A DNA stretch of 64,000 nt, taken from NCBI RefSeq assembly GCF_000337195.1, contig NZ_AOID01000044.1:1-64000 (forward strand), written 5' to 3'. Position 1 is the first letter of the stretch, and the number at the start of each line of letters is the position of its first letter. A program made the translations under genes and the position numbers. The stretch comes from Natrinema versiforme JCM 10478 (lineage in GTDB: Archaea; Halobacteriota; Halobacteria; Halobacteriales; Natrialbaceae). Below the pieces are notes generated by a model. The model saw only the letters and a list, made by a program, of their open reading frames with translations, made no database searches and was not told the origin of the DNA. Shown here in pieces: positions 1 to 64,000 of this stretch.

Positions 1-770
1 TCGAGCGCGTCGACGGCGTCGTGGCCCGTCTCGTAGGGGACGCCGGCGAAGGTCTCGCCGACGTCGAAGGCCTCGCCCTCGCGGTTGAAGTTGCGGTGGT
101 CGTCCTCGGCGAACTCCTGGTCGCGCTCGAGCGCGCCGGTCAGCAGCCCCGAAGCGTACGGCACCCGGACGATCACGCCGATGTCGTTCCGCTTCGCCTG
201 CTCGAAGAACAGTTCGTTCGGGCGCTGGCGGAACGGGTTGAAGATGATCTGGACCGTCTCAACGACATCGTACTCGATTGCCTTCAGGGCTTCCTCGACC
301 TTTTCGACGCTCACGCCGGCGTGTGCGATCTTCTCCTCGGCTTTCAGTCGCTCGAGGGCCTCGAACGTCGACGGCTGGTAGTAGGCCTCGGTCGGCGGAC
401 AGTGTAACTGGAGGAGATCGAGCGTCTCCTCGCCGAGATTCTCGCGGCTCCGGTCGACGAACGGGGAGAGGTGATCGTAGTCGTAGCGGTCGGCCTCGTG
501 GGGATCGAGTCGGCGGCCGGCCTTCGTCGCGACGAACACGTCATCGTGGGCCTCGCGCTCGTCGAGGACGTGGCCGATGTGGCGCTCGCTGCGGCCGTCG
601 CCGTAAACGTCTGCGGTGTCAATGAAGTCGATGTCCGCGTCGATCGCGGCGCGGACGACGTCGCGGCCGGTCTCGTCGTCGACGTCGCCCCAGTCGCCGC
701 CGATGTTCCACGTCCCGAGGCCGACCTCGGAGACGTCGCTGCCGATCGAACCGAGTCGTCGATAGTTCAC
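1..770 (-). CDS. Aldo/keto reductase (C-terminal end outside window)
   Basis: NAD(P)H-dependent oxidoreductase of the aldo/keto reductase superfamily, 256 residues visible. The N-terminus reads as a typical family start with GLGTWNIGG. The catalytic set is visible: D51 and Y56 in DTADVYG, K83 in ATKAG, and a His in LLQLHCPPT. I chose GTG at 770 because it begins MNYRRLGSIG, which aligns with the usual first beta strand. No stop occurs before the window edge, so the gene is truncated by the window and not by mutation. The substrate cannot be told. It is divergent from the downstream plus-strand cluster. Confidence 0.9.
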   Translation of the reverse strand, partial: MNYRRLGSIGSDVSEVGLGTWNIGGDWGDVDDETGRDVVRAAIDADIDFIDTADVYGDGRSERHIGHVLDEREAHDDVFVATKAGRRLDPHEADRYDYDHLSPFVDRSRENLGEETLDLLQLHCPPTEAYYQPSTFEALERLKAEEKIAHAGVSVEKVEEALKAIEYDVVETVQIIFNPFRQRPNELFFEQAKRNDIGVIVRVPYASGLLTGALERDQEFAEDDHRNFNREGEAFDVGETFAGVPYETGHDAVDAL

Positions 771-962
771 GTGCGATCGTTCGTGCGAACCCGCCTATGG
801 CTTGGCCTGCCGGCAACCCGTTCGGCGACCTCACTCGAGCATTGACCCCAAGTCACGAAAACGTCGAAACAGACCGGTAGCGCAGCCGATAGGCCGATCA
901 CATCGCGCTGTCGTCGCCTGCAGGCTATGGTACTTTCCCGCCCATTGGGATAGGAGTACCCG

Positions 963-1292
963 ATGAGCCACACTGACGAGAGCGCGGCCGACGGTCGGTC
1001 GCTGGAACTCGGCGCTATCAGCGATCTGTTCGGCGAGACGACGTTCCCGACGACCACCGACGAGGTGCTCGCGGAGTTCGACGACGTCGAGATCACGTAC
1101 CCGCGTCGGTCGGATTCCCTCGAGACGATCCTCGAGACATCGGGCCACGAGACCTACGGAACGCGGGACGAACTCGAGTTAGCGATCCGCAACGGCGTCG
1201 GACGGGACGCCGTTGGTCGGCCGCGGTACAGCGACCGGGGCGATAGCCCGCACAACGCCGCCGAGCACGTGCGCAACCAGCAGTCGTTCTGA
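963..1292 (+). CDS. DUF5789-family small haloarchaeal protein
   Basis: 109-residue acidic soluble protein. The pattern of a GTTFPTTTDEV-like N-terminal segment, a central ESGHETY-type segment and a GRPRYSDRG tail with a final Q(V)SF-like end matches the haloarchaeal DUF5789 family as I know it. Its biochemical function is unknown. ATG at 963 follows a short AT-richer stretch (GGGATAGG). It lies 29 nt before a pair of ferritin-like genes in the same direction, so it may be co-transcribed with them. No catalytic motif is visible. Confidence 0.7.
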   Translation: MSHTDESAADGRSLELGAISDLFGETTFPTTTDEVLAEFDDVEITYPRRSDSLETILETSGHETYGTRDELELAIRNGVGRDAVGRPRYSDRGDSPHNAAEHVRNQQSF

Positions 1293-1321
1293 ACGGCCGC
1301 GTCGCGACTGAGAGACACGAC

Positions 1322-1909
1322 ATGAGCACCACACGGACCACACCACAGGAGGCGCTCACGACCGAGTTGGAACGACTGTACTACGTCGAACGGGAGCTCT
1401 GTGGCGAACTCGAGACGCTGGCGGGCGACGTCTCGGTCGACACAGTGGATAGCGGCCGCGCGACGGAGTGTCGGGACCGGCTGTGGGAGGCGGTCGACGA
1501 TCACTGTTACGAGACCCAACACCACTGCGAGCGGATCGAGCGGGCGTTCGACGCGCTCGGCGAGGAACCCGACACGCGGCCCGCCCCGGCGTTCGACGGC
1601 CTGATCGCCGACAAGGAGGCGTACAACAACCTCGTCCTGAACGACGAACTCCGACCGCTGTACTACCTCGAGACCGCGCTGAAACTCGAGGCCCTCGAGT
1701 GTACGGCCTACGAGACGGCGATGGCGCTCGCGAGCGCGCTCGAGGGCGAGGAGGGCGACGCGGTCGTCAACGCGCTCCGCCCGAACTACGACGACGAGCG
1801 GGCGATGCGGGCCGATCTCGAGTCGCTGTCGAACAGCGACGCCGTCGAGACGCTGCTCGCGGCAAGCCCGGTCGACGACGCCGACCGCGAGTCACTCGAT
1901 CGACGATGA
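1322..1909 (+). CDS. Ferritin-like DUF892 (YciE/YciF type) protein, copy 1
   Basis: 195 residues, predicted all-helical. The N-terminal half has LERLYYVERELCGELETLA, matching the LxDLYxAE start of the YciE/YciF (DUF892) ferritin-like family, followed by a H-C-x-R-I-E helix and a Y-L-E-TALKLEALE segment in the second half. Such proteins form four-helix bundles linked to stress or metal/oxygen chemistry in bacteria; the role in haloarchaea is not established. The second DUF892 gene starts 16 nt after its stop, so the two are very likely one transcription unit and a tandem duplication that has diverged. Confidence 0.7.
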   Translation: MSTTRTTPQEALTTELERLYYVERELCGELETLAGDVSVDTVDSGRATECRDRLWEAVDDHCYETQHHCERIERAFDALGEEPDTRPAPAFDGLIADKEAYNNLVLNDELRPLYYLETALKLEALECTAYETAMALASALEGEEGDAVVNALRPNYDDERAMRADLESLSNSDAVETLLAASPVDDADRESLDRR

Positions 1910-1925
1910 CCGCGCCGATCAGCCC

Positions 1926-2438
1926 ATGAATATCGAAACCCTCGAGGACGAGTTCGGATACCAGCTACAGCGCGCATACTACGTCGAACGCGCCCACGTC
2001 GAACTGCTCGCCGAGATGGCGGCCGACGCCGCAACCGACGACCTCGCGTCACGGTTCGAAACCCACCGCGATGAGACCGAGCGACACGTCGAGCGCCTCG
2101 AGCGCGTCTTCGAGGAACTCGGCCGGCAGCCGCGAGCGACCCGGTCGCAAACGGCCGACGGTCTCGCCGAATCGCGCCGGACTCGTTTCGATGGAGCCGA
2201 CGGCGAGTCGCCGCCGACGTACGTCGATCTCGAGATCGGCCTCGCGGCGGAACGCCTCGAGATCCGGTCCTACGAGGGGCTGCTCGCGCTCGCCGGACGG
2301 CTCGCCTACGCGGACGACATCGTCGAGCCGCTCGAGGAGACTCTCGAGGAAGAACGCGCGACGCTTGGGAAACTCGAGGCCCTCGAGATGGAGCTATCGA
2401 TCGTCGACTCGCTGGAAACGGGTCATACGGAGCAGTAA
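1926..2438 (+). CDS. Ferritin-like DUF892 (YciE/YciF type) protein, copy 2
   Basis: 170 residues, predicted four-helix bundle. It repeats the signature of the gene before it (QLQRAYYVERAHVELLAEMA) and carries H-x3-E-x2-H in the second helix (THRDETERHVERLERVFEELG). The second half has Y-V-D-L-E and E-x-R-S-Y-E, which could supply metal-ligand carboxylates. The pair may form a hetero-oligomer; that is inference. The start ATG at 1926 lies 16 nt after the upstream stop. No signal peptide or membrane segment is seen. Confidence 0.72.
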   Translation: MNIETLEDEFGYQLQRAYYVERAHVELLAEMAADAATDDLASRFETHRDETERHVERLERVFEELGRQPRATRSQTADGLAESRRTRFDGADGESPPTYVDLEIGLAAERLEIRSYEGLLALAGRLAYADDIVEPLEETLEEERATLGKLEALEMELSIVDSLETGHTEQ

Positions 2439-2496
2439 CGAGGAGCGGGGCGGTATGCAGAAGCCCCCCGCAAAACCCGCGGCACGGGTCGGCGAC

Positions 2497-2715
2497 TCAC
2501 TCGTCGGTCGTCTGCCAGAGGCCGAACGCAGACTCCAAGCCGAACATGACGAGAGCCATCGTGAGCGCCCGAACGAGGAGGAGTTCGCCCGTCACGAGCC
2601 CGATCACGAGAACGCCGAGACCAGTCGCCGCCCCCAAGAAGGCCGCGTACGACCGTTGAGAGAGTCCCCGCAACCACGTATCGCTGCGGTCGTAGAGACG
2701 GTTCACGGGACCCAT
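2497..2715 (-). CDS. Small two-helix membrane protein
   Basis: 72 residues with two likely membrane segments (about residues 24-43 and 47-63) behind a basic, tryptophan-containing N-terminus (YDRSDTWLRGLSQRSY). It ends with an acidic tail. I do not recognise a family. The hydrophobic pattern and glycine spacing look like a real protein rather than a shadow frame. It is convergent with the DUF892 pair, with 58 nt between the stops. Confidence 0.55.
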   Translation of the reverse strand: MGPVNRLYDRSDTWLRGLSQRSYAAFLGAATGLGVLVIGLVTGELLLVRALTMALVMFGLESAFGLWQTTDE

Positions 2716-3021
2716 GTTCTCTCGATACGGATCGCCCCGGCAAATTTGTTACGGGATAAACACGTCCCTGCTGGATCGAGCGGCTCCGTTTCACGGCTGG
2801 AGAGTGCCCGCTCCCGTACCCAGTTCACGCGCCGTTGGGACCGCAACGGGAGAAATACGGCAGGCGGCTGCAGGCACGGCCGCTTCGGAAAAACGCGTCC
2901 ACCGTCGAGACATCGAGAGACGGAACTCGAGCCGGCCGACCGACCCGAATCGCGTCTTCTGTGGAAGCGAGATCGACTGCCCGCATCGCCTGACTGGCCG
3001 CCCGACGGAAATCGCCCGACA
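2716..3021. other. Intergenic region between small membrane gene and GCS2-like gene
   Basis: About 306 bases without a convincing gene. It must hold the promoters of two divergent genes. An AT-rich patch lies near 2744-2760 close to the membrane protein start. A short minus-strand frame of 65 codons here has no recognisable protein character. No repeat or hairpin stands out. Confidence 0.5.
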
Positions 3022-4167
3022 ATGAAAACGAGCATCGAAGTCGAGTACTGGGTCATCGATAGCGACGGCAACCTCGCCGAACCGGGGCCGCTGACGGACG
3101 CCTCGCAACGACCCGAGCGGGAACGTGCCGAGCCACTGGTCGCGGTGCAGACGCCGCCCTGCGAGTCGGCACCGGCGCTCCGAACCGCGCTCGGCGACGC
3201 ACTCGAGGCCGTCCGCTCGCGGGCGGCGGAACTGGACAAGCGCCTCGTCCCGCTGGGCACGCCGATCAACGACGGCGAGATCGCCCGTCATCCCGACGAA
3301 CAGGCTGGCATCCGGCGGCACCTCGGCGGGAACGCCGACCGCGCGACGAACTGTGCCGGCACGCGGATCCGCTTCGAACAGCGAAACGTGGCCGACCAAC
3401 TCAACGCGCTCATCGCCCTCGACCCGGCGCTTGCGCTGGTCAACTCGTCGCCGTACCAGGGCGGCGAGCGGATCGCCAACGGAGCCCGCGCCTACTGTTG
3501 CCGGGACCGAAGCGACGAGTCCGGCCCGAAACGCGGCCACCGCTGGCGCTACGTCGAGACCGTCGACGAGTGGCACCGCCGGCTCGAGCACCGCTCCGAG
3601 GCGTTCAAGGACGCAGCTCTCGAGGCGGGCGTCGACCCTGACACGATCGAAAAACGCGTCTCACCCGACGACTCGATCTGGACGCCCGTGCGGCTGCGCG
3701 GGTCGATGTCAGCCGTTGAGTGGCGCTCGCCCGACACCGCCCTGCCGAGCCAGCTACTCCGACTGGCCGCCGACCTCGAGACGGTCATGGAACGGCTCGA
3801 CCACACCACCGTTCGGATCGACGGTGCCGGTGCGGGCGACGGCCGACGGCGAGGGACCGACGGCGTGCTCACCGGGATCGAGGACGAACCGACCGCCCGC
3901 CCCGGCCACGTTACGAGCGAGGAAATCGCCCTCCCTGCGTTCGAAACCGTCTGTGACCTCACCGAGTCGGCGATCCGCGACGGTCTCGAGTCAGCGGCCG
4001 TCGCGGGCTACCTCGAGCGGATGGGCTTTCCCGTGGGCGACTACCACCCGATCGCAACGCGGATCGACGGGCGACAGTACGTGACGAACGCCGACGCCCG
4101 CGAGCTGCGACTCGAGTATGCGAGCCGGCTCGAGGAAGACGTCAAGCAGTTACGCGAGGACGGTTAG
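3022..4167 (+). CDS. Glutamate-cysteine ligase family (GCS2) paralogue, divergent
   Basis: 381 residues, near the length of haloarchaeal GshA. Family features: the opening SIEVEYWVID (GCS2 proteins start xxExE), AVQTPPCESAPALR (matching VETQTP-CE), NSSPYQGG, and VEWRSPDTALPSQLL near the C-terminal half. The usual G-x-HVHVG strand appears here as GTRIRFEQR, so the two metal/substrate histidines are missing. It may therefore be a paralogue with another amine or acid substrate rather than the main gamma-glutamylcysteine synthetase. ATG at 3022 is chosen because it starts directly at the conserved strand; the frame stays open far upstream, but only as a GC artefact. It overlaps the convergent membrane gene by 4 nt. 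Confidence 0.75.
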   Translation: MKTSIEVEYWVIDSDGNLAEPGPLTDASQRPERERAEPLVAVQTPPCESAPALRTALGDALEAVRSRAAELDKRLVPLGTPINDGEIARHPDEQAGIRRHLGGNADRATNCAGTRIRFEQRNVADQLNALIALDPALALVNSSPYQGGERIANGARAYCCRDRSDESGPKRGHRWRYVETVDEWHRRLEHRSEAFKDAALEAGVDPDTIEKRVSPDDSIWTPVRLRGSMSAVEWRSPDTALPSQLLRLAADLETVMERLDHTTVRIDGAGAGDGRRRGTDGVLTGIEDEPTARPGHVTSEEIALPAFETVCDLTESAIRDGLESAAVAGYLERMGFPVGDYHPIATRIDGRQYVTNADARELRLEYASRLEEDVKQLREDG

Positions 4168-4733
4168 TTGCCGTCGTCGTACTCGTACTCCCGTTCGGGG
4201 TCCTCGACGCCCTCGGTCCGGGAGCCGATCCACGCACCGAGCGAGAGCCCGTAGACGAGGTGACCGGCGTGAAAGAGCGCGAGTTCGTCCGCATCGAGGC
4301 GGATGTCGAGCAGTGCTTGCAGCATGAACTGCGCGCCGAAGGCCGACAGGACCATCCCGTAGATCGAGCCCCAGACGAGCCCGCGCTGTTCGGGTTCGAT
4401 CTCCCGGCCGGCGTCGTACAGGGAGAACAGTACCCCGAAGATCACGCCCGAACTGATCCCGTAGACGAGGTGCAGGGCGAGGCCGGCGACGGGGTGGTCG
4501 TCGGGGTCGCCGCCGGCGACGTACTGCGACCAGAAATTCGCCGACGGCGGCAGTGATCGCAAGAGCGGCAGCCGGAAGGCGGTCATGATCAGCGTCGCGA
4601 CGAATCCGCCCTGAATCCCGCGGGCCACCGCGTCGGCGACGTGTTCTTCGCGCTGGTGGTCGTCGGCTTCGCTCGGCTGTCCCTCGGTGTCGGCGATCGA
4701 GCGCAGCCGTTGGAGTTGGTCTGATACAGCCAT
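4164..4733 (-). CDS. Multi-pass membrane protein of unknown function
   Basis: 189 residues with about four membrane segments: near 42-58 (GGFVATLIMTAFRL), 84-104 (LALHLVYGISSGVIFGVLF), 118-140 and 155-172 (HAGHLVYGLSLGAWIGS). The two LVYGxSxG motifs look like an internal repeat, which suggests a duplicated two-helix unit. The N-terminal 35 residues are hydrophilic. I do not assign a family. It converges with the GCS2-like gene with a 4-nt overlap. Confidence 0.65.
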   Translation of the reverse strand: MAVSDQLQRLRSIADTEGQPSEADDHQREEHVADAVARGIQGGFVATLIMTAFRLPLLRSLPPSANFWSQYVAGGDPDDHPVAGLALHLVYGISSGVIFGVLFSLYDAGREIEPEQRGLVWGSIYGMVLSAFGAQFMLQALLDIRLDADELALFHAGHLVYGLSLGAWIGSRTEGVEDPEREYEYDDGN

Positions 4734-4863
4734 AGTAGTCGGGATGACGCACCTACCACGGACGGCTCCTTAACCGTCCGGCGCGCTGTGTACTGCTCCC
4801 CGCCTCGCGGCCGACGGGTCGATTGACGGAAACCGTCACCGGTCGTAGGCGACTGCCTGAATA

Positions 4864-4869
4864 TTTATA
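4864..4869 (+). promoter_or_regulatory. TATA element of the Gfo/Idh/MocA gene
   Basis: TTTATA lies about 25 nt before the ATG at 4892, the spacing expected for a leaderless haloarchaeal transcript. It supports this start over an in-frame upstream start at 4823. Confidence 0.6.
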
Positions 4870-4891
4870 CCAGTTCGCGAAACACGCTGGT

Positions 4892-5866
4892 ATGGATTTC
4901 GGCATTCTCAGCGCGGCGGGCATCGCACAGAAGGCGTTCCTGCCGGGAATCGCGGCCAGCGACCACGACGTAACGGCCATCGCGTCCCGCGACGAGGCCG
5001 ACGCGCGCGCCGTCGCAGCGGAGTACGGAATCGAGGAGACCTACGGCGACTACGGCGACCTCATCGCGAACGCCGACATCGACGCGCTCTACGTCCCGCT
5101 GCCGAACTCGCTCCACGCGGAGTGGACGAAACGCGGGGCCGACGCCGGGCTCGACGTTCTCTGTGAGAAGCCGCTCGCGGTCGACGCCGAGCAGGCGCGT
5201 GAGGTCGTCGACTACTGCGCGGAACAGGGCGTGACCCTGATGGAGGCGTTCATGTACCAGTACCACCCGCGGACCGAACGCGCGTTCGCGCTGGCCCGCG
5301 ACGAACTCGAGGACGTGCGCTCGGTGACGGCGACGTTCAAGTACCGGCTCGACCGGCCCAGGGACATCCGCCTCTCGCCCGAACTGGCCGGCGGGAGCCT
5401 GATGGATGTCGGCTGTTACGCCGTCTCGGTGGTTCGCCAGGTCCTCGGCGAGCCGGAGCGAGCGTACGCGACGGCGGCCGACACCCGCGACGCCGGCGTC
5501 GACACGGAACTGACCGGCGTCCTCGAGTACGCAGACGGCGTGACCGGCCGGATCTCGTCGGGCTTCGACACCGAAGGCGTCCAGCGCTACCGCATCGAGG
5601 CGACCAACGGCTGGGTCGAGGTCCAGGACGCGTTCGACATCCCCGATGGCGAGTTGTCCCTCGAGTACCGGATCGACGGGCGTCACGGCGTCGAGACGTT
5701 CGCGCCGGTCGACCAGTTCCGCCGCGAGATCGAGCACTTCGCCGACTGCGTCGCCGCCGGCCAAAGGCCGCGGACGGACGGCGACGAAGCGATCGCGAAC
5801 ATGCGAGTCCTCGACGCGCTGTCGGAGAGCGCCGCGGAGGGGCGAGTCGTCGACCTCGACGGCTGA
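4892..5866 (+). CDS. Gfo/Idh/MocA family sugar dehydrogenase (xylose dehydrogenase-like)
   Basis: 324 residues. The N-terminal Rossmann part opens MDFGILSAAGIAQKAFLPGI and leads to the family's EKP motif (CEKPLAVDAEQ, K93 catalytic). The C-terminal alpha/beta domain contains GGSLMDVGCYAVSVVRQVLG, the conserved G-x-L-x-D-x-G-x-H/C-Y signature. Cytosolic NAD(P)-dependent enzyme; the closest characterised relatives by pattern are haloarchaeal D-xylose 1-dehydrogenase and glucose-fructose oxidoreductase-like proteins. The substrate is inferred, since no sugar operon lies around it. The start is set by a TATA box 25 nt upstream. Confidence 0.82.
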   Translation: MDFGILSAAGIAQKAFLPGIAASDHDVTAIASRDEADARAVAAEYGIEETYGDYGDLIANADIDALYVPLPNSLHAEWTKRGADAGLDVLCEKPLAVDAEQAREVVDYCAEQGVTLMEAFMYQYHPRTERAFALARDELEDVRSVTATFKYRLDRPRDIRLSPELAGGSLMDVGCYAVSVVRQVLGEPERAYATAADTRDAGVDTELTGVLEYADGVTGRISSGFDTEGVQRYRIEATNGWVEVQDAFDIPDGELSLEYRIDGRHGVETFAPVDQFRREIEHFADCVAAGQRPRTDGDEAIANMRVLDALSESAAEGRVVDLDG

Positions 5867-5949
5867 GATCGCCCCCGCCGCGCGAGCCGTCGAAACACCT
5901 GCCCGACCGACGCAACGTCCTTTTGCCCGTCCGGTTCGAACGACGTGCC

Positions 5950-6816
5950 ATGACAACGGTCGAGGCGAAACTCGAGGCCGCCCGCGAGGATCTCGCGGCT
6001 CGCGACGGGGTCGTCGTCGCCTTCTCCGGCGGGGTCGACTCGAGCGCCGTGGCCGCACTCGCCTACGACGCGCTCGGCGAGGACGCGGTCGCCTGTACCG
6101 CGAAAAGCGAGACCCTGCCCGAGGCCGAACTCGAGGACGCCCGCCGCGTCGCGAGCGAGATCGGCATCCGCCACGAGATCGTCTCCTTCTCCGAACTCGA
6201 GAGCGAGGAGTTCGTCGAGAACGACGACGATCGCTGCTATCACTGCCGAACGATGCGACTCGGCGAGATGCTCGAGACCGCCCGCGATCTCGGCGTCGGA
6301 ACCGTTTGTGACGGGACGAACGCCGACGATCCGGGCGCAGGTCACCGGCCCGGGCTGCAGGCGGTCGAGGAACTCGACGTGCACTCGCCGCTGCTGGCCC
6401 ACGACATCACGAAGGACGAAGTGCGGGCGATCGCCGACCACTATGACCTCTCGGTCGCCGAGAAGCCCTCGATGGCCTGTCTCTCCTCGCGGATCCCGAC
6501 CGGACTCGAGGTCACCGAAGACCGACTCACGCGGATCGAGCGGGCCGAAGCGCTGCTCCGCCAGTGGGGCTTCGAGCAGTTCCGGGTGCGCGACCACGAC
6601 GGCCTCGCCCGCATCGAGGTCGCGCCCGACGAACTCGAGCGCGCGCTGGAACTCGAGTTCGTCGAAACGGTCCGCGCCGAACTCTCGACCCTGGGCTTCG
6701 ATCACGTCACGCTGGATCTCCACGGCTACCGAACGGGCAGCGTGAGCCCCGAAACCGAAGACGAGGAGCCGGTCGTCGAGGACGTCTTCGCGACGGAGTC
6801 CTCGAGCGACGACTGA
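5950..6816 (+). CDS. larE: ATP-dependent sacrificial sulfur transferase LarE
   Basis: 288 residues. PP-loop ATPase with SGGVDSS at 26-32. The sulfur-donor cysteine is C177 in SMACLSSRIPTG, and an additional C96-x2-C99 pair sits in DRCYHCR. In the family, LarE adenylates P2CMN and gives up cysteine sulfur to build the nickel-pincer nucleotide of lactate racemase. Proteins with three cysteines are thought to use a [4Fe-4S] cluster to carry sulfur instead; this one has that pattern. No larA, larB or larC is in the window. I chose ATG 5950 over the upstream in-frame start because MTTVEAKLEAARE is the usual N-terminal helix. Confidence 0.88.
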   Translation: MTTVEAKLEAAREDLAARDGVVVAFSGGVDSSAVAALAYDALGEDAVACTAKSETLPEAELEDARRVASEIGIRHEIVSFSELESEEFVENDDDRCYHCRTMRLGEMLETARDLGVGTVCDGTNADDPGAGHRPGLQAVEELDVHSPLLAHDITKDEVRAIADHYDLSVAEKPSMACLSSRIPTGLEVTEDRLTRIERAEALLRQWGFEQFRVRDHDGLARIEVAPDELERALELEFVETVRAELSTLGFDHVTLDLHGYRTGSVSPETEDEEPVVEDVFATESSSDD

Positions 6817-7056
6817 TCGACGACTACGGGACGGCGGACGAACGCGGCGTTCGGGCTCGAACCCGGCAGGAACCGACCGCCAGGACGAGAATAAATTCAA
6901 CGTTCATCCGAGTATGCTGGCTACCAGGAGACATATATTCAGAACATAACCACCATTCGGGCAGAGAACCTACCAATGGTGAAGTCTCTGGACTATCGGT
7001 CGATAATATTGCTCGTTGCGGTACGAACGTAGCACTCGGGTTGGTATCAGTGATCG

Positions 7057-7413
7057 ATGGAAGCCGACGTGCCGCTCGAGTGGAACACGGAAGAGTGTCG
7101 GACCTACACCCCGGCCGACACCGACCGGGAAATGCAGTATCGGACGTACCTCCACGAATCAGGTGATCTGCGGCTGAAGGTCGCGCCCGCCTCGCTCGAC
7201 GACGAGGACCACCCCGGCTACGCGCTGACGGCGACGAGCTACCCGGGGCTCGACCTCTCGGAAACGATTCAGGTCAGAACCGTCCTCACGTTCGAACGGT
7301 GCGAGCGGACCGCCCGCGAGTTCATGGACCTGTTCTCGGCCAGCTACGACGGCCCCGGCTCGCTCGAGGACGCGCTGGACTACGCGTACGATCGGACGCG
7401 CAAGCACCGCTAG
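7057..7413 (+). CDS. Small hypothetical protein
   Basis: 118 residues, acidic, no signal peptide or membrane segment. Composition is haloarchaeal coding-like (many D/E, few K). It has a likely beta-rich middle (GDLRLKVAPASL, GYALTATSYPG) and a helical C-terminus (CERTAREFMDLFSA). I do not recognise a family. A 240-bp AT-richer gap upstream probably carries its promoter. It converges on the amphi-Trp gene. Confidence 0.6.
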   Translation: MEADVPLEWNTEECRTYTPADTDREMQYRTYLHESGDLRLKVAPASLDDEDHPGYALTATSYPGLDLSETIQVRTVLTFERCERTAREFMDLFSASYDGPGSLEDALDYAYDRTRKHR

Positions 7414-7474
7414 CGGCGGCCTGAACTGGTCGCGTGCCGAGTAGACGCCTCGGGACGACGGCCCGACAGCGCCC

Positions 7475-7759
7475 TCATTCGATTTCTAGCGCGCCGTCGC
7501 TCTCCCCGCCCTCATCGGTCTCGTCCCACTCGAGTTCGAACTCGACGCTCAATTCGCCGGGGCCGTCGGCCGGCCCCTCGCGTTCGGCTTTGACCTCGAA
7601 GGTCGGCCGAGCCGGCGGCTCGAGGGTCACGGACTCGGAGCCGGCCGTGAGCGTGATCGCCTCGCCGGCGTCTAAGTTGTCCGCGACGCGGCGGAGCAGC
7701 GATGCGATTTCCGCTCGGTCCCGGTCGCTCTCGGATTTGAAGAGTACGTCTTCGGGCAT
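7475..7759 (-). CDS. Amphi-Trp domain protein
   Basis: 94 residues. The N-terminal MPEDVLFKSESDRDRAEIAS, then LRRVADNLDAGEAITLTAG and SVTLEPPARPTFEVKAERE, match the haloarchaeal amphi-Trp domain family (small alpha/beta proteins of unknown function). The family's final E-x-E-L-E-W strand is present near residue 77, followed by a short acidic tail. It lies downstream of the nitrite reductase gene in the same direction, 81 nt from its stop, so read-through is possible, though no functional link is known. Confidence 0.8.
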   Translation of the reverse strand: MPEDVLFKSESDRDRAEIASLLRRVADNLDAGEAITLTAGSESVTLEPPARPTFEVKAEREGPADGPGELSVEFELEWDETDEGGESDGALEIE

Positions 7760-7840
7760 ACGGGACCGTACGGTCCGCGTGTTGATAAATACGTGCTCGA
7801 GAAATCAAGTCGTCTCGCCTCGGGGCGGGCCGAACCCGCG

Positions 7841-9610
7841 TCAGTCGTCAGAGGGTGCCGCAGACTCCTCGCCGGTGGCGGCCGCCGCGGACTCGCTCTC
7901 CGCGAAGGGGTACCACGACTGCTTGGCGTCGGCCATGTACGGTGCCTCGAAATCCGTCTCCTCGGGTTCACAGAACTCGACGAGCTGTTCTTCGGCCGTC
8001 GCTTCGACCCACTCGCGGAACGTTTGTCCCTCCGAACGGTGGGCCGCGTAGGCCTCGAGCAGGTTGCGGATCGCGCCCGGCGCTTCGTCGGCGGGCACGC
8101 GCTGTTGGACCCAATCGATGAAGGAAGGGTCCTCGCCGACGCCGCCGCCGACGCCGATGTCGAAGGCCTCGACCATCTCGCCGTTCTTCCGAGCGCGCAT
8201 GCCCTGCAGGCCGATGTCGGCGGTCATCGCCTGGCCGCAGTCCGCGGTGCACCCGGAGTAGTGCATCTTGATCTTACCGACATCGTCGGGCAGTTCGACG
8301 TTCTTGTTGAACCAGCGCAGCATGCGGGCCATCCGCCCTTTCGTCTCGGTCAGCGCGATCGAACAGAACTCGGTACCCGTACAAGCCATCGCCCCGCGCT
8401 CGAAGGGGCTGGGCTCGGCGGGGTACTCCTCGAGGATCGGTTCCGCGAGCAGTTCCTCGAGGTCCTCGTCGGCCACGTCGACGATGACGGGGTTCTGGCG
8501 GCGGGTCAAGCGGATCTCGCCCGAGCCGTACTCGTCTGCCAGATCGGCGAGTTCGATGGCGTCTTCGGCCGGCAGGCGGCCGACGGGAACGCTCAGGCCG
8601 ACGTAGTTTTGACCGTCCTTCTGATCGCCGACGCCGACGTGGTCGTGTTGACCCGCTTCGACGGGGCGACCGGCGTTGTAGGTGTACTCCTCGCGGAAGT
8701 CCTCGCCTTCGGTGTGCATCTCGAAGTCGACGTACTCGTCCTGCAGGGTCTCGCGGATTTTCTCCATGCCCCAGTCCTCGGCGAAGAACCGGGCGCGGTT
8801 CTTCGAACGGTTCTGGCGGTTGCCGTAGTCGTGGTAGAGTTCGACGAAGCCGCGGCCGACCTCGTAGGCGTTCTCGGGGCGAACGAAGACATCGAGCGGC
8901 GTCGCGGCGCGGGGCTGGCGACCGCCGAGGCCGCCGCCGATCCGGACGTTGAACCCGCGGACCGCCTCGCCGCCGATCTCCTTGGTCGCCGGCTCGAACC
9001 CGATGTCGTTGATCGAGTCCTGTGCGCAGCCGACCGTACAGCCCGACGCGCTGATGTTGAACTTCCGGGGCATGTTCGCAAGCGCGTCGTCCTTGCGCAG
9101 GTCCTCCTCGAAGCGCTCGAGCAGGGGGCCGGCTTCGACGAACTCCTCGGCCTTGCCGTGGAGCGGACAGCCCGAGATGTTGCGCATCGTGTCACCGCCC
9201 GCGGAGCGCGAGTGGACGCCGGCGGACTCAAGTTTGTCCCAGATTTCGGGGACGTCCTCGAGTTTGAGCCAGTGGAGCTGGACCGATTGACGGGTGGTCA
9301 GGTCGATCCAGCCGTTCCCGAACTCGGGGTTTTCGACGGGCCCTTTCGCGTACTCGCGGGCGACTTCGCCGATCGTTCGCAGTTGGTCGGGCTCTAAGAT
9401 GCCGCTGGCGTTGGTCAGCCGCATCATGAAGTACGATTCCTGTCCGGAGCGCTGGTGGAACAGCCCCCAGAACTTGAACCGAGTGAACCACTTCTCGTGT
9501 TCGTCCTCCGGAATCGCCTCGTAGCCGCCGTTGTCCGCGAACTCGAGGATGTGGTCGCGGACCTCGTCGCCGTAACAGCCCTCCTTGAGCTCCTCTTTCT
9601 TATGCGCCAT
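7841..9610 (-). CDS. nasD: Ferredoxin-dependent assimilatory nitrite reductase
   Basis: 589 residues. Reduces nitrite to ammonium with electrons from ferredoxin. Two repeats of the NirA/SiR fold are visible: the first includes R-x-S-V-Q-L-H-W (about 107-115) and the second the [4Fe-4S]-siroheme ligands C410-x5-C416 (ACTGTEFC) and C454-x3-C458 (CTADC). The NISGCPLHG and SASGCTVGCAQDSINDIG segments are typical of nitrite reductases. ATG 9610 starts MAHKKEELKEG; the upstream in-frame extension lacks homology-like content. It lies beyond narK and nasA on the same strand, as in the nas locus of Haloferax mediterranei, but separated by its own 400-bp promoter region. A sulfite reductase is the alternative, less likely given the neighbours. 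Confidence 0.9.
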   Translation of the reverse strand: MAHKKEELKEGCYGDEVRDHILEFADNGGYEAIPEDEHEKWFTRFKFWGLFHQRSGQESYFMMRLTNASGILEPDQLRTIGEVAREYAKGPVENPEFGNGWIDLTTRQSVQLHWLKLEDVPEIWDKLESAGVHSRSAGGDTMRNISGCPLHGKAEEFVEAGPLLERFEEDLRKDDALANMPRKFNISASGCTVGCAQDSINDIGFEPATKEIGGEAVRGFNVRIGGGLGGRQPRAATPLDVFVRPENAYEVGRGFVELYHDYGNRQNRSKNRARFFAEDWGMEKIRETLQDEYVDFEMHTEGEDFREEYTYNAGRPVEAGQHDHVGVGDQKDGQNYVGLSVPVGRLPAEDAIELADLADEYGSGEIRLTRRQNPVIVDVADEDLEELLAEPILEEYPAEPSPFERGAMACTGTEFCSIALTETKGRMARMLRWFNKNVELPDDVGKIKMHYSGCTADCGQAMTADIGLQGMRARKNGEMVEAFDIGVGGGVGEDPSFIDWVQQRVPADEAPGAIRNLLEAYAAHRSEGQTFREWVEATAEEQLVEFCEPEETDFEAPYMADAKQSWYPFAESESAAAATGEESAAPSDD

Positions 9611-10010
9611 CGTAGACCACCTCGACCGAACGATCGACCCCGAATACGCAGAGTTCCTCGCCAAACATGTCGTAATTCACGTTTCAGTAGCATGTTCCTA
9701 AAACATATAACAGTAACCGTTTACATAACTGGTTTTTCGTAGCGGTTTCAGGACCGGACGTGGTATCTCCAATGACATATGGACTATATTAGGACGTATA
9801 TCACGGCTGACGGGGGTAGAGAATGGGCGATTACACACGCGATCCGTGTGGCCAACCGTCCGGTACGAGCACAATCGGACAGCGATCTCGCTTGCAGCGC
9901 ACAGACCGGTCGGCGAGCGACGCGATCCAGCCGATATGACGCGTCGGATGAGAGTGTGACCGATTTCGAACTCGACAAACGGGCAGAGACGCGGGGAAAA
10001 TCGGACAGCC
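9611..10010. other. Promoter region of the nitrite reductase gene
   Basis: 400 bases without a convincing gene. The half nearest the nitrite reductase is AT-rich (9690-9785). On the minus strand TTATATG (9703-9709) is the best TATA candidate, which would give a leader of roughly 70 nt. An inverted repeat ATGTT-5 nt-AACAT spans 9692-9706 and overlaps it. The left arm resembles one of the repeats before the nitrate reductase gene. A weak inverted pair CCGATTT/AAATCGG (about 9960-10005) lies after the narK stop and might act in 3'-end formation. Confidence 0.45.
9692..9706. promoter_or_regulatory. Inverted repeat at the nitrite reductase promoter
   Basis: ATGTT-CCTAA-AACAT, overlapping the probable TATA box of the nitrite reductase gene. 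A related arm pair (ATGTTC / GAACAT) occurs upstream of the nitrate reductase gene at 13587-13609, so both may be bound by a common nitrogen regulator. Arms of five bases are short and could arise by chance. Confidence 0.3.
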
Positions 10011-11360
10011 TCAATCGTCGGTCGGGACCGCCGTCTCCGGGGTTGGCTCCACTCGAGTGCGGTAGAGTCCGCCGGAGAGGCCGATCGAGACGACCGCGAG
10101 CACGAGGAACACGACGTAGCCGTTGGCGTAGCCGGCGGGCCCCTGCAGATCGACGAAGAGACCGAGGACTGGCGGGATGACGAAGCCGCCGAACGCGCCG
10201 AGGCCGCCGACCAGCCCGGACGCGCCGCCGACGGCCTCCGGGACGTACTTCGGGACGAGCCCGAACACCGCCGCGTTGGCGACGCCGATGCCGATTCCGA
10301 GCAGGACCGTCCCGCCGATCGCGAGCGGGACGGTTCGTGCTGTAATCAGCACGGCCGCGGCGACGCCGACAACGACGAAGCTCGCGATCGCGGTCCGTTC
10401 GCCGCCGAGTCGGTCGCTGACGACGCCGCCCGGGATGCGAACGAGCGCCGCGAGCAGGGTGAACGCGATCGCCGTGAGGGCCCCGGCGCGTTGGACGGAT
10501 AGGTCGTGAACGGCCGCCCAGTAGGACGGGAACCACGTCGTCAGCGCGAGAAAGCCGCCAAAGGAGGTGAAAAACAGCGCGACGAGGACCCACGTCCGCC
10601 AGATGCTCGCCGCCTCGCGGATCGAGGCCATCGCGTCGCCGCTGGGGAACAGTTCCTGTCCTCGCGTTTCGGCCCGCTGTTTCGCGGCGTCGGCCCCGAG
10701 GCCCTGTTTCCGGAGTTGGAAGAACGGCGCGTCGACGGCGACGACCGCGTAGACGAGCGTCCCGCAGACGAGGAAGCCGAACCACGCCAGATACGCGCCG
10801 GTCAGGCCGAGCGCGGCGAGCGCGACGGGGACGACGAGCGTGAAGATCCCCGGCGAACTGTTGCCAAGCCCCGCGTACACCGCGAGCATCGTCCCCTGTC
10901 GATCCTCCGGGGACCAGTACGACGTCTGGGCTGCCCCGACCGAAAACGTCGCGATTCCACAGCCCGACAGCGAGCCGAACAGGAACACGAGCGGGTAGTG
11001 AGCCATGGTCAACCCGTCGGTTCCGAGCGTGACGAGAATCGTCGACAGGCCGGCCATGCCGACGACTGCACAGCCGAGCAAGACGAGAAACGGCTTCGCC
11101 GCGCCGACGTCTTCGACCCACGCACCGAAGGGAATCCGGAGCAACGAACCGGTCAGTTGCGGCGCGGCGACCAGCAGTCCGAGCGCGAGGCCGGACAGTC
11201 CCATCGCTCCCTCGAGTTCGGTCGCGACGGGGCCGTAGAGGACGACGCCGGCGAAGCCGACGAAGAACCCGAGCGTCGCGGACGCGACGCCCCGTCGGGC
11301 GGTTCCCCGAATCTCGAGTGCGTCGTCGTCGACAGGCTCGGAGTCCGATCTCGCCGTCAT
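10011..11360 (-). CDS. narK: NarK-type nitrate/nitrite MFS transporter
   Basis: 449 residues with about 12 membrane helices. Nitrate-signature regions of the NNP family are visible: AVYAGLGNSSPGIFTLVVP (about 165-183) and NAAVFGLVPKYVPEAVGG in the second half, plus the MFS loop motif around 330 (GGVVSDRLGGERT). It imports nitrate for the neighbouring reductases. The gene begins 6 nt after the nitrate reductase stop, so the two are an operon (compare nasA-nasB of Haloferax mediterranei). Plasma membrane location. Confidence 0.92.
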   Translation of the reverse strand: MTARSDSEPVDDDALEIRGTARRGVASATLGFFVGFAGVVLYGPVATELEGAMGLSGLALGLLVAAPQLTGSLLRIPFGAWVEDVGAAKPFLVLLGCAVVGMAGLSTILVTLGTDGLTMAHYPLVFLFGSLSGCGIATFSVGAAQTSYWSPEDRQGTMLAVYAGLGNSSPGIFTLVVPVALAALGLTGAYLAWFGFLVCGTLVYAVVAVDAPFFQLRKQGLGADAAKQRAETRGQELFPSGDAMASIREAASIWRTWVLVALFFTSFGGFLALTTWFPSYWAAVHDLSVQRAGALTAIAFTLLAALVRIPGGVVSDRLGGERTAIASFVVVGVAAAVLITARTVPLAIGGTVLLGIGIGVANAAVFGLVPKYVPEAVGGASGLVGGLGAFGGFVIPPVLGLFVDLQGPAGYANGYVVFLVLAVVSIGLSGGLYRTRVEPTPETAVPTDD

Positions 11361-11366
11361 GAACTG

Positions 11367-13508
11367 TCAGGCGCTCGCTTCGGCGATCGATCTCCCGTCC
11401 CGCTCCCGGAGCGACTCGAGGCGAACCGCACACTGCTTGAAGTTCGGCTCGTTCGAGCGCGGGTCGACGTCGGGCAGCGTGAGGTCGTTCACGTCGGGGT
11501 GGTGGATCGGCAGCCAGACGACTCCGTCGGGGATCGCCTCGTCGGTCTCGATACTGACCGTGACCGACGCCCGCCGAGAGACGACGCGAGCGAACCGCTC
11601 GTCGTCGCCGTCGTCGCGCTCGTCCGCCGAGGTCTCGAGTTCGTCCGCGAAGGCGGCGGCCGTCGCCGGGCTGACCCGGGCCGTCGGCGGCTCGTCCTCG
11701 CGGGTCCGGACCCCGGTGTTGTAGGCGTCCGGGCGGCGCGCGGTCGTCAGCGTGAACGGGTAGGACTCGTCGGTCGGCTCGGGAAGCGGGCGGGCCTCGC
11801 CCGTCGAGAACCGCGCGCGACCCGACTGGGTCGGGAACGACCACGAGTCCTCGGTGGCGTCGCTCGCGTCGCTCTCGCTGCCCTCGTAGTAGCGGTAGCC
11901 CGCCGACACGTCCGGCTCCGGTGCCGGCCAGCGGATCGCGCGTTCGGCCTCGAGGCGGTCGTAGCTGATCCCCGAGCAGTCGGCCGGCGTGCCAGCGGTC
12001 AGCCCGGCGAACTCGTCGAAGACCGATTCGGGCTCCGGCCGGTCGTCGAACAGGTCGGGAACGAGTCGATCGGCGAGCTGGCCGATCAGGGTGAGATCGG
12101 TTCGAACGCCGCCGGGCGTGTCCGTCGCGGCTCGAACACGGGAGATGGTCCGTTCCATGTTGGTCGTCGTTCCCTCGGACTCACCCCACGTCGCCGCGGG
12201 CAGGACGACGTCGGCGTACTCGACCGTCTCGCTGCGGAAGGCGTCCTGGACGACGAGGAACGAGTCCTCGAGTTTCTCGCGGACGCGGGTCGCGTCGGGC
12301 ATGCCCGCAACGGGGTTGGTCGCGACCGCGTAGACCGCGTCGATGTCGTCGCCGATCGCGTCGACGATGCCGACCGGTCCCGGGCCCGGATCGTCGGGGA
12401 ACCGCGAGACCGGCACGTCCCACGTCTCGGCGACCTCGCGGCGGTGGTCCGGATCGGCGAAGGGGCGCTGGCCGGGCCACGACCCCTTCGAGGAGCAGAT
12501 GCGGGTCCCCATCGAGTTGGCCTGGCCGGTCAGCGAGAACGGCCCCGAGCCCGGTCGGAGGTTCCCGGTCGCGAGACAGAGGTCGATCAGCGCGCCCGCG
12601 GCCGCGGTCCCGTTGACGCTCTGGTTGATTCCCATCCCCCAGTAACAGAGGGTGCGGTCCGCGAGCGCGTCGGCGAGGCGGTCGACGTCGTCCATCGAGA
12701 CGCCCGCCATCTCGGCGGCCTCGGCCGCATCCGGTAGTTCCGTGCGGAGTTCCTCGAAGCCGACAGTCGCCTCGGCGACGAATTCCTCGTCGACGCGGTC
12801 CGTCTCGACGACCCGGGCGAGGACGGCTCGAGCGAGCGCGAGATCACCGCCCGGCTCGAGCGGGACGTGGTGGTCGGCGACCTCGGCGGTCTCGCTGTGG
12901 ACGGGATCGACGACGATCAGTTCGGAGTCGTCTTCGTCGGCGGACTGGCGAATCCACCGGAACATGACGGGATGGGCGGCCGCCGGGTTCGCGCCCCAGA
13001 CGACGTGGCTCTCGGCCTCAGGGATGTCGTCGTAGGTCGGCGGCGGCGCGTCGCTGCCGAAGGCGTCGTAGTACGCGGTGACGGCCGAGGCCATACACAG
13101 CGTCGTGTTGGCGTCGTAGTACCGCGTGCCGAACCCGCCGCGGGCGAGTTTCCCGAGCGCGTAGGCGGCCTCGTTGGTCTGCTGGCCGCTCCCCAAGACG
13201 GCGACGCTGTCGCTACCGGACTCGAGTGCGTTCCCGAGTCCGCCCGCCGCGCGCTGGAGGGCCGACTCCCACGTCGTCGGGACGAGCTCCCCGTCTTTTC
13301 GCTCGAGGGGGCGGGTCAGCCACTCGCCGTCCGGATCGGCCGTCTCGCTGACGCCGCGCTGGCACGCCAGTCCCTGATTGACCGGATGCGCGGCATCGCC
13401 GCGGACGGTCTCGAGGCCGTACCCCCGTTCGGGGGCCTGCTGGACGTGACCGCAGCCGACCGCACACCGCATACACGTGGTCGGGACGAGTTCGGTCACG
13501 GGTCCCAC
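11367..13508 (-). CDS. nasA: Assimilatory nitrate reductase, molybdopterin subunit
   Basis: 713 residues. Cytosolic Mo-bisMGD oxidoreductase reducing nitrate to nitrite. The N-terminal [4Fe-4S] site is C12-x2-C15-x3-C19-x29-C49 (TCMRCAVGCG ... GLACQRG). C138 in NTTLCMASA is the likely Mo ligand. The C-terminal molybdopterin-dinucleotide-binding domain follows after about residue 580 (YPFTLTTARRPDAYNTG). No Tat signal is present, in keeping with an assimilatory enzyme. The GTG start at 13508 sits just before the cluster-binding segment; a second in-frame GTG at 13499 is possible. First gene of the nasA-narK operon, with a palindrome over its promoter. Confidence 0.92.
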   Translation of the reverse strand: MGPVTELVPTTCMRCAVGCGHVQQAPERGYGLETVRGDAAHPVNQGLACQRGVSETADPDGEWLTRPLERKDGELVPTTWESALQRAAGGLGNALESGSDSVAVLGSGQQTNEAAYALGKLARGGFGTRYYDANTTLCMASAVTAYYDAFGSDAPPPTYDDIPEAESHVVWGANPAAAHPVMFRWIRQSADEDDSELIVVDPVHSETAEVADHHVPLEPGGDLALARAVLARVVETDRVDEEFVAEATVGFEELRTELPDAAEAAEMAGVSMDDVDRLADALADRTLCYWGMGINQSVNGTAAAGALIDLCLATGNLRPGSGPFSLTGQANSMGTRICSSKGSWPGQRPFADPDHRREVAETWDVPVSRFPDDPGPGPVGIVDAIGDDIDAVYAVATNPVAGMPDATRVREKLEDSFLVVQDAFRSETVEYADVVLPAATWGESEGTTTNMERTISRVRAATDTPGGVRTDLTLIGQLADRLVPDLFDDRPEPESVFDEFAGLTAGTPADCSGISYDRLEAERAIRWPAPEPDVSAGYRYYEGSESDASDATEDSWSFPTQSGRARFSTGEARPLPEPTDESYPFTLTTARRPDAYNTGVRTREDEPPTARVSPATAAAFADELETSADERDDGDDERFARVVSRRASVTVSIETDEAIPDGVVWLPIHHPDVNDLTLPDVDPRSNEPNFKQCAVRLESLRERDGRSIAEASA

Positions 13509-13534
13509 CCCGCCGCGTCGACGCGAATGGGGAT

Positions 13535-13553
13535 GTGTGATTTACAATCACAC
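13535..13553. promoter_or_regulatory. 19-bp palindrome over the nasA promoter
   Basis: Perfect inverted repeat GTGTGATT-TAC-AATCACAC, 8+3+8, from 27 to 45 nt upstream of the nasA start codon. That is where the TATA box of a leaderless transcript should sit, and no better TATA element is nearby (its minus-strand centre reads TGTAAAT). The placement fits a repressor or nitrogen regulator site; the binding protein is unknown. Confidence 0.6.
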
Positions 13554-13586
13554 CCATCGAAGCGAGATTGGCGTAATACCATTCAA

Positions 13587-13609
13587 ATGTTCACAGAGTA
13601 GGAGAACAT
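13587..13609. promoter_or_regulatory. Inverted repeat ATGTTC/GAACAT upstream of nasA
   Basis: Six-base arms with an 11-nt spacer, about 80-100 nt upstream of the nasA start. The same arm core (ATGTT/AACAT) flanks the nitrite reductase TATA region. Candidate second operator; short arms make it uncertain. Confidence 0.3.
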
Positions 13610-13824
13610 ATGCACCTACTAAACGGTGATCGTTTACGAACTCTGTATTTTCACTCGAGGACGGACCGGAGTCCGCAATATGCGAACGGATGCATACAAT
13701 ATAAGGCTATTATATGACGGGTTCGTCGGCAGTCTGTCGAACGAATGTCCACGAATACGCGACTCCGCTAACGGATCGATACCGAGATCATCGCACGAGA
13801 AACCGAAACCCGACTCGAGTCGAC

Positions 13825-14817
13825 CTACTCCCGCCCGACCCACTTGAGGACGAACAGCGTCCCCTCGAACAGCAGGATCATCGTGACGGCGACGAGGATG
13901 GGGGCCATCATCGTCGGGTCGATGGTGAACATAAAGGACAGTCCCGCGAAGGCCGCCCAGAAGTAGAGCCGCTTCTGGGCCAGCCAGCGGCGGGTCGTCA
14001 CGCCCATCATGATCGCCAGCATCATGAACAGCGGAATCTGGAAGACGACCGCGAGAAAGCCCGTCAGCGTGATAATCAGGTTGAACGTCTCGCCGAGTGC
14101 GTACGCGATCTCCGCGCTCCCCTCGGCGTAGTAGGTGAAGTACTCGAAGAGGATCGGGAGGACGAGGATGTAGGAAAACAGCATCCCGCCCGCCGCTAAC
14201 ACGACGCTCGTCGGAACGGCCGCGAGGTAGTACTTGCGCTCGTTGGGATACAGCCCCGGCCGCATGAACAGGTAACACTCGTAGACTAACACCGGCAGGG
14301 CGAACATGATCCCGAGTAGCGACGAGATCTTGATCCGTGTGAGCCACAACTCGAGCGGGTGATAGACGTGTGGCGGCGGGACCTCGCTGACCTCGTAGGG
14401 GAAGACGTTGAACCAGACGAATTCGATGGCTTGAGAGGCCCACAGCAGGCCGATGGCCGTCCCGCCGGCACCGAACAGCAGGACGACCGCGAGCCGGAGG
14501 ACCATCTCCTCGATGTGGTCGGCGAGGGGCATCTCCTCGTCGTCCGGCGGCGTTGAGATGCCCCCGATATCGTCGTCGCGGTCGGGATAGGTCGGCTCGG
14601 GGTTGTGCCGGTCGCCGACGACGCCCTCGCCGTCCGTCTCGAGGCTGGGTCCGTCCGACTCGTCGTAATCGGCCGATCCGTCGTCTGCGGCGGGCTCGGC
14701 GTTGGAATCGGTATCGGAACCGGCACCGGACGCGTCGGCTGGCTGTCGCTCGTCAGGACTCCCCCCCGACTCTCGAGTGCCCTCCACGTCGCGATCGTCC
14801 GCCGGCTCGTCCGACAT
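13825..14817 (-). CDS. tatC: Twin-arginine translocase subunit TatC (single-domain form)
   Basis: 330 residues. About 95 hydrophilic, very acidic N-terminal residues precede a standard TatC core with six membrane helices: PLADHIEEMVLRL (the conserved H-x-x-E-L-R-R-like cytoplasmic start), then FPYEVSEVPPPHVYHPLELW, the ALPVLVYECYLFMRPGLYPNERK loop and F-E-Y-F. It forms the receptor for folded twin-arginine substrates. Haloarchaea export most secreted proteins by Tat and carry two TatC proteins; this is the TatCo-like member. It is divergent from the double-TatC gene, with 140 nt between the starts. Confidence 0.9.
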   Translation of the reverse strand: MSDEPADDRDVEGTRESGGSPDERQPADASGAGSDTDSNAEPAADDGSADYDESDGPSLETDGEGVVGDRHNPEPTYPDRDDDIGGISTPPDDEEMPLADHIEEMVLRLAVVLLFGAGGTAIGLLWASQAIEFVWFNVFPYEVSEVPPPHVYHPLELWLTRIKISSLLGIMFALPVLVYECYLFMRPGLYPNERKYYLAAVPTSVVLAAGGMLFSYILVLPILFEYFTYYAEGSAEIAYALGETFNLIITLTGFLAVVFQIPLFMMLAIMMGVTTRRWLAQKRLYFWAAFAGLSFMFTIDPTMMAPILVAVTMILLFEGTLFVLKWVGRE

Positions 14818-14957
14818 CTACGAGATAGTGATAGGGCACCGGTTATAGGCCTTTTTCTTACGAACACCCCTCGAGAGTGAGAAGGCCGCTCGCTCGGTCC
14901 TCGAACCGCATACCCACTCGAAAGGTTGATAACTGGATGTCAGTTACCGTCTACCCA

Positions 14958-17285
14958 ATGAGTTCTGCCGTCGACGAGGACACTGCCAAGGCCATCAACT
15001 CCGGCCGGGAGACGCTCGGCGCACTACTCTCAGGTGCCCAGCAACACCTCCAGAAGGTGTTCATCGTCTTCCTGCTTGGCTTCGTCGGCTCTTTCTATGC
15101 GCTGCGTGTGGTCATCTGGGATTTCCTCGAGGCGACCGCGAAGGGCCAGATGAACGAGGAAATCGCCGGCTCGACCGATATCATTACTCGGACGCCGTTC
15201 GAGGTGATCCTGCTACAGGCCAAGATCGGCATGATAGCGGGGATCATCGTCGCGATTCCGGCCTTGCTCTTTTTCTCTCGGAAAGCGCTTCGCCGCCGCG
15301 GCTACACCAGCGTGGTCCCGATTTCGAAGGGATATCTCGCCGGGTTCGTCGTGATGGCGCTCTCGTTGTTCGTGGCGGGTGTCGTCTACGCCTACAGCAT
15401 CTTCTTCCCGTACGCCTTCGGATTCCTCGCGGGCAACGCCGTCAGCGCCGGCGTCAAACCCAGTTACGGGATCACCGAGTTCACCGAGTTCATGGCGTTG
15501 CTGACGCTGTCGTTCGGACTCGCCGCCCAACTGCCGCTGTTGATGGGCGTGCTGTCCTACACCGAGATCATCCCCTACGAGACGTTTCGAGACAAGTGGC
15601 GACACGCCGTCGTCGGCATCGTCGTCTTCGGAGCCCTGTTCTCGCCGCCGGACCCGTTCACGCAGGTCATGTGGGCGATGCCGATGGTCATCCTCTACGT
15701 CTTCAGCCTCGGACTGGCCAAGGTGGTCACGAACATCCGCCGGCGCGGCGCGGCGAACTCCGCCGGAACGGGGACCGCCCACGTCAAGCGTCGCCTCCTC
15801 CAGTTCGGCGGCGCGCTCGCCGCCGTCGCCGCCGCGATCACCGTCGCCGTCACTCAGGGCGGCTTCGGCTACCTCCGCGAATCGGTCTACCCCACGTTCC
15901 CGTCGTGGCTGCGACCCAGCGGGACGGGCGGGCTCGAGACCATGGCGATCGAACACGGCCTCCTCGGTGAGATCGCGGTCGGCCTGGTCATCGCTGCCGC
16001 CGTCGGGTTCGTCGTCCTGCTCGGCTACACGATCCACGTGCTCCAACAGCCCGTCTATCCGCGACCGGACGATATCCGACGGGCAGACTCCCACGAGGAT
16101 GTCGACTTCGAGACGCTCGCGGTCGAGGACATCGAGGACGTGTCGACGCAGGTCTTCCAAACGATGAGCGAGGACCAGGCCTTAGAATACTCCCGGCAGG
16201 CCATGTACGACGACAACCGGGCGAAGGCCGAGGCGATCCTCGATCGCTTCGATACGATCCAGGAGGCCGGCGGCGAGAGCGAGTCGGCCAACTCGGGAGA
16301 CGCGGCCGCGACGGGCGGGGCCAGTGCGGACGGAGACGACGAGAGTCTCTTCGCGAGCACCGCGGCCGGCATGCTCGACCCGTTCACCGAAGAGGAGACC
16401 GACGAAGACGACATCGGCGGCTACGCCTACGACATCGCCTTCATCTTCAACAGTCTCACCTCGAAGGTGTTCCGCATCGTCGGGCTCTTCATGGTCGTCA
16501 TGGGCGGCAGCTTCTTCTGGCTCTACTCGGGCGGTCTCGGCAACGTCCTCAGGCTCTTCCTCGATCGGGTCCCCCGGCACGTACTCGAGGAGGTCGTCTC
16601 CGAGGGCGTCGATCCGTCCACGTTGAGCCTCGCCGAGCTCGTCGAAGCGATGGACATCGTCGTCGCCTTGCACCCGGTCGAGGTGCTCATCTTCGAGGCG
16701 AAGGTAAGCGCCCTGGCCGGGCTCGTCGCCACGTTGCCCGTGATCCTGTTCTACGCCTGGCCGCCCGCCAAGGAGCGCGGCCTGGTCTACGGTGACCGTC
16801 GCACGTTCGTCGTCTGGGGCGGCGGCCTCCTGGCCGGCTTCGCCGTCGGGACGTACCTCGGGTTCTTCTGGGTCGCGCCAACGATCATCTCGTATCTGGT
16901 CTCGGACGCGCTCAGCAACGGGATGGTCATCTCCTACCGGATCAAGAGCTTCTTCTGGCTCGTGATCTTCACGACCGTCGGCATCGGCTTCCTGCTGAAC
17001 ATCATCGTCACCATGGCGCTGTTCCACGTCGGCGGCATCGTCAGCTACCGCTCGATGCTCGAGCGCTGGCGGCCGCTGGTCGTCGGCATCTTCGTCGTCG
17101 CCGCCTTCTTCAGCCCGAAGGGGATCCTCATGATGCTCATGTTCGCGATCCCAATCTCGCTCACCTACCTGCTCGGCCTCGCGGTCCTCTACGTCCTCAC
17201 CGCCGGCGGCCGGCTGTTCGGCGGTGGCGGCGGCTCGGCGGCCCCGCCGGACGCCGAAGATACCGGAGCGACCACGACGGAGTGA
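14958..17285 (+). CDS. Fused double-TatC protein (TatCt type)
   Basis: 775 residues with two TatC domains in one chain. The first (about 1-300) has SAQQHLQKVFIVFLLGFVGSF, RTPFEVILLQAKIG and YGITEFTEFMALLTLSFGLAAQLP. The second (about 490-750) repeats the pattern (HPVEVLIFEAKVSALAGLVATLPVILFYAWPPAKERG, YRIKSFFWLVIFTTVGIGFLLN). An acidic linker of roughly 130 residues joins them after two extra membrane helices. Haloarchaeal TatCt is known to have this fused, 14-helix architecture. I prefer ATG 14958 (MSSAVDEDTAK); ATG 14937 is an alternative. Divergent partner of the single tatC. Confidence 0.9.
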   Translation: MSSAVDEDTAKAINSGRETLGALLSGAQQHLQKVFIVFLLGFVGSFYALRVVIWDFLEATAKGQMNEEIAGSTDIITRTPFEVILLQAKIGMIAGIIVAIPALLFFSRKALRRRGYTSVVPISKGYLAGFVVMALSLFVAGVVYAYSIFFPYAFGFLAGNAVSAGVKPSYGITEFTEFMALLTLSFGLAAQLPLLMGVLSYTEIIPYETFRDKWRHAVVGIVVFGALFSPPDPFTQVMWAMPMVILYVFSLGLAKVVTNIRRRGAANSAGTGTAHVKRRLLQFGGALAAVAAAITVAVTQGGFGYLRESVYPTFPSWLRPSGTGGLETMAIEHGLLGEIAVGLVIAAAVGFVVLLGYTIHVLQQPVYPRPDDIRRADSHEDVDFETLAVEDIEDVSTQVFQTMSEDQALEYSRQAMYDDNRAKAEAILDRFDTIQEAGGESESANSGDAAATGGASADGDDESLFASTAAGMLDPFTEEETDEDDIGGYAYDIAFIFNSLTSKVFRIVGLFMVVMGGSFFWLYSGGLGNVLRLFLDRVPRHVLEEVVSEGVDPSTLSLAELVEAMDIVVALHPVEVLIFEAKVSALAGLVATLPVILFYAWPPAKERGLVYGDRRTFVVWGGGLLAGFAVGTYLGFFWVAPTIISYLVSDALSNGMVISYRIKSFFWLVIFTTVGIGFLLNIIVTMALFHVGGIVSYRSMLERWRPLVVGIFVVAAFFSPKGILMMLMFAIPISLTYLLGLAVLYVLTAGGRLFGGGGGSAAPPDAEDTGATTTE

Positions 17286-17464
17286 CGGTGGTCCCCGCAC
17301 GCACCGACACCGGTTGTTCATCGATCGCGCAGTCGGCGGAGAAATCGGCTGGGCAGGGCGTGACAATCCCTCATTACCGCGATAGAAAATGTCTGTTACA
17401 CTGATTACTGCGTTCTACTCAATCGCCGCGCAGAGATCCTATTTCACACGCGACACGTGCACTC

Positions 17465-17668
17465 TCACTCGTTTGTCGACGGGCTCTCCGGCTCCTCGTT
17501 CTTTCGTACTTCGGTGATGATCACGTCCCAATCCGGGTACTCGGTCCCGTTCCGACAGTCCCACCCGCCTTCGATCTCGAGATCGCTGTCGTAGGCACGA
17601 CGAAGGAGCGCTTTCAGTTCGGCACGTACCTCCGCTTCGGACGAGGGCGATATTTTGTCGGGAGTCAT
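17465..17668 (-). CDS. Small hypothetical protein co-translated with HalOD1 gene
   Basis: 67 residues, acidic. A helical first half (EAEVRAELKALLRRAYDSDL) is followed by a strand-like part (WDCRNGTEYPDWDVIITEVRK). Its ATG at 17668 overlaps the stop of the HalOD1 gene by 4 nt (ATGA), so the two are almost certainly translated together. I do not assign a family; the W-x-C-x-N-G pattern resembles other short haloarchaeal proteins that sit next to HalOD1 proteins. Confidence 0.65.
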   Translation of the reverse strand: MTPDKISPSSEAEVRAELKALLRRAYDSDLEIEGGWDCRNGTEYPDWDVIITEVRKNEEPESPSTNE

Positions 17669-18018
17669 TGCCGTGTGATCCCGAGGGTCTCGCCGTCCGC
17701 TCGGCCGGAAGCCGATGGGGAAACAGTCACCACCTCGTTACTGAATACGGTTATTTCGTACCCCTCGAGCGTAAACGAGACGTCGACCGATCCGTGCGAC
17801 GTGTCTCGACGTTGGACCAGTTCGTTGAGAGCATCGGTATCGACCGTGTTGTAGAGTGGGTCCAGTTCGATCGGATCGACGCCCAGAACGTCCGACACTG
17901 CGGCGACGACCGCCATGCTCGCAGCGGTCGCGTCCCGATCGTACTGGGCGCGATACGTGCCCGACTCCCGGTCGAACTCCAGCGATTCTAACTCGGTACT
18001 TGCTAAGCTGGCAGTCAT
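17665..18018 (-). CDS. Single-domain HalOD1 protein
   Basis: 117 residues. The segment AVVAAVSDVLGVDPIELDPLYNTVDTDALNELV is the hallmark of the HalOD1 output domain, which in haloarchaea is found attached to receiver or sensor modules or alone. It is followed by beta strands (SVDVSFTLEGYEITVFSNEVVTV). The role is unknown; an output or partner-binding module is presumed. First gene of a two-gene operon with the 67-residue protein. An 18-bp palindrome surrounds its probable TATA box, suggesting tight control. It sits next to two Bat-type regulators. Confidence 0.85.
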   Translation of the reverse strand: MTASLASTELESLEFDRESGTYRAQYDRDATAASMAVVAAVSDVLGVDPIELDPLYNTVDTDALNELVQRRDTSHGSVDVSFTLEGYEITVFSNEVVTVSPSASGRADGETLGITRQ

Positions 18019-18061
18019 AAGTATCTACGTTCTTCTAGCGGCCTCCGTCGGGTTAACGAGT

Positions 18062-18079
18062 CCACTGATTATACAGTGG
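18062..18079. promoter_or_regulatory. Palindrome around the HalOD1 operon TATA box
   Basis: CCACTG-ATTATA-CAGTGG, perfect 6+6+6. The AT-rich centre reads TATAAT on the minus strand, about 50 nt upstream of the HalOD1 start at 18018, so the arms would bracket the TBP site. A second, weaker inverted repeat GGTTT-5 nt-AAACC (about 18079-18093) follows directly. A good candidate operator; regulator unknown. Confidence 0.5.
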
Positions 18080-18111
18080 GTTTAATACAAACCGGCGGAT
18101 CCCCGTCCGAG

Positions 18112-18753
18112 TTACTGATTGATAAGCGTCCCACCGATGAGTCGTCGGTGACCGCGCCTGAGGCGAGACGAAAGCGACTGCTGTGTAATTCCGATTTCCG
18201 CGGCGATATCCTCGAGCGAGGCCTCACGTGGTGAATCGAAATAGCCCTGTTCGTAGGCCAACACCAGCGCTTCTCGCTGGGTGTCAGTCAGTTCGTAGTC
18301 GTCGCCCTGTATGGGGAGCAACCGGTGGACTGCGGTGATTTCGATGGGGATACCGTTCGTTTGGCATTCGGTACGGAACTCGCTGATCGCCTCGCGGTTC
18401 TCGCCGCGGACTTCGAAGTCCCACCCGTCTTTCGTCCCGACTCCGGAGAGCACGGAGACGTTGGTTTCGGCGAGGGCGCTCAGGATGCCGAAATACTCCG
18501 GTACCCACTCTGCACGCATGAGATACTCCTCGTTGACGCTGTCGATGAGTTCGATAGTCGCCAGTCCGGCGTGGGCTTCGAACGCCGCTTCGATGTCCTC
18601 GGCGGCCGCGCCGCGGACCCAGAAATACGGGATTATCAGGTCCTCCTGCGGGAGGAGTCGTTCCATCCTGATCGTTACCTCGGGGAGGTTTTCGAAGACC
18701 GTCCCCAGTGGAAACTCGTCCGCCGGACTCGTAAACTCCATTACGGTCGCCAT
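18112..18753 (-). CDS. Bat-type HTH_10 transcriptional regulator
   Basis: 213 residues. The N-terminal two thirds form the Bat-like sensing region seen in haloarchaeal regulators (MEFTSPADEFPLGTVFENLPEVTIRMERLLP, then VEYLMRAEW-type strands). The C-terminus is the HTH_10 domain (about 155-210): LTDTQREALVLAYEQGYFDSPREASLEDIAAEIGITQQSLSSRLRRGHRRL. The family is named for the bacterio-opsin activator and binds DNA; the ligand and targets are not known. It is divergent from a second Bat-type gene, with 188 nt between starts, so the two may cross-regulate. Confidence 0.85.
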   Translation of the reverse strand: MATVMEFTSPADEFPLGTVFENLPEVTIRMERLLPQEDLIIPYFWVRGAAAEDIEAAFEAHAGLATIELIDSVNEEYLMRAEWVPEYFGILSALAETNVSVLSGVGTKDGWDFEVRGENREAISEFRTECQTNGIPIEITAVHRLLPIQGDDYELTDTQREALVLAYEQGYFDSPREASLEDIAAEIGITQQSLSSRLRRGHRRLIGGTLINQ

Positions 18754-18878
18754 ACCACCGGTTCGCCGCGGAGACCGATAACCCGCGTGGGTGGTGTATC
18801 AAGCACCGACGGTGACGCCCGCACACGTTATGCCGTGTGAATGTGCGAGAACGTGACACTCGCCCGCGTTCGCGCGGA

Positions 18879-18892
18879 CATGGTAGACCATG
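18879..18892. promoter_or_regulatory. 14-bp palindrome upstream of the plus-strand Bat-type gene
   Basis: CATGGT-AG-ACCATG, perfect 6+2+6, nine nt before a TTTTATC TATA-like element (18901-18907) and about 50 nt before the ATG at 18942. It lies where a BRE-proximal activator or repressor would bind. A second imperfect pair (CACACG/CGTGTG, about 18820-18838) lies further upstream in the same divergent promoter. Confidence 0.45.
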
Positions 18893-18941
18893 CCGGCCCG
18901 TTTTATCAGAATATAGCCTACCAAGGGACCGAGAGCAAGTA

Positions 18942-19598
18942 ATGAGCGTGATTGCAGAATTCCGGATTCCGTCCGCGGATTTCGAACTCGGGCGGATTCT
19001 CGACGTCGAAGGGATCACGTCTATCGAACTCGAGAACCTCGTTCCGATCGGTGGGTCGACCGCTCCGCTCTTCTGGATCCACAATTCGACGCGAGACACG
19101 TTTCTCGAGTCCGTCCAACGCCACCCGGCCGTCACCAGCGCGGTGGAGGTAGACGTGTTCGACGACAGGACGCTCGTCACCCTCGACTGGGACGCGAACC
19201 ACGATCACCTCTTCGAAGGGATCAGCGAGAGCGGGGGACAGCTCTTGAGCGCCGTCGGAACGCCCGAGACGTGGGAGTACGAGTTGCGATTTCCCGATCA
19301 CGGCGCGCTCAGTGAGTTCAGGACACGCTGTGAGGACGCACAGATCTCACTGGAGGTGCGGCGCGTGTACAACCCGACGAAACCCGACGCGGGTCCGTGG
19401 TACGGGTTGACCGAACTCCAGCGCGAAGCGATCATGCTCGCCGTAGAGATGGGATACTACGACATCCCGAGAGGCTGTACGACCAAGGACCTCGCGGGCG
19501 AACTCGGGATTTCGGATCAGGCCGTGACGGAACGGCTCCGTCGTGCGATCGCGTCGCTCGTTTCGCACACGCTCGTCCACTCCGAGTCAGCGGCCTGA
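18942..19598 (+). CDS. Bat-type HTH_10 transcriptional regulator
   Basis: 218 residues. It has the same layout as the divergent neighbour: an N-terminal alpha/beta sensing region (MSVIAEFRIPSADFELGRIL, DVEGITSIELENLVP) and a C-terminal HTH_10 domain (LTELQREAIMLAVEMGYYDIPRGCTTKDLAGELGISDQAVTERLRRAI). I chose ATG 18942 because homologous regulators begin exactly at this strand; the open frame before it is not protein-like. A TATA-like TTTTATC at 18901 supports a start here with a short leader. Sequence identity to the neighbour looks low, so the two are old paralogues. Confidence 0.85.
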   Translation: MSVIAEFRIPSADFELGRILDVEGITSIELENLVPIGGSTAPLFWIHNSTRDTFLESVQRHPAVTSAVEVDVFDDRTLVTLDWDANHDHLFEGISESGGQLLSAVGTPETWEYELRFPDHGALSEFRTRCEDAQISLEVRRVYNPTKPDAGPWYGLTELQREAIMLAVEMGYYDIPRGCTTKDLAGELGISDQAVTERLRRAIASLVSHTLVHSESAA

Positions 19599-19708
19599 CG
19601 CGTCTCGTTCCCTCGTACATCAAGGCGAATCCACACGGGACTCGCGAAGTAATCAGTGACTATGAGTCGTAAACAGGATCGGAGACGAGTCGTCAGTGGA
19701 GTGTCCGT

Positions 19709-20059
19709 ATGACGGACAGTACAGCCAAACAGCGGGCGTCGATCCCGTCCGATAGCGTCCTCTCGGCAGTCGCCAGTGAACACCGTCGGGCCGTGCTTCG
19801 ATCGCTGGACCGGTCCGATGAAAACGCGATCGCGGTCAGTGCGCTCACGGAGCTGGTCGCCAAAGCGCTTCGGAACGGAGCGGTACCGGACGACGAACGG
19901 CGACGCATCCGCACCGCACTCCATCACATCCACCTCCCGAAACTGGAGGATTTCGGACTGCTATCGTACGACATTGAGACCGGCCAGGTCCGGGCCGCGA
20001 CCGGCGGACTGGACGCGGACCTGCGGGCACTGATCATGCCTCACGATATCCGTGAATGA
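19709..20059 (+). CDS. DUF7344-like winged-helix protein
   Basis: 116 residues. SVLSAVASEHRRAVLRSLDRSDENAIAVSALTELVAKAL followed by RRIRTALHHIHLPKLEDFGLLSYD is the compact winged-helix pattern common in haloarchaea (DUF7344-like): a recognition region, then the H-H-x-H-L-P-x-L-x-x-x-G-(L/V)-(I/L) segment. Likely DNA-binding regulator of unknown target. It overlaps the next gene by 4 nt (ATGA), so the two are an operon and may form a heterodimer. Confidence 0.72.
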   Translation: MTDSTAKQRASIPSDSVLSAVASEHRRAVLRSLDRSDENAIAVSALTELVAKALRNGAVPDDERRRIRTALHHIHLPKLEDFGLLSYDIETGQVRAATGGLDADLRALIMPHDIRE

Positions 20060-20469
20060 CTCGGCCACCGGGACGTGGAGAACACTCACTGACGCACACC
20101 GACGAGGTGTTCGAGGCGTTGGCCGACGGTCAGCGACGCGAAGTGTTGGTCGAAGTACTGGAATCCGGACGATACGACGTCCCGGAGTTGACCGACGGGT
20201 CGCAGGAAATCGCCGAAGCGAACCGGGGGTTCCTCCGCGAGTATCTGTCCACCGCTCGAGAGTGCAACGCGGGCGACAAGGAACGCATCAAACTGCACCT
20301 CGTTCACATCCCGGCGCTCGCCGACGAGCGCTTCATCGAGTGGAACCGAGACGACCGCGTCGTCACGAAAGGGGCACGGTTCGACGAACTGGTGCCCGTT
20401 CTCGAACTGCTAGCGGAGTTGCGGACCGGCCGTCAAGCGACGGATGCCGTCATCACGCTCGGGCAGTGA
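20056..20469 (+). CDS. DUF7344-like winged-helix protein, second copy
   Basis: 137 residues. THTDEVFEALADGQRREVLVEVLESGRYDVPELTD and KERIKLHLVHIPALADERFIEWNRDDRVV repeat the winged-helix pattern of the gene before it, including the L-x-H-x-H-(L/I)-P motif shortened to LHLVHIPALAD. The start ATG at 20056 lies inside the upstream stop (ATGA). Translational coupling suggests a fixed ratio of the two products. Confidence 0.7.
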   Translation: MTRPPGRGEHSLTHTDEVFEALADGQRREVLVEVLESGRYDVPELTDGSQEIAEANRGFLREYLSTARECNAGDKERIKLHLVHIPALADERFIEWNRDDRVVTKGARFDELVPVLELLAELRTGRQATDAVITLGQ

Positions 20470-20626
20470 GACAGGGTCAGTAACGATGTGGTAATGGGAC
20501 GAGTGAGACACCGTTCAGGCAAACGGTGTCGCGTCCGAGTCGAGCGCCGTCCCGAAACGGAATCCCGATCGAACCCGTGCGATCACCCCTCTTAAGTCGG
20601 CGACGTGCGAACGACTACCCAGACTG

Positions 20627-20803
20627 ATGCCCAAGATCAGCGTCGAAATCCCGCAGGAACTCCTCGACGATCTAGACGACCACGTCGGTGAGGACGGCAA
20701 GTTCGTCAACCGCAGCGACGCGATCCGTTCCTCGATCCGCAAGAACCTGGATATCTTAGACGAGATCGACAAACGCCACGATCGCCTCGAGGACCAGGAA
20801 TAG
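20627..20803 (+). CDS. Ribbon-helix-helix (CopG/Arc) DNA-binding protein
   Basis: 58 residues: MPKISVEIPQELLDDLDDHV, then KFVNRSDAIRSSIRKNLDIL. This is the standard RHH layout: a beta strand (residues 2-8), helix 1 (9-20), the N-x-S-D-A-I-R turn and helix 2 (30-42), with a short charged tail. RHH proteins bind DNA as dimers through the strand. No toxin-like gene lies downstream on this strand, so a stand-alone regulator is more likely than an antitoxin. CTTAAG at 20591 is a possible TATA element. Confidence 0.8.
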   Translation: MPKISVEIPQELLDDLDDHVGEDGKFVNRSDAIRSSIRKNLDILDEIDKRHDRLEDQE

Positions 20804-20826
20804 CAGCGGTCGGCCCGCTCAGTCGA

Positions 20827-21603
20827 TCAGTCCCGGTCGATCCGCTGTGCAAACCCGAAGTTCGGCTTGACGTCTCCGACGCGGACGGTGACGGTTTCGC
20901 CTTCCACGGTGTCGGGGACGAACAGCCGGTAGCCGTCGACGCTCGCCATCCCGTCGCCTTCGTTGCCGACGGCCTCGATCTCGACCTCGAGTTCGTCGCC
21001 CGGCCGCACCGAGGCGGTGAGCCGACCCTTGCCGATGAAGTAGACCTCGGAGGACTCGTCGCGGCTGGCCTTCGGCGAGGTCGCACGAACGTATTGGAAC
21101 TCCTCTTCGACGTCCGCTCGGAAGTCGTCGACGTCCGGCCCCTCGAAGACCTTCACGACGAAGTCCCCGTCGTTGTCGAGGAGTTCGATCGCGGTCTCGA
21201 AGGCCTGTCGTGCGAGGTGCAGCGAGCGGGCCTGATCGAGCGAGTACTCGCCGGACATGTTGGGTGCCATGTCCGAAATCACGACGTCGACCGGGCCGCC
21301 GGCGGCGTCGATGACCCGATCGCGTGTTTTCTCCTCGGTCATGTCTCCGCGGAGCGTCTCGACGTTGTCGTGGTCGTCGAACTCCTTGATGCGCTGGAAG
21401 TCGACGCCGATGACGTTCCCCTCCGGGCCGACCTCCTCGGCCGCGACCTCGAGCCAGCCGCCCGGTGCCGCACCGAGGTCGACGACCGTGTCGCCGCGGT
21501 CGATGACGTCCTCGAGTTGGTCGAGCTGTTTGAGCTTGTAGGCCGCTCGCGAGCGATACCCCTCCTGTTTCGCTTTGTTGTAGTAGTGGTCTTTGCCTGC
21601 CAT
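20827..21603 (-). CDS. rlmE: 23S rRNA uridine-2'-O-methyltransferase RlmE (FtsJ/RrmJ) with TRAM domain
   Basis: 258 residues. The SAM-dependent FtsJ fold (1-190) has the K-D-K-E catalytic tetrad K23 (AAYKLKQL), D111 (SDMAPNMSG), K151 (VVKVFEG) and E186 (SSEVYFIG), and the SAM motif VDLGAAPGGW (41-50). It methylates the ribose of the A-loop uridine of 23S rRNA. The C-terminal 60 residues (GDELEVEIEAVGNEGDGMASVDGY) form a TRAM RNA-binding domain, an addition typical of haloarchaeal RlmE. Divergent from PCNA across a 336-bp gap. Confidence 0.93.
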   Translation of the reverse strand: MAGKDHYYNKAKQEGYRSRAAYKLKQLDQLEDVIDRGDTVVDLGAAPGGWLEVAAEEVGPEGNVIGVDFQRIKEFDDHDNVETLRGDMTEEKTRDRVIDAAGGPVDVVISDMAPNMSGEYSLDQARSLHLARQAFETAIELLDNDGDFVVKVFEGPDVDDFRADVEEEFQYVRATSPKASRDESSEVYFIGKGRLTASVRPGDELEVEIEAVGNEGDGMASVDGYRLFVPDTVEGETVTVRVGDVKPNFGFAQRIDRD

Positions 21604-21939
21604 CAGCGAGTCAGTCAGTTATCGCGACTAGCCGGTCGAGACGGATAGGTGTCGCGACTCATCGGTTCTCCCATCAAAGCGCCGAGGCGGGAGAGTACGA
21701 GGGCGACCCGGTCCCGTGATCGAGCGGCTTCCGGATGAATTATCGGGCCGCCATCGAGCAGCGGACTGGTCCGTCAGGCTTCGACTACCGGGCCAACAGT
21801 TCGGTTCGTGACGCCCGCTCGAGGACGTCGAAGGCCCGTCCTCGGTGGCGTCCAAACCGACCCGTCCGCACCGCCGATCGCGGTCCCGCCCGCGCGTAAA
21901 GGGTGGCTTTTTATGTCGACCGTCCGTACCCCGACCTAT
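21604..21939. other. Divergent promoter region between rlmE and PCNA
   Basis: 336 bases without a convincing gene. I looked for a tRNA or small RNA and found none. The PCNA TATA element lies at its right end. Short GC-rich inverted sequences occur, but none is striking. Confidence 0.5.
21908..21914 (+). promoter_or_regulatory. TATA element of the PCNA gene
   Basis: TTTTTAT centred about 29 nt before the ATG at 21940, consistent with a leaderless or very short-leader transcript. It argues against the in-frame upstream start at 21808. Confidence 0.55.
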
Positions 21940-22683
21940 ATGTTCAAGGCCATCGTGAGCGCCGAAACGCTCACCAGCGCGCTGGATTCGATCAGCGTGC
22001 TGGTCGACGAGTGCAAGATCCACCTCGAGGAGGACGGTCTGGAAATCCGGGCCGTCGACCCCGCGAACGTCGGGATGGTCGACCTCTCGCTCGATGCGGC
22101 TGCGTTCGAATCGTACGAAGCCGACGGCGGGCTGATCGGTGTCGACCTCTCGCGGCTCGAAGACATCGCTGGCATGGCCGAATCCGGCCAGCTCATCCAG
22201 CTCGAACTCGACGAGGAGACCCGGAAACTCCAGATCCAGATCGACGGACTCGAGTACACGCTCGCGCTCATCGACCCCGATTCGATCCGACAGGAGCCGG
22301 ACATTCCGGATCTCGATCTCCCCGGAGAGGTCGTCCTCGAGGGCAAAGACGTCAACCGCTCGGTGACCGCTGCCGATATGGTCTCCGACCACATCGCGCT
22401 CGGCGTCGACGAGACTGAAGAGTACTTCTACGTCGACGCGGCGGGCGACACCGACGATGTCCACCTCGAGCTGACACAGGAGGACCTGATCGACCTGCAG
22501 GTCGGCCCCGCTCACTCGCTGTTCTCGCTGGACTATCTCAAGGACATGAACAAGGCGATCCCCTCGGATACTGAGGTCACGCTCGACCTCGGCGAGGAGT
22601 TCCCCGTCAAGATCTACTTCGGCTTCGCGGAGGGGCAGGGACAGGTCACCTACATGCTCGCGCCGCGCATCCAGAGCGAGTAA
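21940..22683 (+). CDS. pcn: DNA polymerase sliding clamp (PCNA)
   Basis: 247 residues, the normal size. [27 protein letters not shown] is the classic PCNA N-terminus. The second domain begins around residue 125 after the inter-domain connector ([16 protein letters not shown], the PIP-box docking loop). The C-terminal strand [25 protein letters not shown] is conserved. It is a homotrimeric ring that tethers PolB/PolD, Fen1, ligase and RFC to DNA; haloarchaea have a single PCNA. It shares the window with PriL, an RFC subunit and Hjc. Confidence 0.96.
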
Positions 22684-22836
22684 CGCCGTCGCAGTTTTCG
22701 CGGTTTCTCGGTCCAAGCACCCAGTATCGACGCCGTCGGTGTGAGCGCGATTCAACGTGGTTCCGTTCGTCGGATCACTTAAAAATTCGATATAGAAAGG
22801 GGAGCAGCTACCCGGACACTCGTTCTCGACTGACAT

Positions 22837-23154
22837 ATGCCCTCCGCGAACGATTCCACGGACGAGTCGGAGCCACGGGACGACAGCCGCGTCACGACGT
22901 TCGACCCCGCCAGCGACCGGCCGAGCGAGGCCGTCGTCACCGCGGTCGCCGCACTTCGAGAGACGGAGCCGGCCGACCTCCCGCCGCTGTACGAGGTCGT
23001 CGATCCAGACGCGCTCGACTCCCTCGTCGAACACGCCCAGCGGGTCGGCGACGCGGGGACCCACCAGGTGTGGTTCACCTACGAGACGTTCGATATCGGC
23101 GTCCGAACGGACGGCGAGATCCGGATTCGAGACGCCACCGCGACGGCCAGTTGA
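22837..23154 (+). CDS. Single-domain HalOD1 protein
   Basis: 105 residues. After an acidic N-terminal 30 residues, the HalOD1 core reads SEAVVTAVAALRETEPADLPPLYEVVDPDALDSLVEH, then a strand pair (HQVWFTYETFDIGVRTDGEIRI). It is a lone output-type domain without sensor or receiver. An AT-rich TTAAAAATTCGATATAG element (22778-22796) about 45 nt upstream is the likely promoter. Second of three such proteins in the window. Confidence 0.82.
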   Translation: MPSANDSTDESEPRDDSRVTTFDPASDRPSEAVVTAVAALRETEPADLPPLYEVVDPDALDSLVEHAQRVGDAGTHQVWFTYETFDIGVRTDGEIRIRDATATAS

Positions 23155-23174
23155 GGAGCCCGCGCTCGATCCCC

Positions 23175-24083
23175 TTACTCGAGGGTCCCGCCGGCGCGGC
23201 CGGCGCGGCGTTCGGTCTCCTGTTCGTCCAGAAACGCGAGCAGCTGGTCGTTCACGTCATCAGCGTTCTCGATGAAGAAGAGGTGCGAGCCGCCCTCGAC
23301 GAGTTCGAGACGGCTGTCCGAGATTTTCTCTGCGAGCAGTCGCGCGTTCTCGACGGGGACGACCCGGTCGTCGGTCCCGTGGAGGATCAGCGTCGGCACG
23401 CGGACTGCATCGAGACGGTCGCTGACATCGAAGTTCAGGACGGCGGCGGCCTGGGCCTCGCGAGCGGGGTCGTCGGCGTCCTGCTCGAGTCGCCACTCGA
23501 GGATCCGATCCATCAGGTGGGGGTTCCGGTTGGTGAACCGCTCGTTGAACGCGGGCCGCATTCGGTGGCGGAGCGTCTCCCGCTCGCTCGCCCCGTCGGG
23601 CGTGTCGAACATGTGTGCTTGCGTCTCGTCGGGCACCGGTGCCGCGTCGGGACCGCCGTGGGAGGTACAGCAGAGGGTCAGCGACTTCGCCCGGGAGTAC
23701 TCGATCGCGTAGCGCTGGGCGATCATTCCGCCCATGCTCGCGCCGACGATGTGGGCGTCGTAGATTCCCACGTCGTCGAGGACGGCCTCGAGGTCGGCGG
23801 CCAACCCGCCGATCGAGTAACCGGCCAGTTTGAGGAGCACGGGGGCGCGTAGTTTGGCCGGGAGCCGCGATACCAGCGGCGGGAGACCGGTATCCGACCG
23901 TCCAGTGCCCCGGTTATCGGGGGCGATAACGTCGTACTCGCTGGCGACGGCCTCGCGCTGCCAGCGCCACATCCACCGACCGAATCCGAGCCCCTGGACG
24001 AACACCACCGGTGCGCGCCGCTGTCCCTCGCTCCGGTCGTACTCGTAGTAGATCGACACGCCGTCTCTCGTCGCCTGTGGCAT
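23175..24083 (-). CDS. Alpha/beta hydrolase
   Basis: 302 residues. Alpha/beta hydrolase fold with the oxyanion loop VQGLGFG (29-35), nucleophile elbow GASMGG (S116), and acid and base in LHGTDDRVV and GGSHLFF near the C-terminus. The APDNRGTGRSD segment is typical of esterase or 3-oxoadipate enol-lactonase-like members. Substrate unknown. ATG 24083 (MPQATRDGVSIYYE) is preferred; an upstream in-frame ATG would add 18 residues that look non-homologous. It converges with the HalOD1 gene. Confidence 0.85.
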   Translation of the reverse strand: MPQATRDGVSIYYEYDRSEGQRRAPVVFVQGLGFGRWMWRWQREAVASEYDVIAPDNRGTGRSDTGLPPLVSRLPAKLRAPVLLKLAGYSIGGLAADLEAVLDDVGIYDAHIVGASMGGMIAQRYAIEYSRAKSLTLCCTSHGGPDAAPVPDETQAHMFDTPDGASERETLRHRMRPAFNERFTNRNPHLMDRILEWRLEQDADDPAREAQAAAVLNFDVSDRLDAVRVPTLILHGTDDRVVPVENARLLAEKISDSRLELVEGGSHLFFIENADDVNDQLLAFLDEQETERRAGRAGGTLE

Positions 24084-24287
24084 ACTCGAGACGACGTGTC
24101 GGACACCCTTGAAATCGATCATCGAAACGGGAACCAACAGTATCGACCGATCTCGGGTGCGGCCATCACCTGCCGGTACTGGCTTTATGACCCGCGGCGT
24201 CGCCGACTATTCACAGTTGACGGACGTGACACTCGTCCGCCGAAAGGGCGGGGGGCCTCATAAGAGATGATTGTGCTAATCAGCGCG

Positions 24288-24292
24288 TTTAT
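24288..24292 (+). promoter_or_regulatory. TATA element of the primase large-subunit gene
   Basis: TTTAT about 28 nt before the ATG at 24319, right for a leaderless start. Confidence 0.45.
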
Positions 24293-24318
24293 CCCATCGG
24301 AGTAATATCGTTTTACCG

Positions 24319-25401
24319 ATGCAGCGACTTCACGCCCGATACCCGTTTCTCGAGGCGGCCCGCGAGTCCGTCGCGACGGAGGCGGTCGATCTGGCGACCG
24401 TCGTCGAGCAGGATCGGGCGGTCGTCGACCGCGCACGACAACGCGTTAGTACCGCGATCGAGGCGGGCGAGATCGGAGAGCCACACCGCGATGCCCGCAT
24501 CGAACTGCTTTCCTACCCCGTCGCGCGGGTCCTGGTCTCGATGGTCGACGAGCGCGTGCTCGTTCGCAAGTACGCTCGAGCCGAGGCCGCGACGGCCTAC
24601 GAGCGGTTTACCGCTGACATGGCCGATACGACCGAACTGAAAAGCGTCGAGTCCACGGGATTGGAGCTCGAGGAACTGCTCGCGGAGTTCGACCTGCAAG
24701 CGGCGGTCCGAGCGGCCGACGGCGAGTACCGAATCGATGTCGGCACCTACCTGCCGCTGGCCGAAGACCTCTGGGACGACGAGTGGCGACTCGTGAATCA
24801 ACCACTCGAGGCCGGCGAGATCCCCGTCGACGAGGACGAACTGCTCACGCTCCTCCGAGAGGCCATCCGAGGTCGCATCGACGACGGGCTTCCCTTCGAG
24901 GTACCCGAGGCGATCGGGTCCGCACTCGAGGACGAGACCGCCGAGATCCGTGAGGTCCTGGCCGACCTCGAGTTGACACAGGACATCGATACCGTCGTGC
25001 CGGACCTGTTCCCGCCGTGTATGAAGGCCCTGCTCGACCAGATTCAGAAAGGCGAGCACCTGCCACACCACTCCCGGTTCGCGATCACCGCGTTCCTGAC
25101 GAGCATCGGGATGACCACCGACCAAGTCGTCGACCTCTACCGCGTCAACTCGTCGTTCGGCGAGGAGATGACCCGCTATCAGACCGACCACATCCGCGGT
25201 GATAGCTCGCCGACGGAGTACTCGGCTCCCTCGTGTGCGACGATGCAGTCCTACGGCGACTGCGTGAACAAAGACGACCTCTGCGAACGGATTCCACACC
25301 CGATGGCCTACTACGAGCAGCGGATCGACGACGCCGACGACGAGGAACTCGAGGACTGGCGAGAAGCGGAGGAGGACGGCCAGTCAGCGAGCGGCGACTG
25401 A
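24319..25401 (+). CDS. priL: DNA primase large subunit PriL
   Basis: 360 residues. Archaeal/eukaryotic-type primase regulatory subunit. The C-terminal iron-sulfur domain has all four cluster ligands: C234 (FPPCMKALL), C306 and C315 (APSCATMQSYGDC) and C322 (DDLCERI), with the HHSRFAITAFL helix that follows the first ligand. MQRLHARYPFLEAARE is the usual N-terminus. It partners with PriS (not in the window) to start DNA synthesis. The acidic tail after residue 340 is a haloarchaeal feature. Confidence 0.94.
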   Translation: MQRLHARYPFLEAARESVATEAVDLATVVEQDRAVVDRARQRVSTAIEAGEIGEPHRDARIELLSYPVARVLVSMVDERVLVRKYARAEAATAYERFTADMADTTELKSVESTGLELEELLAEFDLQAAVRAADGEYRIDVGTYLPLAEDLWDDEWRLVNQPLEAGEIPVDEDELLTLLREAIRGRIDDGLPFEVPEAIGSALEDETAEIREVLADLELTQDIDTVVPDLFPPCMKALLDQIQKGEHLPHHSRFAITAFLTSIGMTTDQVVDLYRVNSSFGEEMTRYQTDHIRGDSSPTEYSAPSCATMQSYGDCVNKDDLCERIPHPMAYYEQRIDDADDEELEDWREAEEDGQSASGD

Positions 25402-25441
25402 CCCCGTGGTCGGTCCACGCTCGATCGAAACCGTCGATCGG

Positions 25442-25828
25442 TTAGTTTTCCGGCGGTTCGTCCGACAGTTCCTCGGCCTGTCGTTGAATGTCCTGTAGCG
25501 CCCGTTCCTGTTCGCCGCGGGTGATACCGCCGGACTCGACGTGACGGCCCCCGTACTGCCACGACGGAATCGCGTCCCAGACGTTCGAGCGATCCTCGTC
25601 CTCGGACTCGCCAGCGGACGACGGATCGTCCGTCGCGGATCGTCGCCACTCGAGACCGATTGCGAGTCCCGACAGGACGAGCACACCGGCGATAGCGGTG
25701 GCCGGGTCGACGACCGCTGTCGACCGCATGAACAGCGACGAACCGAGCAACGCGACCGTGACGACAGCGGCGACGCGGCCGAGTCGGGGCCGATAGCGTC
25801 GAGTCGGCGTCTCGTCGGAACGCACCAT
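25442..25828 (-). CDS. Small membrane protein with acidic cytoplasmic tail
   Basis: 128 residues. Two likely membrane helices (about 20-35, AAVVTVALLGSSLFM, and 42-60, ATAIAGVLVLSGLAIGLEW) follow a basic N-terminus. The remaining 65 residues are acidic with a conserved-looking core VWDAIPSWQYGGRHVESGGITRGEQERAL. I recall similar uncharacterised haloarchaeal proteins but do not name a family. ATG 25828 is chosen over the start four codons upstream because MVRSDE begins at a normal hydrophilic N-terminus. Convergent with priL. Confidence 0.65.
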   Translation of the reverse strand: MVRSDETPTRRYRPRLGRVAAVVTVALLGSSLFMRSTAVVDPATAIAGVLVLSGLAIGLEWRRSATDDPSSAGESEDEDRSNVWDAIPSWQYGGRHVESGGITRGEQERALQDIQRQAEELSDEPPEN

Positions 25829-25870
25829 ACCGAATGTCAACCGTCCAATTAGAAAAACGTACCGACGGTC

Positions 25871-26140
25871 TCAGAACGTGCCTTGTGCGTCGACGTCGTC
25901 ATCGTCGTTCGACTCGAGGCCGTCCTCGGGATCGTTCACCGTGTAGGCCAGCGCGATGCCGACCACGGTCATCAGGAGGATGAAGCCGATGATAACCCCG
26001 ACGAGCATCTGGCCGCCCTCCGGCGAGAGCGTGCTGGTTTCGGTTCCGTAGGCGGAGCCGACGTAGACCATGGCCGCGATCATCAGGACGACCGAGCCCA
26101 CGGACACGGCGATTTCGACGAGCTGTTCGCGTTCGACCAT
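25871..26140 (-). CDS. Small two-helix membrane protein
   Basis: 89 residues. MVEREQLVEIAVSVGSVVLMIAAMVYVGS forms the first membrane helix (about 8-28) and GGQMLVGVIIGFILLMTVVGIALAYTV the second (about 38-62). The tail is a run of acidic residues ending DVDAQGTF. Function unknown; widely found in haloarchaea as far as I can judge by pattern. ATG 26140 fits the membrane topology better than an upstream in-frame ATG. Divergent from the SWIM gene. Confidence 0.68.
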   Translation of the reverse strand: MVEREQLVEIAVSVGSVVLMIAAMVYVGSAYGTETSTLSPEGGQMLVGVIIGFILLMTVVGIALAYTVNDPEDGLESNDDDDVDAQGTF

Positions 26141-26333
26141 TGACTTATCGGTTTCGTCGGCCCGGTGAAAAGCGCTTCGAAGGGGGTCAGACGGCATCGA
26201 CTCGGATCCGATCGAGGCGGGGAATACCCACATAAAGACCACACTTAGGTATGCAGGCGCGCCCGTTATTGCCCTCGAGACCCTACTAACGTCGAATAGC
26301 CAGCCGACCAGCGAATCCCCTCTCGACGCACCT

Positions 26334-26957
26334 ATGAAAACAATAGCGTCACCGAAAGCGCCGCTTCACGTACCGTCTCCCGACCATCTCACCGAGCGCT
26401 CGCGCCGGGCGCGCACCGAACCGATGTCGGTGTTGCCGCTGGGCGACGGCCTCTACGAGGTCGAATCCGCGAGCGACCACACCTACCTCGTCGATCTCGA
26501 GGCGAGCAGGTGTACCTGTCCGGATCACGTCTTCCGCGAGGCCCGCTGTAAACACGTCCGCCGGGTCGCGATCGAGATCACGGAAGGCCGCACCCCGCCA
26601 CCGGGCGAGATCTCGGTCACCTGCCACGACTGCGGCGAAACGACGTTCGTCGCGGAGGACGAGAGCGAGCCGTTCTACTGCGACGAGCACGCGATCTTCC
26701 CCGGCGACACCGTTATCGACCGCGAGACGGGCGACCGGCTCACCGTCGTCGACGTCTCGGACCTGCGAGCCGACGCCGTCGAAATCGGCGCGGCCGACTG
26801 CACCGTCGCCGAGTACGGGACCAACGAGGGCTACGACCCCGACGTGCCCGTCGTCGGCGCGGTCTATCCCCACGCCACCGTGGCCCGAAACGGCGTCGTC
26901 CCATCGTCGCTGAAGGTCTACACCTTCCCGCGGACCCGCCTCGAGACGGCGGCGTAG
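26334..26957 (+). CDS. SWIM zinc-finger protein
   Basis: 207 residues. SWIM motif C60-x-C62-x9-C72-x-H74 (CTCPDHVFREARCKH), a zinc site that mediates DNA or protein binding. A second Cys/His set follows, C97-x2-C100 and C116-x2-H119 (VTCHDCGETT, FYCDEH), so the protein probably holds two zinc ions. The C-terminal 80 residues form a KOW/Tudor-like beta part (FPGDTVIDRETGDRLTVVDVS). SWIM proteins often work with recombination or repair factors; hjc lies next to it on the other strand, but a functional link is only suggested. Confidence 0.82.
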   Translation: MKTIASPKAPLHVPSPDHLTERSRRARTEPMSVLPLGDGLYEVESASDHTYLVDLEASRCTCPDHVFREARCKHVRRVAIEITEGRTPPPGEISVTCHDCGETTFVAEDESEPFYCDEHAIFPGDTVIDRETGDRLTVVDVSDLRADAVEIGAADCTVAEYGTNEGYDPDVPVVGAVYPHATVARNGVVPSSLKVYTFPRTRLETAA

Positions 26958-27091
26958 ACGGAGTCTCGGCTTCGATTTTCCGAGTCGACGACCGATCGGC
27001 GGCGCTCGTGCTCGAGGAACTCGAGCACCGCCACCCGATGGGTCAGATTCCCGGGGTTCGACAGATAGCTAACGGCATCGGCGGACTCGTC
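26958..27091 (-). pseudogene. Possible remnant of a winged-helix gene
   Basis: On the minus strand, after the Hjc stop, an open frame without start codon reads DAVSYLSNPGNLTHRVAVLEFLEHERRR. This resembles the first helices of haloarchaeal winged-helix regulators (D-x-(I/V)-x-Y/F-L-x-x-S-x-x-R-V-x-V-L-x-x-L). It has no initiation codon and runs into the end of the SWIM gene. It may be a decayed gene fragment or chance; confidence is low. Confidence 0.2.
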
Positions 27092-27101
27092 CGAGGGCCG
27101 C

Positions 27102-27623
27102 TTACTCGAGCAGTTCGGCGGCCTCGTCGACGTCCATGACGCCCTGCTGGACGGCATTGAGCACGCGCAGGGTGTCCTCATCCGGACCGTCGTCGCCGGC
27201 GTCGCCGACTTCCTCGAGCGTGACCTTCTCGGACTGGCCGGTGAACTCGGGAAAGTCGGTCCCGTCGGCGAGGGCCGTCTCCTTTTTGACGCGGTAGTTC
27301 CCGCCGTCGGTGACGTGGAGGTCGCCGGGGTGGAAGAAGTACCAGTCCTCGCGGTCGAAACGGACGCCGATCCGCGGTTTCGCGCCGAAGTTCCGGGCGA
27401 AGAAGGTCAGCGCCTCGACTTCCTCGCCGGTGAGGTAGATCGGATCGCCGGAACTCGACTTCGCCTCGATCGCGTAGAACTGCTCGCCGTCGCCGGCGAG
27501 TACGTCGGGGAGTTCCCGTTCGGTCGCGGAGCCGCTGGCGGGCGCACGCATCACCGCGAAGCCGGCCCCGTCGAGTTCGTTGACGAGTTCCCGCTCGCGG
27601 CGGTCGCCCTTCGCCTGAGACAT
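27102..27623 (-). CDS. hjc: Holliday junction resolvase Hjc
   Basis: 173 residues. Archaeal Hjc nuclease fold: E10 ([10 protein letters not shown]), D40 (LPDVLAG), E53 and K55 (AIEAKSS) match the catalytic E-D-E-x-K set of characterised Hjc. It cleaves four-way DNA junctions as a dimer. The nuclease domain ends near residue 125; the last 45 residues form an acidic, helical extension ([24 protein letters not shown]) common in haloarchaeal Hjc. ATG 27623 starts [11 protein letters not shown], the normal N-terminus. Confidence 0.93.
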
Positions 27624-27667
27624 ACCACTTCCTCACCGCCGGTCGATAATAAAGGACCGGACGGCGC

Positions 27668-27720
27668 GGCGACGGCGGCGACGGCGGAGATCGCGGAGAT
27701 CGCGGAGATCGCGGCGACCG
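27668..27720. repeat. 9-bp tandem repeat
   Basis: Units GGCGACGGC (x2), GGAGATCGC (x3) and a partial GGCGACCG in direct succession between the stop of the CPBP gene and the start of hjc. No open frame uses it convincingly. A minisatellite prone to copy-number change is the likely explanation. Confidence 0.75.
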
Positions 27721-27724
27721 AATC

Positions 27725-28537
27725 CTACAGCGCCACGGCCGCCACGAGGTCGACCAGCAGCGAGGTCGTCGGCTCCCCGGTCTCGAGGTCGTACTCGAGG
27801 GCGATGTAGAGCAGCCCGAACTGGACGGCGTTGTAGGCGGCGTGGGCGGCGATCGGAACGAAGAGGTTGTCCGTTTTCGCGTAGAGGTAGCCGAAGATCA
27901 GCGCGCCGCCGAAGACGACCGCGACCGGAACGGCGGTCGCGAGCAGCGACTCGGAGAGGACGGCGTAGACCGGGAAGTGAATCAGCCCGAAGATGGCGCT
28001 GGCGATGACGACCGCCTGCGGGCGAGAGAAGGCGTCGTAGAGGCGTTTCTGGACGATGTTCCGGTAGAGGAACTCCTCGGTCGGCGCGTTGAAGAAGAAG
28101 ACGATGACGATCATAACCAACACCATCGTCTGGTCGTCGCCGATATAGGTCGTGACCGAGTTGTCCGCGGTCGGCAGCGAGAGCAACTGCACGAGCAGGC
28201 TGATGAGGACGTAAAAGGCGAGGCCGCCGAGGATGCCGGCGAGGACGTAGCCCCAGTCCCGGCGCGTCGGCGTCCGGAGGTCGACGTACGACCAACCGCG
28301 GTCGGTGACGGCGAGGTAGAGGCCGCCGACGAGGGCGAACCCGACGAACCCGAGGATCAACACCAGCGCGCGGCTGCCGATCGACGCCTGCGTCGGCGCG
28401 GTGATCAACCGCGGGTCCAGCACGAACGCGGGGATCGTCGTCACCTGTTGAGAGCCAAGTCCGACGATCGCGAGCGCGGCGGCGACGAGTATCGAGCGGA
28501 GCGGCCCGTCCTGACGCTGCCGATCGGCTGTTTCCAT
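27725..28537 (-). CDS. CPBP-family intramembrane metalloprotease
   Basis: 270 residues with about seven membrane helices. Motif 1 is E154-E155-x3-R159 (APTEEFLYRN), motif 2 F183-x3-H187 (FGLIHF), and motif 3 the late H232-x3-N236 (AAHAAYNAV). These are the glutamate and histidine residues of the CAAX-protease/bacteriocin-processing (Abi) family. Substrate unknown; membrane protein processing is the general role. ATG 28537 (METADRQRQDG) is chosen as the first ATG after an implausible upstream start. Confidence 0.87.
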   Translation of the reverse strand: METADRQRQDGPLRSILVAAALAIVGLGSQQVTTIPAFVLDPRLITAPTQASIGSRALVLILGFVGFALVGGLYLAVTDRGWSYVDLRTPTRRDWGYVLAGILGGLAFYVLISLLVQLLSLPTADNSVTTYIGDDQTMVLVMIVIVFFFNAPTEEFLYRNIVQKRLYDAFSRPQAVVIASAIFGLIHFPVYAVLSESLLATAVPVAVVFGGALIFGYLYAKTDNLFVPIAAHAAYNAVQFGLLYIALEYDLETGEPTTSLLVDLVAAVAL

Positions 28538-28613
28538 GGGCGGGACTACGACCACCGGACCCTTGGGCGTTCCTCTCTCGGACTCGAGCCGGCGTGGCCG
28601 GACAATCGGCCGC

Positions 28614-31600
28614 TCAGTCCGCCGGGACCGCCGACTCGTCGTCGAACAACTGCGCTAACAGCCGCTGCTGGCCGATCCGCAGGTGGCGGTTGACCGTCGG
28701 CTGGGTCACCCCGAGCATCTCGGCGATCTCCTCGCCGGTGCTCTCGCGGGGCCACTCGAAGAAGCCGGCGAAGTAGGCCGTCCGCAACACCTCGAGTTGC
28801 CGATCGGTCAGCACGTCGAACAGGGAGGTGACGAGTTCGCTTCGGGTTCCCATAGAGCGTTCGACGTGGCGACGAGCCAGCAGCTCGACGGTCGCGTACT
28901 GCTCCCGGAGCATGTCGACGAACTCGCGGACATCGGTGCCCGTCGGCACGTCGACGGTAAGCTCCAGCCGGTCGCCGTCGGCGCGCATCGAGCGCGGACT
29001 GCCGCCGCGGCGGACCAGCCCCGCGGCGAGGACGTCGCCCGCGACGGTCGCCTCGAAGCGACAGTCGCCGTTTGCCTCGCTGATCAGTCGGGACGATGTA
29101 ACCGAGACCAGATCGTCGAGGGCTGCCCGCACGTCCTCGGCCGGGACGCCGCTGGTCTCGAAGAACAGCAACGTCTCGTCGGCGGAGTGGGCACCGAGCC
29201 CCTCGTACTCGACGTGTGCTCCCGTCGCCGTCGCGAGCCGCGAGAGGAGGTCGTCCGAGCCCTCGAGCCGGAGCGTGAGTTCGAGCAGGGTCTCGGCGTG
29301 GAGCGCCTCCCGCGTTTTGACGGCGGTGATCGCGTTCGCGATCCCCTCCCCGAGTTCCGTCAGAACCGTCCGCTCAAGGTCGTCGAACGCGCCCGGCTCG
29401 TCGGCGTAGACCGTGAGGACGCCGTAGGTGTACTCCGCGTCGGAGAGCGGGACGCTGATGACCGATTGGAACCCGCGGTCCAGCGCCTGTCGCCGCCAGC
29501 CCTCGCCCTGCAGTCCGTCGACGGCATTCGAGACGACCGTCGGCGTTTCGCTCCGAGCGGTCCGGACCGCCGGCTCGGCCGACGCGTCGTACTCGAGGGG
29601 GACATCGTCCAGGTACGACTGCCCGGAGCCGGCCCACGCGCGGGGCTCGAGGCGAGTGCCGCTGGCGTCGAGAGCCCCGATCCACGCGAAGGAGACGGCG
29701 TCGGCCTCGAGCAGCCGCTCGGGGATGGTCCGCTCGATCTCCTCGCGGCCGTCCGCGCCGATGAGCACCTGATCGATCCGCCTGATGAGTTCCGTGATCT
29801 CGATCTGGCGGTTGAGCCGCCGATTTCGCTCCTCGAGTTCGGTTTCTCGCTCACGGAGGCTGGCCTCGCTCTCGAGGCGGTCGAAGGCGGCCTCGGTGGT
29901 GGCCACGAGCGTCTCGATCAACTGCCGGGCATCGGCGTCGATCGGGTCGCCGCCCGACGCGACCGCGAAGACGCCGTGGTCGCCGATCGGCACGACGATC
30001 CCACTCTCGACGTCCGGGCCGAAGACCCGCGACCGGTCGAACGAAGCCGAATCGTCCACGACCGTCCCCGCGCCGGTCACGTAGGCGGTCCAGAGGACGG
30101 AGTCGCCGTCGCCGACGGGGACCGACGCCGCGCCGTCACAGAGCCGTTCGAATTCGTCGGTGGCGGCGATCGGCTCGAGTCGGTTCACGTCGGAATCGAG
30201 GCCGTAGACGGCTACGCTCGAGGGCTCGAGAATGTCGGCCGCCGTCGCGACGACCAGTTCCGCGACCTCCCGGTCGGAATCGGTCCCGAGCAGCTCGCGG
30301 GCAGCCCCGTGGAGCGACTCGAGGGCCAGTTCGCGTTCCTTGCGCTCGGTGATGTCCTGGATCGTCCCGCGAACGCCCACGATCTCGTCGTCGGCCGCCG
30401 GTTGGCCGTCGGTGGGGCTGGGGTCGTCCCCGTCCGCTCGGACGGGTTCGCCAATTGAGCGGACCCATCGTTCGGTCCCGTCGGTCGTCAGCATGCGGTG
30501 TTCGATCTCGTAACTCTCGCCGTCCTCGAGGGCCGCGTCGACAGTGTCGAGGACGGCCGGCCGATCGTCCGGATGCAGGAACGAAGCGGCCAGTTCGGCA
30601 TCGACCGCCTCGTCCAGCGGGAGATCGTACAGCCGACGCAGCCCGTCGGTGAGCGTTACCTCCTGTGAGTCGGCGCGGACATCGAGTTCCCAACCGCCGA
30701 TCCCCGCGAGCCGCTCGGCTTGCTCGAGCAGTTCCGTCGTCCGCTCGAGGTCGTATTCGCGCTCCTTGCGCTCAGTGATGTCCCGGAGGACGCCCGCCGT
30801 CCCGCCGAATTCGCCGTCGACCATCGGCAACAGCGCCATGTGGTTCTCCGTCTCGATCACGTCGCCGCTGGCGGTCTCGAGAGCCATCTCGAACGTCCGG
30901 GACGGTTCGCCGGCACGAAGCAACTCGCGGGTGCGCTCTCGTGCAATCTCGAGGTCGTCGTCGGCCAGCACCGTCGAGACGTGCTCGCCGAGCAGGTCCT
31001 CGGGGTCGTAGCCGGCGACCGAGGCCGTGGCGTCGTTCAGGAAACGGAAGTTCCCGTCCGCGTCGAGGGTGTACACCAGTTCGTCTAGCGCCTGAATGAT
31101 CGCCTCGGCGCGCTCGAGTTCCCGTTCGCGTTCCTTGCGCTCGGTGATGTCTTGGACCGCCCCGTGAAGCGAGACCACCTCGCCGTCGGCTCGGACCGGC
31201 TCCCCGATGCTCCGCACCCAGCGGATCTCCCCGTCGTCACTCCGTATCCGGAGTTCCAGATCGTACGCCTCGCCGTCCGCGAGCGCCCGGTCGATCGCCC
31301 GACTGATCTGGGGCCGGTCGTCCGGATGGTAGAACTCGAGTCCACGCTCGAGATCGATGTCGTCAGCCGGCGAAACGCCGTGGATTCGGTAGACTTCGTC
31401 GGTCCATCGAAGGTCGGGGGGCGTGTCGGTCGCGTCGAGTTCCCACGCGCCGACGGCCGCCAGCTGCTGGGACTGTTCGAGCAGGTGGGTGGTCCGCTCG
31501 AGGCGGTGTTGTTTCTCCCGGCGTGCGCTGATATCGCGGCCGATCCCCGCGAGGACGGTCTCACCCGACGGGTCCTCGAGCGGCGCGGCGACGAACTCGT

Positions 31601-32822
31601 AGGGAATCCGCTCGCCGGATTTCGTTCGGAGCGCCGCTTCGGTCCGGGTATCGCCCGTCTCGAACGCGATCTCGACAGCGGTCGCGATCCGCGACCGGTC
31701 CGCTTCGTCGAAGAAGTCCACGGCCTGCATCTCCGCGATCTCGTCGTCGGCGTACCCGGTCACCGCGGCGAGGCTCTCGTTCCAACGCTGTACCTCGCCG
31801 TCCGTATCGAGGATGTAGAACACGTCGTCTAACGCGTCTAACACGTCGTCGGTAAACTCCTGCGCCCGCTCGAGGCGTCGCTCTCGCTCCCGGATGGTCC
31901 GAACGGACGCGCGCCGTTCGAAGGAGTGGCTGATCCAGCGAGCCATCAGGTCGACGAACGAGGTTTCGGCCGGCGTGAACGGGCCATCGCGCGGCTCGCG
32001 ACTCAGGAAACAGAGCGTGCCGTAGAGTTCGCCCTCGACGACGATCTTCCCGCCGACGTAGCAGTTGATCCCGAGTTCGGCGGCGGCCGGGTGGTCCGCC
32101 CGCTCCGTCGCCGCGGTGTCGTAGATCCCGAGGATGTCGTCCGATGTGATAGTGTCGCGGCAGTAAATCTCCGACAGATCCAGTTCGGTACCCTCGAGGT
32201 CCGCGTCGTGTCCGACGGCCGTCTCGACGGTGTACCGGTCGGTCGACTCGTCGATCCGCGAGACGAGCCCCGTCTCGAGACCAAGCCGGTCACAACCGAG
32301 CTCGAGCAGCCGGCGAACTTTCGTCTCGCCGTGGAGGTCCGGATCGGACGTGATGCGGTATAATTGTCGCCGACTGCGCTCGCTTTCGGCGCGCCGTCGC
32401 TCGCGCTCGCGGACCGACGCGGCCAGCTCGTCGACGACCGACGCAAGCTGGCCGACTTCGTCGTCTCGATCGATCGTGAAGTCGACCGGCTCGTCATCGG
32501 CTGTCCCGTCACCGGGCTCGGCGACGGCCGCGGGCTCGTCGGCGAACGGGGCGGGTTCGTCACCGTCGATGCGCGAGACGAACCGCCGTAGATCGTCGGT
32601 CAACCGTTCGATATCGTCGGTCCGATCGGAGCTACTCCGGGCAGCGAGACCCAGCAAAAAGAGGCCCGGTCCCGGCACGGTTCCGACCCCCACCGTCGCG
32701 AGGTCGGGAATCGCCGTTCCGGTTCCGACAGCGAGCAGTACGCCGATGACAACGAGGAGGGCCGCAAACAGCCGCCGCGGAGCATCCGCGAGCGTCCCGG
32801 TCCGGACCGCGGTACCGTCCAT
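28614..32822 (-). CDS. Membrane-anchored multi-GAF/PAS sensor with Bat domain and HTH_10 output
   Basis: 1402 residues. Order: two membrane helices (about 18-36 and 41-62), a HAMP-like linker with coiled coil (65-150), GAF1 (150-305), PAS1 (320-435), PAS2 (445-560), PAS3 (570-685), PAS4 (695-825), GAF2 (840-985), GAF3 (1010-1165), Bat-like region (1170-1335) and C-terminal HTH_10 (about 1345-1395, [44 protein letters not shown]). PAS2 and PAS4 contain the W-E-L-D and [11 protein letters not shown] / [11 protein letters not shown] signatures of PAS_3-type folds and share long near-identical stretches. No histidine-kinase domain exists, so it probably turns sensing directly into DNA binding at the membrane. 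Cofactors cannot be told. Confidence 0.88.
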
Positions 32823-33090
32823 GCCCGACCTATGGAACGACAGACAATGATACGAGTGGTTCGTTCCTCATAAAATGGTATAAATCTCATAGTATATATT
32901 GTCGGGAAGTAGTCAGAAACGTCCGGCTCGTCTCTCGGCCCGCAGCGACTCCGACCCGAGCCGTCAGCCGACCGAAGTCCCCGCCGGTCTGCGCTTTACC
33001 GGGACACTATACACGTAGTGTCGAATCCGCGACGAAATTACGTGTATAACGGATAGGCGGATACCGGTCGGTCGCCTCGGTGTAGCTGAG

Positions 33091-33348
33091 ATGCACGGAA
33101 CCACACTGGACTACCACAGCGATTCTATCAGTCTGCGGATCGTCGAGGCCCTCGCGGACGCGACCGGCACTGACGCACACGACCTCGACCCGCTGTACAA
33201 CGTCGTCGATCCCGAAGCGCTCGACCAGCTCTGTGGTCCCGACTCGAACGCCGGGGTGCGCGTCGAGTTCGAGTACGACGGCGCAGTGGTCGAGGTCGAC
33301 AGCGACGGTACCGTCGCGGTCGACGGGACAGTCCATGACAGCGGGTAG
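33091..33348 (+). CDS. Single-domain HalOD1 protein
   Basis: 85 residues, the smallest of the three in the window. SLRIVEALADATGTDAHDLDPLYNVVDPEALDQLC is the HalOD1 core; VRVEFEYDGAVVEVDSDGTVAV is the following beta hairpin. It is divergent from the giant sensor-regulator, 268 nt from its start, and precedes a receiver-like/PAS gene, so all three may belong to one signalling group. Confidence 0.82.
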   Translation: MHGTTLDYHSDSISLRIVEALADATGTDAHDLDPLYNVVDPEALDQLCGPDSNAGVRVEFEYDGAVVEVDSDGTVAVDGTVHDSG

Positions 33349-33471
33349 CCGGCGACCGGCCGACTCGAGTCCGACGGAGACGCGTCGCGAGCGACGGCCG
33401 CGGCCCACCACCCAGAGTCGCTCCGAATCGCGAGGATACGATCGAACGGATTTCCACCGAGGTCGATCCCG

Positions 33472-34275
33472 ATGTTAATTACCGCTCCGAAAACGGCCGA
33501 ACCGACCGAACGGGAGGACCGGTCGCGACTGCGCCTCCTGCTGGTCGACGCCGATCGCGACCGCGAGCGCGTCGAACGCGCGTTCGATGACGACATCGAC
33601 CTCACCGTGAAGACGGCGGCCGCAGTCGCGAACGTGCGGCATCGACTCGAGGGCGTCGACTTCGCGATCATCACGCCACAACCGACGGGGACTGAACCCG
33701 ACGGCGACGGCGGCGACGACGCTAAGGCCGTCGACGACCGACTCGAGACGATCAGAACCGTCGCGGCTGACCTGCCGGTCGTCGTCCTCGCGGACGAGCG
33801 GACAGCCGACCTCACGGCCGTGGTCCGGTCGGACGGCTGGACCGCCGTCGTCGAACGGTCCGAGGCGACCGGACGGCTCGCCGACCGCGTCCGCGACCTG
33901 CTCGAGCGCCGCCGGCTTGCGGCGCTGTCGCGGCGGTCGCTCGCGAGCCTCGAGTTCGCCGGCGACGCGATCGGGATCGTCGACCCGGACGACGAGATCC
34001 AGTTTGCGAGTCGCTCCTTTGCGATGCAGTTCGGCGTCGATCACGCCGCTCTCCCCGGCACGCCGTGGCGGGAGCTGTTTACCGCCGAGGCCGTCGAACA
34101 CCTCGAGTCGGTGGCGCTCCCGACGATCACGGACGGCTGGCGGTGGACCGGGACCTGTACCGGGCGACGACAGTCGGGCGACACGTTCGCGGCCCGCGTT
34201 CGACTCGGCGGCCTCGAAGACGGGAGCCTGGTGTTCGTCGTCGACGAGTCCGAGCGCGACGCGCTCGAGGAGTAA
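33472..34275 (+). CDS. Receiver-like plus PAS domain protein
   Basis: 267 residues. The first 145 residues look like a degenerate response-regulator receiver fold (LRLLLVDADRDRERVERAF, then VDFAIITPQP, LPVVVLADER and a late WTAVVERSEATGRLADRV), with an acidic insert near 75. The second half (about 155-265) is a PAS domain (LEFAGDAIGIVDPDDEIQFASRSFAMQFG ... WRWTGTCTGRRQSGDTFAARVRLGGLEDGSLVFVVDESERD). No kinase or DNA-binding domain follows. It may act as an adaptor that partners with another sensor. ATG 33472; the gene lies 123 nt after the HalOD1 stop. Confidence 0.7.
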   Translation: MLITAPKTAEPTEREDRSRLRLLLVDADRDRERVERAFDDDIDLTVKTAAAVANVRHRLEGVDFAIITPQPTGTEPDGDGGDDAKAVDDRLETIRTVAADLPVVVLADERTADLTAVVRSDGWTAVVERSEATGRLADRVRDLLERRRLAALSRRSLASLEFAGDAIGIVDPDDEIQFASRSFAMQFGVDHAALPGTPWRELFTAEAVEHLESVALPTITDGWRWTGTCTGRRQSGDTFAARVRLGGLEDGSLVFVVDESERDALEE

Positions 34276-34349
34276 CTGGCGGCTCGAACGGAATTAAAGA
34301 GTTCTAACGGCTGAAAGCGGTACGAGACGCTCGACTGGGAGGTTCGCAG

Positions 34350-35639
34350 TTACGTCCCGTGGTCCCAGCTGTCCATATACTCGTGTTGCGTGTCGGTCAG
34401 GGAGTCGAAGTCGACGCCCTCGGCCTCGAGTTTGATCTCGGCGATCTCCTTGTCGAGGTCGTCGGGAACGTCGTGGACGCCCGCGTCGTAGGCGTCGCCG
34501 TTCTCGAGCATTTCCCGCACGCAGACGGCCTGAATCCCGAAGCTCTGGTCCATGACCTCGACGGGGTGGCCCAGCGAGACGGGGGCGGCGAGGTTGACGA
34601 GTCGGCCCTCGGCGATGACGTTGAGTTTGCGGCCGTCGGCCATCTCGTAGGCTTCGACGCCGTCGCGGGCCTCGTATCGGTCGACTGCGAGGTCGTCGAG
34701 GGCCTCGAGATCGATCTCGATGTCGAAGTGGCCCGCGTTGGCGAGTAAGACGCCGTCTTGCATCTCCTCGAAGTGGTCCTCGACGATGACATCGCGGTTG
34801 CCAGTCGTCGTCAGGAACACGTCGCCGACTTCCGCGGCCTCGGCCATCGGCATGACCTCGTAGCCCTCCATGTGGGCCTCGAGCGCGCGCCGGGGCTCGA
34901 CCTCGGTGACGATGACGTTCGCGTTCTGGCCCGACGCCTTCTGTGCGACGCCCTTGCCGCAGTAGCCGTAGCCCGCAACGACGACGTTCTTGCCGGCCCA
35001 CGAGAGGTTCGTCGTCATGGCGATGGAGGCCAGCGAGGACTCGCCGGTGCCGTGAACGTTGTCGAAGAGCCGCTTCATTGGCGTGTCGTTGACCGCGAAG
35101 ACAGGATAGTCAAGCGCGCCGTCGGCGTCCATCGCGCGCAGGCGGTGGACCCCGGTGGTGGTCTCCTCGGCCCCGCCGACGATGCCGTCGATCAGTTCGG
35201 GGTAGTCCTCGTGGATCGCGGCGACGAGGTCCATCCCGTCGTCGACCGTGATCGTCGGCTCGTGGGCGATAACGGCCTCGATCGCGGCGTAATACTCCTC
35301 GTCGTCGACGCCGCGTTTGGCGTAGCTGGTGATGTTCTCGTGGGTATCCAGCGCCGCCGACACGTCGTCGTGGGTCGAGAGCGGGTTACAGCCGGTCACC
35401 GCGACCTCCGCACCGCCCTCCGCGAGCGTCTCGACGAGCATCGCCGTCTTCGCCTCGACGTGCATCGCCATGCCGATGCGCTCGCCCTCGAAGGGCTGGT
35501 CGGCGACGAACTCCTCGCGGACGTGCTCGAGAATCGGCATGTGTTGGGCGGCCCAGTCCATCTTTCGACGGCCCTCCTCGCGAGCGGACTCGAGATCGTC
35601 GAGTTGCTCGCTGATCGGGGGATACTCGGTGTCGGTCAT
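34350..35639 (-). CDS. ahcY: S-adenosylhomocysteine hydrolase
   Basis: 429 residues. Reversibly hydrolyses S-adenosylhomocysteine to adenosine and homocysteine with bound NAD. Visible: the N-terminal substrate domain with EAKTAMLVETLAEGGAEVAVTGCNPLSTHDDV, the hinge region with VNDTPMKRLFDN, and the Rossmann motif VVVAGYGYCGKGVA. ATG 35639 starts MTDTEYPPISEQLDDLES; an upstream in-frame start is not needed. It recycles the product of all SAM methylases. A deaminase of the same metabolites lies two genes away. Length matches archaeal enzymes. Confidence 0.94.
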   Translation of the reverse strand: MTDTEYPPISEQLDDLESAREEGRRKMDWAAQHMPILEHVREEFVADQPFEGERIGMAMHVEAKTAMLVETLAEGGAEVAVTGCNPLSTHDDVSAALDTHENITSYAKRGVDDEEYYAAIEAVIAHEPTITVDDGMDLVAAIHEDYPELIDGIVGGAEETTTGVHRLRAMDADGALDYPVFAVNDTPMKRLFDNVHGTGESSLASIAMTTNLSWAGKNVVVAGYGYCGKGVAQKASGQNANVIVTEVEPRRALEAHMEGYEVMPMAEAAEVGDVFLTTTGNRDVIVEDHFEEMQDGVLLANAGHFDIEIDLEALDDLAVDRYEARDGVEAYEMADGRKLNVIAEGRLVNLAAPVSLGHPVEVMDQSFGIQAVCVREMLENGDAYDAGVHDVPDDLDKEIAEIKLEAEGVDFDSLTDTQHEYMDSWDHGT

Positions 35640-35815
35640 GGCTCGATAGAGTGGGACCGTGGCCAAAACGGTACCGAACCGCTCCGACGCTCGACTCGAG
35701 CGGGCGCTGGGTTCCGGCCGCGAAACCGCGCCGGTTACGGGCTAAAAACGATCGGCGAGAATGGTGGGTGGTCCGCGGTCACTACGTGCCTGGTCGATGG
35801 GGGTGGTCGCGGTCG

Positions 35816-36664
35816 TTACTTGGGACCGGCGTGGCTCGGCGGGCCGCCACCGCTGCCGCCGTCGTCCCCGTCGTCCCCGTCATCGTCGTCTTCATCGTCC
35901 TCATCGTCAGCGTCCTCGACGTCCGCATCCTCGTCATCGCTGTCGTCAGTCTCGTTAGCGTCGTCGGCGTCATCACCAGCCGACGGCCCGGCATCGCTCG
36001 GCGGGCCTCGCTCATCGCTATCTTCGTCTTCGTCGTCATCAGCGTCGCTTGGCGGGCCGGCGTGCTCGGGCGGGCCGCGCTTGTCGTCGTCAGTCTCGTT
36101 AGCGTCGTCGTCATCAGCGTCGCCGGGCGGGCCGGCGTGACTCGGCGGGCCGGCGTGGCTCGGCGCGTTCCCCGGGTTGTTCGCGACGACGAAGCTCGCG
36201 ACCGAGAGGCCGACCGACTCGTTGGAGTCGTTCTGCTGGCTCTCGGCGTACTCGGAGACGAGCGCACCGAAGTTCGTCGCGGTCTCGTTGTCAGACTCGT
36301 TGTCCGCGGTCTCGTTGCCGTCGAGGTCGTCGGTTTCGTTCGCGTCAGTTTCGTTGTCGGCTAACTCCTCGTCCGACTCGTTGTCGTCGTCGGTCTCGTT
36401 GTCAGCCAACTCCTCGTCCGAGTCGTCGTCATCGGTCTCGTTGTCGGCCGATTCGTTGTCGTCAGCCGTTTCGTTGTCGTCTAGCTCGTCCGTCTCGTTG
36501 TCGTCAGTCGTCTCGTTTTGCTGAATCAGCGAGGGACTGACATCGGCGCTATCGACGGAGCCCGCGTCAGCGGCCCCCGTATTCGCCGCTGCGGTCAGCG
36601 GTGCGAACACGGACGCACACAGTGCGACCGTCAATACGAGTGCGAACAGCTGTTTTCGTCTCAT
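35816..36664 (-). CDS. Secreted acidic low-complexity protein, densely N-glycosylatable
   Basis: 282 residues. A signal peptide (MRRKQLFALVLTVALCASVFAPLTAAA, given here as a basic start, a hydrophobic core at about 7-24 and A-x-A cleavage) precedes an extended acidic chain. Residues 45-150 contain repeated D-N-E-T/S units; I count 16 N-x-S/T sequons over the whole protein. The second half repeats GPPSHAGPP/GPPSDAGPS blocks separated by runs of D/E. No fold is expected apart from a short core (FGALVSEYAESQQN, SVGLSVASFVVANN). A mucin-like surface or envelope protein is inferred. No C-terminal anchor is seen. Confidence 0.75.
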   Translation of the reverse strand: MRRKQLFALVLTVALCASVFAPLTAAANTGAADAGSVDSADVSPSLIQQNETTDDNETDELDDNETADDNESADNETDDDDSDEELADNETDDDNESDEELADNETDANETDDLDGNETADNESDNETATNFGALVSEYAESQQNDSNESVGLSVASFVVANNPGNAPSHAGPPSHAGPPGDADDDDANETDDDKRGPPEHAGPPSDADDDEDEDSDERGPPSDAGPSAGDDADDANETDDSDDEDADVEDADDEDDEDDDDGDDGDDGGSGGGPPSHAGPK

Positions 36665-36793
36665 CTCGAGTCGAACATTCACGGATCCCTGAATAAACCC
36701 CGTCGGCGGTTCGGTCAGTTCGCCGATCAGTTTCGAGGAGTTAGAATTGTTTATACAGTTTATTGCTGCTTTTGAGCGTTCAACAGTCGTTCA

Positions 36794-38089
36794 TCACTCG
36801 GCTCGGGCGACCAGCGAGTCGGCCGCCTCGAGTGCTCGCTCCCGGACCGCCGCTTCGTCGAGGGTGAGCACGTCGCGGTCGCGCATGAGCACCCGGCCGT
36901 CGCAGACGGTGTGGCGCACGTCGGCCGCCGCGGCCGCGTACGCGAGGTGACTCACGAGGTCGTGACGCGGCGTCAGGTGGGGCTTCTCGAGGTCGATGAC
37001 GGCGAGATCGGCCGGCGCACCCGCCTCGAGCCGGCCGGACTCGAGGCCGATCGCGGCCGCGCTGTCGCGGGTGAGCATGTCGACGACGGCCTCGGCGGGC
37101 ACCGCACTGGCGTCGTCGGCCGCGAGTTTGCCGAGCATGGCCGCGTCGCGGGCCTCGTCGAGCATCGAGAGGTCGTTGTTCGAGGCCGCGCCGTCGGTTC
37201 CGAGACCGACGGTGACGCCGGCCTCGCGCAGTCGCTCGACCGGAGCCATCCCGCTGGCGAGTTTCATGTTCGAGGCCGGGCAGTGGATCACGCCGGTGCC
37301 CGCCTCGGCGAGCAGATCGATCTCGGTCTCGTCGACGTGAACCCCGTGAGCGACGAAGTCCTCGGGCTCGAGCATCCCGCGGTCGGCGGCGTACTCGAGC
37401 GGTCGAACCCCGTGTTCGTCGACGATCGGGGCGACCTCGTCCGCGGTCTCGTTCGCGTGGTAGTGGATCGGTACGCCGGCGTCCCGGGCCTCGGGGACGA
37501 ACTCCTCGAGGTACTCGCTCCCGACGGTCGTCAGCGAGTGGGGCATGAACGCCGTCGAGATCCGGCCGTCGGCCGCGCCGGCGTACTCGCGGGCGATCTC
37601 GAGGCTCGTCCGGGCGTCCTCGCGGGCACCCTCGTCGTCCTTGACGACGGTGACGACGCCGTGGCCGAGGCGGGCGCGGAGACCGCTCTGCTCGACTGCA
37701 GCGGCGATTTCGGGGACATCGAAGTACATGTCCGCGAAGGCCGTCGTCCCGGATTTGATCAACTCGAGCAGGCCCAGTTCGGCACCGACGCGGATGTCGT
37801 CGCCCGTCAGTTCGGCCTCGGCGGGCCAGATGTCCTCCTGCAGCCACGCGTCGAGGGGTTTGTCGTCGGCGTACCCCCGAAGGAGCGCCATCGCGACGTG
37901 GCAGTGGCCGTTGACGAACCCCGGCGTCACGAGGGAGTCCGCGGCGTCGAGGGTCTCGTCCGCCTCGCCCGCGAGATCGGGGGCGATCTCGAGGATGGTA
38001 CCGCTCTCCTGGTCGATCAGTACGTCCGCGGCCGTCACTGTCAGGTCGGGCCGCAGGACCCGGCCGTCGATGATCGAAAGCGTCGTCAT
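36794..38089 (-). CDS. Amidohydrolase: MTA/SAH or 5'-deoxyadenosine deaminase family
   Basis: 431 residues. Metal-dependent amidohydrolase of the MtaD/SsnA type: GFVNGHCHVAMALLRG (H62, H64), IHYHANET (about 207), VAHGVHV and GLGTDGAASNNDLSMLDE, the last giving the catalytic aspartate. The GTDG-x-x-S-x-N-N-D-L motif is typical of enzymes that deaminate 5'-methylthioadenosine, SAH or 5'-deoxyadenosine. Its closeness to ahcY supports a role in SAM-derived nucleoside recycling. ATG 38089 is chosen; a GTG two codons upstream is also possible. Confidence 0.86.
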   Translation of the reverse strand: MTTLSIIDGRVLRPDLTVTAADVLIDQESGTILEIAPDLAGEADETLDAADSLVTPGFVNGHCHVAMALLRGYADDKPLDAWLQEDIWPAEAELTGDDIRVGAELGLLELIKSGTTAFADMYFDVPEIAAAVEQSGLRARLGHGVVTVVKDDEGAREDARTSLEIAREYAGAADGRISTAFMPHSLTTVGSEYLEEFVPEARDAGVPIHYHANETADEVAPIVDEHGVRPLEYAADRGMLEPEDFVAHGVHVDETEIDLLAEAGTGVIHCPASNMKLASGMAPVERLREAGVTVGLGTDGAASNNDLSMLDEARDAAMLGKLAADDASAVPAEAVVDMLTRDSAAAIGLESGRLEAGAPADLAVIDLEKPHLTPRHDLVSHLAYAAAAADVRHTVCDGRVLMRDRDVLTLDEAAVRERALEAADSLVARAE

Positions 38090-38211
38090 TGCCACACGAT
38101 TCTCGCCGGGCGGCCTTATTGTGTCGATTCGAACGATTACCGCCAGCCGCCGGCGCGACGAGCACGGAGACTAGTCGGCGGATTTAACATTTCGGTCGCG
38201 GAAGAGTCGGT

Positions 38212-38889
38212 ATGACCGAACGATCGCAGCGCGCTGAGGGCGGCGGCTTTTTCGGCAGCTATCCGCCGCAAGCGGCGCTGGCCGACGCGTGGGACGAACA
38301 CCGCCGATACGTCGGCTTCGCGGCCGGCCTGTTCGCGCTCGGCGTCGTCGTCGGGGTCCTCCTCTTGGCGGCCGGCTACAACCTGCTCGAGATCATCGCG
38401 GACCTGCTCGGCGAGAGCCTCTTCCCCGAGGACATCGACGCGTTCGGCGGACTCGAGTTAGCGCGATTCCTCCTGGTGAACAACTCGCAGGCGTACTTCC
38501 TGTCGATCGGCGGCGCGCTGTCGCTCGGGCTCCTCACCGCGTGGGCGATGGTGTTCAACGGGATCATCGTCGGCAACGTCGGCGCTGCCGTCGCGAACAA
38601 TGTGGGACTCGATTACATCCTCGTCGGCCTGCTCCCCCACGGGGTCTTCGAACTCCCGGCCCTCTTCATTGCCGCCGGCATCGGCTTCCGGCTGCTCTAC
38701 CGGTTCGGCCAGCGGATTCGGGGCACCCGCGACGCGGTCTTTACCAAACCCTACCTCTACCGGACCGCCCTCCTCGTCCTTGCCGGCTGGCTCCTGTTAG
38801 TCGTCGCCGCATTCGTCGAGGCGTTCGTCACGCCCGCCCTGCTCGAGGCCCTGTTCGCCGAGCGCCTCGAGGGACTGAGCACGCCCTGA
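38212..38889 (+). CDS. SpoIIM/DUF95-family membrane protein
   Basis: 225 residues with about five membrane segments. LLVNNSQAYFLSIGGALSLGLLTAWAMVFNGIIVGNVGAAVANN and LLPHGVFELPALFIAAGIGFRL carry the family's N-N-x-x-x-x-L/F, G-x-x-x-G and H-G-x-x-E-L-P signatures. Archaeal members of the stage II sporulation M family have no sporulation role; they are thought to organise membranes. ATG 38212. Divergent from the amidohydrolase. Confidence 0.85.
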   Translation: MTERSQRAEGGGFFGSYPPQAALADAWDEHRRYVGFAAGLFALGVVVGVLLLAAGYNLLEIIADLLGESLFPEDIDAFGGLELARFLLVNNSQAYFLSIGGALSLGLLTAWAMVFNGIIVGNVGAAVANNVGLDYILVGLLPHGVFELPALFIAAGIGFRLLYRFGQRIRGTRDAVFTKPYLYRTALLVLAGWLLLVVAAFVEAFVTPALLEALFAERLEGLSTP

Positions 38890-38940
38890 GACTGCTGCGG
38901 GAGCCACTGTTTCGGCCGGTTCCAGCCGCTCGAGGACCGA

Positions 38941-41535
38941 TCAGCGCCGGAGCCGGCCGAGCAGTTCGTAGTCCCGATCCGGCGTGTACCGGCGGAACAG
39001 CAGGCTGTTCGAGAGGACCGACACCGACGACAGCGCCATCGCGCCGGCCGCGAGCACGGGCTGGAGCAGGCCCAGCGAGGCCAGCGGGATCATCGCGGTG
39101 TTGTAGCCCAGCGCCCAGACGAGGTTCTGCTTGATCTTCGCCAGCGTGGCCTCCGAGATTCGAATCGCCTTCACCACGTCGAGCGGATCGTCCCGCATCA
39201 GGGTCACGTCCGCGGCCTCGATGGCCACGTCCGTCCCAGAGCCGATGGCGGTGCCGACGTGGGCGACGGCGAGCGCGGGCGCGTCGTTGACCCCGTCGCC
39301 GACCATCATCGCCTTGCGGCCCGTCGACTGGATGTCCTCGACGGCGTCGGCCTTGTCCTCCGGCAGCACGCCGGCACGGACGTTGTCGGGATCGATCCCC
39401 ACTCGCTCGGCGACGGCGCGGGCCGTCCGCTCGTTGTCGCCGGTGATCAGCATGACATCCAGCCCGCGCTCGCGCAGGTCGCCGACCGCGTCGGCCGAAC
39501 TCTCCTTGACCGTGTCGGCGTCCGCGACCACGCCCGCGACCGCGCCGTCGACCGCGACCAGCATCGCCGTCTTCCCCTCGCTTTCGAGCCGTTCCATCTC
39601 GTCGGCGACGGGCGCGGGATCGACGCCCTCGCCCTCGAGGAGCCGCCGGTTGCCGACCAGCACCTCGCGGCCCTCGAGGGTCGCCCGGACGCCCTGTCCG
39701 GGGACGTTCTCGAACGCCTCGGGATCGGCTAGCTCGAGGCCGCGTTCCTCGGCCCCCTCGACGATGGCCTGTGCGAGCGGGTGTTCGCTGTTGCGCTCGG
39801 CGCTGGCGGCCAGTCGGAGCACCTCGCTCTCCTCGAGGCGTTCCCTTGTCGCCACCGCACCACCGTCTGTCGCCGGTTCGCCGCCGTCGGGTTCGGGTCC
39901 GCCGTCCTCGAGCGCGACCACGTCGGTCAGCGTCATCTCGCCGGTGGTCAGCGTCCCGGTCTTGTCGAAGACGACGGTATCGACGTCTCGCGCGCGCTCT
40001 AAGATGTCACCGCCCTTGAACAGGACGCCGTTCTGTGCGCCAAGCGTGGAGCCGACCATCGTCGCGGCGGGCGTCGCCAGCCCGAGCGCGCAGGGGCAGG
40101 CGATCAGCACCGCGGAGGCGAAGACGACGACCGCGAACTCGAACGTCGAGAGCGCGTTCGGACCGCCGCCGACCAGGTCCAGCACCGGCACGGCGTCAAC
40201 GACGCCGGCGAGCGTCGTCGGGAACAGGAACCAGACCAGCCCCCAGAAGATCGCGTTGAGGATGACGGCGGGGACGAAGTACGCCGAGATCCGGTCCGCG
40301 AGGTTCTGAATGTCGGGCTGGCGAGACTGGGCCTCCTTGACGGTCTGGACGATCCCCTGCAGGGCCGTGTCCGAGCCAACCTTGGTCGCCTCGACGACCA
40401 GCACGCCGTTCTCGTTGATCGTCGAGCCGATCACCTCGTCGCCCTCTTCCTTCTCGACGGGCACTGACTCGCCGGTCACCATCGACTCGTCGACCGCCGA
40501 CTGGCCGTCCACGACGACGCCGTCGGTCGGCACCTTCTCGCCGGGCCGAACCTTCATCCGGTCGCCGACATCGACATCCTCGAGTTCGACCTCTCGCTCG
40601 GTGCCGTCCTCGTCGACCAGCGTCGCCGTCTCGGCTTCCATCTCGAGGAGTTTCCGCAGAGCGTCGCTGGCCTGGCCCTTCGAGCGGGCCTCGAGGTAGT
40701 TGCCCAGCGTGATGAACACGAGGATCATCGCGGCGGTGTCGAAGTAGAGGTTGCCCGCCAGCAGGCCCAGTAAGACCACGAGGCTGTAGAAATACGCCGT
40801 CGACGAGCCAAGCGCGATCAACACATCCATGTTGGCGGTGCGATTGCGTACCAGCGCCGTGTAGGAGTTGACGAGGAACTCCCGGCCCAGCAGGACGTAG
40901 ACCGGCGTCGCGAGCAGGAACTCGACCCAGCCGAAGGAGACGCCGAAGACAGTCTCGGGAACATAGGTCCCGCCAAGCAGGAACTTGTCGGCAAGGAAGA
41001 ACAGGAACGGAGCCGACAACACCGCGCCGAAGATCGTCAGCCGGCGCTGTTTGCGGATCTCAGCTTGGCGGGCGGCGTCGCGCCGATCCTGATCCGACTC
41101 CTCATCGCCGCCTTCGTCGCGGACGGGCGTGTAGCCGGCGTCCTCGATGGCCGCGTAGAGGGCCTCGAGCGAGACGTCTGCCGGGTTGTACGCGACGGTC
41201 GCCTCGTCGGTGGCGTAGTTGACCTCCGCGTCGATGACGCCGGGGACGTCCTCGAGGGCCGCCTCGTTGGTTTCGGCGCAGTTCGCGCAGCTCATGTCGG
41301 TGATCCCGATCGAACGGCTCGCGCGGTCGGCCTCGTAGCCGGCCTCGTCGATCGTCTCGTAGATCTCGGCCAGCGAGATCGTCTCGGGATCGTAGTCGAC
41401 ACTCCCGTCGTCGGTCGCGTAATTGGCGTTCGCTTCCGCCACGCCGTCTCGGGACTCCAGGGCCTCGCTGATTGTCTGCGAACAGTTCGCACAGCTCATG
41501 CCCCGGATGTCCAGGTGTGCGGTCCGGGTACTCAT
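38941..41535 (-). CDS. copA: Copper-type P1B ATPase CopA with two HMA domains
   Basis: 864 residues. Two N-terminal metal-binding domains: GMSCANC (C15, C18) and DMSCANC (C83, C86). Eight membrane helices are expected. Phosphatase loop TGES 354-357, transport site CPC at 480-482 ([11 protein letters not shown]), phosphorylation site DKTGT 524-528, and hinge [10 protein letters not shown] near 775. CPC with CxxC HMA domains indicates Cu(I) efflux; silver may also be moved. It sits with an AsnC-TRASH regulator and a CopZ-like chaperone. The upstream region carries two candidate operators. Confidence 0.93.
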
Positions 41536-41576
41536 TACTGGGTTCTAGGGGACCACGCCTTACCCCCTTTACTGGT

Positions 41577-41588
41577 CGGAATCCAAAG
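41577..41588. promoter_or_regulatory. Candidate metal operator upstream of copA, site 1
   Basis: Reads CTTTGGATTCCG on the minus strand, 42-53 nt upstream of the copA start. It shares TTGGATTCC with the perfect palindrome at 44347-44357 upstream of the SHOCT gene and resembles the site at 42254. Likely position for control of copA. Confidence 0.45.
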
Positions 41589-41605
41589 CCCAGCGCGGTG
41601 CGTAG

Positions 41606-41619
41606 CTTCGGATCGAAAG
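41606..41619. promoter_or_regulatory. Candidate metal operator upstream of copA, site 2
   Basis: CTTCGGATCGAAAG, an imperfect inverted repeat with CTT/AAG ends like those of the site at 42254-42268. It lies directly next to the regulator gene's stop codon, about 71-84 nt upstream of the copA start. Confidence 0.35.
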
Positions 41620-42210
41620 TCAGACCCCTTTCTCGAGCCGGTCGTAGCGGTCCTCGAACCGACCCTGACAGGACTGACAGCAGAAGTGATACACCTCGCC
41701 GTCGATCCGGCTCGATTCCCCCTCACTGTCGACCGTATTGTCACACTCCGCGCAGGTGAGCGCGAACTGCGTGCCCTCGAGCGAGGGCGTCCACTCGGCG
41801 TCGTCGACCAGCGTCACGTCGTAGTCGATGCCGTCGGCGTCGGGGAGCAGTCCCGCGAGCCACTCGCGGACGCCGTTGACCTGTGCGCGGGCGTAGAACC
41901 AGATTTCGCCGTCGGCGGTGAGAAACACGTGCTCGACGGCGTCGGCCTCGGCGGCCGCCGTCCGGCAGTCCTCGACCGCGTCCGGGGGCGCGGTCACCTG
42001 TACGAACACCGGCACCCCCGCTCGGAGCTGTGACTGGTCGACGTCGAGGGTGAACCGGTTGATGATCCCGGCGTCCTCGAGGCGGGCGACGCGGTCCGAG
42101 ACCGCGGGACCGGAGAGGTCGACTTCGGCGGCGATCTCGCTGAACGGCCGCCGGGCGTTCTCGCCCAGCAGTCGCAGGATCGCCATGTCGGTTTCGTCGA
42201 GGTCGCGCAT
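41620..42210 (-). CDS. Lrp/AsnC-family regulator with C-terminal TRASH metal-binding domain
   Basis: 196 residues. N-terminal AsnC winged helix (LDETDMAILRLLGENARRPFSEIAAEVDLSGPAVSDRVARLEDAGII), then a central Lrp-type alpha/beta part (about 60-140). C-terminal TRASH domain with C-x2-C ... C-x3-C ligands (TCAECDN ... YHFCCQSCQGRF). TRASH domains sense or carry metals, and archaeal AsnC-TRASH proteins such as the copper-responsive regulators of Sulfolobus and Halobacterium control copA. It lies between copA (84 nt downstream, same strand) and the chaperone gene (divergent), so it probably regulates both. Confidence 0.9.
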   Translation of the reverse strand: MRDLDETDMAILRLLGENARRPFSEIAAEVDLSGPAVSDRVARLEDAGIINRFTLDVDQSQLRAGVPVFVQVTAPPDAVEDCRTAAAEADAVEHVFLTADGEIWFYARAQVNGVREWLAGLLPDADGIDYDVTLVDDAEWTPSLEGTQFALTCAECDNTVDSEGESSRIDGEVYHFCCQSCQGRFEDRYDRLEKGV

Positions 42211-42253
42211 ACGCTTCGTTCGTCCCGGCCACCAAAGAGCGTGGCGGCAGTGA

Positions 42254-42268
42254 CTTTGGAATTCGAAG
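42254..42268. promoter_or_regulatory. Candidate operator between regulator and chaperone genes
   Basis: CTTTGGAATTCGAAG, an imperfect palindrome 44-58 nt upstream of the AsnC-TRASH gene and about 70-83 nt upstream of the chaperone. It shares the CTTTGGA start with the copA site on the other strand. Well placed for autoregulation. Confidence 0.45.
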
Positions 42269-42336
42269 CTATATTCGCCAGCAGGTTAGCGCCGGAAGGG
42301 ATAAGGCACAAAGGAGAGCTGCCCCTATACACTTGT

Positions 42337-42534
42337 ATGAGTCAGACGCTCACCGTCGAAGGCATGTCGTGTGAACACTGCGAACAGACCGTCGAAGAGG
42401 CGCTCGAGGGCGTCGACGGCGTCGAGTCGGCTGATGCCGATCGGGAGAGCGAGCGGGCGACCGTCGAGGGGGACGCGGACCCGCAGACGCTCGTCAGCGC
42501 GGTCGACGAGGCGGGCTACGACGCGTCCGCGTAG
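42337..42534 (+). CDS. CopZ-like heavy-metal chaperone (HMA domain)
   Basis: 65 residues forming one HMA domain: QTLTVEGMSCEHCEQTVEEAL with the CxxC metal site at C12-x2-C15 (GMSCEHC), and a final VDEAGYDAS. It delivers Cu(I) to the CopA HMA domains, as known for CopZ/Atx1. ATG 42337 starts exactly at the domain; an open frame runs upstream but is non-coding in character. TATA-like GGATAAGG and CTATAC elements precede it. Confidence 0.9.
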   Translation: MSQTLTVEGMSCEHCEQTVEEALEGVDGVESADADRESERATVEGDADPQTLVSAVDEAGYDASA

Positions 42535-42626
42535 CTCGATCTCGAGTCGCGGGCGGCCGGACTGCGATAGTCGCTTCCAACCGTCCGGTACCGACCGGAC
42601 CCCGTTTTTTCGGCCACTGAGGGCGG

Positions 42627-44024
42627 TCAGTGGTGATCGTGCGACGACTCGGCGTCCGAAACCCGCGGCGGGTGCGCCGCGAAGTCGGCCGGCGCGTCCT
42701 CGAACGTCCGCTTGCAGGCGGTCGAACAGAAGTAGTAGGTCTCGCCGTCGTGTGCGGCGCTCGGGCCGTCGTCGTCCGTTCGCATCCCGCAGACCGGGTC
42801 GCGGTACTGTCCGGGGGCACCGAGCCCGCGACGGTACACGAACAGGAGGAACCCGGAGACGGCGAAGGCGACGAGGTTGAGATAGAAGGTGTAGTTCAGT
42901 TCGAAGTACCGCTGCTCGGTCGCCGTCTCGCCGCCGGCCAGGTTCGGGACGATGCCGAGCGCGTCGAACAGCAGTTCCATGAGAAAGCCGGTAAACGCCA
43001 TCGTCACGAAGAAGACGCCGAGGATGTACAGCATGACTTTCCAGCCGTAGTACTTCCGGTAGACGTTCAACACCGGCACCGTGATGAGATCGGCGTAGAC
43101 GAACGCGATGACGCCGGCGAAGCTGATCCCACCGCCCCAGAGGGCGACCGCGAAGGGAACGTTGCCCATGCTCCCGACGAAGCTGAGGACGGCGATCGCG
43201 ACACCCATGACCGCGTTCTCAGCAGTCACGAGCAGGCCGTCACCTCCGAGGAACAGCGCGTTCCAGACCGACTGGGGGACGAACACGATGACGAAGCCCG
43301 CGATGAGAAACCCCGCGACGACGTCTTTCCAGATCATCGACCACTCCTTCCGGTACTGGTTCGCAACCTTGTACCAGCCGCCCCACGACCGGAGTTCGTC
43401 GGACCACTCGCCGCTGCTTGCTGTCTGCTGCCGATAGGTCTCGAGACAGCCCTCGGAACAGAACCGCAGCGTCTCGCCGCCGTCGGTCACGATCGCGTGT
43501 TCGTCCGTCCCCTCCATCCCGCAGGTCGGGTCCGTTATCCCGCCGCTCTCGCGATCCTCGCGCTCGAGTTCCGCGCGGACCTCGTCGAACAACGGTTCGG
43601 GGAGCGTCAGCCGGACGATGACCGCCATGACCGCGATGAGGACGAGGCCACCGAGCAGTTCCGCGACGAGGAACTCCCAGCCCAGAAAGAGCAGGATCAT
43701 CAGTCCGAGTTCGACGATGAGGTTCGTCGAGGCGAACATGAACGCGAGGACGTTCACCGCGTGCGCGCCCTTTGCGAACAGTCCCTTCCCGATGGCGACG
43801 GCACCGAAGCTACAGCCGCTGCTGGCCGCGCCAAAGGCCGTCGCCGTCGCGAGGCTCGAGAAGTCGTCTTCCCCGAGAACGCGCGCCATCCGCTCTTTCG
43901 AGACGTACACCTGTACGAGGCTGGTGATCGTCAGTCCCATGACGATCGCCCACGCCGCCGTCCAGAGGAATCCGACGCCGATCCGGAGCGACTCGAGGAC
44001 GCCCTCGGCGAGTGGCGGTTCCAT
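42627..44024 (-). CDS. DUF318-type permease with two embedded TRASH/YHS-like metal domains
   Basis: 465 residues. Permease halves with about four membrane helices each (1-145 and 225-405). The first half carries the conserved SSGCSFG (69-75) followed by AVAIGKGLFAKGAHAVNVLAFMFASTN. Between the halves lies a Cys-rich module at 166-193 (DPTCGM ... RFCSEGC) and at the C-terminus a second one starting near 409 (DPVCGM ... YYFCSTAC), ending with a His-rich tail (SSHDHH). D-P-x-C-G-M with F-C-x-x-x-C is the TRASH/YHS pattern. DUF318 proteins export metal or metalloid species in some cases; here copper or another soft metal is inferred from the neighbours. ATG 44024 fits the topology. Confidence 0.85.
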   Translation of the reverse strand: MEPPLAEGVLESLRIGVGFLWTAAWAIVMGLTITSLVQVYVSKERMARVLGEDDFSSLATATAFGAASSGCSFGAVAIGKGLFAKGAHAVNVLAFMFASTNLIVELGLMILLFLGWEFLVAELLGGLVLIAVMAVIVRLTLPEPLFDEVRAELEREDRESGGITDPTCGMEGTDEHAIVTDGGETLRFCSEGCLETYRQQTASSGEWSDELRSWGGWYKVANQYRKEWSMIWKDVVAGFLIAGFVIVFVPQSVWNALFLGGDGLLVTAENAVMGVAIAVLSFVGSMGNVPFAVALWGGGISFAGVIAFVYADLITVPVLNVYRKYYGWKVMLYILGVFFVTMAFTGFLMELLFDALGIVPNLAGGETATEQRYFELNYTFYLNLVAFAVSGFLLFVYRRGLGAPGQYRDPVCGMRTDDDGPSAAHDGETYYFCSTACKRTFEDAPADFAAHPPRVSDAESSHDHH

Positions 44025-44053
44025 ATGTAGTACGTCGGAGGAATCGCCTATTG

Positions 44054-44073
44054 CGATTTCCCTTGGGAAATCG
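44054..44073. promoter_or_regulatory. 20-bp inverted repeat upstream of the permease gene
   Basis: CGATTTCCC-TT-GGGAAATCG: nine-base perfect arms, two-base spacer, 30-49 nt upstream of the permease start codon, where a BRE/TATA or operator should sit. The strongest palindrome in the metal locus. Confidence 0.6.
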
Positions 44074-44346
44074 ATGGCGTCCGCCATCCGGAACGACGGG
44101 ATCGAAAGCGGCCACCGAACTGCGGGGCGGTAGACGACACCGGACCGTACGGCGACACGCAGCACCCGGTGTTGCGGGCGTTAAGCGGCATTTATCGGCG
44201 TATGGGCACCGTTCTGTCACGGCCGTCTCGCGTCGGGCCCCGACCGGGCGGTGGGTACCCCACTATATCAGCGACGAATCGCGGCCCGATCACGCCACTG
44301 GCCGGCGATAGAACTGTGAATGTCGAAGTGAGCCGGTAGCCAAACG

Positions 44347-44357
44347 TTGGATTCCAA
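44347..44357. promoter_or_regulatory. Palindrome TTGGA-T-TCCAA upstream of the SHOCT gene
   Basis: Perfect 5+1+5 palindrome 73-83 nt before the SHOCT start. Nine of its eleven bases (TTGGATTCC) recur upstream of copA on the opposite strand. Candidate member of a metal regulon. Confidence 0.5.
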
Positions 44358-44429
44358 GGGAGAACCGCATTGAGTCACGAGACCGTACGCCTAGCTGGAG
44401 ACGGACCGCGCCGTCACCGGTGAGATCAC

Positions 44430-44798
44430 ATGGCTACCGACACACGCGACACGCGACTCGCCGCGATCGTCCTCGTCGCCATCGGCGTCCTCGTGGTGCT
44501 ACCGATGGCGTTCATGGGGTTCGGAACGATGGGAGCCGGCCCGATGATGGGCGGCATGTGGGGCCACGAGATGTGGAGCGGCGAGACGGCACCCGGCTGG
44601 CTGCCGCTCGTCGCCGTCCTGTTGCAGCTCCTGTTCGTCGCCGCCGTCGTCGGGGGCGGCTATCTCGTCTACCGGGCGATCGCCGGTGCGGACGACACCG
44701 ACCCGGCGCTCGAGGAACTGCGGCTGGCGTACGCTCGCGGCGAGCTGAGCGAGGAGGAGTACGAACAGCGACGAAACGCGCTCGATCGGGACACGTAA
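44430..44798 (+). CDS. Membrane protein with methionine/glycine-rich loop and SHOCT domain
   Basis: 122 residues. Membrane helix 1 (about 10-30), a loop rich in Met, Gly, His and Trp (FGTMGAGPMMGGMWGHEMW, about 31-50), helix 2 (about 58-85) and a C-terminal SHOCT motif (DPALEELRLAYARGELSEEEYEQRRNAL). Met- and His-rich extracytoplasmic loops are often copper-binding; with the copA region just upstream this is the best guess. SHOCT is a short oligomerisation helix pair. Next gene starts 9 nt after the stop. Confidence 0.75.
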   Translation: MATDTRDTRLAAIVLVAIGVLVVLPMAFMGFGTMGAGPMMGGMWGHEMWSGETAPGWLPLVAVLLQLLFVAAVVGGGYLVYRAIAGADDTDPALEELRLAYARGELSEEEYEQRRNALDRDT

Positions 44799-44807
44799 AC
44801 GGGGCTG

Positions 44808-45446
44808 ATGTCCGGCACTAGCACGGCGGTCACCGGCCCCGAACGACCCGCGGTCTCTCGGTGGCTCGAGCGGTATACGGCGATCGGCCTCGTCGGGCTC
44901 GTCGTCGGGACGGGGCTCTGTCTCGCGGCGCTCGTGACGAACCCGGTCCCCGACCCGTCGTTTCCGTGGCTGACGCTGCCGCCGTCGCTCCGGCTCCCGA
45001 TCGAACAGCCCCGCATCGAACACTGGCCGGTCACGTACACGGTCGGGATCTGGCTGTGGGTCGGCTGTTTCCCGGCGCTGTTTCTGGCCGGCTACCGGCG
45101 GTGGGGCTCGCGGGTCCGGCGCGGAGCCGACCTGTGGCTCGTCGGCCTCCCGGCGCTCGCGATGGTCGGATGGACAACCTACTGCCGGTTCTTCTGGCCG
45201 AAGCTCGAGCCCGCGACGTGGAACGCGCCGTCGTACACGCTGGTCTGTTGGCTGTACTGTTCGTCCTATGATCCGCTCTGGAGCAACGCCGCCTACGCCG
45301 TGGCGCTGCTCGCGCTCGGAGCGACGGCGCTCGCGGTTCGACGCCACGGGCTCGCACCGACCGCCCTCGTCGGGTTCGGAGTGTTGTCGCTCCCCCTGGG
45401 GCTGCCCGCGCTCTACGAGGGGTATCGGCGGCTGCAGGGACCGTGA
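44808..45446 (+). CDS. Multi-pass membrane protein of unknown function
   Basis: 212 residues with about five membrane helices (near 25-45, 77-97, 108-125, 160-178 and 184-200). Cysteine pairs in WLYCSS and TTYCRF and several tryptophans line the loops. No family recognised. It begins 9 nt after the SHOCT gene, so it is likely co-transcribed and may share its metal-related role. ATG 44808 is taken as the start; the basic first 20 residues are cytoplasmic by charge. Confidence 0.65.
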   Translation: MSGTSTAVTGPERPAVSRWLERYTAIGLVGLVVGTGLCLAALVTNPVPDPSFPWLTLPPSLRLPIEQPRIEHWPVTYTVGIWLWVGCFPALFLAGYRRWGSRVRRGADLWLVGLPALAMVGWTTYCRFFWPKLEPATWNAPSYTLVCWLYCSSYDPLWSNAAYAVALLALGATALAVRRHGLAPTALVGFGVLSLPLGLPALYEGYRRLQGP

Positions 45447-45513
45447 CGGACCGCGCTCGAGCCGATCGATCGGATGAAAAGACAATTCCCCGCCGCCGTC
45501 CAAGGAGCGGCAT

Positions 45514-46374
45514 ATGCGAATCGCCGTTCCCAACAAGGGCCGCCTGCACGAGCCGACGATCGACCTCCTCGAGCGGGCGGGGCTCCATCTCGAGAACGGG
45601 GCCGACCGGAAACTCTACGCGGACACCGTCGACCCCGACGTAACCGTGCTGTTCGCCCGCGCGGCCGATATCCCCGAGTACGTCTCCGACGGCGCGGCCG
45701 ACCTCGGGATCACTGGCTTCGATCAGGTCCAGGAGGCTCGCGTCGACAACGTCTCGGAACTGCTCGACCTCGAGTTCGGGCGCTGTCGGCTGGTGCTCGC
45801 GGCTCCGGAAGACGGCGACATCGGCGGCGTCGAGGATCTGGCGGGCAAGACTGTCGCGACCGAGTTCCCGAACATCACGGCGGACTTCTTCGCCGAGACC
45901 GGCGTCGACCCCGACATCGTCGAGGTCTCGGGCGCGACGGAGCTGACTCCCCACGTCGAGATGGCCGACGCCATCGTCGACATCACGAGCACCGGAACCA
46001 CGCTGAAGATGAACCGGCTGGCCGTCGTCGACGAAGTCCTCTCGAGTTCGGTGCGCCTGTTCGGTCGCGAGGACGTCCTCGAGGAGCCGAAGATCGGCGA
46101 GGTCCGGACCGCCCTCGCCTCCGTCAAGCAGGCCGAGGGCAAGCGCTACCTGATGATGAACGTGCCGCAGGATCGACTCGAGGCCGTCCGCGATGTCATT
46201 CCGGGGCTGGGCGGGCCGACGATCATGGATATCGCCGACGAGGAAGCCGACGAGGCGAAGGTCGCGGTCCACGCCGTCGTCGACGAGGAAGACGTCTTCG
46301 AGACGATTACCGAGGTCAAAAGCGCCGGCGCGAGCGATATTTTAGTGACCGAGATCGAGCGCCTCGTCGAGTAG
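45514..46374 (+). CDS. hisG: ATP phosphoribosyltransferase (long form), first step of histidine synthesis
   Basis: 286 residues. [23 protein letters not shown] is the canonical N-terminus. The PRPP-binding motif appears as [15 protein letters not shown] (about 154-168). The C-terminal 75 residues form the ACT-like HisG_C regulatory domain ([30 protein letters not shown]), which binds histidine, so the enzyme is the long, HisZ-independent form. Condenses ATP and PRPP. No other his genes lie next to it, as is usual in haloarchaea. Start at 45514. Confidence 0.95.
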
Positions 46375-46396
46375 TCGCGGGCAATCGCGGCTCGCG

Positions 46397-46816
46397 TTAC
46401 TCGAGTCGAGCGGCGATCGGTCGCTCGAGCGAGTCGAACTCGAGGAGGGATTCGAACGCGGTGCAGTTTGCCGCCGGGCCGACGAGGTTCCGCACCCGAT
46501 CGAAGCGGACGATATCGTGTTCTTCGAGCAGCGGGATGTGCGTTTCACAGAGCGAGGTGTGAATCCGCTGGCGCAGTCGGTGGATCGTCGTCCCGACCGC
46601 GGGATCGTGCTCGGCGTCGGCGAGTCGCCCGACCAGCGTTCGCAACGCGATCGGATCGTCGGCGGCGAGGACGCAGCGAACCACTTCGCGTCGGCGATCG
46701 CTGTCGACGATGTCCCGGATCGTGTCGCGTGCGAGCGGGCGGCGGCCGATCGCGGCGTCGTTCCCGAGCTGAAACCGATCCGAAACCGGCGTCGTTCGAT
46801 CTGGGTGGATCGTCAT
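46397..46816 (-). CDS. DUF7344-like winged-helix protein
   Basis: 139 residues. IRDIVDSDRRREVVRCVLAADDPIALRTLVGRLAD followed by IHRLRQRIHTSLCETHIPLLEEHDIVRFDRVRNLV is the haloarchaeal winged-helix pattern with the L-x-x-x-H-I-P-L-L-E-x-x-x-(I/V)-V signature. Third such protein in the window; target unknown. ATG 46816 is chosen; a GTG two codons upstream is possible. Convergent with hisG. Confidence 0.72.
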   Translation of the reverse strand: MTIHPDRTTPVSDRFQLGNDAAIGRRPLARDTIRDIVDSDRRREVVRCVLAADDPIALRTLVGRLADAEHDPAVGTTIHRLRQRIHTSLCETHIPLLEEHDIVRFDRVRNLVGPAANCTAFESLLEFDSLERPIAARLE

Positions 46817-47165
46817 GGGCACGTGAGAGTCAGGAACGGGTTGCCGGATAAACGCGAGCGGTCGTTTCGACGAATCTGGATCGATTCAGGCGAGTCAGCC
46901 CCGCTGGGGCGGGATTGAACGATCGATAATCCGGTGAAAGCGACGGTGGAGTATGCGACAACCGGCGAGAGCGCGATCGATCGAACCGAGAAATACGTTG
47001 GACAAACGGGTAAGCAGTCACTACCGACGGGTGATCGGGGAATGGTCGGAAAAAGCGTCTCGCGGACACGACGGACCTGCTGTCTGGCGCGAGGACGTGT
47101 CCGTGAGCGAATCGGTGGCGTGGGCACCGCTCGAGGCGGTCGACGGCGGCCGAAAACGGGCGGCG
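46817..47165. other. Intergenic region between winged-helix gene and TBP gene
   Basis: 349 bases without a convincing gene. It contains a small GC hairpin CCCGC-TGGG-GCGGG followed by ATTGAAC (46900-46920), which looks like the end of a CRISPR-type repeat but is single. The rest is the promoter of the winged-helix gene and the 3' region of TBP. Confidence 0.45.
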
Positions 47166-47726
47166 TTACTCGAGCAGGCCGAGGTCCTCGAGCCGGGAGA
47201 CGATCTTGTCGACCGCGTGTTCGGCGTCTTTGGGCTTTTTCCCGCCGGTGATGACGAGCTTCCCGGAACCGAAGAGCAGGGCGACGACTTCGGGCTCGTC
47301 GAGTCGATAGACGAGGCCGGGGAACTGCTCGGGCTCGTACTCGATGTTCTCGAGGCCCAGCCCGATGGCGATCGCGTTCAGGTTGAGGTTGCGGCCCAGA
47401 TCGGCCGACGTGACGATGTTCTGGACGACGATCTCGGGGTCCTCGTTGACCTGAATCTGGAGCTCACGGAGCTTGTCGAAGACGATGCGCAGGCTCTCGT
47501 GAACGTCGTCGGTGCTTTTCGCGCCGGTACAGACGATCTTCCCGGAGCGGAAGATCAGGGCGGCGGATTTGGGATTCTGGGTACGGTAGACGAGACCGGG
47601 GAACTGCTCGGGGTCGTAGTCGGCCCCCTCGAGGTCCATGGCGACGCTCTGGAGGTCGAGTTCCTGTCCGATGCCGGTCGACGCCACCACGTTTTCGATG
47701 TTGATGGTGTCCTTCGGATCCGTCAT
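47166..47726 (-). CDS. tbp: TATA-box binding protein
   Basis: 186 residues formed by two direct repeats of the TBP half: IENVVASTGIGQELDL ... YDPEQFPGLVYRTQNPKSAALIFRSGKIVCTGAKS and VQNIVTSADLGRNLNL ... YEPEQFPGLVYRLDEPEVVALLFGSGKLVITGGKK. It is the general archaeal initiation factor that bends promoter DNA. The acidic tail of many archaeal TBPs is short here. Haloarchaea often have several TBPs; only this one is in the window. It has a strong TATA of its own. Confidence 0.96.
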   Translation of the reverse strand: MTDPKDTINIENVVASTGIGQELDLQSVAMDLEGADYDPEQFPGLVYRTQNPKSAALIFRSGKIVCTGAKSTDDVHESLRIVFDKLRELQIQVNEDPEIVVQNIVTSADLGRNLNLNAIAIGLGLENIEYEPEQFPGLVYRLDEPEVVALLFGSGKLVITGGKKPKDAEHAVDKIVSRLEDLGLLE

Positions 47727-47753
47727 TAGTCGCTTAAAAAGACGTATTTAAGG

Positions 47754-47761
47754 TTTATAAA
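47754..47761 (-). promoter_or_regulatory. TATA element of the tbp gene
   Basis: TTTATAAA centred about 31 nt before the ATG at 47726, preceded by a purine-rich BRE-like AACC on the minus strand. A second AT-rich element (TTAAATA) lies closer to the start. Strong, canonical promoter. Confidence 0.65.
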
Positions 47762-47929
47762 GGTTAGTACCGCCACCTGATATATCCGGTTTATACGATC
47801 CCTGCGATTTCCGGGACGGCCGATTTCCGGGCGGTAGGCGGGTCGTAGGTGTGATATTTGGTATCGTGTATACTCGGCGGTTCGCGGAAAGCGGTAGGCT
47901 CATGGCCGGTCCGAAGCGATGATTCGACC

Positions 47930-49024
47930 GTGTATCTGCTCGAGTTCGGCGGTGAAGACGACGCGTTCGCGGCCTGTGAGGCAGCCAGCGCTGCGACCGG
48001 TATCCGTCGAATCGCACCCGGGCTCGCCGTCGCGGGCGGACTCGTCCCCGAGCGCGTCCGCGGCCTCGCCTACACCCGGCGCGCGAGCGACCTCCTCGGC
48101 CGCGGCGACGCAGACCTCGCGAGTGCCCGCGCCGTCCTCGAGGCCGCCTCGATCGACCGGGAGGGAACCGTCGCGGTGCGAGCGACGGACGTCCACGGCT
48201 CGAGCGGCGTGAGCACCGAGCGCGCGGAGCGCGAACTGGGACAGGTGCTGGTCGACCGCGGGTTCGCGGTGGACCTCGACGATCCGGACCACCTCCTGCG
48301 GGTCGCGTTTTCGGAGGGCGTGCTCGCGGCCGATTCGGGCACGGACGCGCTCGAGCACGAGGAGCGTGCGGAGGGCGAGGAGTCCGCAGGCGAGCGCGTT
48401 TCGGCCTGCGCGCTCGGCTGGCTCGCGGCCGAGAGCGTCCGGGACTTCGGGACTCGAGCACCGACGGACAAACCCTTCTTCCAGCCCGGCAGCATGGATC
48501 CGCTGCTCGCGCGGGCCGTCGCGAACGTCGCGGGCGCTCGGCCGGGCGCGGCGATTCTGGACCCGATGTGTGGCACCGGCGGCGTGCTCGTGGAGGCAGG
48601 GCTGGTCGGGGCAGACGTAATCGGCACCGACGCGCAGGCGAAGATGGCCGCGGGAGCGCAGGAGAATCTGGGACACTTCCTCGAGCGCGACGAGCCCTCG
48701 CCGACCGGCGTTTCGCGGGGCTCGTGGCACGTCGGCCGCGGCGACGCGACCCAGCTACCGCTGGCGGACGACGCGGTCGACGGCGTCGTCTTCGACGCCC
48801 CCTACGGCCGCCAGTCGAAGATCGAGACCCACCGGCTTGAGGACCTTGTCTCGGGCGCGCTCGCCGAAGCCCACCGGGTCGCGCCGCGAGCGGTCGTGAT
48901 CGCGGATCGCTCGTGGCACAGCGAAGCGCGGGCGGCGGGCTGGGAGGTCGCGGCGACGTTCGAGCGCCGGGTCCACCGCTCGCTGACGCGGTACGTGATG
49001 GTCCTCGAGCGGCGAACGGCGTAG
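47930..49024 (+). CDS. tRNA (guanine10-N2)-methyltransferase Trm-G10 (THUMP + SAM domain)
   Basis: 364 residues. The N-terminal half is a ferredoxin-like/THUMP RNA-binding part; the C-terminal half is a Rossmann methyltransferase with DPMCGTGGVLVEAGL (SAM-binding) and the catalytic DAPYGRQSK (D-P-P-Y-G family). It methylates G10 of many archaeal tRNAs to N2-methyl or N2,N2-dimethylguanosine. GTG 47930 gives VYLLEFGGEDDAFAACEA, the usual beginning in haloarchaea; the frame upstream has only a TTG. Divergent from tbp. Confidence 0.88.
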   Translation: MYLLEFGGEDDAFAACEAASAATGIRRIAPGLAVAGGLVPERVRGLAYTRRASDLLGRGDADLASARAVLEAASIDREGTVAVRATDVHGSSGVSTERAERELGQVLVDRGFAVDLDDPDHLLRVAFSEGVLAADSGTDALEHEERAEGEESAGERVSACALGWLAAESVRDFGTRAPTDKPFFQPGSMDPLLARAVANVAGARPGAAILDPMCGTGGVLVEAGLVGADVIGTDAQAKMAAGAQENLGHFLERDEPSPTGVSRGSWHVGRGDATQLPLADDAVDGVVFDAPYGRQSKIETHRLEDLVSGALAEAHRVAPRAVVIADRSWHSEARAAGWEVAATFERRVHRSLTRYVMVLERRTA

Positions 49025-49091
49025 CTACCTCGCGTATCGAGCACGAGCATATCGACGGGACGGGTGTCCTGCGTACGCGGCCACGAGGAAA

Positions 49092-49148
49092 GCCACGCCC
49101 TCCCCAGCCGATTCACTCACTCCCGTCGGTCGTTCGTTCATCCCTCGC
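49092..49148. repeat. Dispersed intergenic repeat, copy 1
   Basis: 57 bases that match positions 61952-62008 at 54 of 57 bases (core CCACGCCCTCCCCA, then GATTCACTCACTCCC and GTCGTTCGTTCATCCCTCGC). Similarity fades gradually after this into GC-rich sequence. It lies between trm-G10 and the thioesterase stop. A REP-like or mobile-element-derived element. Confidence 0.8.
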
Positions 49149-49218
49149 ACGATGTTGCGTCGCGGTTCGTCGCGGACTCACCGCGACCCAGCGTGCGCCA
49201 CCGCGAGATTTCGGAGGG

Positions 49219-49656
49219 TCAGCCCTCGATCTCGTGGACGCGATCGCGAAGCCGCTCCCCCTCCTCGCTCTCGATCGAGAGGTCGGGGACCGGGACCTTC
49301 TCACCGTTCTCGTCGATCGCGACGAACGTGAACGTTGACTCGGTGGTCTTCTCGGTCTCGCCGCTGCGGGGTTCCTCGCGCCACGCACGCAACGCGACGT
49401 GGACGCTCGTCCGGCCGGCATCGTAGACGTAGGCCTCGACGAGAGCCGTATCGCCGATCTGGATCGGCCGCTCGAAGTCGAGTTCGTTCACGCGGGCGGT
49501 GACGCAGGTCTCGCCGGCAAAGCGCATTGCCGACATCGCGCTCACCTCGTCGAGCCACTTCATCAGATTGCCGCCGTGGAGCGTGTCGTTGTTGTTCGCG
49601 TGGTTCGGCTGGACGCGAAACCGGTTCTTGATGTGGGTCTCGAGAAGCGTCGGCAT
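49219..49656 (-). CDS. Acyl-CoA thioesterase (hotdog fold)
   Basis: 145 residues. NHANNNDTLHGGNLMKWLDEVSAMSAMRFAG is the conserved hotdog helix and active-site loop with the N-x-x-x-T-L-(F/H)-G-G-x-L/M signature; VTARVNELDFERPIQIGDTALVEAYVYDAGRTS follows. Hydrolyses acyl-CoA, probably broad range. Start ATG at 49656 gives MPTLLETHIKNRFRV. Convergent with the region holding the dispersed repeat. Confidence 0.9.
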   Translation of the reverse strand: MPTLLETHIKNRFRVQPNHANNNDTLHGGNLMKWLDEVSAMSAMRFAGETCVTARVNELDFERPIQIGDTALVEAYVYDAGRTSVHVALRAWREEPRSGETEKTTESTFTFVAIDENGEKVPVPDLSIESEEGERLRDRVHEIEG

Positions 49657-49754
49657 ACCCGAGCGTTCTCAGAGGAGAGGGATAACGATCGGTGTCGGCG
49701 AGAGATTGGCCGGTGGGTCGTCCGCCACCGTCCCGGGAGTCGCGAAAACGGCCG

Positions 49755-50759
49755 TCAGGCGTCTCGGCCCAGTTCCGCCAGCAGGTGCGAGACGTGAACG
49801 CGGTCGCTCGTCCCCTCGTGCATCTCGACGTCGATATCGGCCGCCAGCCGGTGGATTTCGGCGAGCCGATCGCCCTGATACCGTTTGCGAGCGATCCGGA
49901 GGATCTCCTCGAGCACCTCGTTGCCGTCTAACCCCTCGTCGACGAGCAGGTCGTCAAGGGTCGAGCGGGCGTCGGTGAACTCGCCGGCCTCGGCGTCGTC
50001 TAACATCGACTCGATCTCGTCGTCCAGCCCGACTTCGCCGATGGTCTCGTAGGCCGCGCTCATCGTGAGTTCGCCCTCGTCCTCGACGGTCGTCTGGGCC
50101 GCCAGGATCGCCTGCCGGAGGTTCCCGTTCGCGTAGCCCGCGACGAACTCGAGGCCGTCGGCGTCGTAGTCGACGCCCTCGCGCTCGACGATGCGCTCGA
50201 GGACGGCGACGATCTCGTCGCTGCTCGGCGAGGGGAAGGAGACGGGGAAACACCGCGAGCGGATCGGCGGGATGAGTTTGGTGGGCTGGCGGGTGGCGAC
50301 GATGAACTGGGTCGTCCGGTGGTGTTGCTCCATGATCCGGCGCAGGGCCTGCTGGAAGTCCTCGCGGACGTCCTCGGCGTTGTCGAGCAGGATCGTCGTG
50401 TAGCCGCCCGAGACCGGGGCGTAGCTCGCGGACTCCTTGAGGACGTGGTTGATCATGTCCCGTTTCGACAGCGACGAGCGCCCGACGAGGAAGTGCTCGA
50501 ACCGGGGGTCGTTCTTGATCTCGGTCTTGGTCCGGCCGAAGAAGTCGGCGACGTTGATCTCGACGAAGTCGTTGTCCGGGTCCGCGTGGGCTTCGCGGGC
50601 CAGTGCGCGCGCTGCGGCCGTCTTCCCGCTCCCGGGCGGTCCCTGCAGGAGGAGGTTGATCGGCTCCTCGACGGCTCGCTCCAAGTACTCGCGAGCGTCG
50701 TCCTGTGGCAACTCGGCCAGCTCCGGGGCGTGGGTCTCGGTCCACAGCGGCGCGTCCAT
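49755..50759 (-). CDS. rfcC: Replication factor C small-subunit-type AAA+ ATPase
   Basis: 334 residues. Walker A GPPGSGKT at 40-47, Walker B LLDNAED at 124-130, arginine finger in IRSRC (168-170, the RFC SRC motif), then the lid and C-terminal collar (GLEFVAGYANGNLRQAILAAQ). MDAPLWTETHAPELAELPQ is the usual clamp-loader start. Walker B has DNAE in place of DEAD/DEAH, known in diverged RFC subunits. Part of the pentameric clamp loader for PCNA; the RfcC assignment is from pattern memory and could be another small subunit. Confidence 0.87.
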   Translation of the reverse strand: MDAPLWTETHAPELAELPQDDAREYLERAVEEPINLLLQGPPGSGKTAAARALAREAHADPDNDFVEINVADFFGRTKTEIKNDPRFEHFLVGRSSLSKRDMINHVLKESASYAPVSGGYTTILLDNAEDVREDFQQALRRIMEQHHRTTQFIVATRQPTKLIPPIRSRCFPVSFPSPSSDEIVAVLERIVEREGVDYDADGLEFVAGYANGNLRQAILAAQTTVEDEGELTMSAAYETIGEVGLDDEIESMLDDAEAGEFTDARSTLDDLLVDEGLDGNEVLEEILRIARKRYQGDRLAEIHRLAADIDVEMHEGTSDRVHVSHLLAELGRDA

Positions 50760-50822
50760 CGCCAGCCGATAGGTGCGGGCCGGGTAAGAATCGGTCGATT
50801 ACGCATCGCTCGAGGCGAGCGA

Positions 50823-51959
50823 TCAGTCGCCGGTCGACTCGTTACCGGAGCCGTCGCCACCGTCGGCCGAGTCGTCTGCGTCCCCGCTCGCGTTCGCGAT
50901 CGTGAACGTCGTTTCGACCGGCTCGCCCTCGAACTCGATCGGCGAGGCGGCGTCGGCCTCGCCCGGCGAGCCCGCGTAGAGGGCGGCAGTGAGTTCGTCG
51001 TCGGCGGCGATCGACGCGTCGTCGGACAGTGCGACGGTCACGTTCTCGTGTTCGCCCGGCTCGAGTCCGGCGCTCGTCCCGACCGTCGTGCCGTTTTGCT
51101 CGACGGCGACGAATCCCTGCTCGGGGATCGCCGCGGCGGCCGTCACGCTCTCGTTGGAGGCGTCGGCGACGGACACGCTCGGATCAGTGTGGAACTCGAG
51201 GTCGATGGCCGAGACCGCGCCGTCGCCGTCGGTGTAGACGCCGATCGTCCGGTTGCCCGGCGGCGCGCCGCTCGTGTCCACCTCGAAGGACACGGTCCGG
51301 GACTCGCCGCCCTCGAGTTCCAGGACCTGTCGTTCGAAGACAGCCCCATCGATGCGGACCGTCACCGACTGCTGGGTCTGGAACTCGGTCGGATTGCGGA
51401 TCGTCGCGTTCACCTGGATCGTCTCGTTGGTCGTCGCCGTCGCGGGCGCGTCGATCGATTCGACGAGGAACGAGTCGCCGAGCGCGTCCTCCTCGGTCGT
51501 CGTCACCGTCGCGGTGTCGCTGACCGGAACCCCGTTCTCGAGGTAGGGTTGGTCTTCCTCGCCGTCGGTCGCCTCGTACGCGTAGCCCTCGTCGTCGGAC
51601 GTGTCCCGGTGGACCGTGGCCGTGAGTTGGCCGACCAGTTCCCGGGTCGAATCGTCCTCGCGCTCGACGGTGACGTTCTCGTGGGTCCCCGCCTCGAGTC
51701 GATCGGAGACCGCGAGCGGTTCGTCGCCGCCGTCGGTGAGCACGACGTAGCCGCCGTCCGAGAGCGAAACCTCCCGAATCGTGACATTGGTGCCGTCGCC
51801 TTGCTGATCCGCGAACGTGATCGACGCCTCGGGGTCCTCCTCGACGCCGAAGATGGCGGGGGCCTGCCCGACGACGATACCGGCGACGAGCACGACCGCG
51901 ATCGCGATCAGGATGGCGACGATCCGCTTGAGCGTGCCGAACGTCAGTCTCGAACTCAT
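50823..51959 (-). CDS. Membrane-anchored extracellular beta-domain protein
   Basis: 378 residues. One N-terminal membrane helix (about 13-33, RIVAILIAIAVVLVAGIVVGQ) then an all-beta exterior. Two copies of a domain with the pattern G-x-Y/F-V-V/A-(L/V)-x-x-(D/G)-G ... LEAGTHENVTVE / LEPGEHENVTVAL flank a CARDB/fn3-like part (TNETIQVNATIRNPTEFQTQQSVTVRIDGAVFERQVLEL). Such a GYVVLTDGG ... GEHENVTV module occurs in haloarchaeal surface proteins (DUF7282-like). Several N-x-S/T sequons. ATG 51959 fits the N-terminal anchor; function unknown. Confidence 0.75.
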   Translation of the reverse strand: MSSRLTFGTLKRIVAILIAIAVVLVAGIVVGQAPAIFGVEEDPEASITFADQQGDGTNVTIREVSLSDGGYVVLTDGGDEPLAVSDRLEAGTHENVTVEREDDSTRELVGQLTATVHRDTSDDEGYAYEATDGEEDQPYLENGVPVSDTATVTTTEEDALGDSFLVESIDAPATATTNETIQVNATIRNPTEFQTQQSVTVRIDGAVFERQVLELEGGESRTVSFEVDTSGAPPGNRTIGVYTDGDGAVSAIDLEFHTDPSVSVADASNESVTAAAAIPEQGFVAVEQNGTTVGTSAGLEPGEHENVTVALSDDASIAADDELTAALYAGSPGEADAASPIEFEGEPVETTFTIANASGDADDSADGGDGSGNESTGD

Positions 51960-52213
51960 TGGGGGTGTCGTCGTCCTCGTGTTGGGACTCGACCGACGTA
52001 AAACGCACAGTCCGTTCGCAGGTCGGTAGATCGTTCCGGGACGGTTTGCGTGAATAGTCGCCACGTACCACAGTTCACACAATCGGTTCGTCGGTCGAAC
52101 CGAACGGACAGGAACTCGAACCCAACGACCGACTCGGACGCCGACAGCGACGATTCCCACGGACTGGGGTCGGTGCCGGACCGTGAATTCGGGCTCGAGC
52201 GATCCGAAGCCGG

Positions 52214-52218
52214 TTTAG
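52214..52218 (+). promoter_or_regulatory. Probable TATA element of the RNase Z gene
   Basis: TTTAG about 27 nt before the ATG at 52243, the leaderless distance. Weak match to the TATA consensus. Confidence 0.35.
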
Positions 52219-52242
52219 TCGCGGCCCGCCGAAGGGCTACCG

Positions 52243-53187
52243 ATGGCACTGCGCGTGACGTTTCTGGGGACGGCCGGGGCGATTCCGACGACCGAGCGGA
52301 ATCCGAGCAGCGTCTTCGTCGCCCGCGAGGGCGAGGGGTTGCTGTTCGACGCCGGCGAGGGAACCCAGCGTCAGATGATGCGATTCGGGACCGGGTTTTC
52401 CGTCTCGCACCTGTTCGTCACGCACCTCCACGGCGACCACGTCCTCGGGGTTCCGGGGCTGCTCCAGACGATGGCGTTCAACGACCGCGAGGAGCCGCTG
52501 GCGATCCACACCCCCCACGGCACGCGCCAGCAGCTCAAATCGCTGGTCAACGCCCTCGGAAACCGCCCCTCGTTTCCGGTGCGGATCAGTGAGGTCGGCG
52601 ACGGCGACGTCGCCTACCGCGCCGAGGAGTACGAGGTCCGCACGTTCGAAACCGACCACGACACCCGCTCGGTCGGCTACGCGCTCGTCGAGGACGACCG
52701 CAAGGGCCGATTCGACCGCGAGCGCGCCGAGGAATTAGGCGTGCCGGTCGGACCGAAGTTCTCGAGGCTCCACGAGGGCGAATCCGTCGAACTCGAGGAC
52801 GGCACCGTCGTCGACCCCGAACAGGTCGTCGGTGACCCCCGTCCGGGCCGGTCGATCGTCTATACCGGCGACACCCGCCCCGCCGAGGCGACGATCGATG
52901 CCGCCGACGAACCGGACCTGCTGATCCACGACGCCACCTTCGCCGACGACATGGCCAACCGGGCGACCGACACCGCCCACTCGACGGCCCGCCAGGCTGC
53001 CGAAATCGCGAACCGAGCCGGCGCGGACCGGCTCGCGCTGATGCACCTCTCCTCGCGCTACGCCGGGCACACCGAGGACCACGAACGGCAGGCTCGCGAG
53101 GTCTTCGCGGGCGATGCCGACGACGCGTTCGTCCCCCAAGACGGGCAGTACCTCGAGATCCCGTATCCGGACGGCGACGAGCGGTGA
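52243..53187 (+). CDS. rnz: Ribonuclease Z (tRNA 3'-end endonuclease)
   Basis: 314 residues. Metallo-beta-lactamase fold with T60-H61-L62-H63-G64-D65-H66 (FVTHLHGDHVLG), the Zn site. Later conserved elements: TVYTGDTRP-like strand (VYTGDTRPAEATIDAA), LIHDATFAD and LMHLSSRYAGHTE. Cuts tRNA precursors at the discriminator base. ATG 52243, MALRVTFLGTAGAIPTTERNPSS, is the standard start. Followed in the same direction by a DUF460 gene with its own promoter. Confidence 0.95.
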   Translation: MALRVTFLGTAGAIPTTERNPSSVFVAREGEGLLFDAGEGTQRQMMRFGTGFSVSHLFVTHLHGDHVLGVPGLLQTMAFNDREEPLAIHTPHGTRQQLKSLVNALGNRPSFPVRISEVGDGDVAYRAEEYEVRTFETDHDTRSVGYALVEDDRKGRFDRERAEELGVPVGPKFSRLHEGESVELEDGTVVDPEQVVGDPRPGRSIVYTGDTRPAEATIDAADEPDLLIHDATFADDMANRATDTAHSTARQAAEIANRAGADRLALMHLSSRYAGHTEDHERQAREVFAGDADDAFVPQDGQYLEIPYPDGDER

Positions 53188-53271
53188 TCGACGAGTCACC
53201 GTCGTTGCGATCGCGATCGCGCTCGAGCGCCGGCGGTCCGCGATTCGAGCGGCGTGCGAACCCGCGTCGGA

Positions 53272-53277
53272 TTTATA
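53272..53277 (+). promoter_or_regulatory. TATA element of the DUF460 gene
   Basis: TTTATA 25 nt before the GTG at 53302. It supports a leaderless GTG start instead of the upstream in-frame codon at 53254. Confidence 0.6.
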
Positions 53278-53301
53278 GCCGTCTCGTTCCTATGGCCCCC
53301 T

Positions 53302-55278
53302 GTGAGTACGCGAACGAGTGCGCTCGATGCAGTCGTCTTCGGCGTCGACATCCAAAGCGGTGACGTACGCGGCGATGCGCCATCGTACGCACTGGCCGTC
53401 TACGACGGGGAAGACGTCACACGGGATGTCGTCAGCCACCGAAAGCTCAGGCGACTGATCGACGACGAGGAGCCGGCGATCATCGCGACGGACAACATGT
53501 ACGAGCTGGCCGCCGACAAGGACCAGCTCATCCACTTCCTCGGCTCGCTACCCGCCGGGACCATGCTCGTCCAAGTCACCGGTGCCGAACAGCCAGAGCC
53601 GCTCTCCCGCGTCGCGAAGCGACACAACATCCCCTACGGAAAGGACCCGATGCAGGAGGCCGAGGCCGCCGCCCGACTGGCCGCCCACAACGTCGGCCAC
53701 GAGGTCTCGGCCTTTACCGACACGACCGAAGTCAAGGTCGCACGCGGGCGCTCGACCGGCAGCGGCGGCTGGAGCGAGGACCGCTACACCCGCCGCATCC
53801 ACGGCTCGGTCCGGAAACGGGCCCGCGAGGTCGAGTCCGAACTCGAGGAGCACAACCTCGAGTACGAGCGCAATGTTCGGGAGGCATACGGCGGCTTCGC
53901 GAACGCCGTCTTCACCGTCCACGGCCGGCCGAGCGACATCCCCGTCTCTCGGAATCGATCGGGCGACGTCCGCGTCGAAATCGAGCGCCAGCGCCGCGAC
54001 GGCATCGAGTTCCGGCCGCTGGTCAAGCGCCGCGATCACGTCATCGTCGGGATCGACCCCGGGACGACGACCGCCGTCGCCATCGTCGGCCTCGAGGGCG
54101 AGGTCTTGGATGTCTGGAGTTCCCGCACCAGCGACACTGCCGAGGTAATCGAGTGGATCGTCGAGCGCGGCCGCCCCGTCATCGTCGCGGCCGACGTGAC
54201 GCCGATGCCCGAAACCGTCGAGAAGTTCCGGCGGAGCTTCGACGCCGCGGGCTGGGCCCCAGACACCGACCTCCCGGTCGACGAGAAACAACATCGCACG
54301 CGCGAGCACCCCTACGAGAACGACCACCAGCGCGATGCGATGGCCGCCGCGCTGTACGCCCTCGACGCCCACGAGGACCAGTTCGCCCGAATCGCCGACA
54401 AACTCCCGCCGGGGATCGACCGCGGCGAGGTCACCGCCCGCGTCGTCGCCGACGAGGAGAGCGTCGAGGCCGTCCTCACCGACCTGAACGACGACGATAC
54501 CGGTGGCGACGAGGAGTCGACCGACCACGAGCCCCGCGAACTGACTGAGGAAGAAAAACGGATCAAGGACCTCGAGCGACAGGTCGAACGCCTCCAGTCA
54601 CACGTCGAACGGCTCGAGGGCCGCGTCGAGGACCGCGACGACCGGATCGACGAACTCGAGTCCGAACTCTCGCTCGCCCGGCGCGAGGAACGCACGCAGG
54701 TCCGCAAGGACCGCGAGGTGAGCCGCCTCGAGCGGAAGGCGAACCGACTCGAACGCGAGCGCGACGAGGCCCGCGACGAGGTCGAAGGGCTCGAGCAGAA
54801 GGTCGAGCGCATGAAGGCTCTCTGGAAGCTCGACCACTCGAATTTCAGCGATGTCTCCGCGGAGAAGGAGGGGCTGGTCCCGGTCAAGGTCGTTGAGAAG
54901 TTCACAAAGGGCGCGATCCGCGAGGCCGACGAGCAGTACGGCATCGCGGGCGGCGACGTGGTCTACATCCGCGACGCCAGCGGCGCGGGCCGCTCGACGG
55001 CCGAACTGCTCGCGGGGTTCGATCCCCGCGTCGTCCTCAAAGACGGCGGGCTCTCCGAAATCGCCGACGAGATCCTCTTCGAGAGCGAGATTCCGGTCGG
55101 CCCCGCGGACGACGTGGCCATGCAGGAGGTCGACGAACTCGCCGTCGCCCGCGAGGACGACGTCGAGGCGGCCATCGACGACTGGCACGAGCGCGCCGAG
55201 GACAGAAAACGGGACCGCAAAGCCGCGATGGTCGATCAGGTCATCAGCGAACACCGCGCCGGCGACAACGAAGTATAG
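53302..55278 (+). CDS. DUF460-family protein with RNase H-like fold and long coiled coil
   Basis: 658 residues. The N-terminal half has two RNase H-like units: VVFGVDIQSGDVRGDAPSYALAVYDG (about 5-30) and HVIVGIDPGTTTAVAIVGLEGEVLDVWS (about 250-280), with a helical HPYENDHQRDAMAAALYAL (Ruv C-like E and D residues). A coiled coil of about 110 residues follows (420-530, continuous D-L-E-R-x-V-x-R-L heptads), then a Rossmann-like C-terminal part (VVYIRDASGAGRSTAELLAGFDPRVVL). DUF460 is archaeal and poorly characterised; nucleic-acid resolvase or scaffold activity is only suggested by the fold. Confidence 0.82.
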   Translation: MSTRTSALDAVVFGVDIQSGDVRGDAPSYALAVYDGEDVTRDVVSHRKLRRLIDDEEPAIIATDNMYELAADKDQLIHFLGSLPAGTMLVQVTGAEQPEPLSRVAKRHNIPYGKDPMQEAEAAARLAAHNVGHEVSAFTDTTEVKVARGRSTGSGGWSEDRYTRRIHGSVRKRAREVESELEEHNLEYERNVREAYGGFANAVFTVHGRPSDIPVSRNRSGDVRVEIERQRRDGIEFRPLVKRRDHVIVGIDPGTTTAVAIVGLEGEVLDVWSSRTSDTAEVIEWIVERGRPVIVAADVTPMPETVEKFRRSFDAAGWAPDTDLPVDEKQHRTREHPYENDHQRDAMAAALYALDAHEDQFARIADKLPPGIDRGEVTARVVADEESVEAVLTDLNDDDTGGDEESTDHEPRELTEEEKRIKDLERQVERLQSHVERLEGRVEDRDDRIDELESELSLARREERTQVRKDREVSRLERKANRLERERDEARDEVEGLEQKVERMKALWKLDHSNFSDVSAEKEGLVPVKVVEKFTKGAIREADEQYGIAGGDVVYIRDASGAGRSTAELLAGFDPRVVLKDGGLSEIADEILFESEIPVGPADDVAMQEVDELAVAREDDVEAAIDDWHERAEDRKRDRKAAMVDQVISEHRAGDNEV

Positions 55279-55422
55279 CGCCGGTTACGGCTCCGGTCCC
55301 CAGACTCGAGGGGATCGCGATCAACACGAGATCAGAGTACTGAGAGACGTATTCCATACGACACCGACGAGCTGCAGGCGCAGAACGCTCGAGCCGCAGT
55401 GTCTCGATCTCCCGGAAAGAAC

Positions 55423-55602
55423 TCAAAACATGCCGAAACTCTGGAGCATCCCCGAGATGAGGGATTTGACAACTAGCCCGAGGCCGGCGACGATGAGTGC
55501 CATACCTGCCGCGATCAGCAGGTTCACATACGCGATAAGGGCGATACCGGCGAGCAAGATTACGATGCCGGCGATACCGAGCGCGCCGAGGTTTTTCAAC
55601 AT
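55423..55602 (-). CDS. Small membrane protein (DUF7470-like)
   Basis: 59 residues, too short for most gene finders. Starts MLKNLGALGIAGIVILLAGI, continues with IAYVNLLIAAGMALIVAGLGL and ends VKSLISGMLQSFGMF. Two glycine-rich membrane helices separated by a short loop. The same short glycine-rich pattern occurs in an uncharacterised family of haloarchaea, so I judge it real. Convergent with the DUF460 gene. Confidence 0.72.
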   Translation of the reverse strand: MLKNLGALGIAGIVILLAGIALIAYVNLLIAAGMALIVAGLGLVVKSLISGMLQSFGMF

Positions 55603-55738
55603 ACGCAGGATTCCAGAGCCGAGCGAAATAAGCGGCGTGGTTTCGGGGTCTCACCGCGGTCACAGCCGGCCACAGCGGGCGCGATTCCGCCGATCGAATC
55701 AGTAAAGGGTTAAACCGCTCGACTCCGAAGCCACGGCC

Positions 55739-56029
55739 ATGAGCGACGACGGTGAGGGTGGTCGGAAGAACCTCCGGATGCCCGAGGACGACGAGGTCTT
55801 CGCGACCGTCACGAACATGCTCGGAGCGAATCGGGTCAAAGTACGCTGTGCCGACGGGACAGAGCGCACTGCTCGCATCCCCGGCAAGATGCAAAAACGC
55901 ATCTGGATCCGCGAAGACGACGTCGTCCTCGTCGAACCCTGGGACTGGCAAGACGAGAAAGCCGACATCACGTGGCGCTACGAGAAGAGCGAAGCCGACC
56001 AGTTGCGCGACGAGGGCCATATTCCGTAG
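55739..56029 (+). CDS. eif1a: Translation initiation factor aIF-1A
   Basis: 96 residues, one OB fold. [59 protein letters not shown] is the classical aIF1A pattern, followed by a C-terminal helix ([20 protein letters not shown]). It binds the ribosomal A site during initiation. TTAAA at 55710-55714 about 27 nt upstream is a plausible TATA. Directly after the stop comes a strong hairpin. Confidence 0.96.
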
Positions 56030-56046
56030 ACCGAAGTTTTGCGCTG

Positions 56047-56097
56047 CGAAATTTTACTCTGCGAGCGCGGCGCTGCCGCGCTCTCGGTAAAATTTCG
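56047..56097. terminator. Long two-step hairpin after aIF-1A
   Basis: Arms CGAAATTTTAC (56047-56057) and GTAAAATTTCG (56087-56097), 11 bp perfect, enclose arms GAGCGCGGC (56063-56071) and GCCGCGCTC (56075-56083), 9 bp perfect, with a 3-nt loop. Twenty base pairs in total in 51 nt, starting 17 nt after the aIF-1A stop. It could be an RNA structure at the 3' end of the mRNA, or a small element. Confidence 0.6.
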
Positions 56098-56154
56098 ATC
56101 AAAAGCATTCCTCCTTCCGTTCGTTCCTTTCAGTCACTCACATCAGTCGTCGGC

Positions 56155-56178
56155 CCGCGAGCGCTGTGGCGCTCGCGG
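56155..56178. repeat. Inverted repeat 2 in the hairpin cluster
   Basis: CCGCGAGCGC-TGTG-GCGCTCGCGG, 10 bp perfect arms with a four-base loop. Confidence 0.75.
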
Positions 56179-56241
56179 TGAACGGCGTCGTTCGGGTTCT
56201 TCGAACCACTCACGGGTCGCTACGCTCCCCGTTCGCATTCT

Positions 56242-56277
56242 CGCGGTTCTCACTCGCTCCGCTCGTTCCGAACCGCG
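56242..56277. repeat. Inverted repeat 4 in the hairpin cluster
   Basis: CGCGGTTC (56242-56249) and GAACCGCG (56270-56277), 8 bp perfect arms with 20 nt between. A small pair GGTTC-TTC-GAACC (56195-56207) lies between this and repeat 2. Confidence 0.65.
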
Positions 56278-56436
56278 CACCACTCACTCGCCGACGATAC
56301 GAGTGGGGTAGCTCTCCTGTCCGATACTATTCACCATCGCCGGCACCGATACTGCTCGAGAAGGCGCGATCTATCCCATCGGCTGACTGTCAGTCGACAC
56401 AGAAGACTTATCTCGCCCTTGTTCATCCACCCGCGC

Positions 56437-57786
56437 ATGAAACTCAGCCGGCGGCGAGTACTCGGTGGGATCGGGGCCGGCGCTGCGGCCGGGCTGGTCG
56501 GGATGCCGGCGTCGGCAGCGGAAGACGGTCTCGGGACCGACACCGAGCGGGTGTTCATCCATCCGAAGGCGGGCGTGCTCGACGACCTCGGCGAACTCCT
56601 CGACGTGATCGAGGCCATCGGCGGGACGACGGTCCTCGAGTTCGATAACTTCGAGTTCGTCGTCGCGAGGGTGCCCTCGACCGGGCTGGACGAACTGCGT
56701 CGCGATCGCCGCGTGGCGTCGGTCGAAGACGACCACGAGACGGGAATTCCGTCGGACTGGTCGCCGTCGCTGCCGAACCTCTTCGATCCACCCGGCGGGT
56801 CGAATTGTGCGACCCATCCAGATCAACGAGCGTCGTGGGGCGTCGAACGGATCGGTGCCGATGCCGTCGAACCGGACGGAACGGGCGTCGACGTGGGGAT
56901 TCTCGACACGGGGATCCAGTCGGCCCACTGCAGTCTCTCGGTCGCTGGCGGGCGGAACTTCACCGCCGACGGGACGGCGGGCGACTACGAGGACCGCCAC
57001 GGCCACGGGACCCACGTCGCCGGGGTCGCCGGCGCTGACGACAACGACCGCGGCGTCGTGGGCGTCGCCCCGAACGCGAATCTGTACGCGGTGAAGGTAC
57101 TCGGCGACGACGGGTCCGGCCGGTACAGCGAACTGATCGCCGGCATCGACTGGTGCATGTCGAACGACGTGGAGATCATCTCGATGAGCCTCGGTGGCAA
57201 GACCGAGAGTGCCACACTCGGCAGGGCGATCGACGCCGCGCACTCGGACGGCCACCTCCTGCTCTGTGCGGCCGGGAACGAAGGCAACGACGGCAGCGAC
57301 TCGTGTGCCGCGGAGACGATGACCTACCCGGCGACCCACGAGAACGTCGTCGCGGTGACCGCGATGGACGAGGGCGACCGACTGGCGTCCTACAGCAGCG
57401 TCGGCTCGGCCGTCGACCTGCTGGCACCGGGAACGAACGTCACCTCGAGCACCGTCGACAACGAGTACGCCGAGGCCAGCGGTACGAGCGTCGCCACCCC
57501 GTTCGTCACCGGCGTCGCGGCGCTCGTCTGGGAGACGCGCGAGGAGGACGGCCCGGGACCGACCGACCCGGTCCGCGCAATCCTCGGCGAGACGGCGGAG
57601 ACAGTGCTCGGCACCTGCGCGGAAGGCGACGGACTCGTGAACGCTCGAGCGGCCCTCGGCGATGACCGTGCGACCGAGGGCTCGGATTGGAGCGATGGTC
57701 CCGTCAGCGGGCTCCGGTCGCTATTCGAGCGGGTCGTCGACCTCGTTGTGGGCTTCGTCGAGTGGCTCTTGGGGCTGGTTTCGTAG
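56437..57786 (+). CDS. Tat-exported subtilisin-like serine protease (halolysin-like)
   Basis: 449 residues. Tat signal (SRRRVLGGIGAGAAAGL, residues 4-20) with cleavage likely after ASA (about 28). An I9-type propeptide follows (about 35-100), then the S8 domain: D157 (ILDTGIQ), H190 (HGHGTHVAG), oxyanion N281 (AAGNEGND) and S351 (SGTSVATPFVTG). Many cysteines (124, 165, 240, 277, 290) could form disulfides. The last 25 residues are an amphipathic or membrane-like helix (LRSLFERVVDLVVGFVEWLLGL), unusual compared with the polycystic-kidney-like tail of classical halolysins. It is an expected substrate of the tatC products in this window. ATG 56437 is chosen because the twin-arginine motif follows at once. 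Confidence 0.9.
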   Translation: MKLSRRRVLGGIGAGAAAGLVGMPASAAEDGLGTDTERVFIHPKAGVLDDLGELLDVIEAIGGTTVLEFDNFEFVVARVPSTGLDELRRDRRVASVEDDHETGIPSDWSPSLPNLFDPPGGSNCATHPDQRASWGVERIGADAVEPDGTGVDVGILDTGIQSAHCSLSVAGGRNFTADGTAGDYEDRHGHGTHVAGVAGADDNDRGVVGVAPNANLYAVKVLGDDGSGRYSELIAGIDWCMSNDVEIISMSLGGKTESATLGRAIDAAHSDGHLLLCAAGNEGNDGSDSCAAETMTYPATHENVVAVTAMDEGDRLASYSSVGSAVDLLAPGTNVTSSTVDNEYAEASGTSVATPFVTGVAALVWETREEDGPGPTDPVRAILGETAETVLGTCAEGDGLVNARAALGDDRATEGSDWSDGPVSGLRSLFERVVDLVVGFVEWLLGLVS

Positions 57787-57856
57787 CCGAAAGGAAAACT
57801 GCGGGTAACTAACGAGAAACGCCCGGTCCGACTGGTTCGACCGACTGGAGAGCCCC

Positions 57857-58978
57857 CTACAGTCCGGCGATGTCTTCGATGGCGTCGGTCAGCTCCTTGA
57901 TCGACTCGAGGTCGTGTTCGCCCATGTGGCCGATGCGGAACGTTTCCTCGCCGAGTTGCGAGCCGTAGCCGTTCGAGAAGACGAAGTCGTACTCCTCGCT
58001 GACGGCGTCGATGGTCGCGGCGACATCGATCCCCTGCGTGTTCTCGATACAACTGACCGTTTGGGATTCGTACCCCTCCTCTGGGAACATATCAAAGTAT
58101 TCGCGAGCCCACTCGCGGGTGTACTCGGCCATCTCACGGTGGCGCTGGTCGCGCGCTTCGTGGCCCTCCTCGAGCATGTGTTTCATCTGTTTGCGGTAGG
58201 CCAGCATGATCGGGATCGCCGGCGTGGAGTGGGTCTGGCCCTTTCGGTCGTAGTAATCGATCGTGCGCTGGAAACCGCCGTACCACGACGCGGAGTCTTT
58301 CTCGAGTTCGCGGTCGTAGGCGTCATCGCTGACGACACAGACGGCGAGTCCGGGGGGCATCGCGAAGGCCTTCTGGCTCGAGGCGAAGATCACGTCGATG
58401 TTGTGGTCGTCGATGTCGACGGCGTCCCCGCCCAGCGAGGAGACCGCGTCGACGACGAAGTAGGTGTCCGGATACTCGGCGATGAGGTCGCCGATCTCCT
58501 CGATCGGGTTGCGCACGCCCGTCGAGGACTCGTTCATCACGGTCGCGACGACATCGTAGTGTTTGTCGCTCGACTCGAGTTCCTCGCGGATGTCCTCGGG
58601 TTTGATCGCCTGCCCCCAGTCATACTCGAGTCGATCGACGTTCTTGCCCAGTCGCTCGGCGACGTTGGCGTGGCGCTCGCTGAAGCTGCCACAGGTCGGG
58701 ACGAGAATGTTCTCGTCGACGAGGTTGAGCGTCGACGCCTCCCAGAACTCGGTCCCCGATCCCGTGAGAATGACGACCTCGTTGTCGGTGCCGAGGAACT
58801 CCTTCGTGTCTTCGACGATGGTCGTATAGAGGTCCGTCATTCGGTCCATGCGGTGGCCGAACATCGGCTCGGCCATCGCCTCGATAACGTCCTCTCGGAC
58901 CTCGGTCGGACCCGGGATATACAGCGTCTTATCGGGGTAGTCGCCCGTGTATTCGCGTTTTTCGGTCACGGAAATCAC
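57857..58978 (-). CDS. Class V aminotransferase (alanine-glyoxylate/serine-pyruvate type)
   Basis: 373 residues. PLP enzyme of fold type I: TLYIPGPTEVREDV start, LTGSGTEFWEAS (phosphate-binding turn), VDAVSSLGGDAVDI (D177 stacks with the PLP ring) and S-S-Q-K203 (ASSQKAFAMPPG), the Schiff-base lysine. Substrates by family are alanine, serine or phosphoserine with glyoxylate or pyruvate; the exact pair is not clear. The GTG start at 58978 gives MISVTEKREYTGDYPDKT; a GTG three codons later is possible. Convergent with the subtilase. Confidence 0.88.
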   Translation of the reverse strand: MISVTEKREYTGDYPDKTLYIPGPTEVREDVIEAMAEPMFGHRMDRMTDLYTTIVEDTKEFLGTDNEVVILTGSGTEFWEASTLNLVDENILVPTCGSFSERHANVAERLGKNVDRLEYDWGQAIKPEDIREELESSDKHYDVVATVMNESSTGVRNPIEEIGDLIAEYPDTYFVVDAVSSLGGDAVDIDDHNIDVIFASSQKAFAMPPGLAVCVVSDDAYDRELEKDSASWYGGFQRTIDYYDRKGQTHSTPAIPIMLAYRKQMKHMLEEGHEARDQRHREMAEYTREWAREYFDMFPEEGYESQTVSCIENTQGIDVAATIDAVSEEYDFVFSNGYGSQLGEETFRIGHMGEHDLESIKELTDAIEDIAGL

Positions 58979-59250
58979 CTGATACGGGCTACTGCGGAAC
59001 GAGGCGGTATGGTACTTTTGATGCCCGGTTGATCGACTGCCCCGGTCAACATATCGGTCCGGACCTCGATACTACCCCACATCCCGACGCTGTAAGGACG
59101 ACCGTTGATGACGGCAGTGGCCCCGTCAGTGACTGCCATCGGCTGCGAGTGACTATTGGAGCCCACTGGAGGAAAAACAGCAGAAAGCGGTCGGACCTGC
59201 AACGGTCGGACAGTGTCGACCGTTCCGCGCGAATCGTCGCGCAGAATCCG

Positions 59251-59730
59251 TTATTCGAGTTCGATGTTGCCCGTCATTCCGGCATCGTAGTGGGGCTCAC
59301 AGACGTACTCGACGGTGTCACTCGAGGCCTCGAAGTCGACGGTCAGGCCGGGTTCGCTGTCGCTGACCTGGTCGGTCGGTCCTGCGACGGCCGACTGGCT
59401 GTCGTCGTAGACCGCGAGGTTGTGTGAACCCTGCTCGTTCTCTACCCACTCGATCGTGTAGGACTCGCCCTCGGTGAGGCTGAGATCAGGGTTCTCCACG
59501 CCTTCGATTTGGGACGGCGCGACGCCTTCCCAGGACTGGGCCAGCGATCGGAGTTCGATGGTCGTCCCGGACTCGATCGAGTACGGCCCCTCGCTCTCGC
59601 CGTTGCCGTTGCCGTTGCCGTTACCGTTGCCGTTACCGCCGCTGCTACAGCCAGCGACGAGTGCCGTCGACGCTGCCGCACCGGTGATCTTCAGTGCTGT
59701 CCGCCGCGAAACCGGATTATCTCGTGCCAT
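59251..59730 (-). CDS. Halocyanin-like blue copper lipoprotein
   Basis: 159 residues. Tat motif SRRTALKITG with lipobox LVAGC (about residue 27), so it is lipid-anchored outside the membrane. A linker of alternating Gly-Asn (seven GN units) is encoded by a hexamer repeat. The copper domain (about 55-159) ends with the cupredoxin site: a His in GSHNLAVY and C-E-P-H-x3-G-M (YVCEPHYDAGM). Electron carrier in the haloarchaeal respiratory membrane. ATG 59730 is chosen; the preceding codon is a GTG. Confidence 0.88.
   Translation of the reverse strand: MARDNPVSRRTALKITGAAASTALVAGCSSGGNGNGNGNGNGNGESEGPYSIESGTTIELRSLAQSWEGVAPSQIEGVENPDLSLTEGESYTIEWVENEQGSHNLAVYDDSQSAVAGPTDQVSDSEPGLTVDFEASSDTVEYVCEPHYDAGMTGNIELE
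59600..59638. repeat. Hexanucleotide repeat inside the halocyanin gene
   Basis: CCGTTG/CCGTTA units in about six tandem copies encode the Gly-Asn linker between lipobox and copper domain. Copy-number change would alter tether length without a frameshift. Confidence 0.7.
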
Positions 59731-59843
59731 CACCGGAGGTTGGGCCTGAGCACATAAAAATTGATACCTTCTCCCGATACAACGTTATGTGAATACACAC
59801 CACAATATAGAAGCGTCACCGCTGCCGGACTGGTCAGTTCTAG

Positions 59844-61127
59844 TCACGTATCGCGTCCGTCGCCCGACCGAAACCGCTCGGTCGGCTCGAGCGAGAGCCG
59901 CAGGAAGAGGGGTACCGTGACGACGGCGATTGCGATCTCGAGGCCGCCGACGACGAGGAACGCTAGGTGGTAGCCGTAGGTGCCGGCGACGGTGCCGCCG
60001 ATGATGAAGCCGCCGAGGAAGCCGAGGCTGCCGGCGACGTTGAACCCGGCCATGGCGATCCCGCGCTCGCTCTCGCCGGCGAGGTCGGTGACCAGCGCCA
60101 TGGTCGCAGGGGCGACGAGCGCGCCGAGTACGCCGACGCCGGCCATCGCGATCGCAGCGGTCGCAACCGACGGCGAGGCACCGACGAGGAGGATGCCGCC
60201 GCCGTAACAGACCGAGCCGACGACGATCGGGACAGTACGGCCGATCCGGTCCGAGAGGGCACCCATCGGATACTGCAACAGGGCGAAGGGGGCGAAAAAG
60301 CACGCCAGCATGAGGCCGGTCGTTCCGGCATCGAGCCCGAACGTCTCCTGAAAGTAGAGGGTTCCCACGAGGGCGAAAAAGCCGGCCGTGAGCCGGTCGA
60401 CGAAGCCGAAGGCGTACGGGATCGAGAGGGTCGGCTGCCGGCGGATACCGTCGACGAGGGCGCGAGCGCTCCGGCGATCGTCGACCGCGCGATCCCTGAC
60501 CAGCGAGACGAGCGCCCCGACACAGACCAGCAGGCCGGCGGCGACGAGCAACGGCGCGAGCGGGTTGAGTTCGGTGAGTTGGCCGCCGATCGGCGCGCCG
60601 AGCGCCGCGCCGAGTCCGATAGCGATCCCCGCCGCGCCCATGTTCCGGCCGTGGCCCCCCTCGAGGTCCATCAGCATGGTCATCGTCAGGGAGAACGCGC
60701 CGATGGTCATCGCCCCCTGGAAGACGCGCAGGAGGAGCACGCCGCCGAAGGGGATCGATCCGAGCGCCGGGGCGGCCGCGAGGACGGCGTAGCCGACCGC
60801 GCCGGCCAGCGCGCCGACGACGATAAACGGCGTGCGCCGGCCGGTCGCGTCGCTCGCGACGCCCCAGACCCCGACGAACGCGACGTATGCGCCGAATTCG
60901 GCGACCAGAAACCACATGCTCGCGTCGAGCGGCGTCGCCGCGAACGCCGACGTGGCCGCGTCGGCACCCAGCGCGTCCACGAGCGTCGCGACGCCGGGAT
61001 AGAGCAGCACCTGCGAGAACAACACCGCGAAGACGAGGGTGGCGAGGACGACCCGGTCCCGGTCACTCGAGTGCACGAGCGGCCCTTGGGACTGCGGGAG
61101 TATGAACTCGTTCGTCTCGAGTGACAC
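59844..61127 (-). CDS. MFS transporter
   Basis: 427 residues with 12 predicted membrane helices. Signature loop between helices 2 and 3: WGVASDATGRRTPFIVVG (about 88-105); second-half equivalent GALSDRIGRTVPIVVGS. Substrate unknown; drug or sugar efflux is typical for this pattern (DHA1-like). ATG 61127, MSLETNEFILPQSQ, a hydrophilic cytoplasmic start. Divergent from the DUF6517-like lipoprotein. Confidence 0.85.
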   Translation of the reverse strand: MSLETNEFILPQSQGPLVHSSDRDRVVLATLVFAVLFSQVLLYPGVATLVDALGADAATSAFAATPLDASMWFLVAEFGAYVAFVGVWGVASDATGRRTPFIVVGALAGAVGYAVLAAAPALGSIPFGGVLLLRVFQGAMTIGAFSLTMTMLMDLEGGHGRNMGAAGIAIGLGAALGAPIGGQLTELNPLAPLLVAAGLLVCVGALVSLVRDRAVDDRRSARALVDGIRRQPTLSIPYAFGFVDRLTAGFFALVGTLYFQETFGLDAGTTGLMLACFFAPFALLQYPMGALSDRIGRTVPIVVGSVCYGGGILLVGASPSVATAAIAMAGVGVLGALVAPATMALVTDLAGESERGIAMAGFNVAGSLGFLGGFIIGGTVAGTYGYHLAFLVVGGLEIAIAVVTVPLFLRLSLEPTERFRSGDGRDT

Positions 61128-61222
61128 CCGGATTCGATCCGGTGTGACTGCTACTGTCAGTACCGCGGACGGAGACGCGCGGAATCGACGCGTTTTCGGT
61201 CGCCAGCGACCTGTGGCTATCG

Positions 61223-61879
61223 ATGACAGTCACGCGTCGGCAGCTACTCGCCGCGGGAGTGACCGCCGGGACGGGGATCGTCGCCGGCTGTGCCGGGGTC
61301 GCCGCGGACTCGCTCTCGTCGACCGTCGGGACCGTCCCGCGGGCGGCACTCGAGGAGACCGGGTACGAGGAACACACCGTCGAGGAGGTCGTCATCGAGC
61401 GGCCCGTCAGCCGCGTTGGCATCGAGCGCACAATCGAGGCCCGAAACTGGTACGCCGAGTACGACCGGGCGATCGCACTCGAGACGATCGGACTGACTCG
61501 GGTGCAAGCGGCGGTCGTCGCCGTCCTCACGACGCCGCAGGTGTCCGTACTGGGAAAGACGTTCAACCCCGTCGGCGACTACTCGACGGACGACCTCGTC
61601 GCGATGATACAGGAGCGGTACGACCGACTCGAGGACGTCGAGTTCGTCGACGAGCAGCCGATTTCGGTGCTCGGGACCGAGACGACGCTCGCCCGGTACG
61701 AGGCGAGCGCGCGGCTGATTGCGGCCGGGACCACCCTCGACGTCTCCGTGAAGGTCAGCGACCCCGTCGCCCACGGCGACGATTTCGTGATCTGTGTTGC
61801 CGTCTCGCCACAGGTCCACGGCGTCGAGACCGAATCCGAGGCCGTCCGGACGATGCTCGAGTCGCTCGAGCACGAGTGA
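61223..61879 (+). CDS. DUF6517-like Tat lipoprotein
   Basis: 218 residues. Tat motif TRRQLLAAG and lipobox GIVAGCAG (cysteine near 23). The remainder is an alpha/beta protein with VVIERPVSRVGIERTIEARNWYAEYDRAIAL and VQAAVVAVLTTPQVSVLGKTFNPVGDYST, matching the haloarchaeal DUF6517 family by my memory. Function unknown. ATG 61223. A putative surface lipoprotein exported by Tat. Confidence 0.75.
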   Translation: MTVTRRQLLAAGVTAGTGIVAGCAGVAADSLSSTVGTVPRAALEETGYEEHTVEEVVIERPVSRVGIERTIEARNWYAEYDRAIALETIGLTRVQAAVVAVLTTPQVSVLGKTFNPVGDYSTDDLVAMIQERYDRLEDVEFVDEQPISVLGTETTLARYEASARLIAAGTTLDVSVKVSDPVAHGDDFVICVAVSPQVHGVETESEAVRTMLESLEHE

Positions 61880-61951
61880 AATTGACTGACTGGGTTTTCC
61901 GGAGTGGTTCCGACGAAGACGAGTGGTCTGCTATCGTGGCAGCAGGCAATC

Positions 61952-62008
61952 GCCACGCCCTCCCCAACCGATTCACTCACTCCCGCTGGTCGTTCGTTCA
62001 TCCCTCGC
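61952..62008. repeat. Dispersed intergenic repeat, copy 2
   Basis: Matches 49092-49148 with three mismatches in 57 bases, in the same orientation. It lies between the DUF6517-like gene and the DsrE gene stop. Both copies continue into related but diverged sequence ending near CAGCGnGCGCCA. Confidence 0.8.
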
Positions 62009-62084
62009 GCAATATGTCGGCCGTCCTCGCTTTCGCTCGGCCGGCCACAGCGCGCCATCGTGTATCGATTGACCAGAGATGGAC

Positions 62085-62423
62085 CTACGGTCGAATGTAG
62101 GCGTACCCCTCGCTCTGCAGGCGCGTGAGTTCGCCGCCGCCGGACGGGACGGTCTCGACGCCCTCGACGAGGTCCGATTCCGCGAGGTCTTTCAGGTCGA
62201 GCGTGTTCCCGCAGGCCTTGACCGAGATGCCGGTCTCGAGCAGCGATTCGACCATGTCGCTGCCGTTGCCGCCGGCCGTCAGCGGCTCGATGCCGTCGGC
62301 CTGTGCGACGATGGCGATGTCGTCGATCTCGACGGAGTCGTCTTTCGTGAGGTTCTCGGCGATCGTGAGCGCGGTCTCTCGCTGTGCCGGGTCGTCGGCG
62401 ATGAGGTGGAAGACTGTCTGCAC
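62085..62423 (-). CDS. DsrE/DsrF-family protein
   Basis: 112 residues, single DsrE-like alpha/beta domain: QTVFHLIADDPAQRETALTIAENL, IAIVAQADGIEPL and VKACGNTLDLKDL with a conserved cysteine (C71). DsrE proteins carry sulfur or act in peroxiredoxin-like sulfur relays. GTG 62423 is chosen because the strand QTVFHLIAD must follow at once; the frame upstream is implausible. Its location next to a sulfhydrylase (metY) suggests a sulfur-transfer link, but that is inference. Confidence 0.8.
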   Translation of the reverse strand: MQTVFHLIADDPAQRETALTIAENLTKDDSVEIDDIAIVAQADGIEPLTAGGNGSDMVESLLETGISVKACGNTLDLKDLAESDLVEGVETVPSGGGELTRLQSEGYAYIRP

Positions 62424-62571
62424 ACGCGAACGGCATCGTCCGCCGGCAATAGCGTTTGAGCCTGCAAGCGAAGCGCTCGCGGGAACGTCTCGCCCGGGGT
62501 GTTGGTTTCCGTGAAAGAGATTCTCTAGTCTGCGGTTTTTGCCGTTACTGCGGTGCATATGAACGTGGAGT

Positions 62572-62583
62572 AGTATGCATACT
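62572..62583. promoter_or_regulatory. 12-bp palindrome at the metY start
   Basis: AGTATGCATACT, self-complementary, ending 4 nt before the metY ATG and about 30 nt after a CATATG-like TATA element, so it overlaps the expected transcription start. Candidate repressor site for methionine synthesis. Confidence 0.45.
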
Positions 62584-62587
62584 AAAC

Positions 62588-63934
62588 ATGAGCGACGACG
62601 CGAGCGACGGGCACGATACGGACGGCGAGCGGGACGAGCGCGGCCTCGGAACGCGCAGCGTCCACGCCGGCCAGTCCCCCGATCCGGAGACCGGCGCGAT
62701 GGCACCGGCGCTCTACCAGACGACCTCCTACGTCTTCGAGGACGCCGATACGGCCGCCGACCGCTACGCCCTCGAGGACGACGGCTACATCTATTCTCGG
62801 ATCGCCAACCCGACCGTGACGATGCTCGAGGACCGCCTCGCCGACCTCGAGGGCGGCGCGGGCGCGGTCGCGACGGGCAGCGGCATGGCCGCGCTGGACT
62901 CCGCGGTCCTGATCCTCGCCGAGGCGGGCGACAACGTGGTCTGCTCGACGGACACCTACGGCGGGACGACGGCCTACTTCTCGAAGACCGCAACTCGACG
63001 GGACATCGAGCCGACGTTCGTCCCCACGCTCGAGTACGACGCCTACGAGGAGGCGATCGACGAGGACACCGCCTTCGTCCACATCGAGACGATCGGCAAC
63101 CCCTCGCTCGTGACCCCGGACTTCGAGCGGGTGGCCGAGATCGCCCACGACAACGGCGTCCCGCTCGTGGTGGACAACACCTTCGCGACGCCGGCCCTCT
63201 GCCGGCCGCTCGAGCACGGGGCCGACGTGGTCTGGGAGTCGACGACCAAGTGGCTCCACGGCTCCGGGACGACCGTCGGCGGCGTCCTCGTCGACGGCGG
63301 GTCGTTCCCGTGGGGCGAGCACGGCTACGACGAAATCGCCGGACAGAATCACGCCTACCACGATGTCGACTTCTCGCGGGACTTCCCCGACGCGCCCTTC
63401 GCCGCCACCGCGCGGTACCGGTCGCTGCGCAGTCTCGGCAACCAGCAGTCGCCGTTCGACGCGTGGCAGACGCTGCAGGGACTGGAATCGATGCCCCTTC
63501 GCGTCGAAAAGCACTGCGAGAACGCCGCCATCGTCGCGGAGTATCTCGACGACCACGAGGACGTGGCCTGGGTCACGCACCCCGGGCTCGCGGATCACCC
63601 GACTCACGACAACGCCACGCGATATCTCGAGGACTACGGCGGGATGGTCGCGTTCGGCCTTGAGGAGGGATTCGAGGCGGGTAAGGCCTTCTGCGAGAAC
63701 GTCGAAGTCGCCCAGTTCCTCGCGAACATCGGCGACGCGAAGACGCTCGTGATCCATCCGGCGAGCACCACCCACGGCCAGCTCTCGCCCGAAGAGCGCG
63801 AGGAGGCCGGCGTCACCGAGGACCTGATCCGGATGTCGGTCGGGATCGAGGACCCCGAGGACATTCTGGCCGACCTCGAGCAGGCGATCGCGGCGGCGAC
63901 ACGGGCCTGTCGGGACGAGGGTGAGCAGCCGTGA
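62588..63934 (+). CDS. metY: O-acetylhomoserine sulfhydrylase (MetY) or cystathionine gamma-synthase
   Basis: 448 residues. Cys/Met metabolism PLP enzyme: LYQTTSYVFEDADTAADRYALEDDGYIYSRIANPTVTMLE, then the turn TGSGMAALDSAVL, VDNTFATPALCRPLEHGAD and the Schiff-base lysine in ESTTKWLHGSGT. A length above 430 and the partner gene metX favour MetY (homocysteine from O-acetylhomoserine and sulfide). ATG 62588 begins an acidic leader; other starts upstream are implausible. The stop overlaps the next start (GTGA). Confidence 0.88.
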   Translation: MSDDASDGHDTDGERDERGLGTRSVHAGQSPDPETGAMAPALYQTTSYVFEDADTAADRYALEDDGYIYSRIANPTVTMLEDRLADLEGGAGAVATGSGMAALDSAVLILAEAGDNVVCSTDTYGGTTAYFSKTATRRDIEPTFVPTLEYDAYEEAIDEDTAFVHIETIGNPSLVTPDFERVAEIAHDNGVPLVVDNTFATPALCRPLEHGADVVWESTTKWLHGSGTTVGGVLVDGGSFPWGEHGYDEIAGQNHAYHDVDFSRDFPDAPFAATARYRSLRSLGNQQSPFDAWQTLQGLESMPLRVEKHCENAAIVAEYLDDHEDVAWVTHPGLADHPTHDNATRYLEDYGGMVAFGLEEGFEAGKAFCENVEVAQFLANIGDAKTLVIHPASTTHGQLSPEEREEAGVTEDLIRMSVGIEDPEDILADLEQAIAAATRACRDEGEQP

Positions 63935-64000
63935 CGACGAGGAACACGACCGATCTGGGCGAGTTCCAGTTCCTTTCGGGAGAGTCGATCCCGACCCTCG
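63931..64000 (+). CDS. metX: Homoserine O-acetyltransferase, N-terminal fragment (continues beyond window)
   Basis: 23 residues visible: VTTRNTTDLGEFQFLSGESI then PTL, the usual beginning of haloarchaeal MetX. GTG at 63931 overlaps the metY stop by 4 nt, so the genes are translationally coupled. It makes the O-acetylhomoserine used by MetY. Cut by the window edge. Confidence 0.75.
   Translation, partial: MTTRNTTDLGEFQFLSGESIPTL

Follow-up and report, generated by a model that had tools for sequence, protein, structure and literature searches.

The locus and its palindromic sites

Four intergenic places of one haloarchaeal locus carry a related palindrome, which raises the question of whether these sites are the operators of a common metal regulon and, if so, which protein binds them. 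The locus lies in the window, i.e., the whole 64-kb stretch of DNA that was analysed, of a source genome of 4.19 Mb in 72 contigs. Its gene order is copA (−), AsnC-TRASH regulator (−), HMA chaperone (+), ArsP_1/YHS permease (−), SHOCT membrane protein (+), a 212-aa protein with no Pfam hit, and hisG (Table 1). The regulator gene is contiguous with those of the copper ATPase and the HMA chaperone in the window and in most relatives, and the same linkage is seen in the annotation of Halobacterium hubeiense and Halopiger plasmids. By sequence, the nearest solved structures to the regulator are Lrp-family proteins such as 1i1g, consistent with a predicted Lrp fold. AsnC-TRASH loci were gathered from genomes of the family and from many further genomes of the order Halobacteriales. 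Haloterrigena sp. H1 has three copies of the entire HMA-asnC-copA-permease-SHOCT cluster, each on a different contig (L003, L004 and L010); the copA copy of L010 is apparently frameshifted. Elsewhere in the window (35816–36682, minus strand) lies the gene of a low-complexity protein that combines long acidic N/E/T/D repeats with repeats of glycine-proline.

All four palindromes described in the initial annotation were found where it had placed them, each being a 15-bp inverted repeat with the consensus CTTTSGAWTCSAAAG. The 9-mer TTGGATTCC, claimed to be identical at two of them, is exact at 41578–41586 (−) and 44347–44355 (+). Two copies in the window compare with 0.21 expected, but the 9-mer alone is modest evidence because 15 copies are spread over the 4.19 Mb and at least two copies also appeared in 2 of 100 shuffles. 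A symmetric 15-bp matrix, built from box A of relatives only, with the window excluded (consensus CTTTGGAATCCAAAG), ranked the four reported sites as the top four in 64 kb. The next one, at 7588, scored 11.0, and shuffled windows contained on average 0.45 sites with a score of at least 13. As a refinement, the two sites at copA form a pair 31 bp apart and are not independent.

Table 1. Genes and candidate promoter elements of the locus (window coordinates)
Feature	Coordinates	Strand	Evidence
copA, Cu(I)-type P1B ATPase, two N-terminal HMA domains	38941..41535	−	Pfam PF00122, PF00702, PF00403; NCBIfam TIGR01511 copper-translocating P-type ATPase above cut-off
copA core promoter, AGTAAAG (weak TATA-like) to CCCCTA (start-site-like)	41546..41573	−	conserved in relatives
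copA box B, CTTTGGATTCCGACC (initial annotation: 41577-41588), 31 bp from box A	41574..41588	−	matrix 13.2; score peaks at offset +31 over 57 non-redundant copA promoters
copA box A, CTTTCGATCCGAAGC (initial annotation: 41606-41619)	41605..41619	−	matrix 15.5; 1.30 bits column information in relatives vs 0.48 in spacer
AsnC/Lrp-type regulator, C-terminal TRASH domain, presumed binder	41620..42210	−	Pfam HTH_AsnC-type 2.4e-15, TRASH_HVO_1752_C 1.1e-25
Box A common to divergent asnC and HMA promoters, CTTTGGAATTCGAAG	42254..42268	.	matrix 19.2, best in window; conserved at −56 to −61 of asnC in relatives
HMA box B, degenerate in window strain (GGTTAGCGCCGGAAG; relatives ..ATCGAAAG)	42284..42298	+	alignment of 33 relatives; copA+HMA model match 42254-42327, E=4.2e-8, whole genome
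HMA-domain copper chaperone (CopZ-like)	42337..42534	+	Pfam HMA 8.9e-20; NCBIfam CopZ_AFE_1862 above cut-off
ArsP_1/SO_0444-like permease with YHS/TRASH-type domain	42627..44024	−	Pfam PF03773, PF04945; NCBIfam CuZnOut_SO0444 E=4.5e-19, below cut-off
Tentative permease box A half-site CTTTCGATCCCGTCG, −84 of permease start	44094..44108	−	weak (score 4.1, p=0.076); position shared by several relatives
SHOCT box A, degenerate (CTGTGAATGTCGAAG)	44314..44328	+	31 bp from palindrome; model R1 match covers 44314-44387
SHOCT box B, contains perfect TTGGATTCCAA (44347-44357)	44345..44359	+	matrix 14.5; p<=0.02 box at −84/−85 in 6/9 SHOCT genes of same type, window included
Small membrane protein with SHOCT domain, presumed regulon member	44430..44798	+	Pfam SHOCT 7.1e-7

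Paired boxes at copA promoters

In the closest relatives, the 84-bp copA leader contains box A (CTTTCGATTCSAAAG) and box B (CTTTGGATTYCGA) followed by CAGTAAAG and CCCCTA; in the window, AGTAAAG and CCCCTA would act as TATA element and start site, respectively. Both boxes stand out from the spacer in the relatives (1.30 and 1.19 bits per column against 0.48), and the block just downstream of box B reaches 1.59 bits.

The comparison covered 127 distinct loci, 94 of them with an adjacent copA, a match at p<=0.02 being counted as a box. The initial annotation had proposed to set the motif against other DNA and against orthologous copA promoters, and both comparisons came out in its favour: a box is present at 86 of the 94 promoters, across families of Halobacteriales, versus 12 of 381 control stretches, and mostly lies 83–88 bp before the start codon. 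Grouped by identity of the regulator, boxes were found in 31/32 promoters at >=74% (partly training sequences), 42/47 at 60–74%, 11/12 at 50–60% and 2/3 below 50%, the last three groups having contributed nothing to the matrix. The few copA promoters without a detectable box include those of L253 and L255.

Because of the shared ancestry of the loci, the counts do not represent independent events; the spacer that separates the two boxes, being variable, served as an internal control for this. When the score was scanned over the distance from box A, it peaked at 31 bp, both in the 57 non-redundant promoters and in the 41 outside the training group. In the latter, the second box at this offset had a mean score of −2.5 compared with a background of −24.6.

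Promoters of the HMA, asnC, SHOCT and permease genes

The HMA promoter of relatives reads CTTTGGAATCCGAAG, then ..ATCGAAAG immediately before GCAGTAACG, and that of the SHOCT gene reads TTGGATTCCAAGGGAGAACCGCATTGAG with a degenerate distal box. The copA, HMA and SHOCT promoters align without gaps over 74 columns and have two box copies, one of them often degenerate, 30–31 bp apart, i.e., three helical turns on the same face of the helix. In each, the proximal box occupies the BRE position, directly next to a poor TATA-like element. A model of these three promoters from relatives, again with the window excluded (R1), found just three matches at E<=10 in the 4.19-Mb genome, with only the best first-pass candidates scored: copA (5.8e-12), SHOCT (4.4e-6) and HMA (2.3e-4). 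The genome scan suggested in the initial annotation thus returned to the copA-SHOCT locus in all three cases. With filters off, the window alone gave 8.8e-14 for copA, 3.3e-9 for HMA and 6.6e-8 for SHOCT. The next-best match there (28547–28588, −) is weak and partial (E=0.018), spanning box B to the start site.

The box between asnC and the HMA gene faces both promoters, and on the asnC side it adjoins a different TATA-like sequence. Of the 28 loci in the 60–74% identity group that have no HMA gene, 20 retain the box before asnC. Such frequent persistence 56–61 bp before asnC suggests that it also serves autoregulation, although VNG1179C mRNA of H. salinarum was reported as unchanged by copper (PMC3551603).

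Membership of the SHOCT gene is a separate matter. The R1 match at its promoter reflects conservation and is not an independent match, since SHOCT orthologues were in the training set, and a model from copA and HMA promoters only (R2) recovered these two but missed the SHOCT promoter as a whole. The case for membership hence depends on a single strong palindrome that most relatives conserve. That the site is coincidental, and only those at copA and asnC/HMA functional, would fit the 15 genomic copies of TTGGATTCC, the failure of R2 and the weakness of the box in 3 of the 9 genes tested. Such a coincidence is nevertheless rather doubtful, as the box reaches p=0.000 both in the window and in L002, with p<=0.018 for a further four genes, always at −84/−85, and the SHOCT core promoter has the length and spacing of those of copA and HMA. 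At the permease promoter, weak half-site sequence is conserved in position, and the full two-box pattern was not detected.

Contig C60 of the source genome carries a second metal locus (L272, C60:66000–79509) with two P-type ATPases 36% identical to CopA, paralogous SHOCT (60%) and 212-aa (70%) genes, an amidohydrolase and a fragment of a permease; a strong copper box was not found there.

The probable reader of the boxes

The AsnC-TRASH copper regulator of the locus (CopR/VNG1179C type), on sequence grounds the putative binder, very probably has its operators in these sites. Supporting this are the gene linkage, the asnC-side box in loci devoid of HMA and the published genetics of VNG1179C: copper induction of yvgX/copA in H. 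salinarum is reported to require this Lrp-TRASH orthologue (PMC3551603), and two HMA chaperones are placed within its regulon (PMC3551603; PMC4236453). In the 13 genomes of the genus of Halobacterium hubeiense, a box at p<=0.02 precedes 15 of 17 copA genes, nearly always at −83 to −88, including many loci without a regulator gene in the flank analysed. The metal regulon proposed in the initial annotation is supported and narrows to copper, with the permease promoter contributing only its weak, position-conserved half-site.

Might another protein, such as an ArsR/MarR-type or a second Lrp regulator, bind the boxes, the AsnC-TRASH protein being a mere neighbour? Haloarchaea have several Lrp paralogues, some with similar motifs (PMC4236453), and binding by the AsnC-TRASH protein is itself putative. 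This appears quite unlikely, however: the regulator has a single match in the source genome at E<=1e-20, loci with no HMA gene keep the boxes next to asnC, the box is mostly missing from the loci of more distant TRASH-Lrp paralogues that have no copA, and VNG1179C is needed for copper induction of copA in H. salinarum (PMC3551603). Comparison of the recognition helices of box-positive and box-negative regulators was discarded as proof of the reader, for the two sets differ mainly at position 34 (Gly vs. Pro/Ala), which is not decisive.

A different objection is that the conservation reflects core elements (BRE/TATA/initiator) of haloarchaeal promoters that are strongly conserved as such, and no regulator's operator at all. 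Box B does abut the TATA-like element, and the block downstream of it is highly conserved (1.59 bits per column). Yet the palindromic box A lies 31 bp farther upstream beyond a variable spacer (0.48 bits), the box before asnC stands beside another TATA-like sequence, and a generic core promoter should yield many matches, whereas the model gave three in 4.19 Mb. We consider this explanation highly improbable.

Starting from the AsnC-TRASH protein as the reader, the following mechanism can be envisaged. An oligomer of Lrp-type dimers would span both in-phase boxes, and copper at the TRASH cysteines would turn the bound protein into an activator. The copper-bound regulator may then help to recruit TBP/TFB to the weak promoter, as likewise proposed for P. 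furiosus CopR (PMC7830388), so that CopA for export, the HMA protein for trafficking and the SHOCT protein are turned on, while the box between asnC and HMA would in addition provide autoregulation. The sign of regulation is uncertain because a related regulator of T. onnurineus was reported as a repressor (cited in PMC7830388).

Relation to known copper regulators

With an AsnC/Lrp HTH and a C-terminal TRASH domain, linkage to copper ATPase and HMA genes, and a palindrome directly upstream of the target core promoters, the locus is best filed as an archaeal TRASH-Lrp (CopR/VNG1179C) copper regulon. It shares with the VNG1179C regulon of H. salinarum (yvgX/copA, VNG0702H, VNG2581H) the regulator architecture and the target classes, a copper ATPase and HMA chaperones, and copA of the genus Halobacterium has the same box in the same position. 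In contrast, the H. salinarum regulator is encoded apart from copA, while the window genes are clustered, and the SHOCT gene is absent from the passages on the H. salinarum regulon. A ChIP-chip logo for VNG1179C is given in figure form only (PMC4236453 Fig. 1B), so that any identity of its motif with the box is conjectural.

P. furiosus CopR, also an Lrp-TRASH protein, activates copA from a palindrome directly upstream of the BRE at a poor TATA box and has a divergent regulator promoter (PMC7830388). Its cop-motif is TTNNCAWWWTGNNAA, whereas in the window a single base forms the centre of the core, TTTSGAWTCSAAA, and the fixed pair at 31-bp spacing is a feature of the haloarchaeal operator. 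An assignment of the boxes to the P. furiosus motif was rejected: CTTTSGAWTCSAAAG agrees with it in the outer TTNN..NNAA frame but differs in the centre. CopR/CopT of Saccharolobus/Sulfolobus are likewise TRASH-domain copper regulators of copA, but are distant proteins (~30% identity to Pyrococcus CopR; PMC7830388).

The regulator type and the copA and HMA targets are thus already known, whereas the spelled-out operator, its geometry and the membership of the SHOCT gene, perhaps of the permease, look new; the text of the literature searched mentioned neither the operator sequence, the fixed 31-bp pair nor the SHOCT gene.

Boxes outside the locus and in other genomes

Allowing up to two mismatches, a single-box scan of the whole source genome found 16 places outside the locus versus 8 for a reversed control pattern; with single boxes only about twice as frequent as the control, one box alone is not diagnostic. 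None of the loose matches inspected lay at copper genes. Scans with the exact 9-mer or two mismatches were rejected as a sole test for being too unspecific, the matches inspected elsewhere falling in transposase-end repeats, coding sequence and unrelated promoters. The near-perfect box CTTTCGATTCCAAAA occurs at C34:5330, C34:5418, C31:46 and C49:44 within an 87–89-bp repeat at the end of a transposase-like gene, and this repeat could seed stray regulator sites.

In other genomes, confident matches outside the asnC locus were mostly at copA, HMA, halocyanin and thioredoxin-halocyanin genes. Those inspected precede orphan HMA genes (L170, L199), copA or another Cu-type ATPase (L183, L197, L205), halocyanin (L171, L174) and thioredoxin-halocyanin (L198, L202, L204). 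The halocyanin and thioredoxin matches are the more independent ones, since such promoters were absent from the training set. Non-copper or ambiguous matches, mostly weaker, were those of L172, L175, L180–L182, L184, L200, L201, L203, L206 and L208–L211.

On balance, we lean towards a Halobacteriales-wide picture in which a TRASH-Lrp regulator would read a fixed two-box operator (15-bp palindromes three turns apart, the proximal one at a poor TATA box, where it takes the place of the BRE) that would also control genes new to the regulon: the SHOCT protein, possibly the SO_0444-like permease and, in some genomes, halocyanin/thioredoxin genes. TRASH-Lrp copper sensing is known genetically in Halobacterium, and an order-wide operator with fixed spacing makes archaeal Lrp activation at a weak TATA box testable. 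The same applies to a possible conversion of a bound repressor to an activator by copper, on which the Pyrococcus and Thermococcus reports disagree. Moreover, the operator can be used to look for copper regulons among hundreds of haloarchaea, and the two-box promoter is a candidate copper-inducible promoter.

A box-like promoter (CTTCAGATTCAAAAGGRGAATCKGATTAAATC) was also seen 181 bp before a 488-aa amidohydrolase gene in two genomes (G070 C2, L173; G071 C8, L171), a homologue of which is present in the C60 metal locus. On a plasmid of Halorussus halophilus (L270), an AsnC-TRASH gene stands beside plastocyanin/azurin-type, thioredoxin and multicopper oxidase genes and not beside copA.
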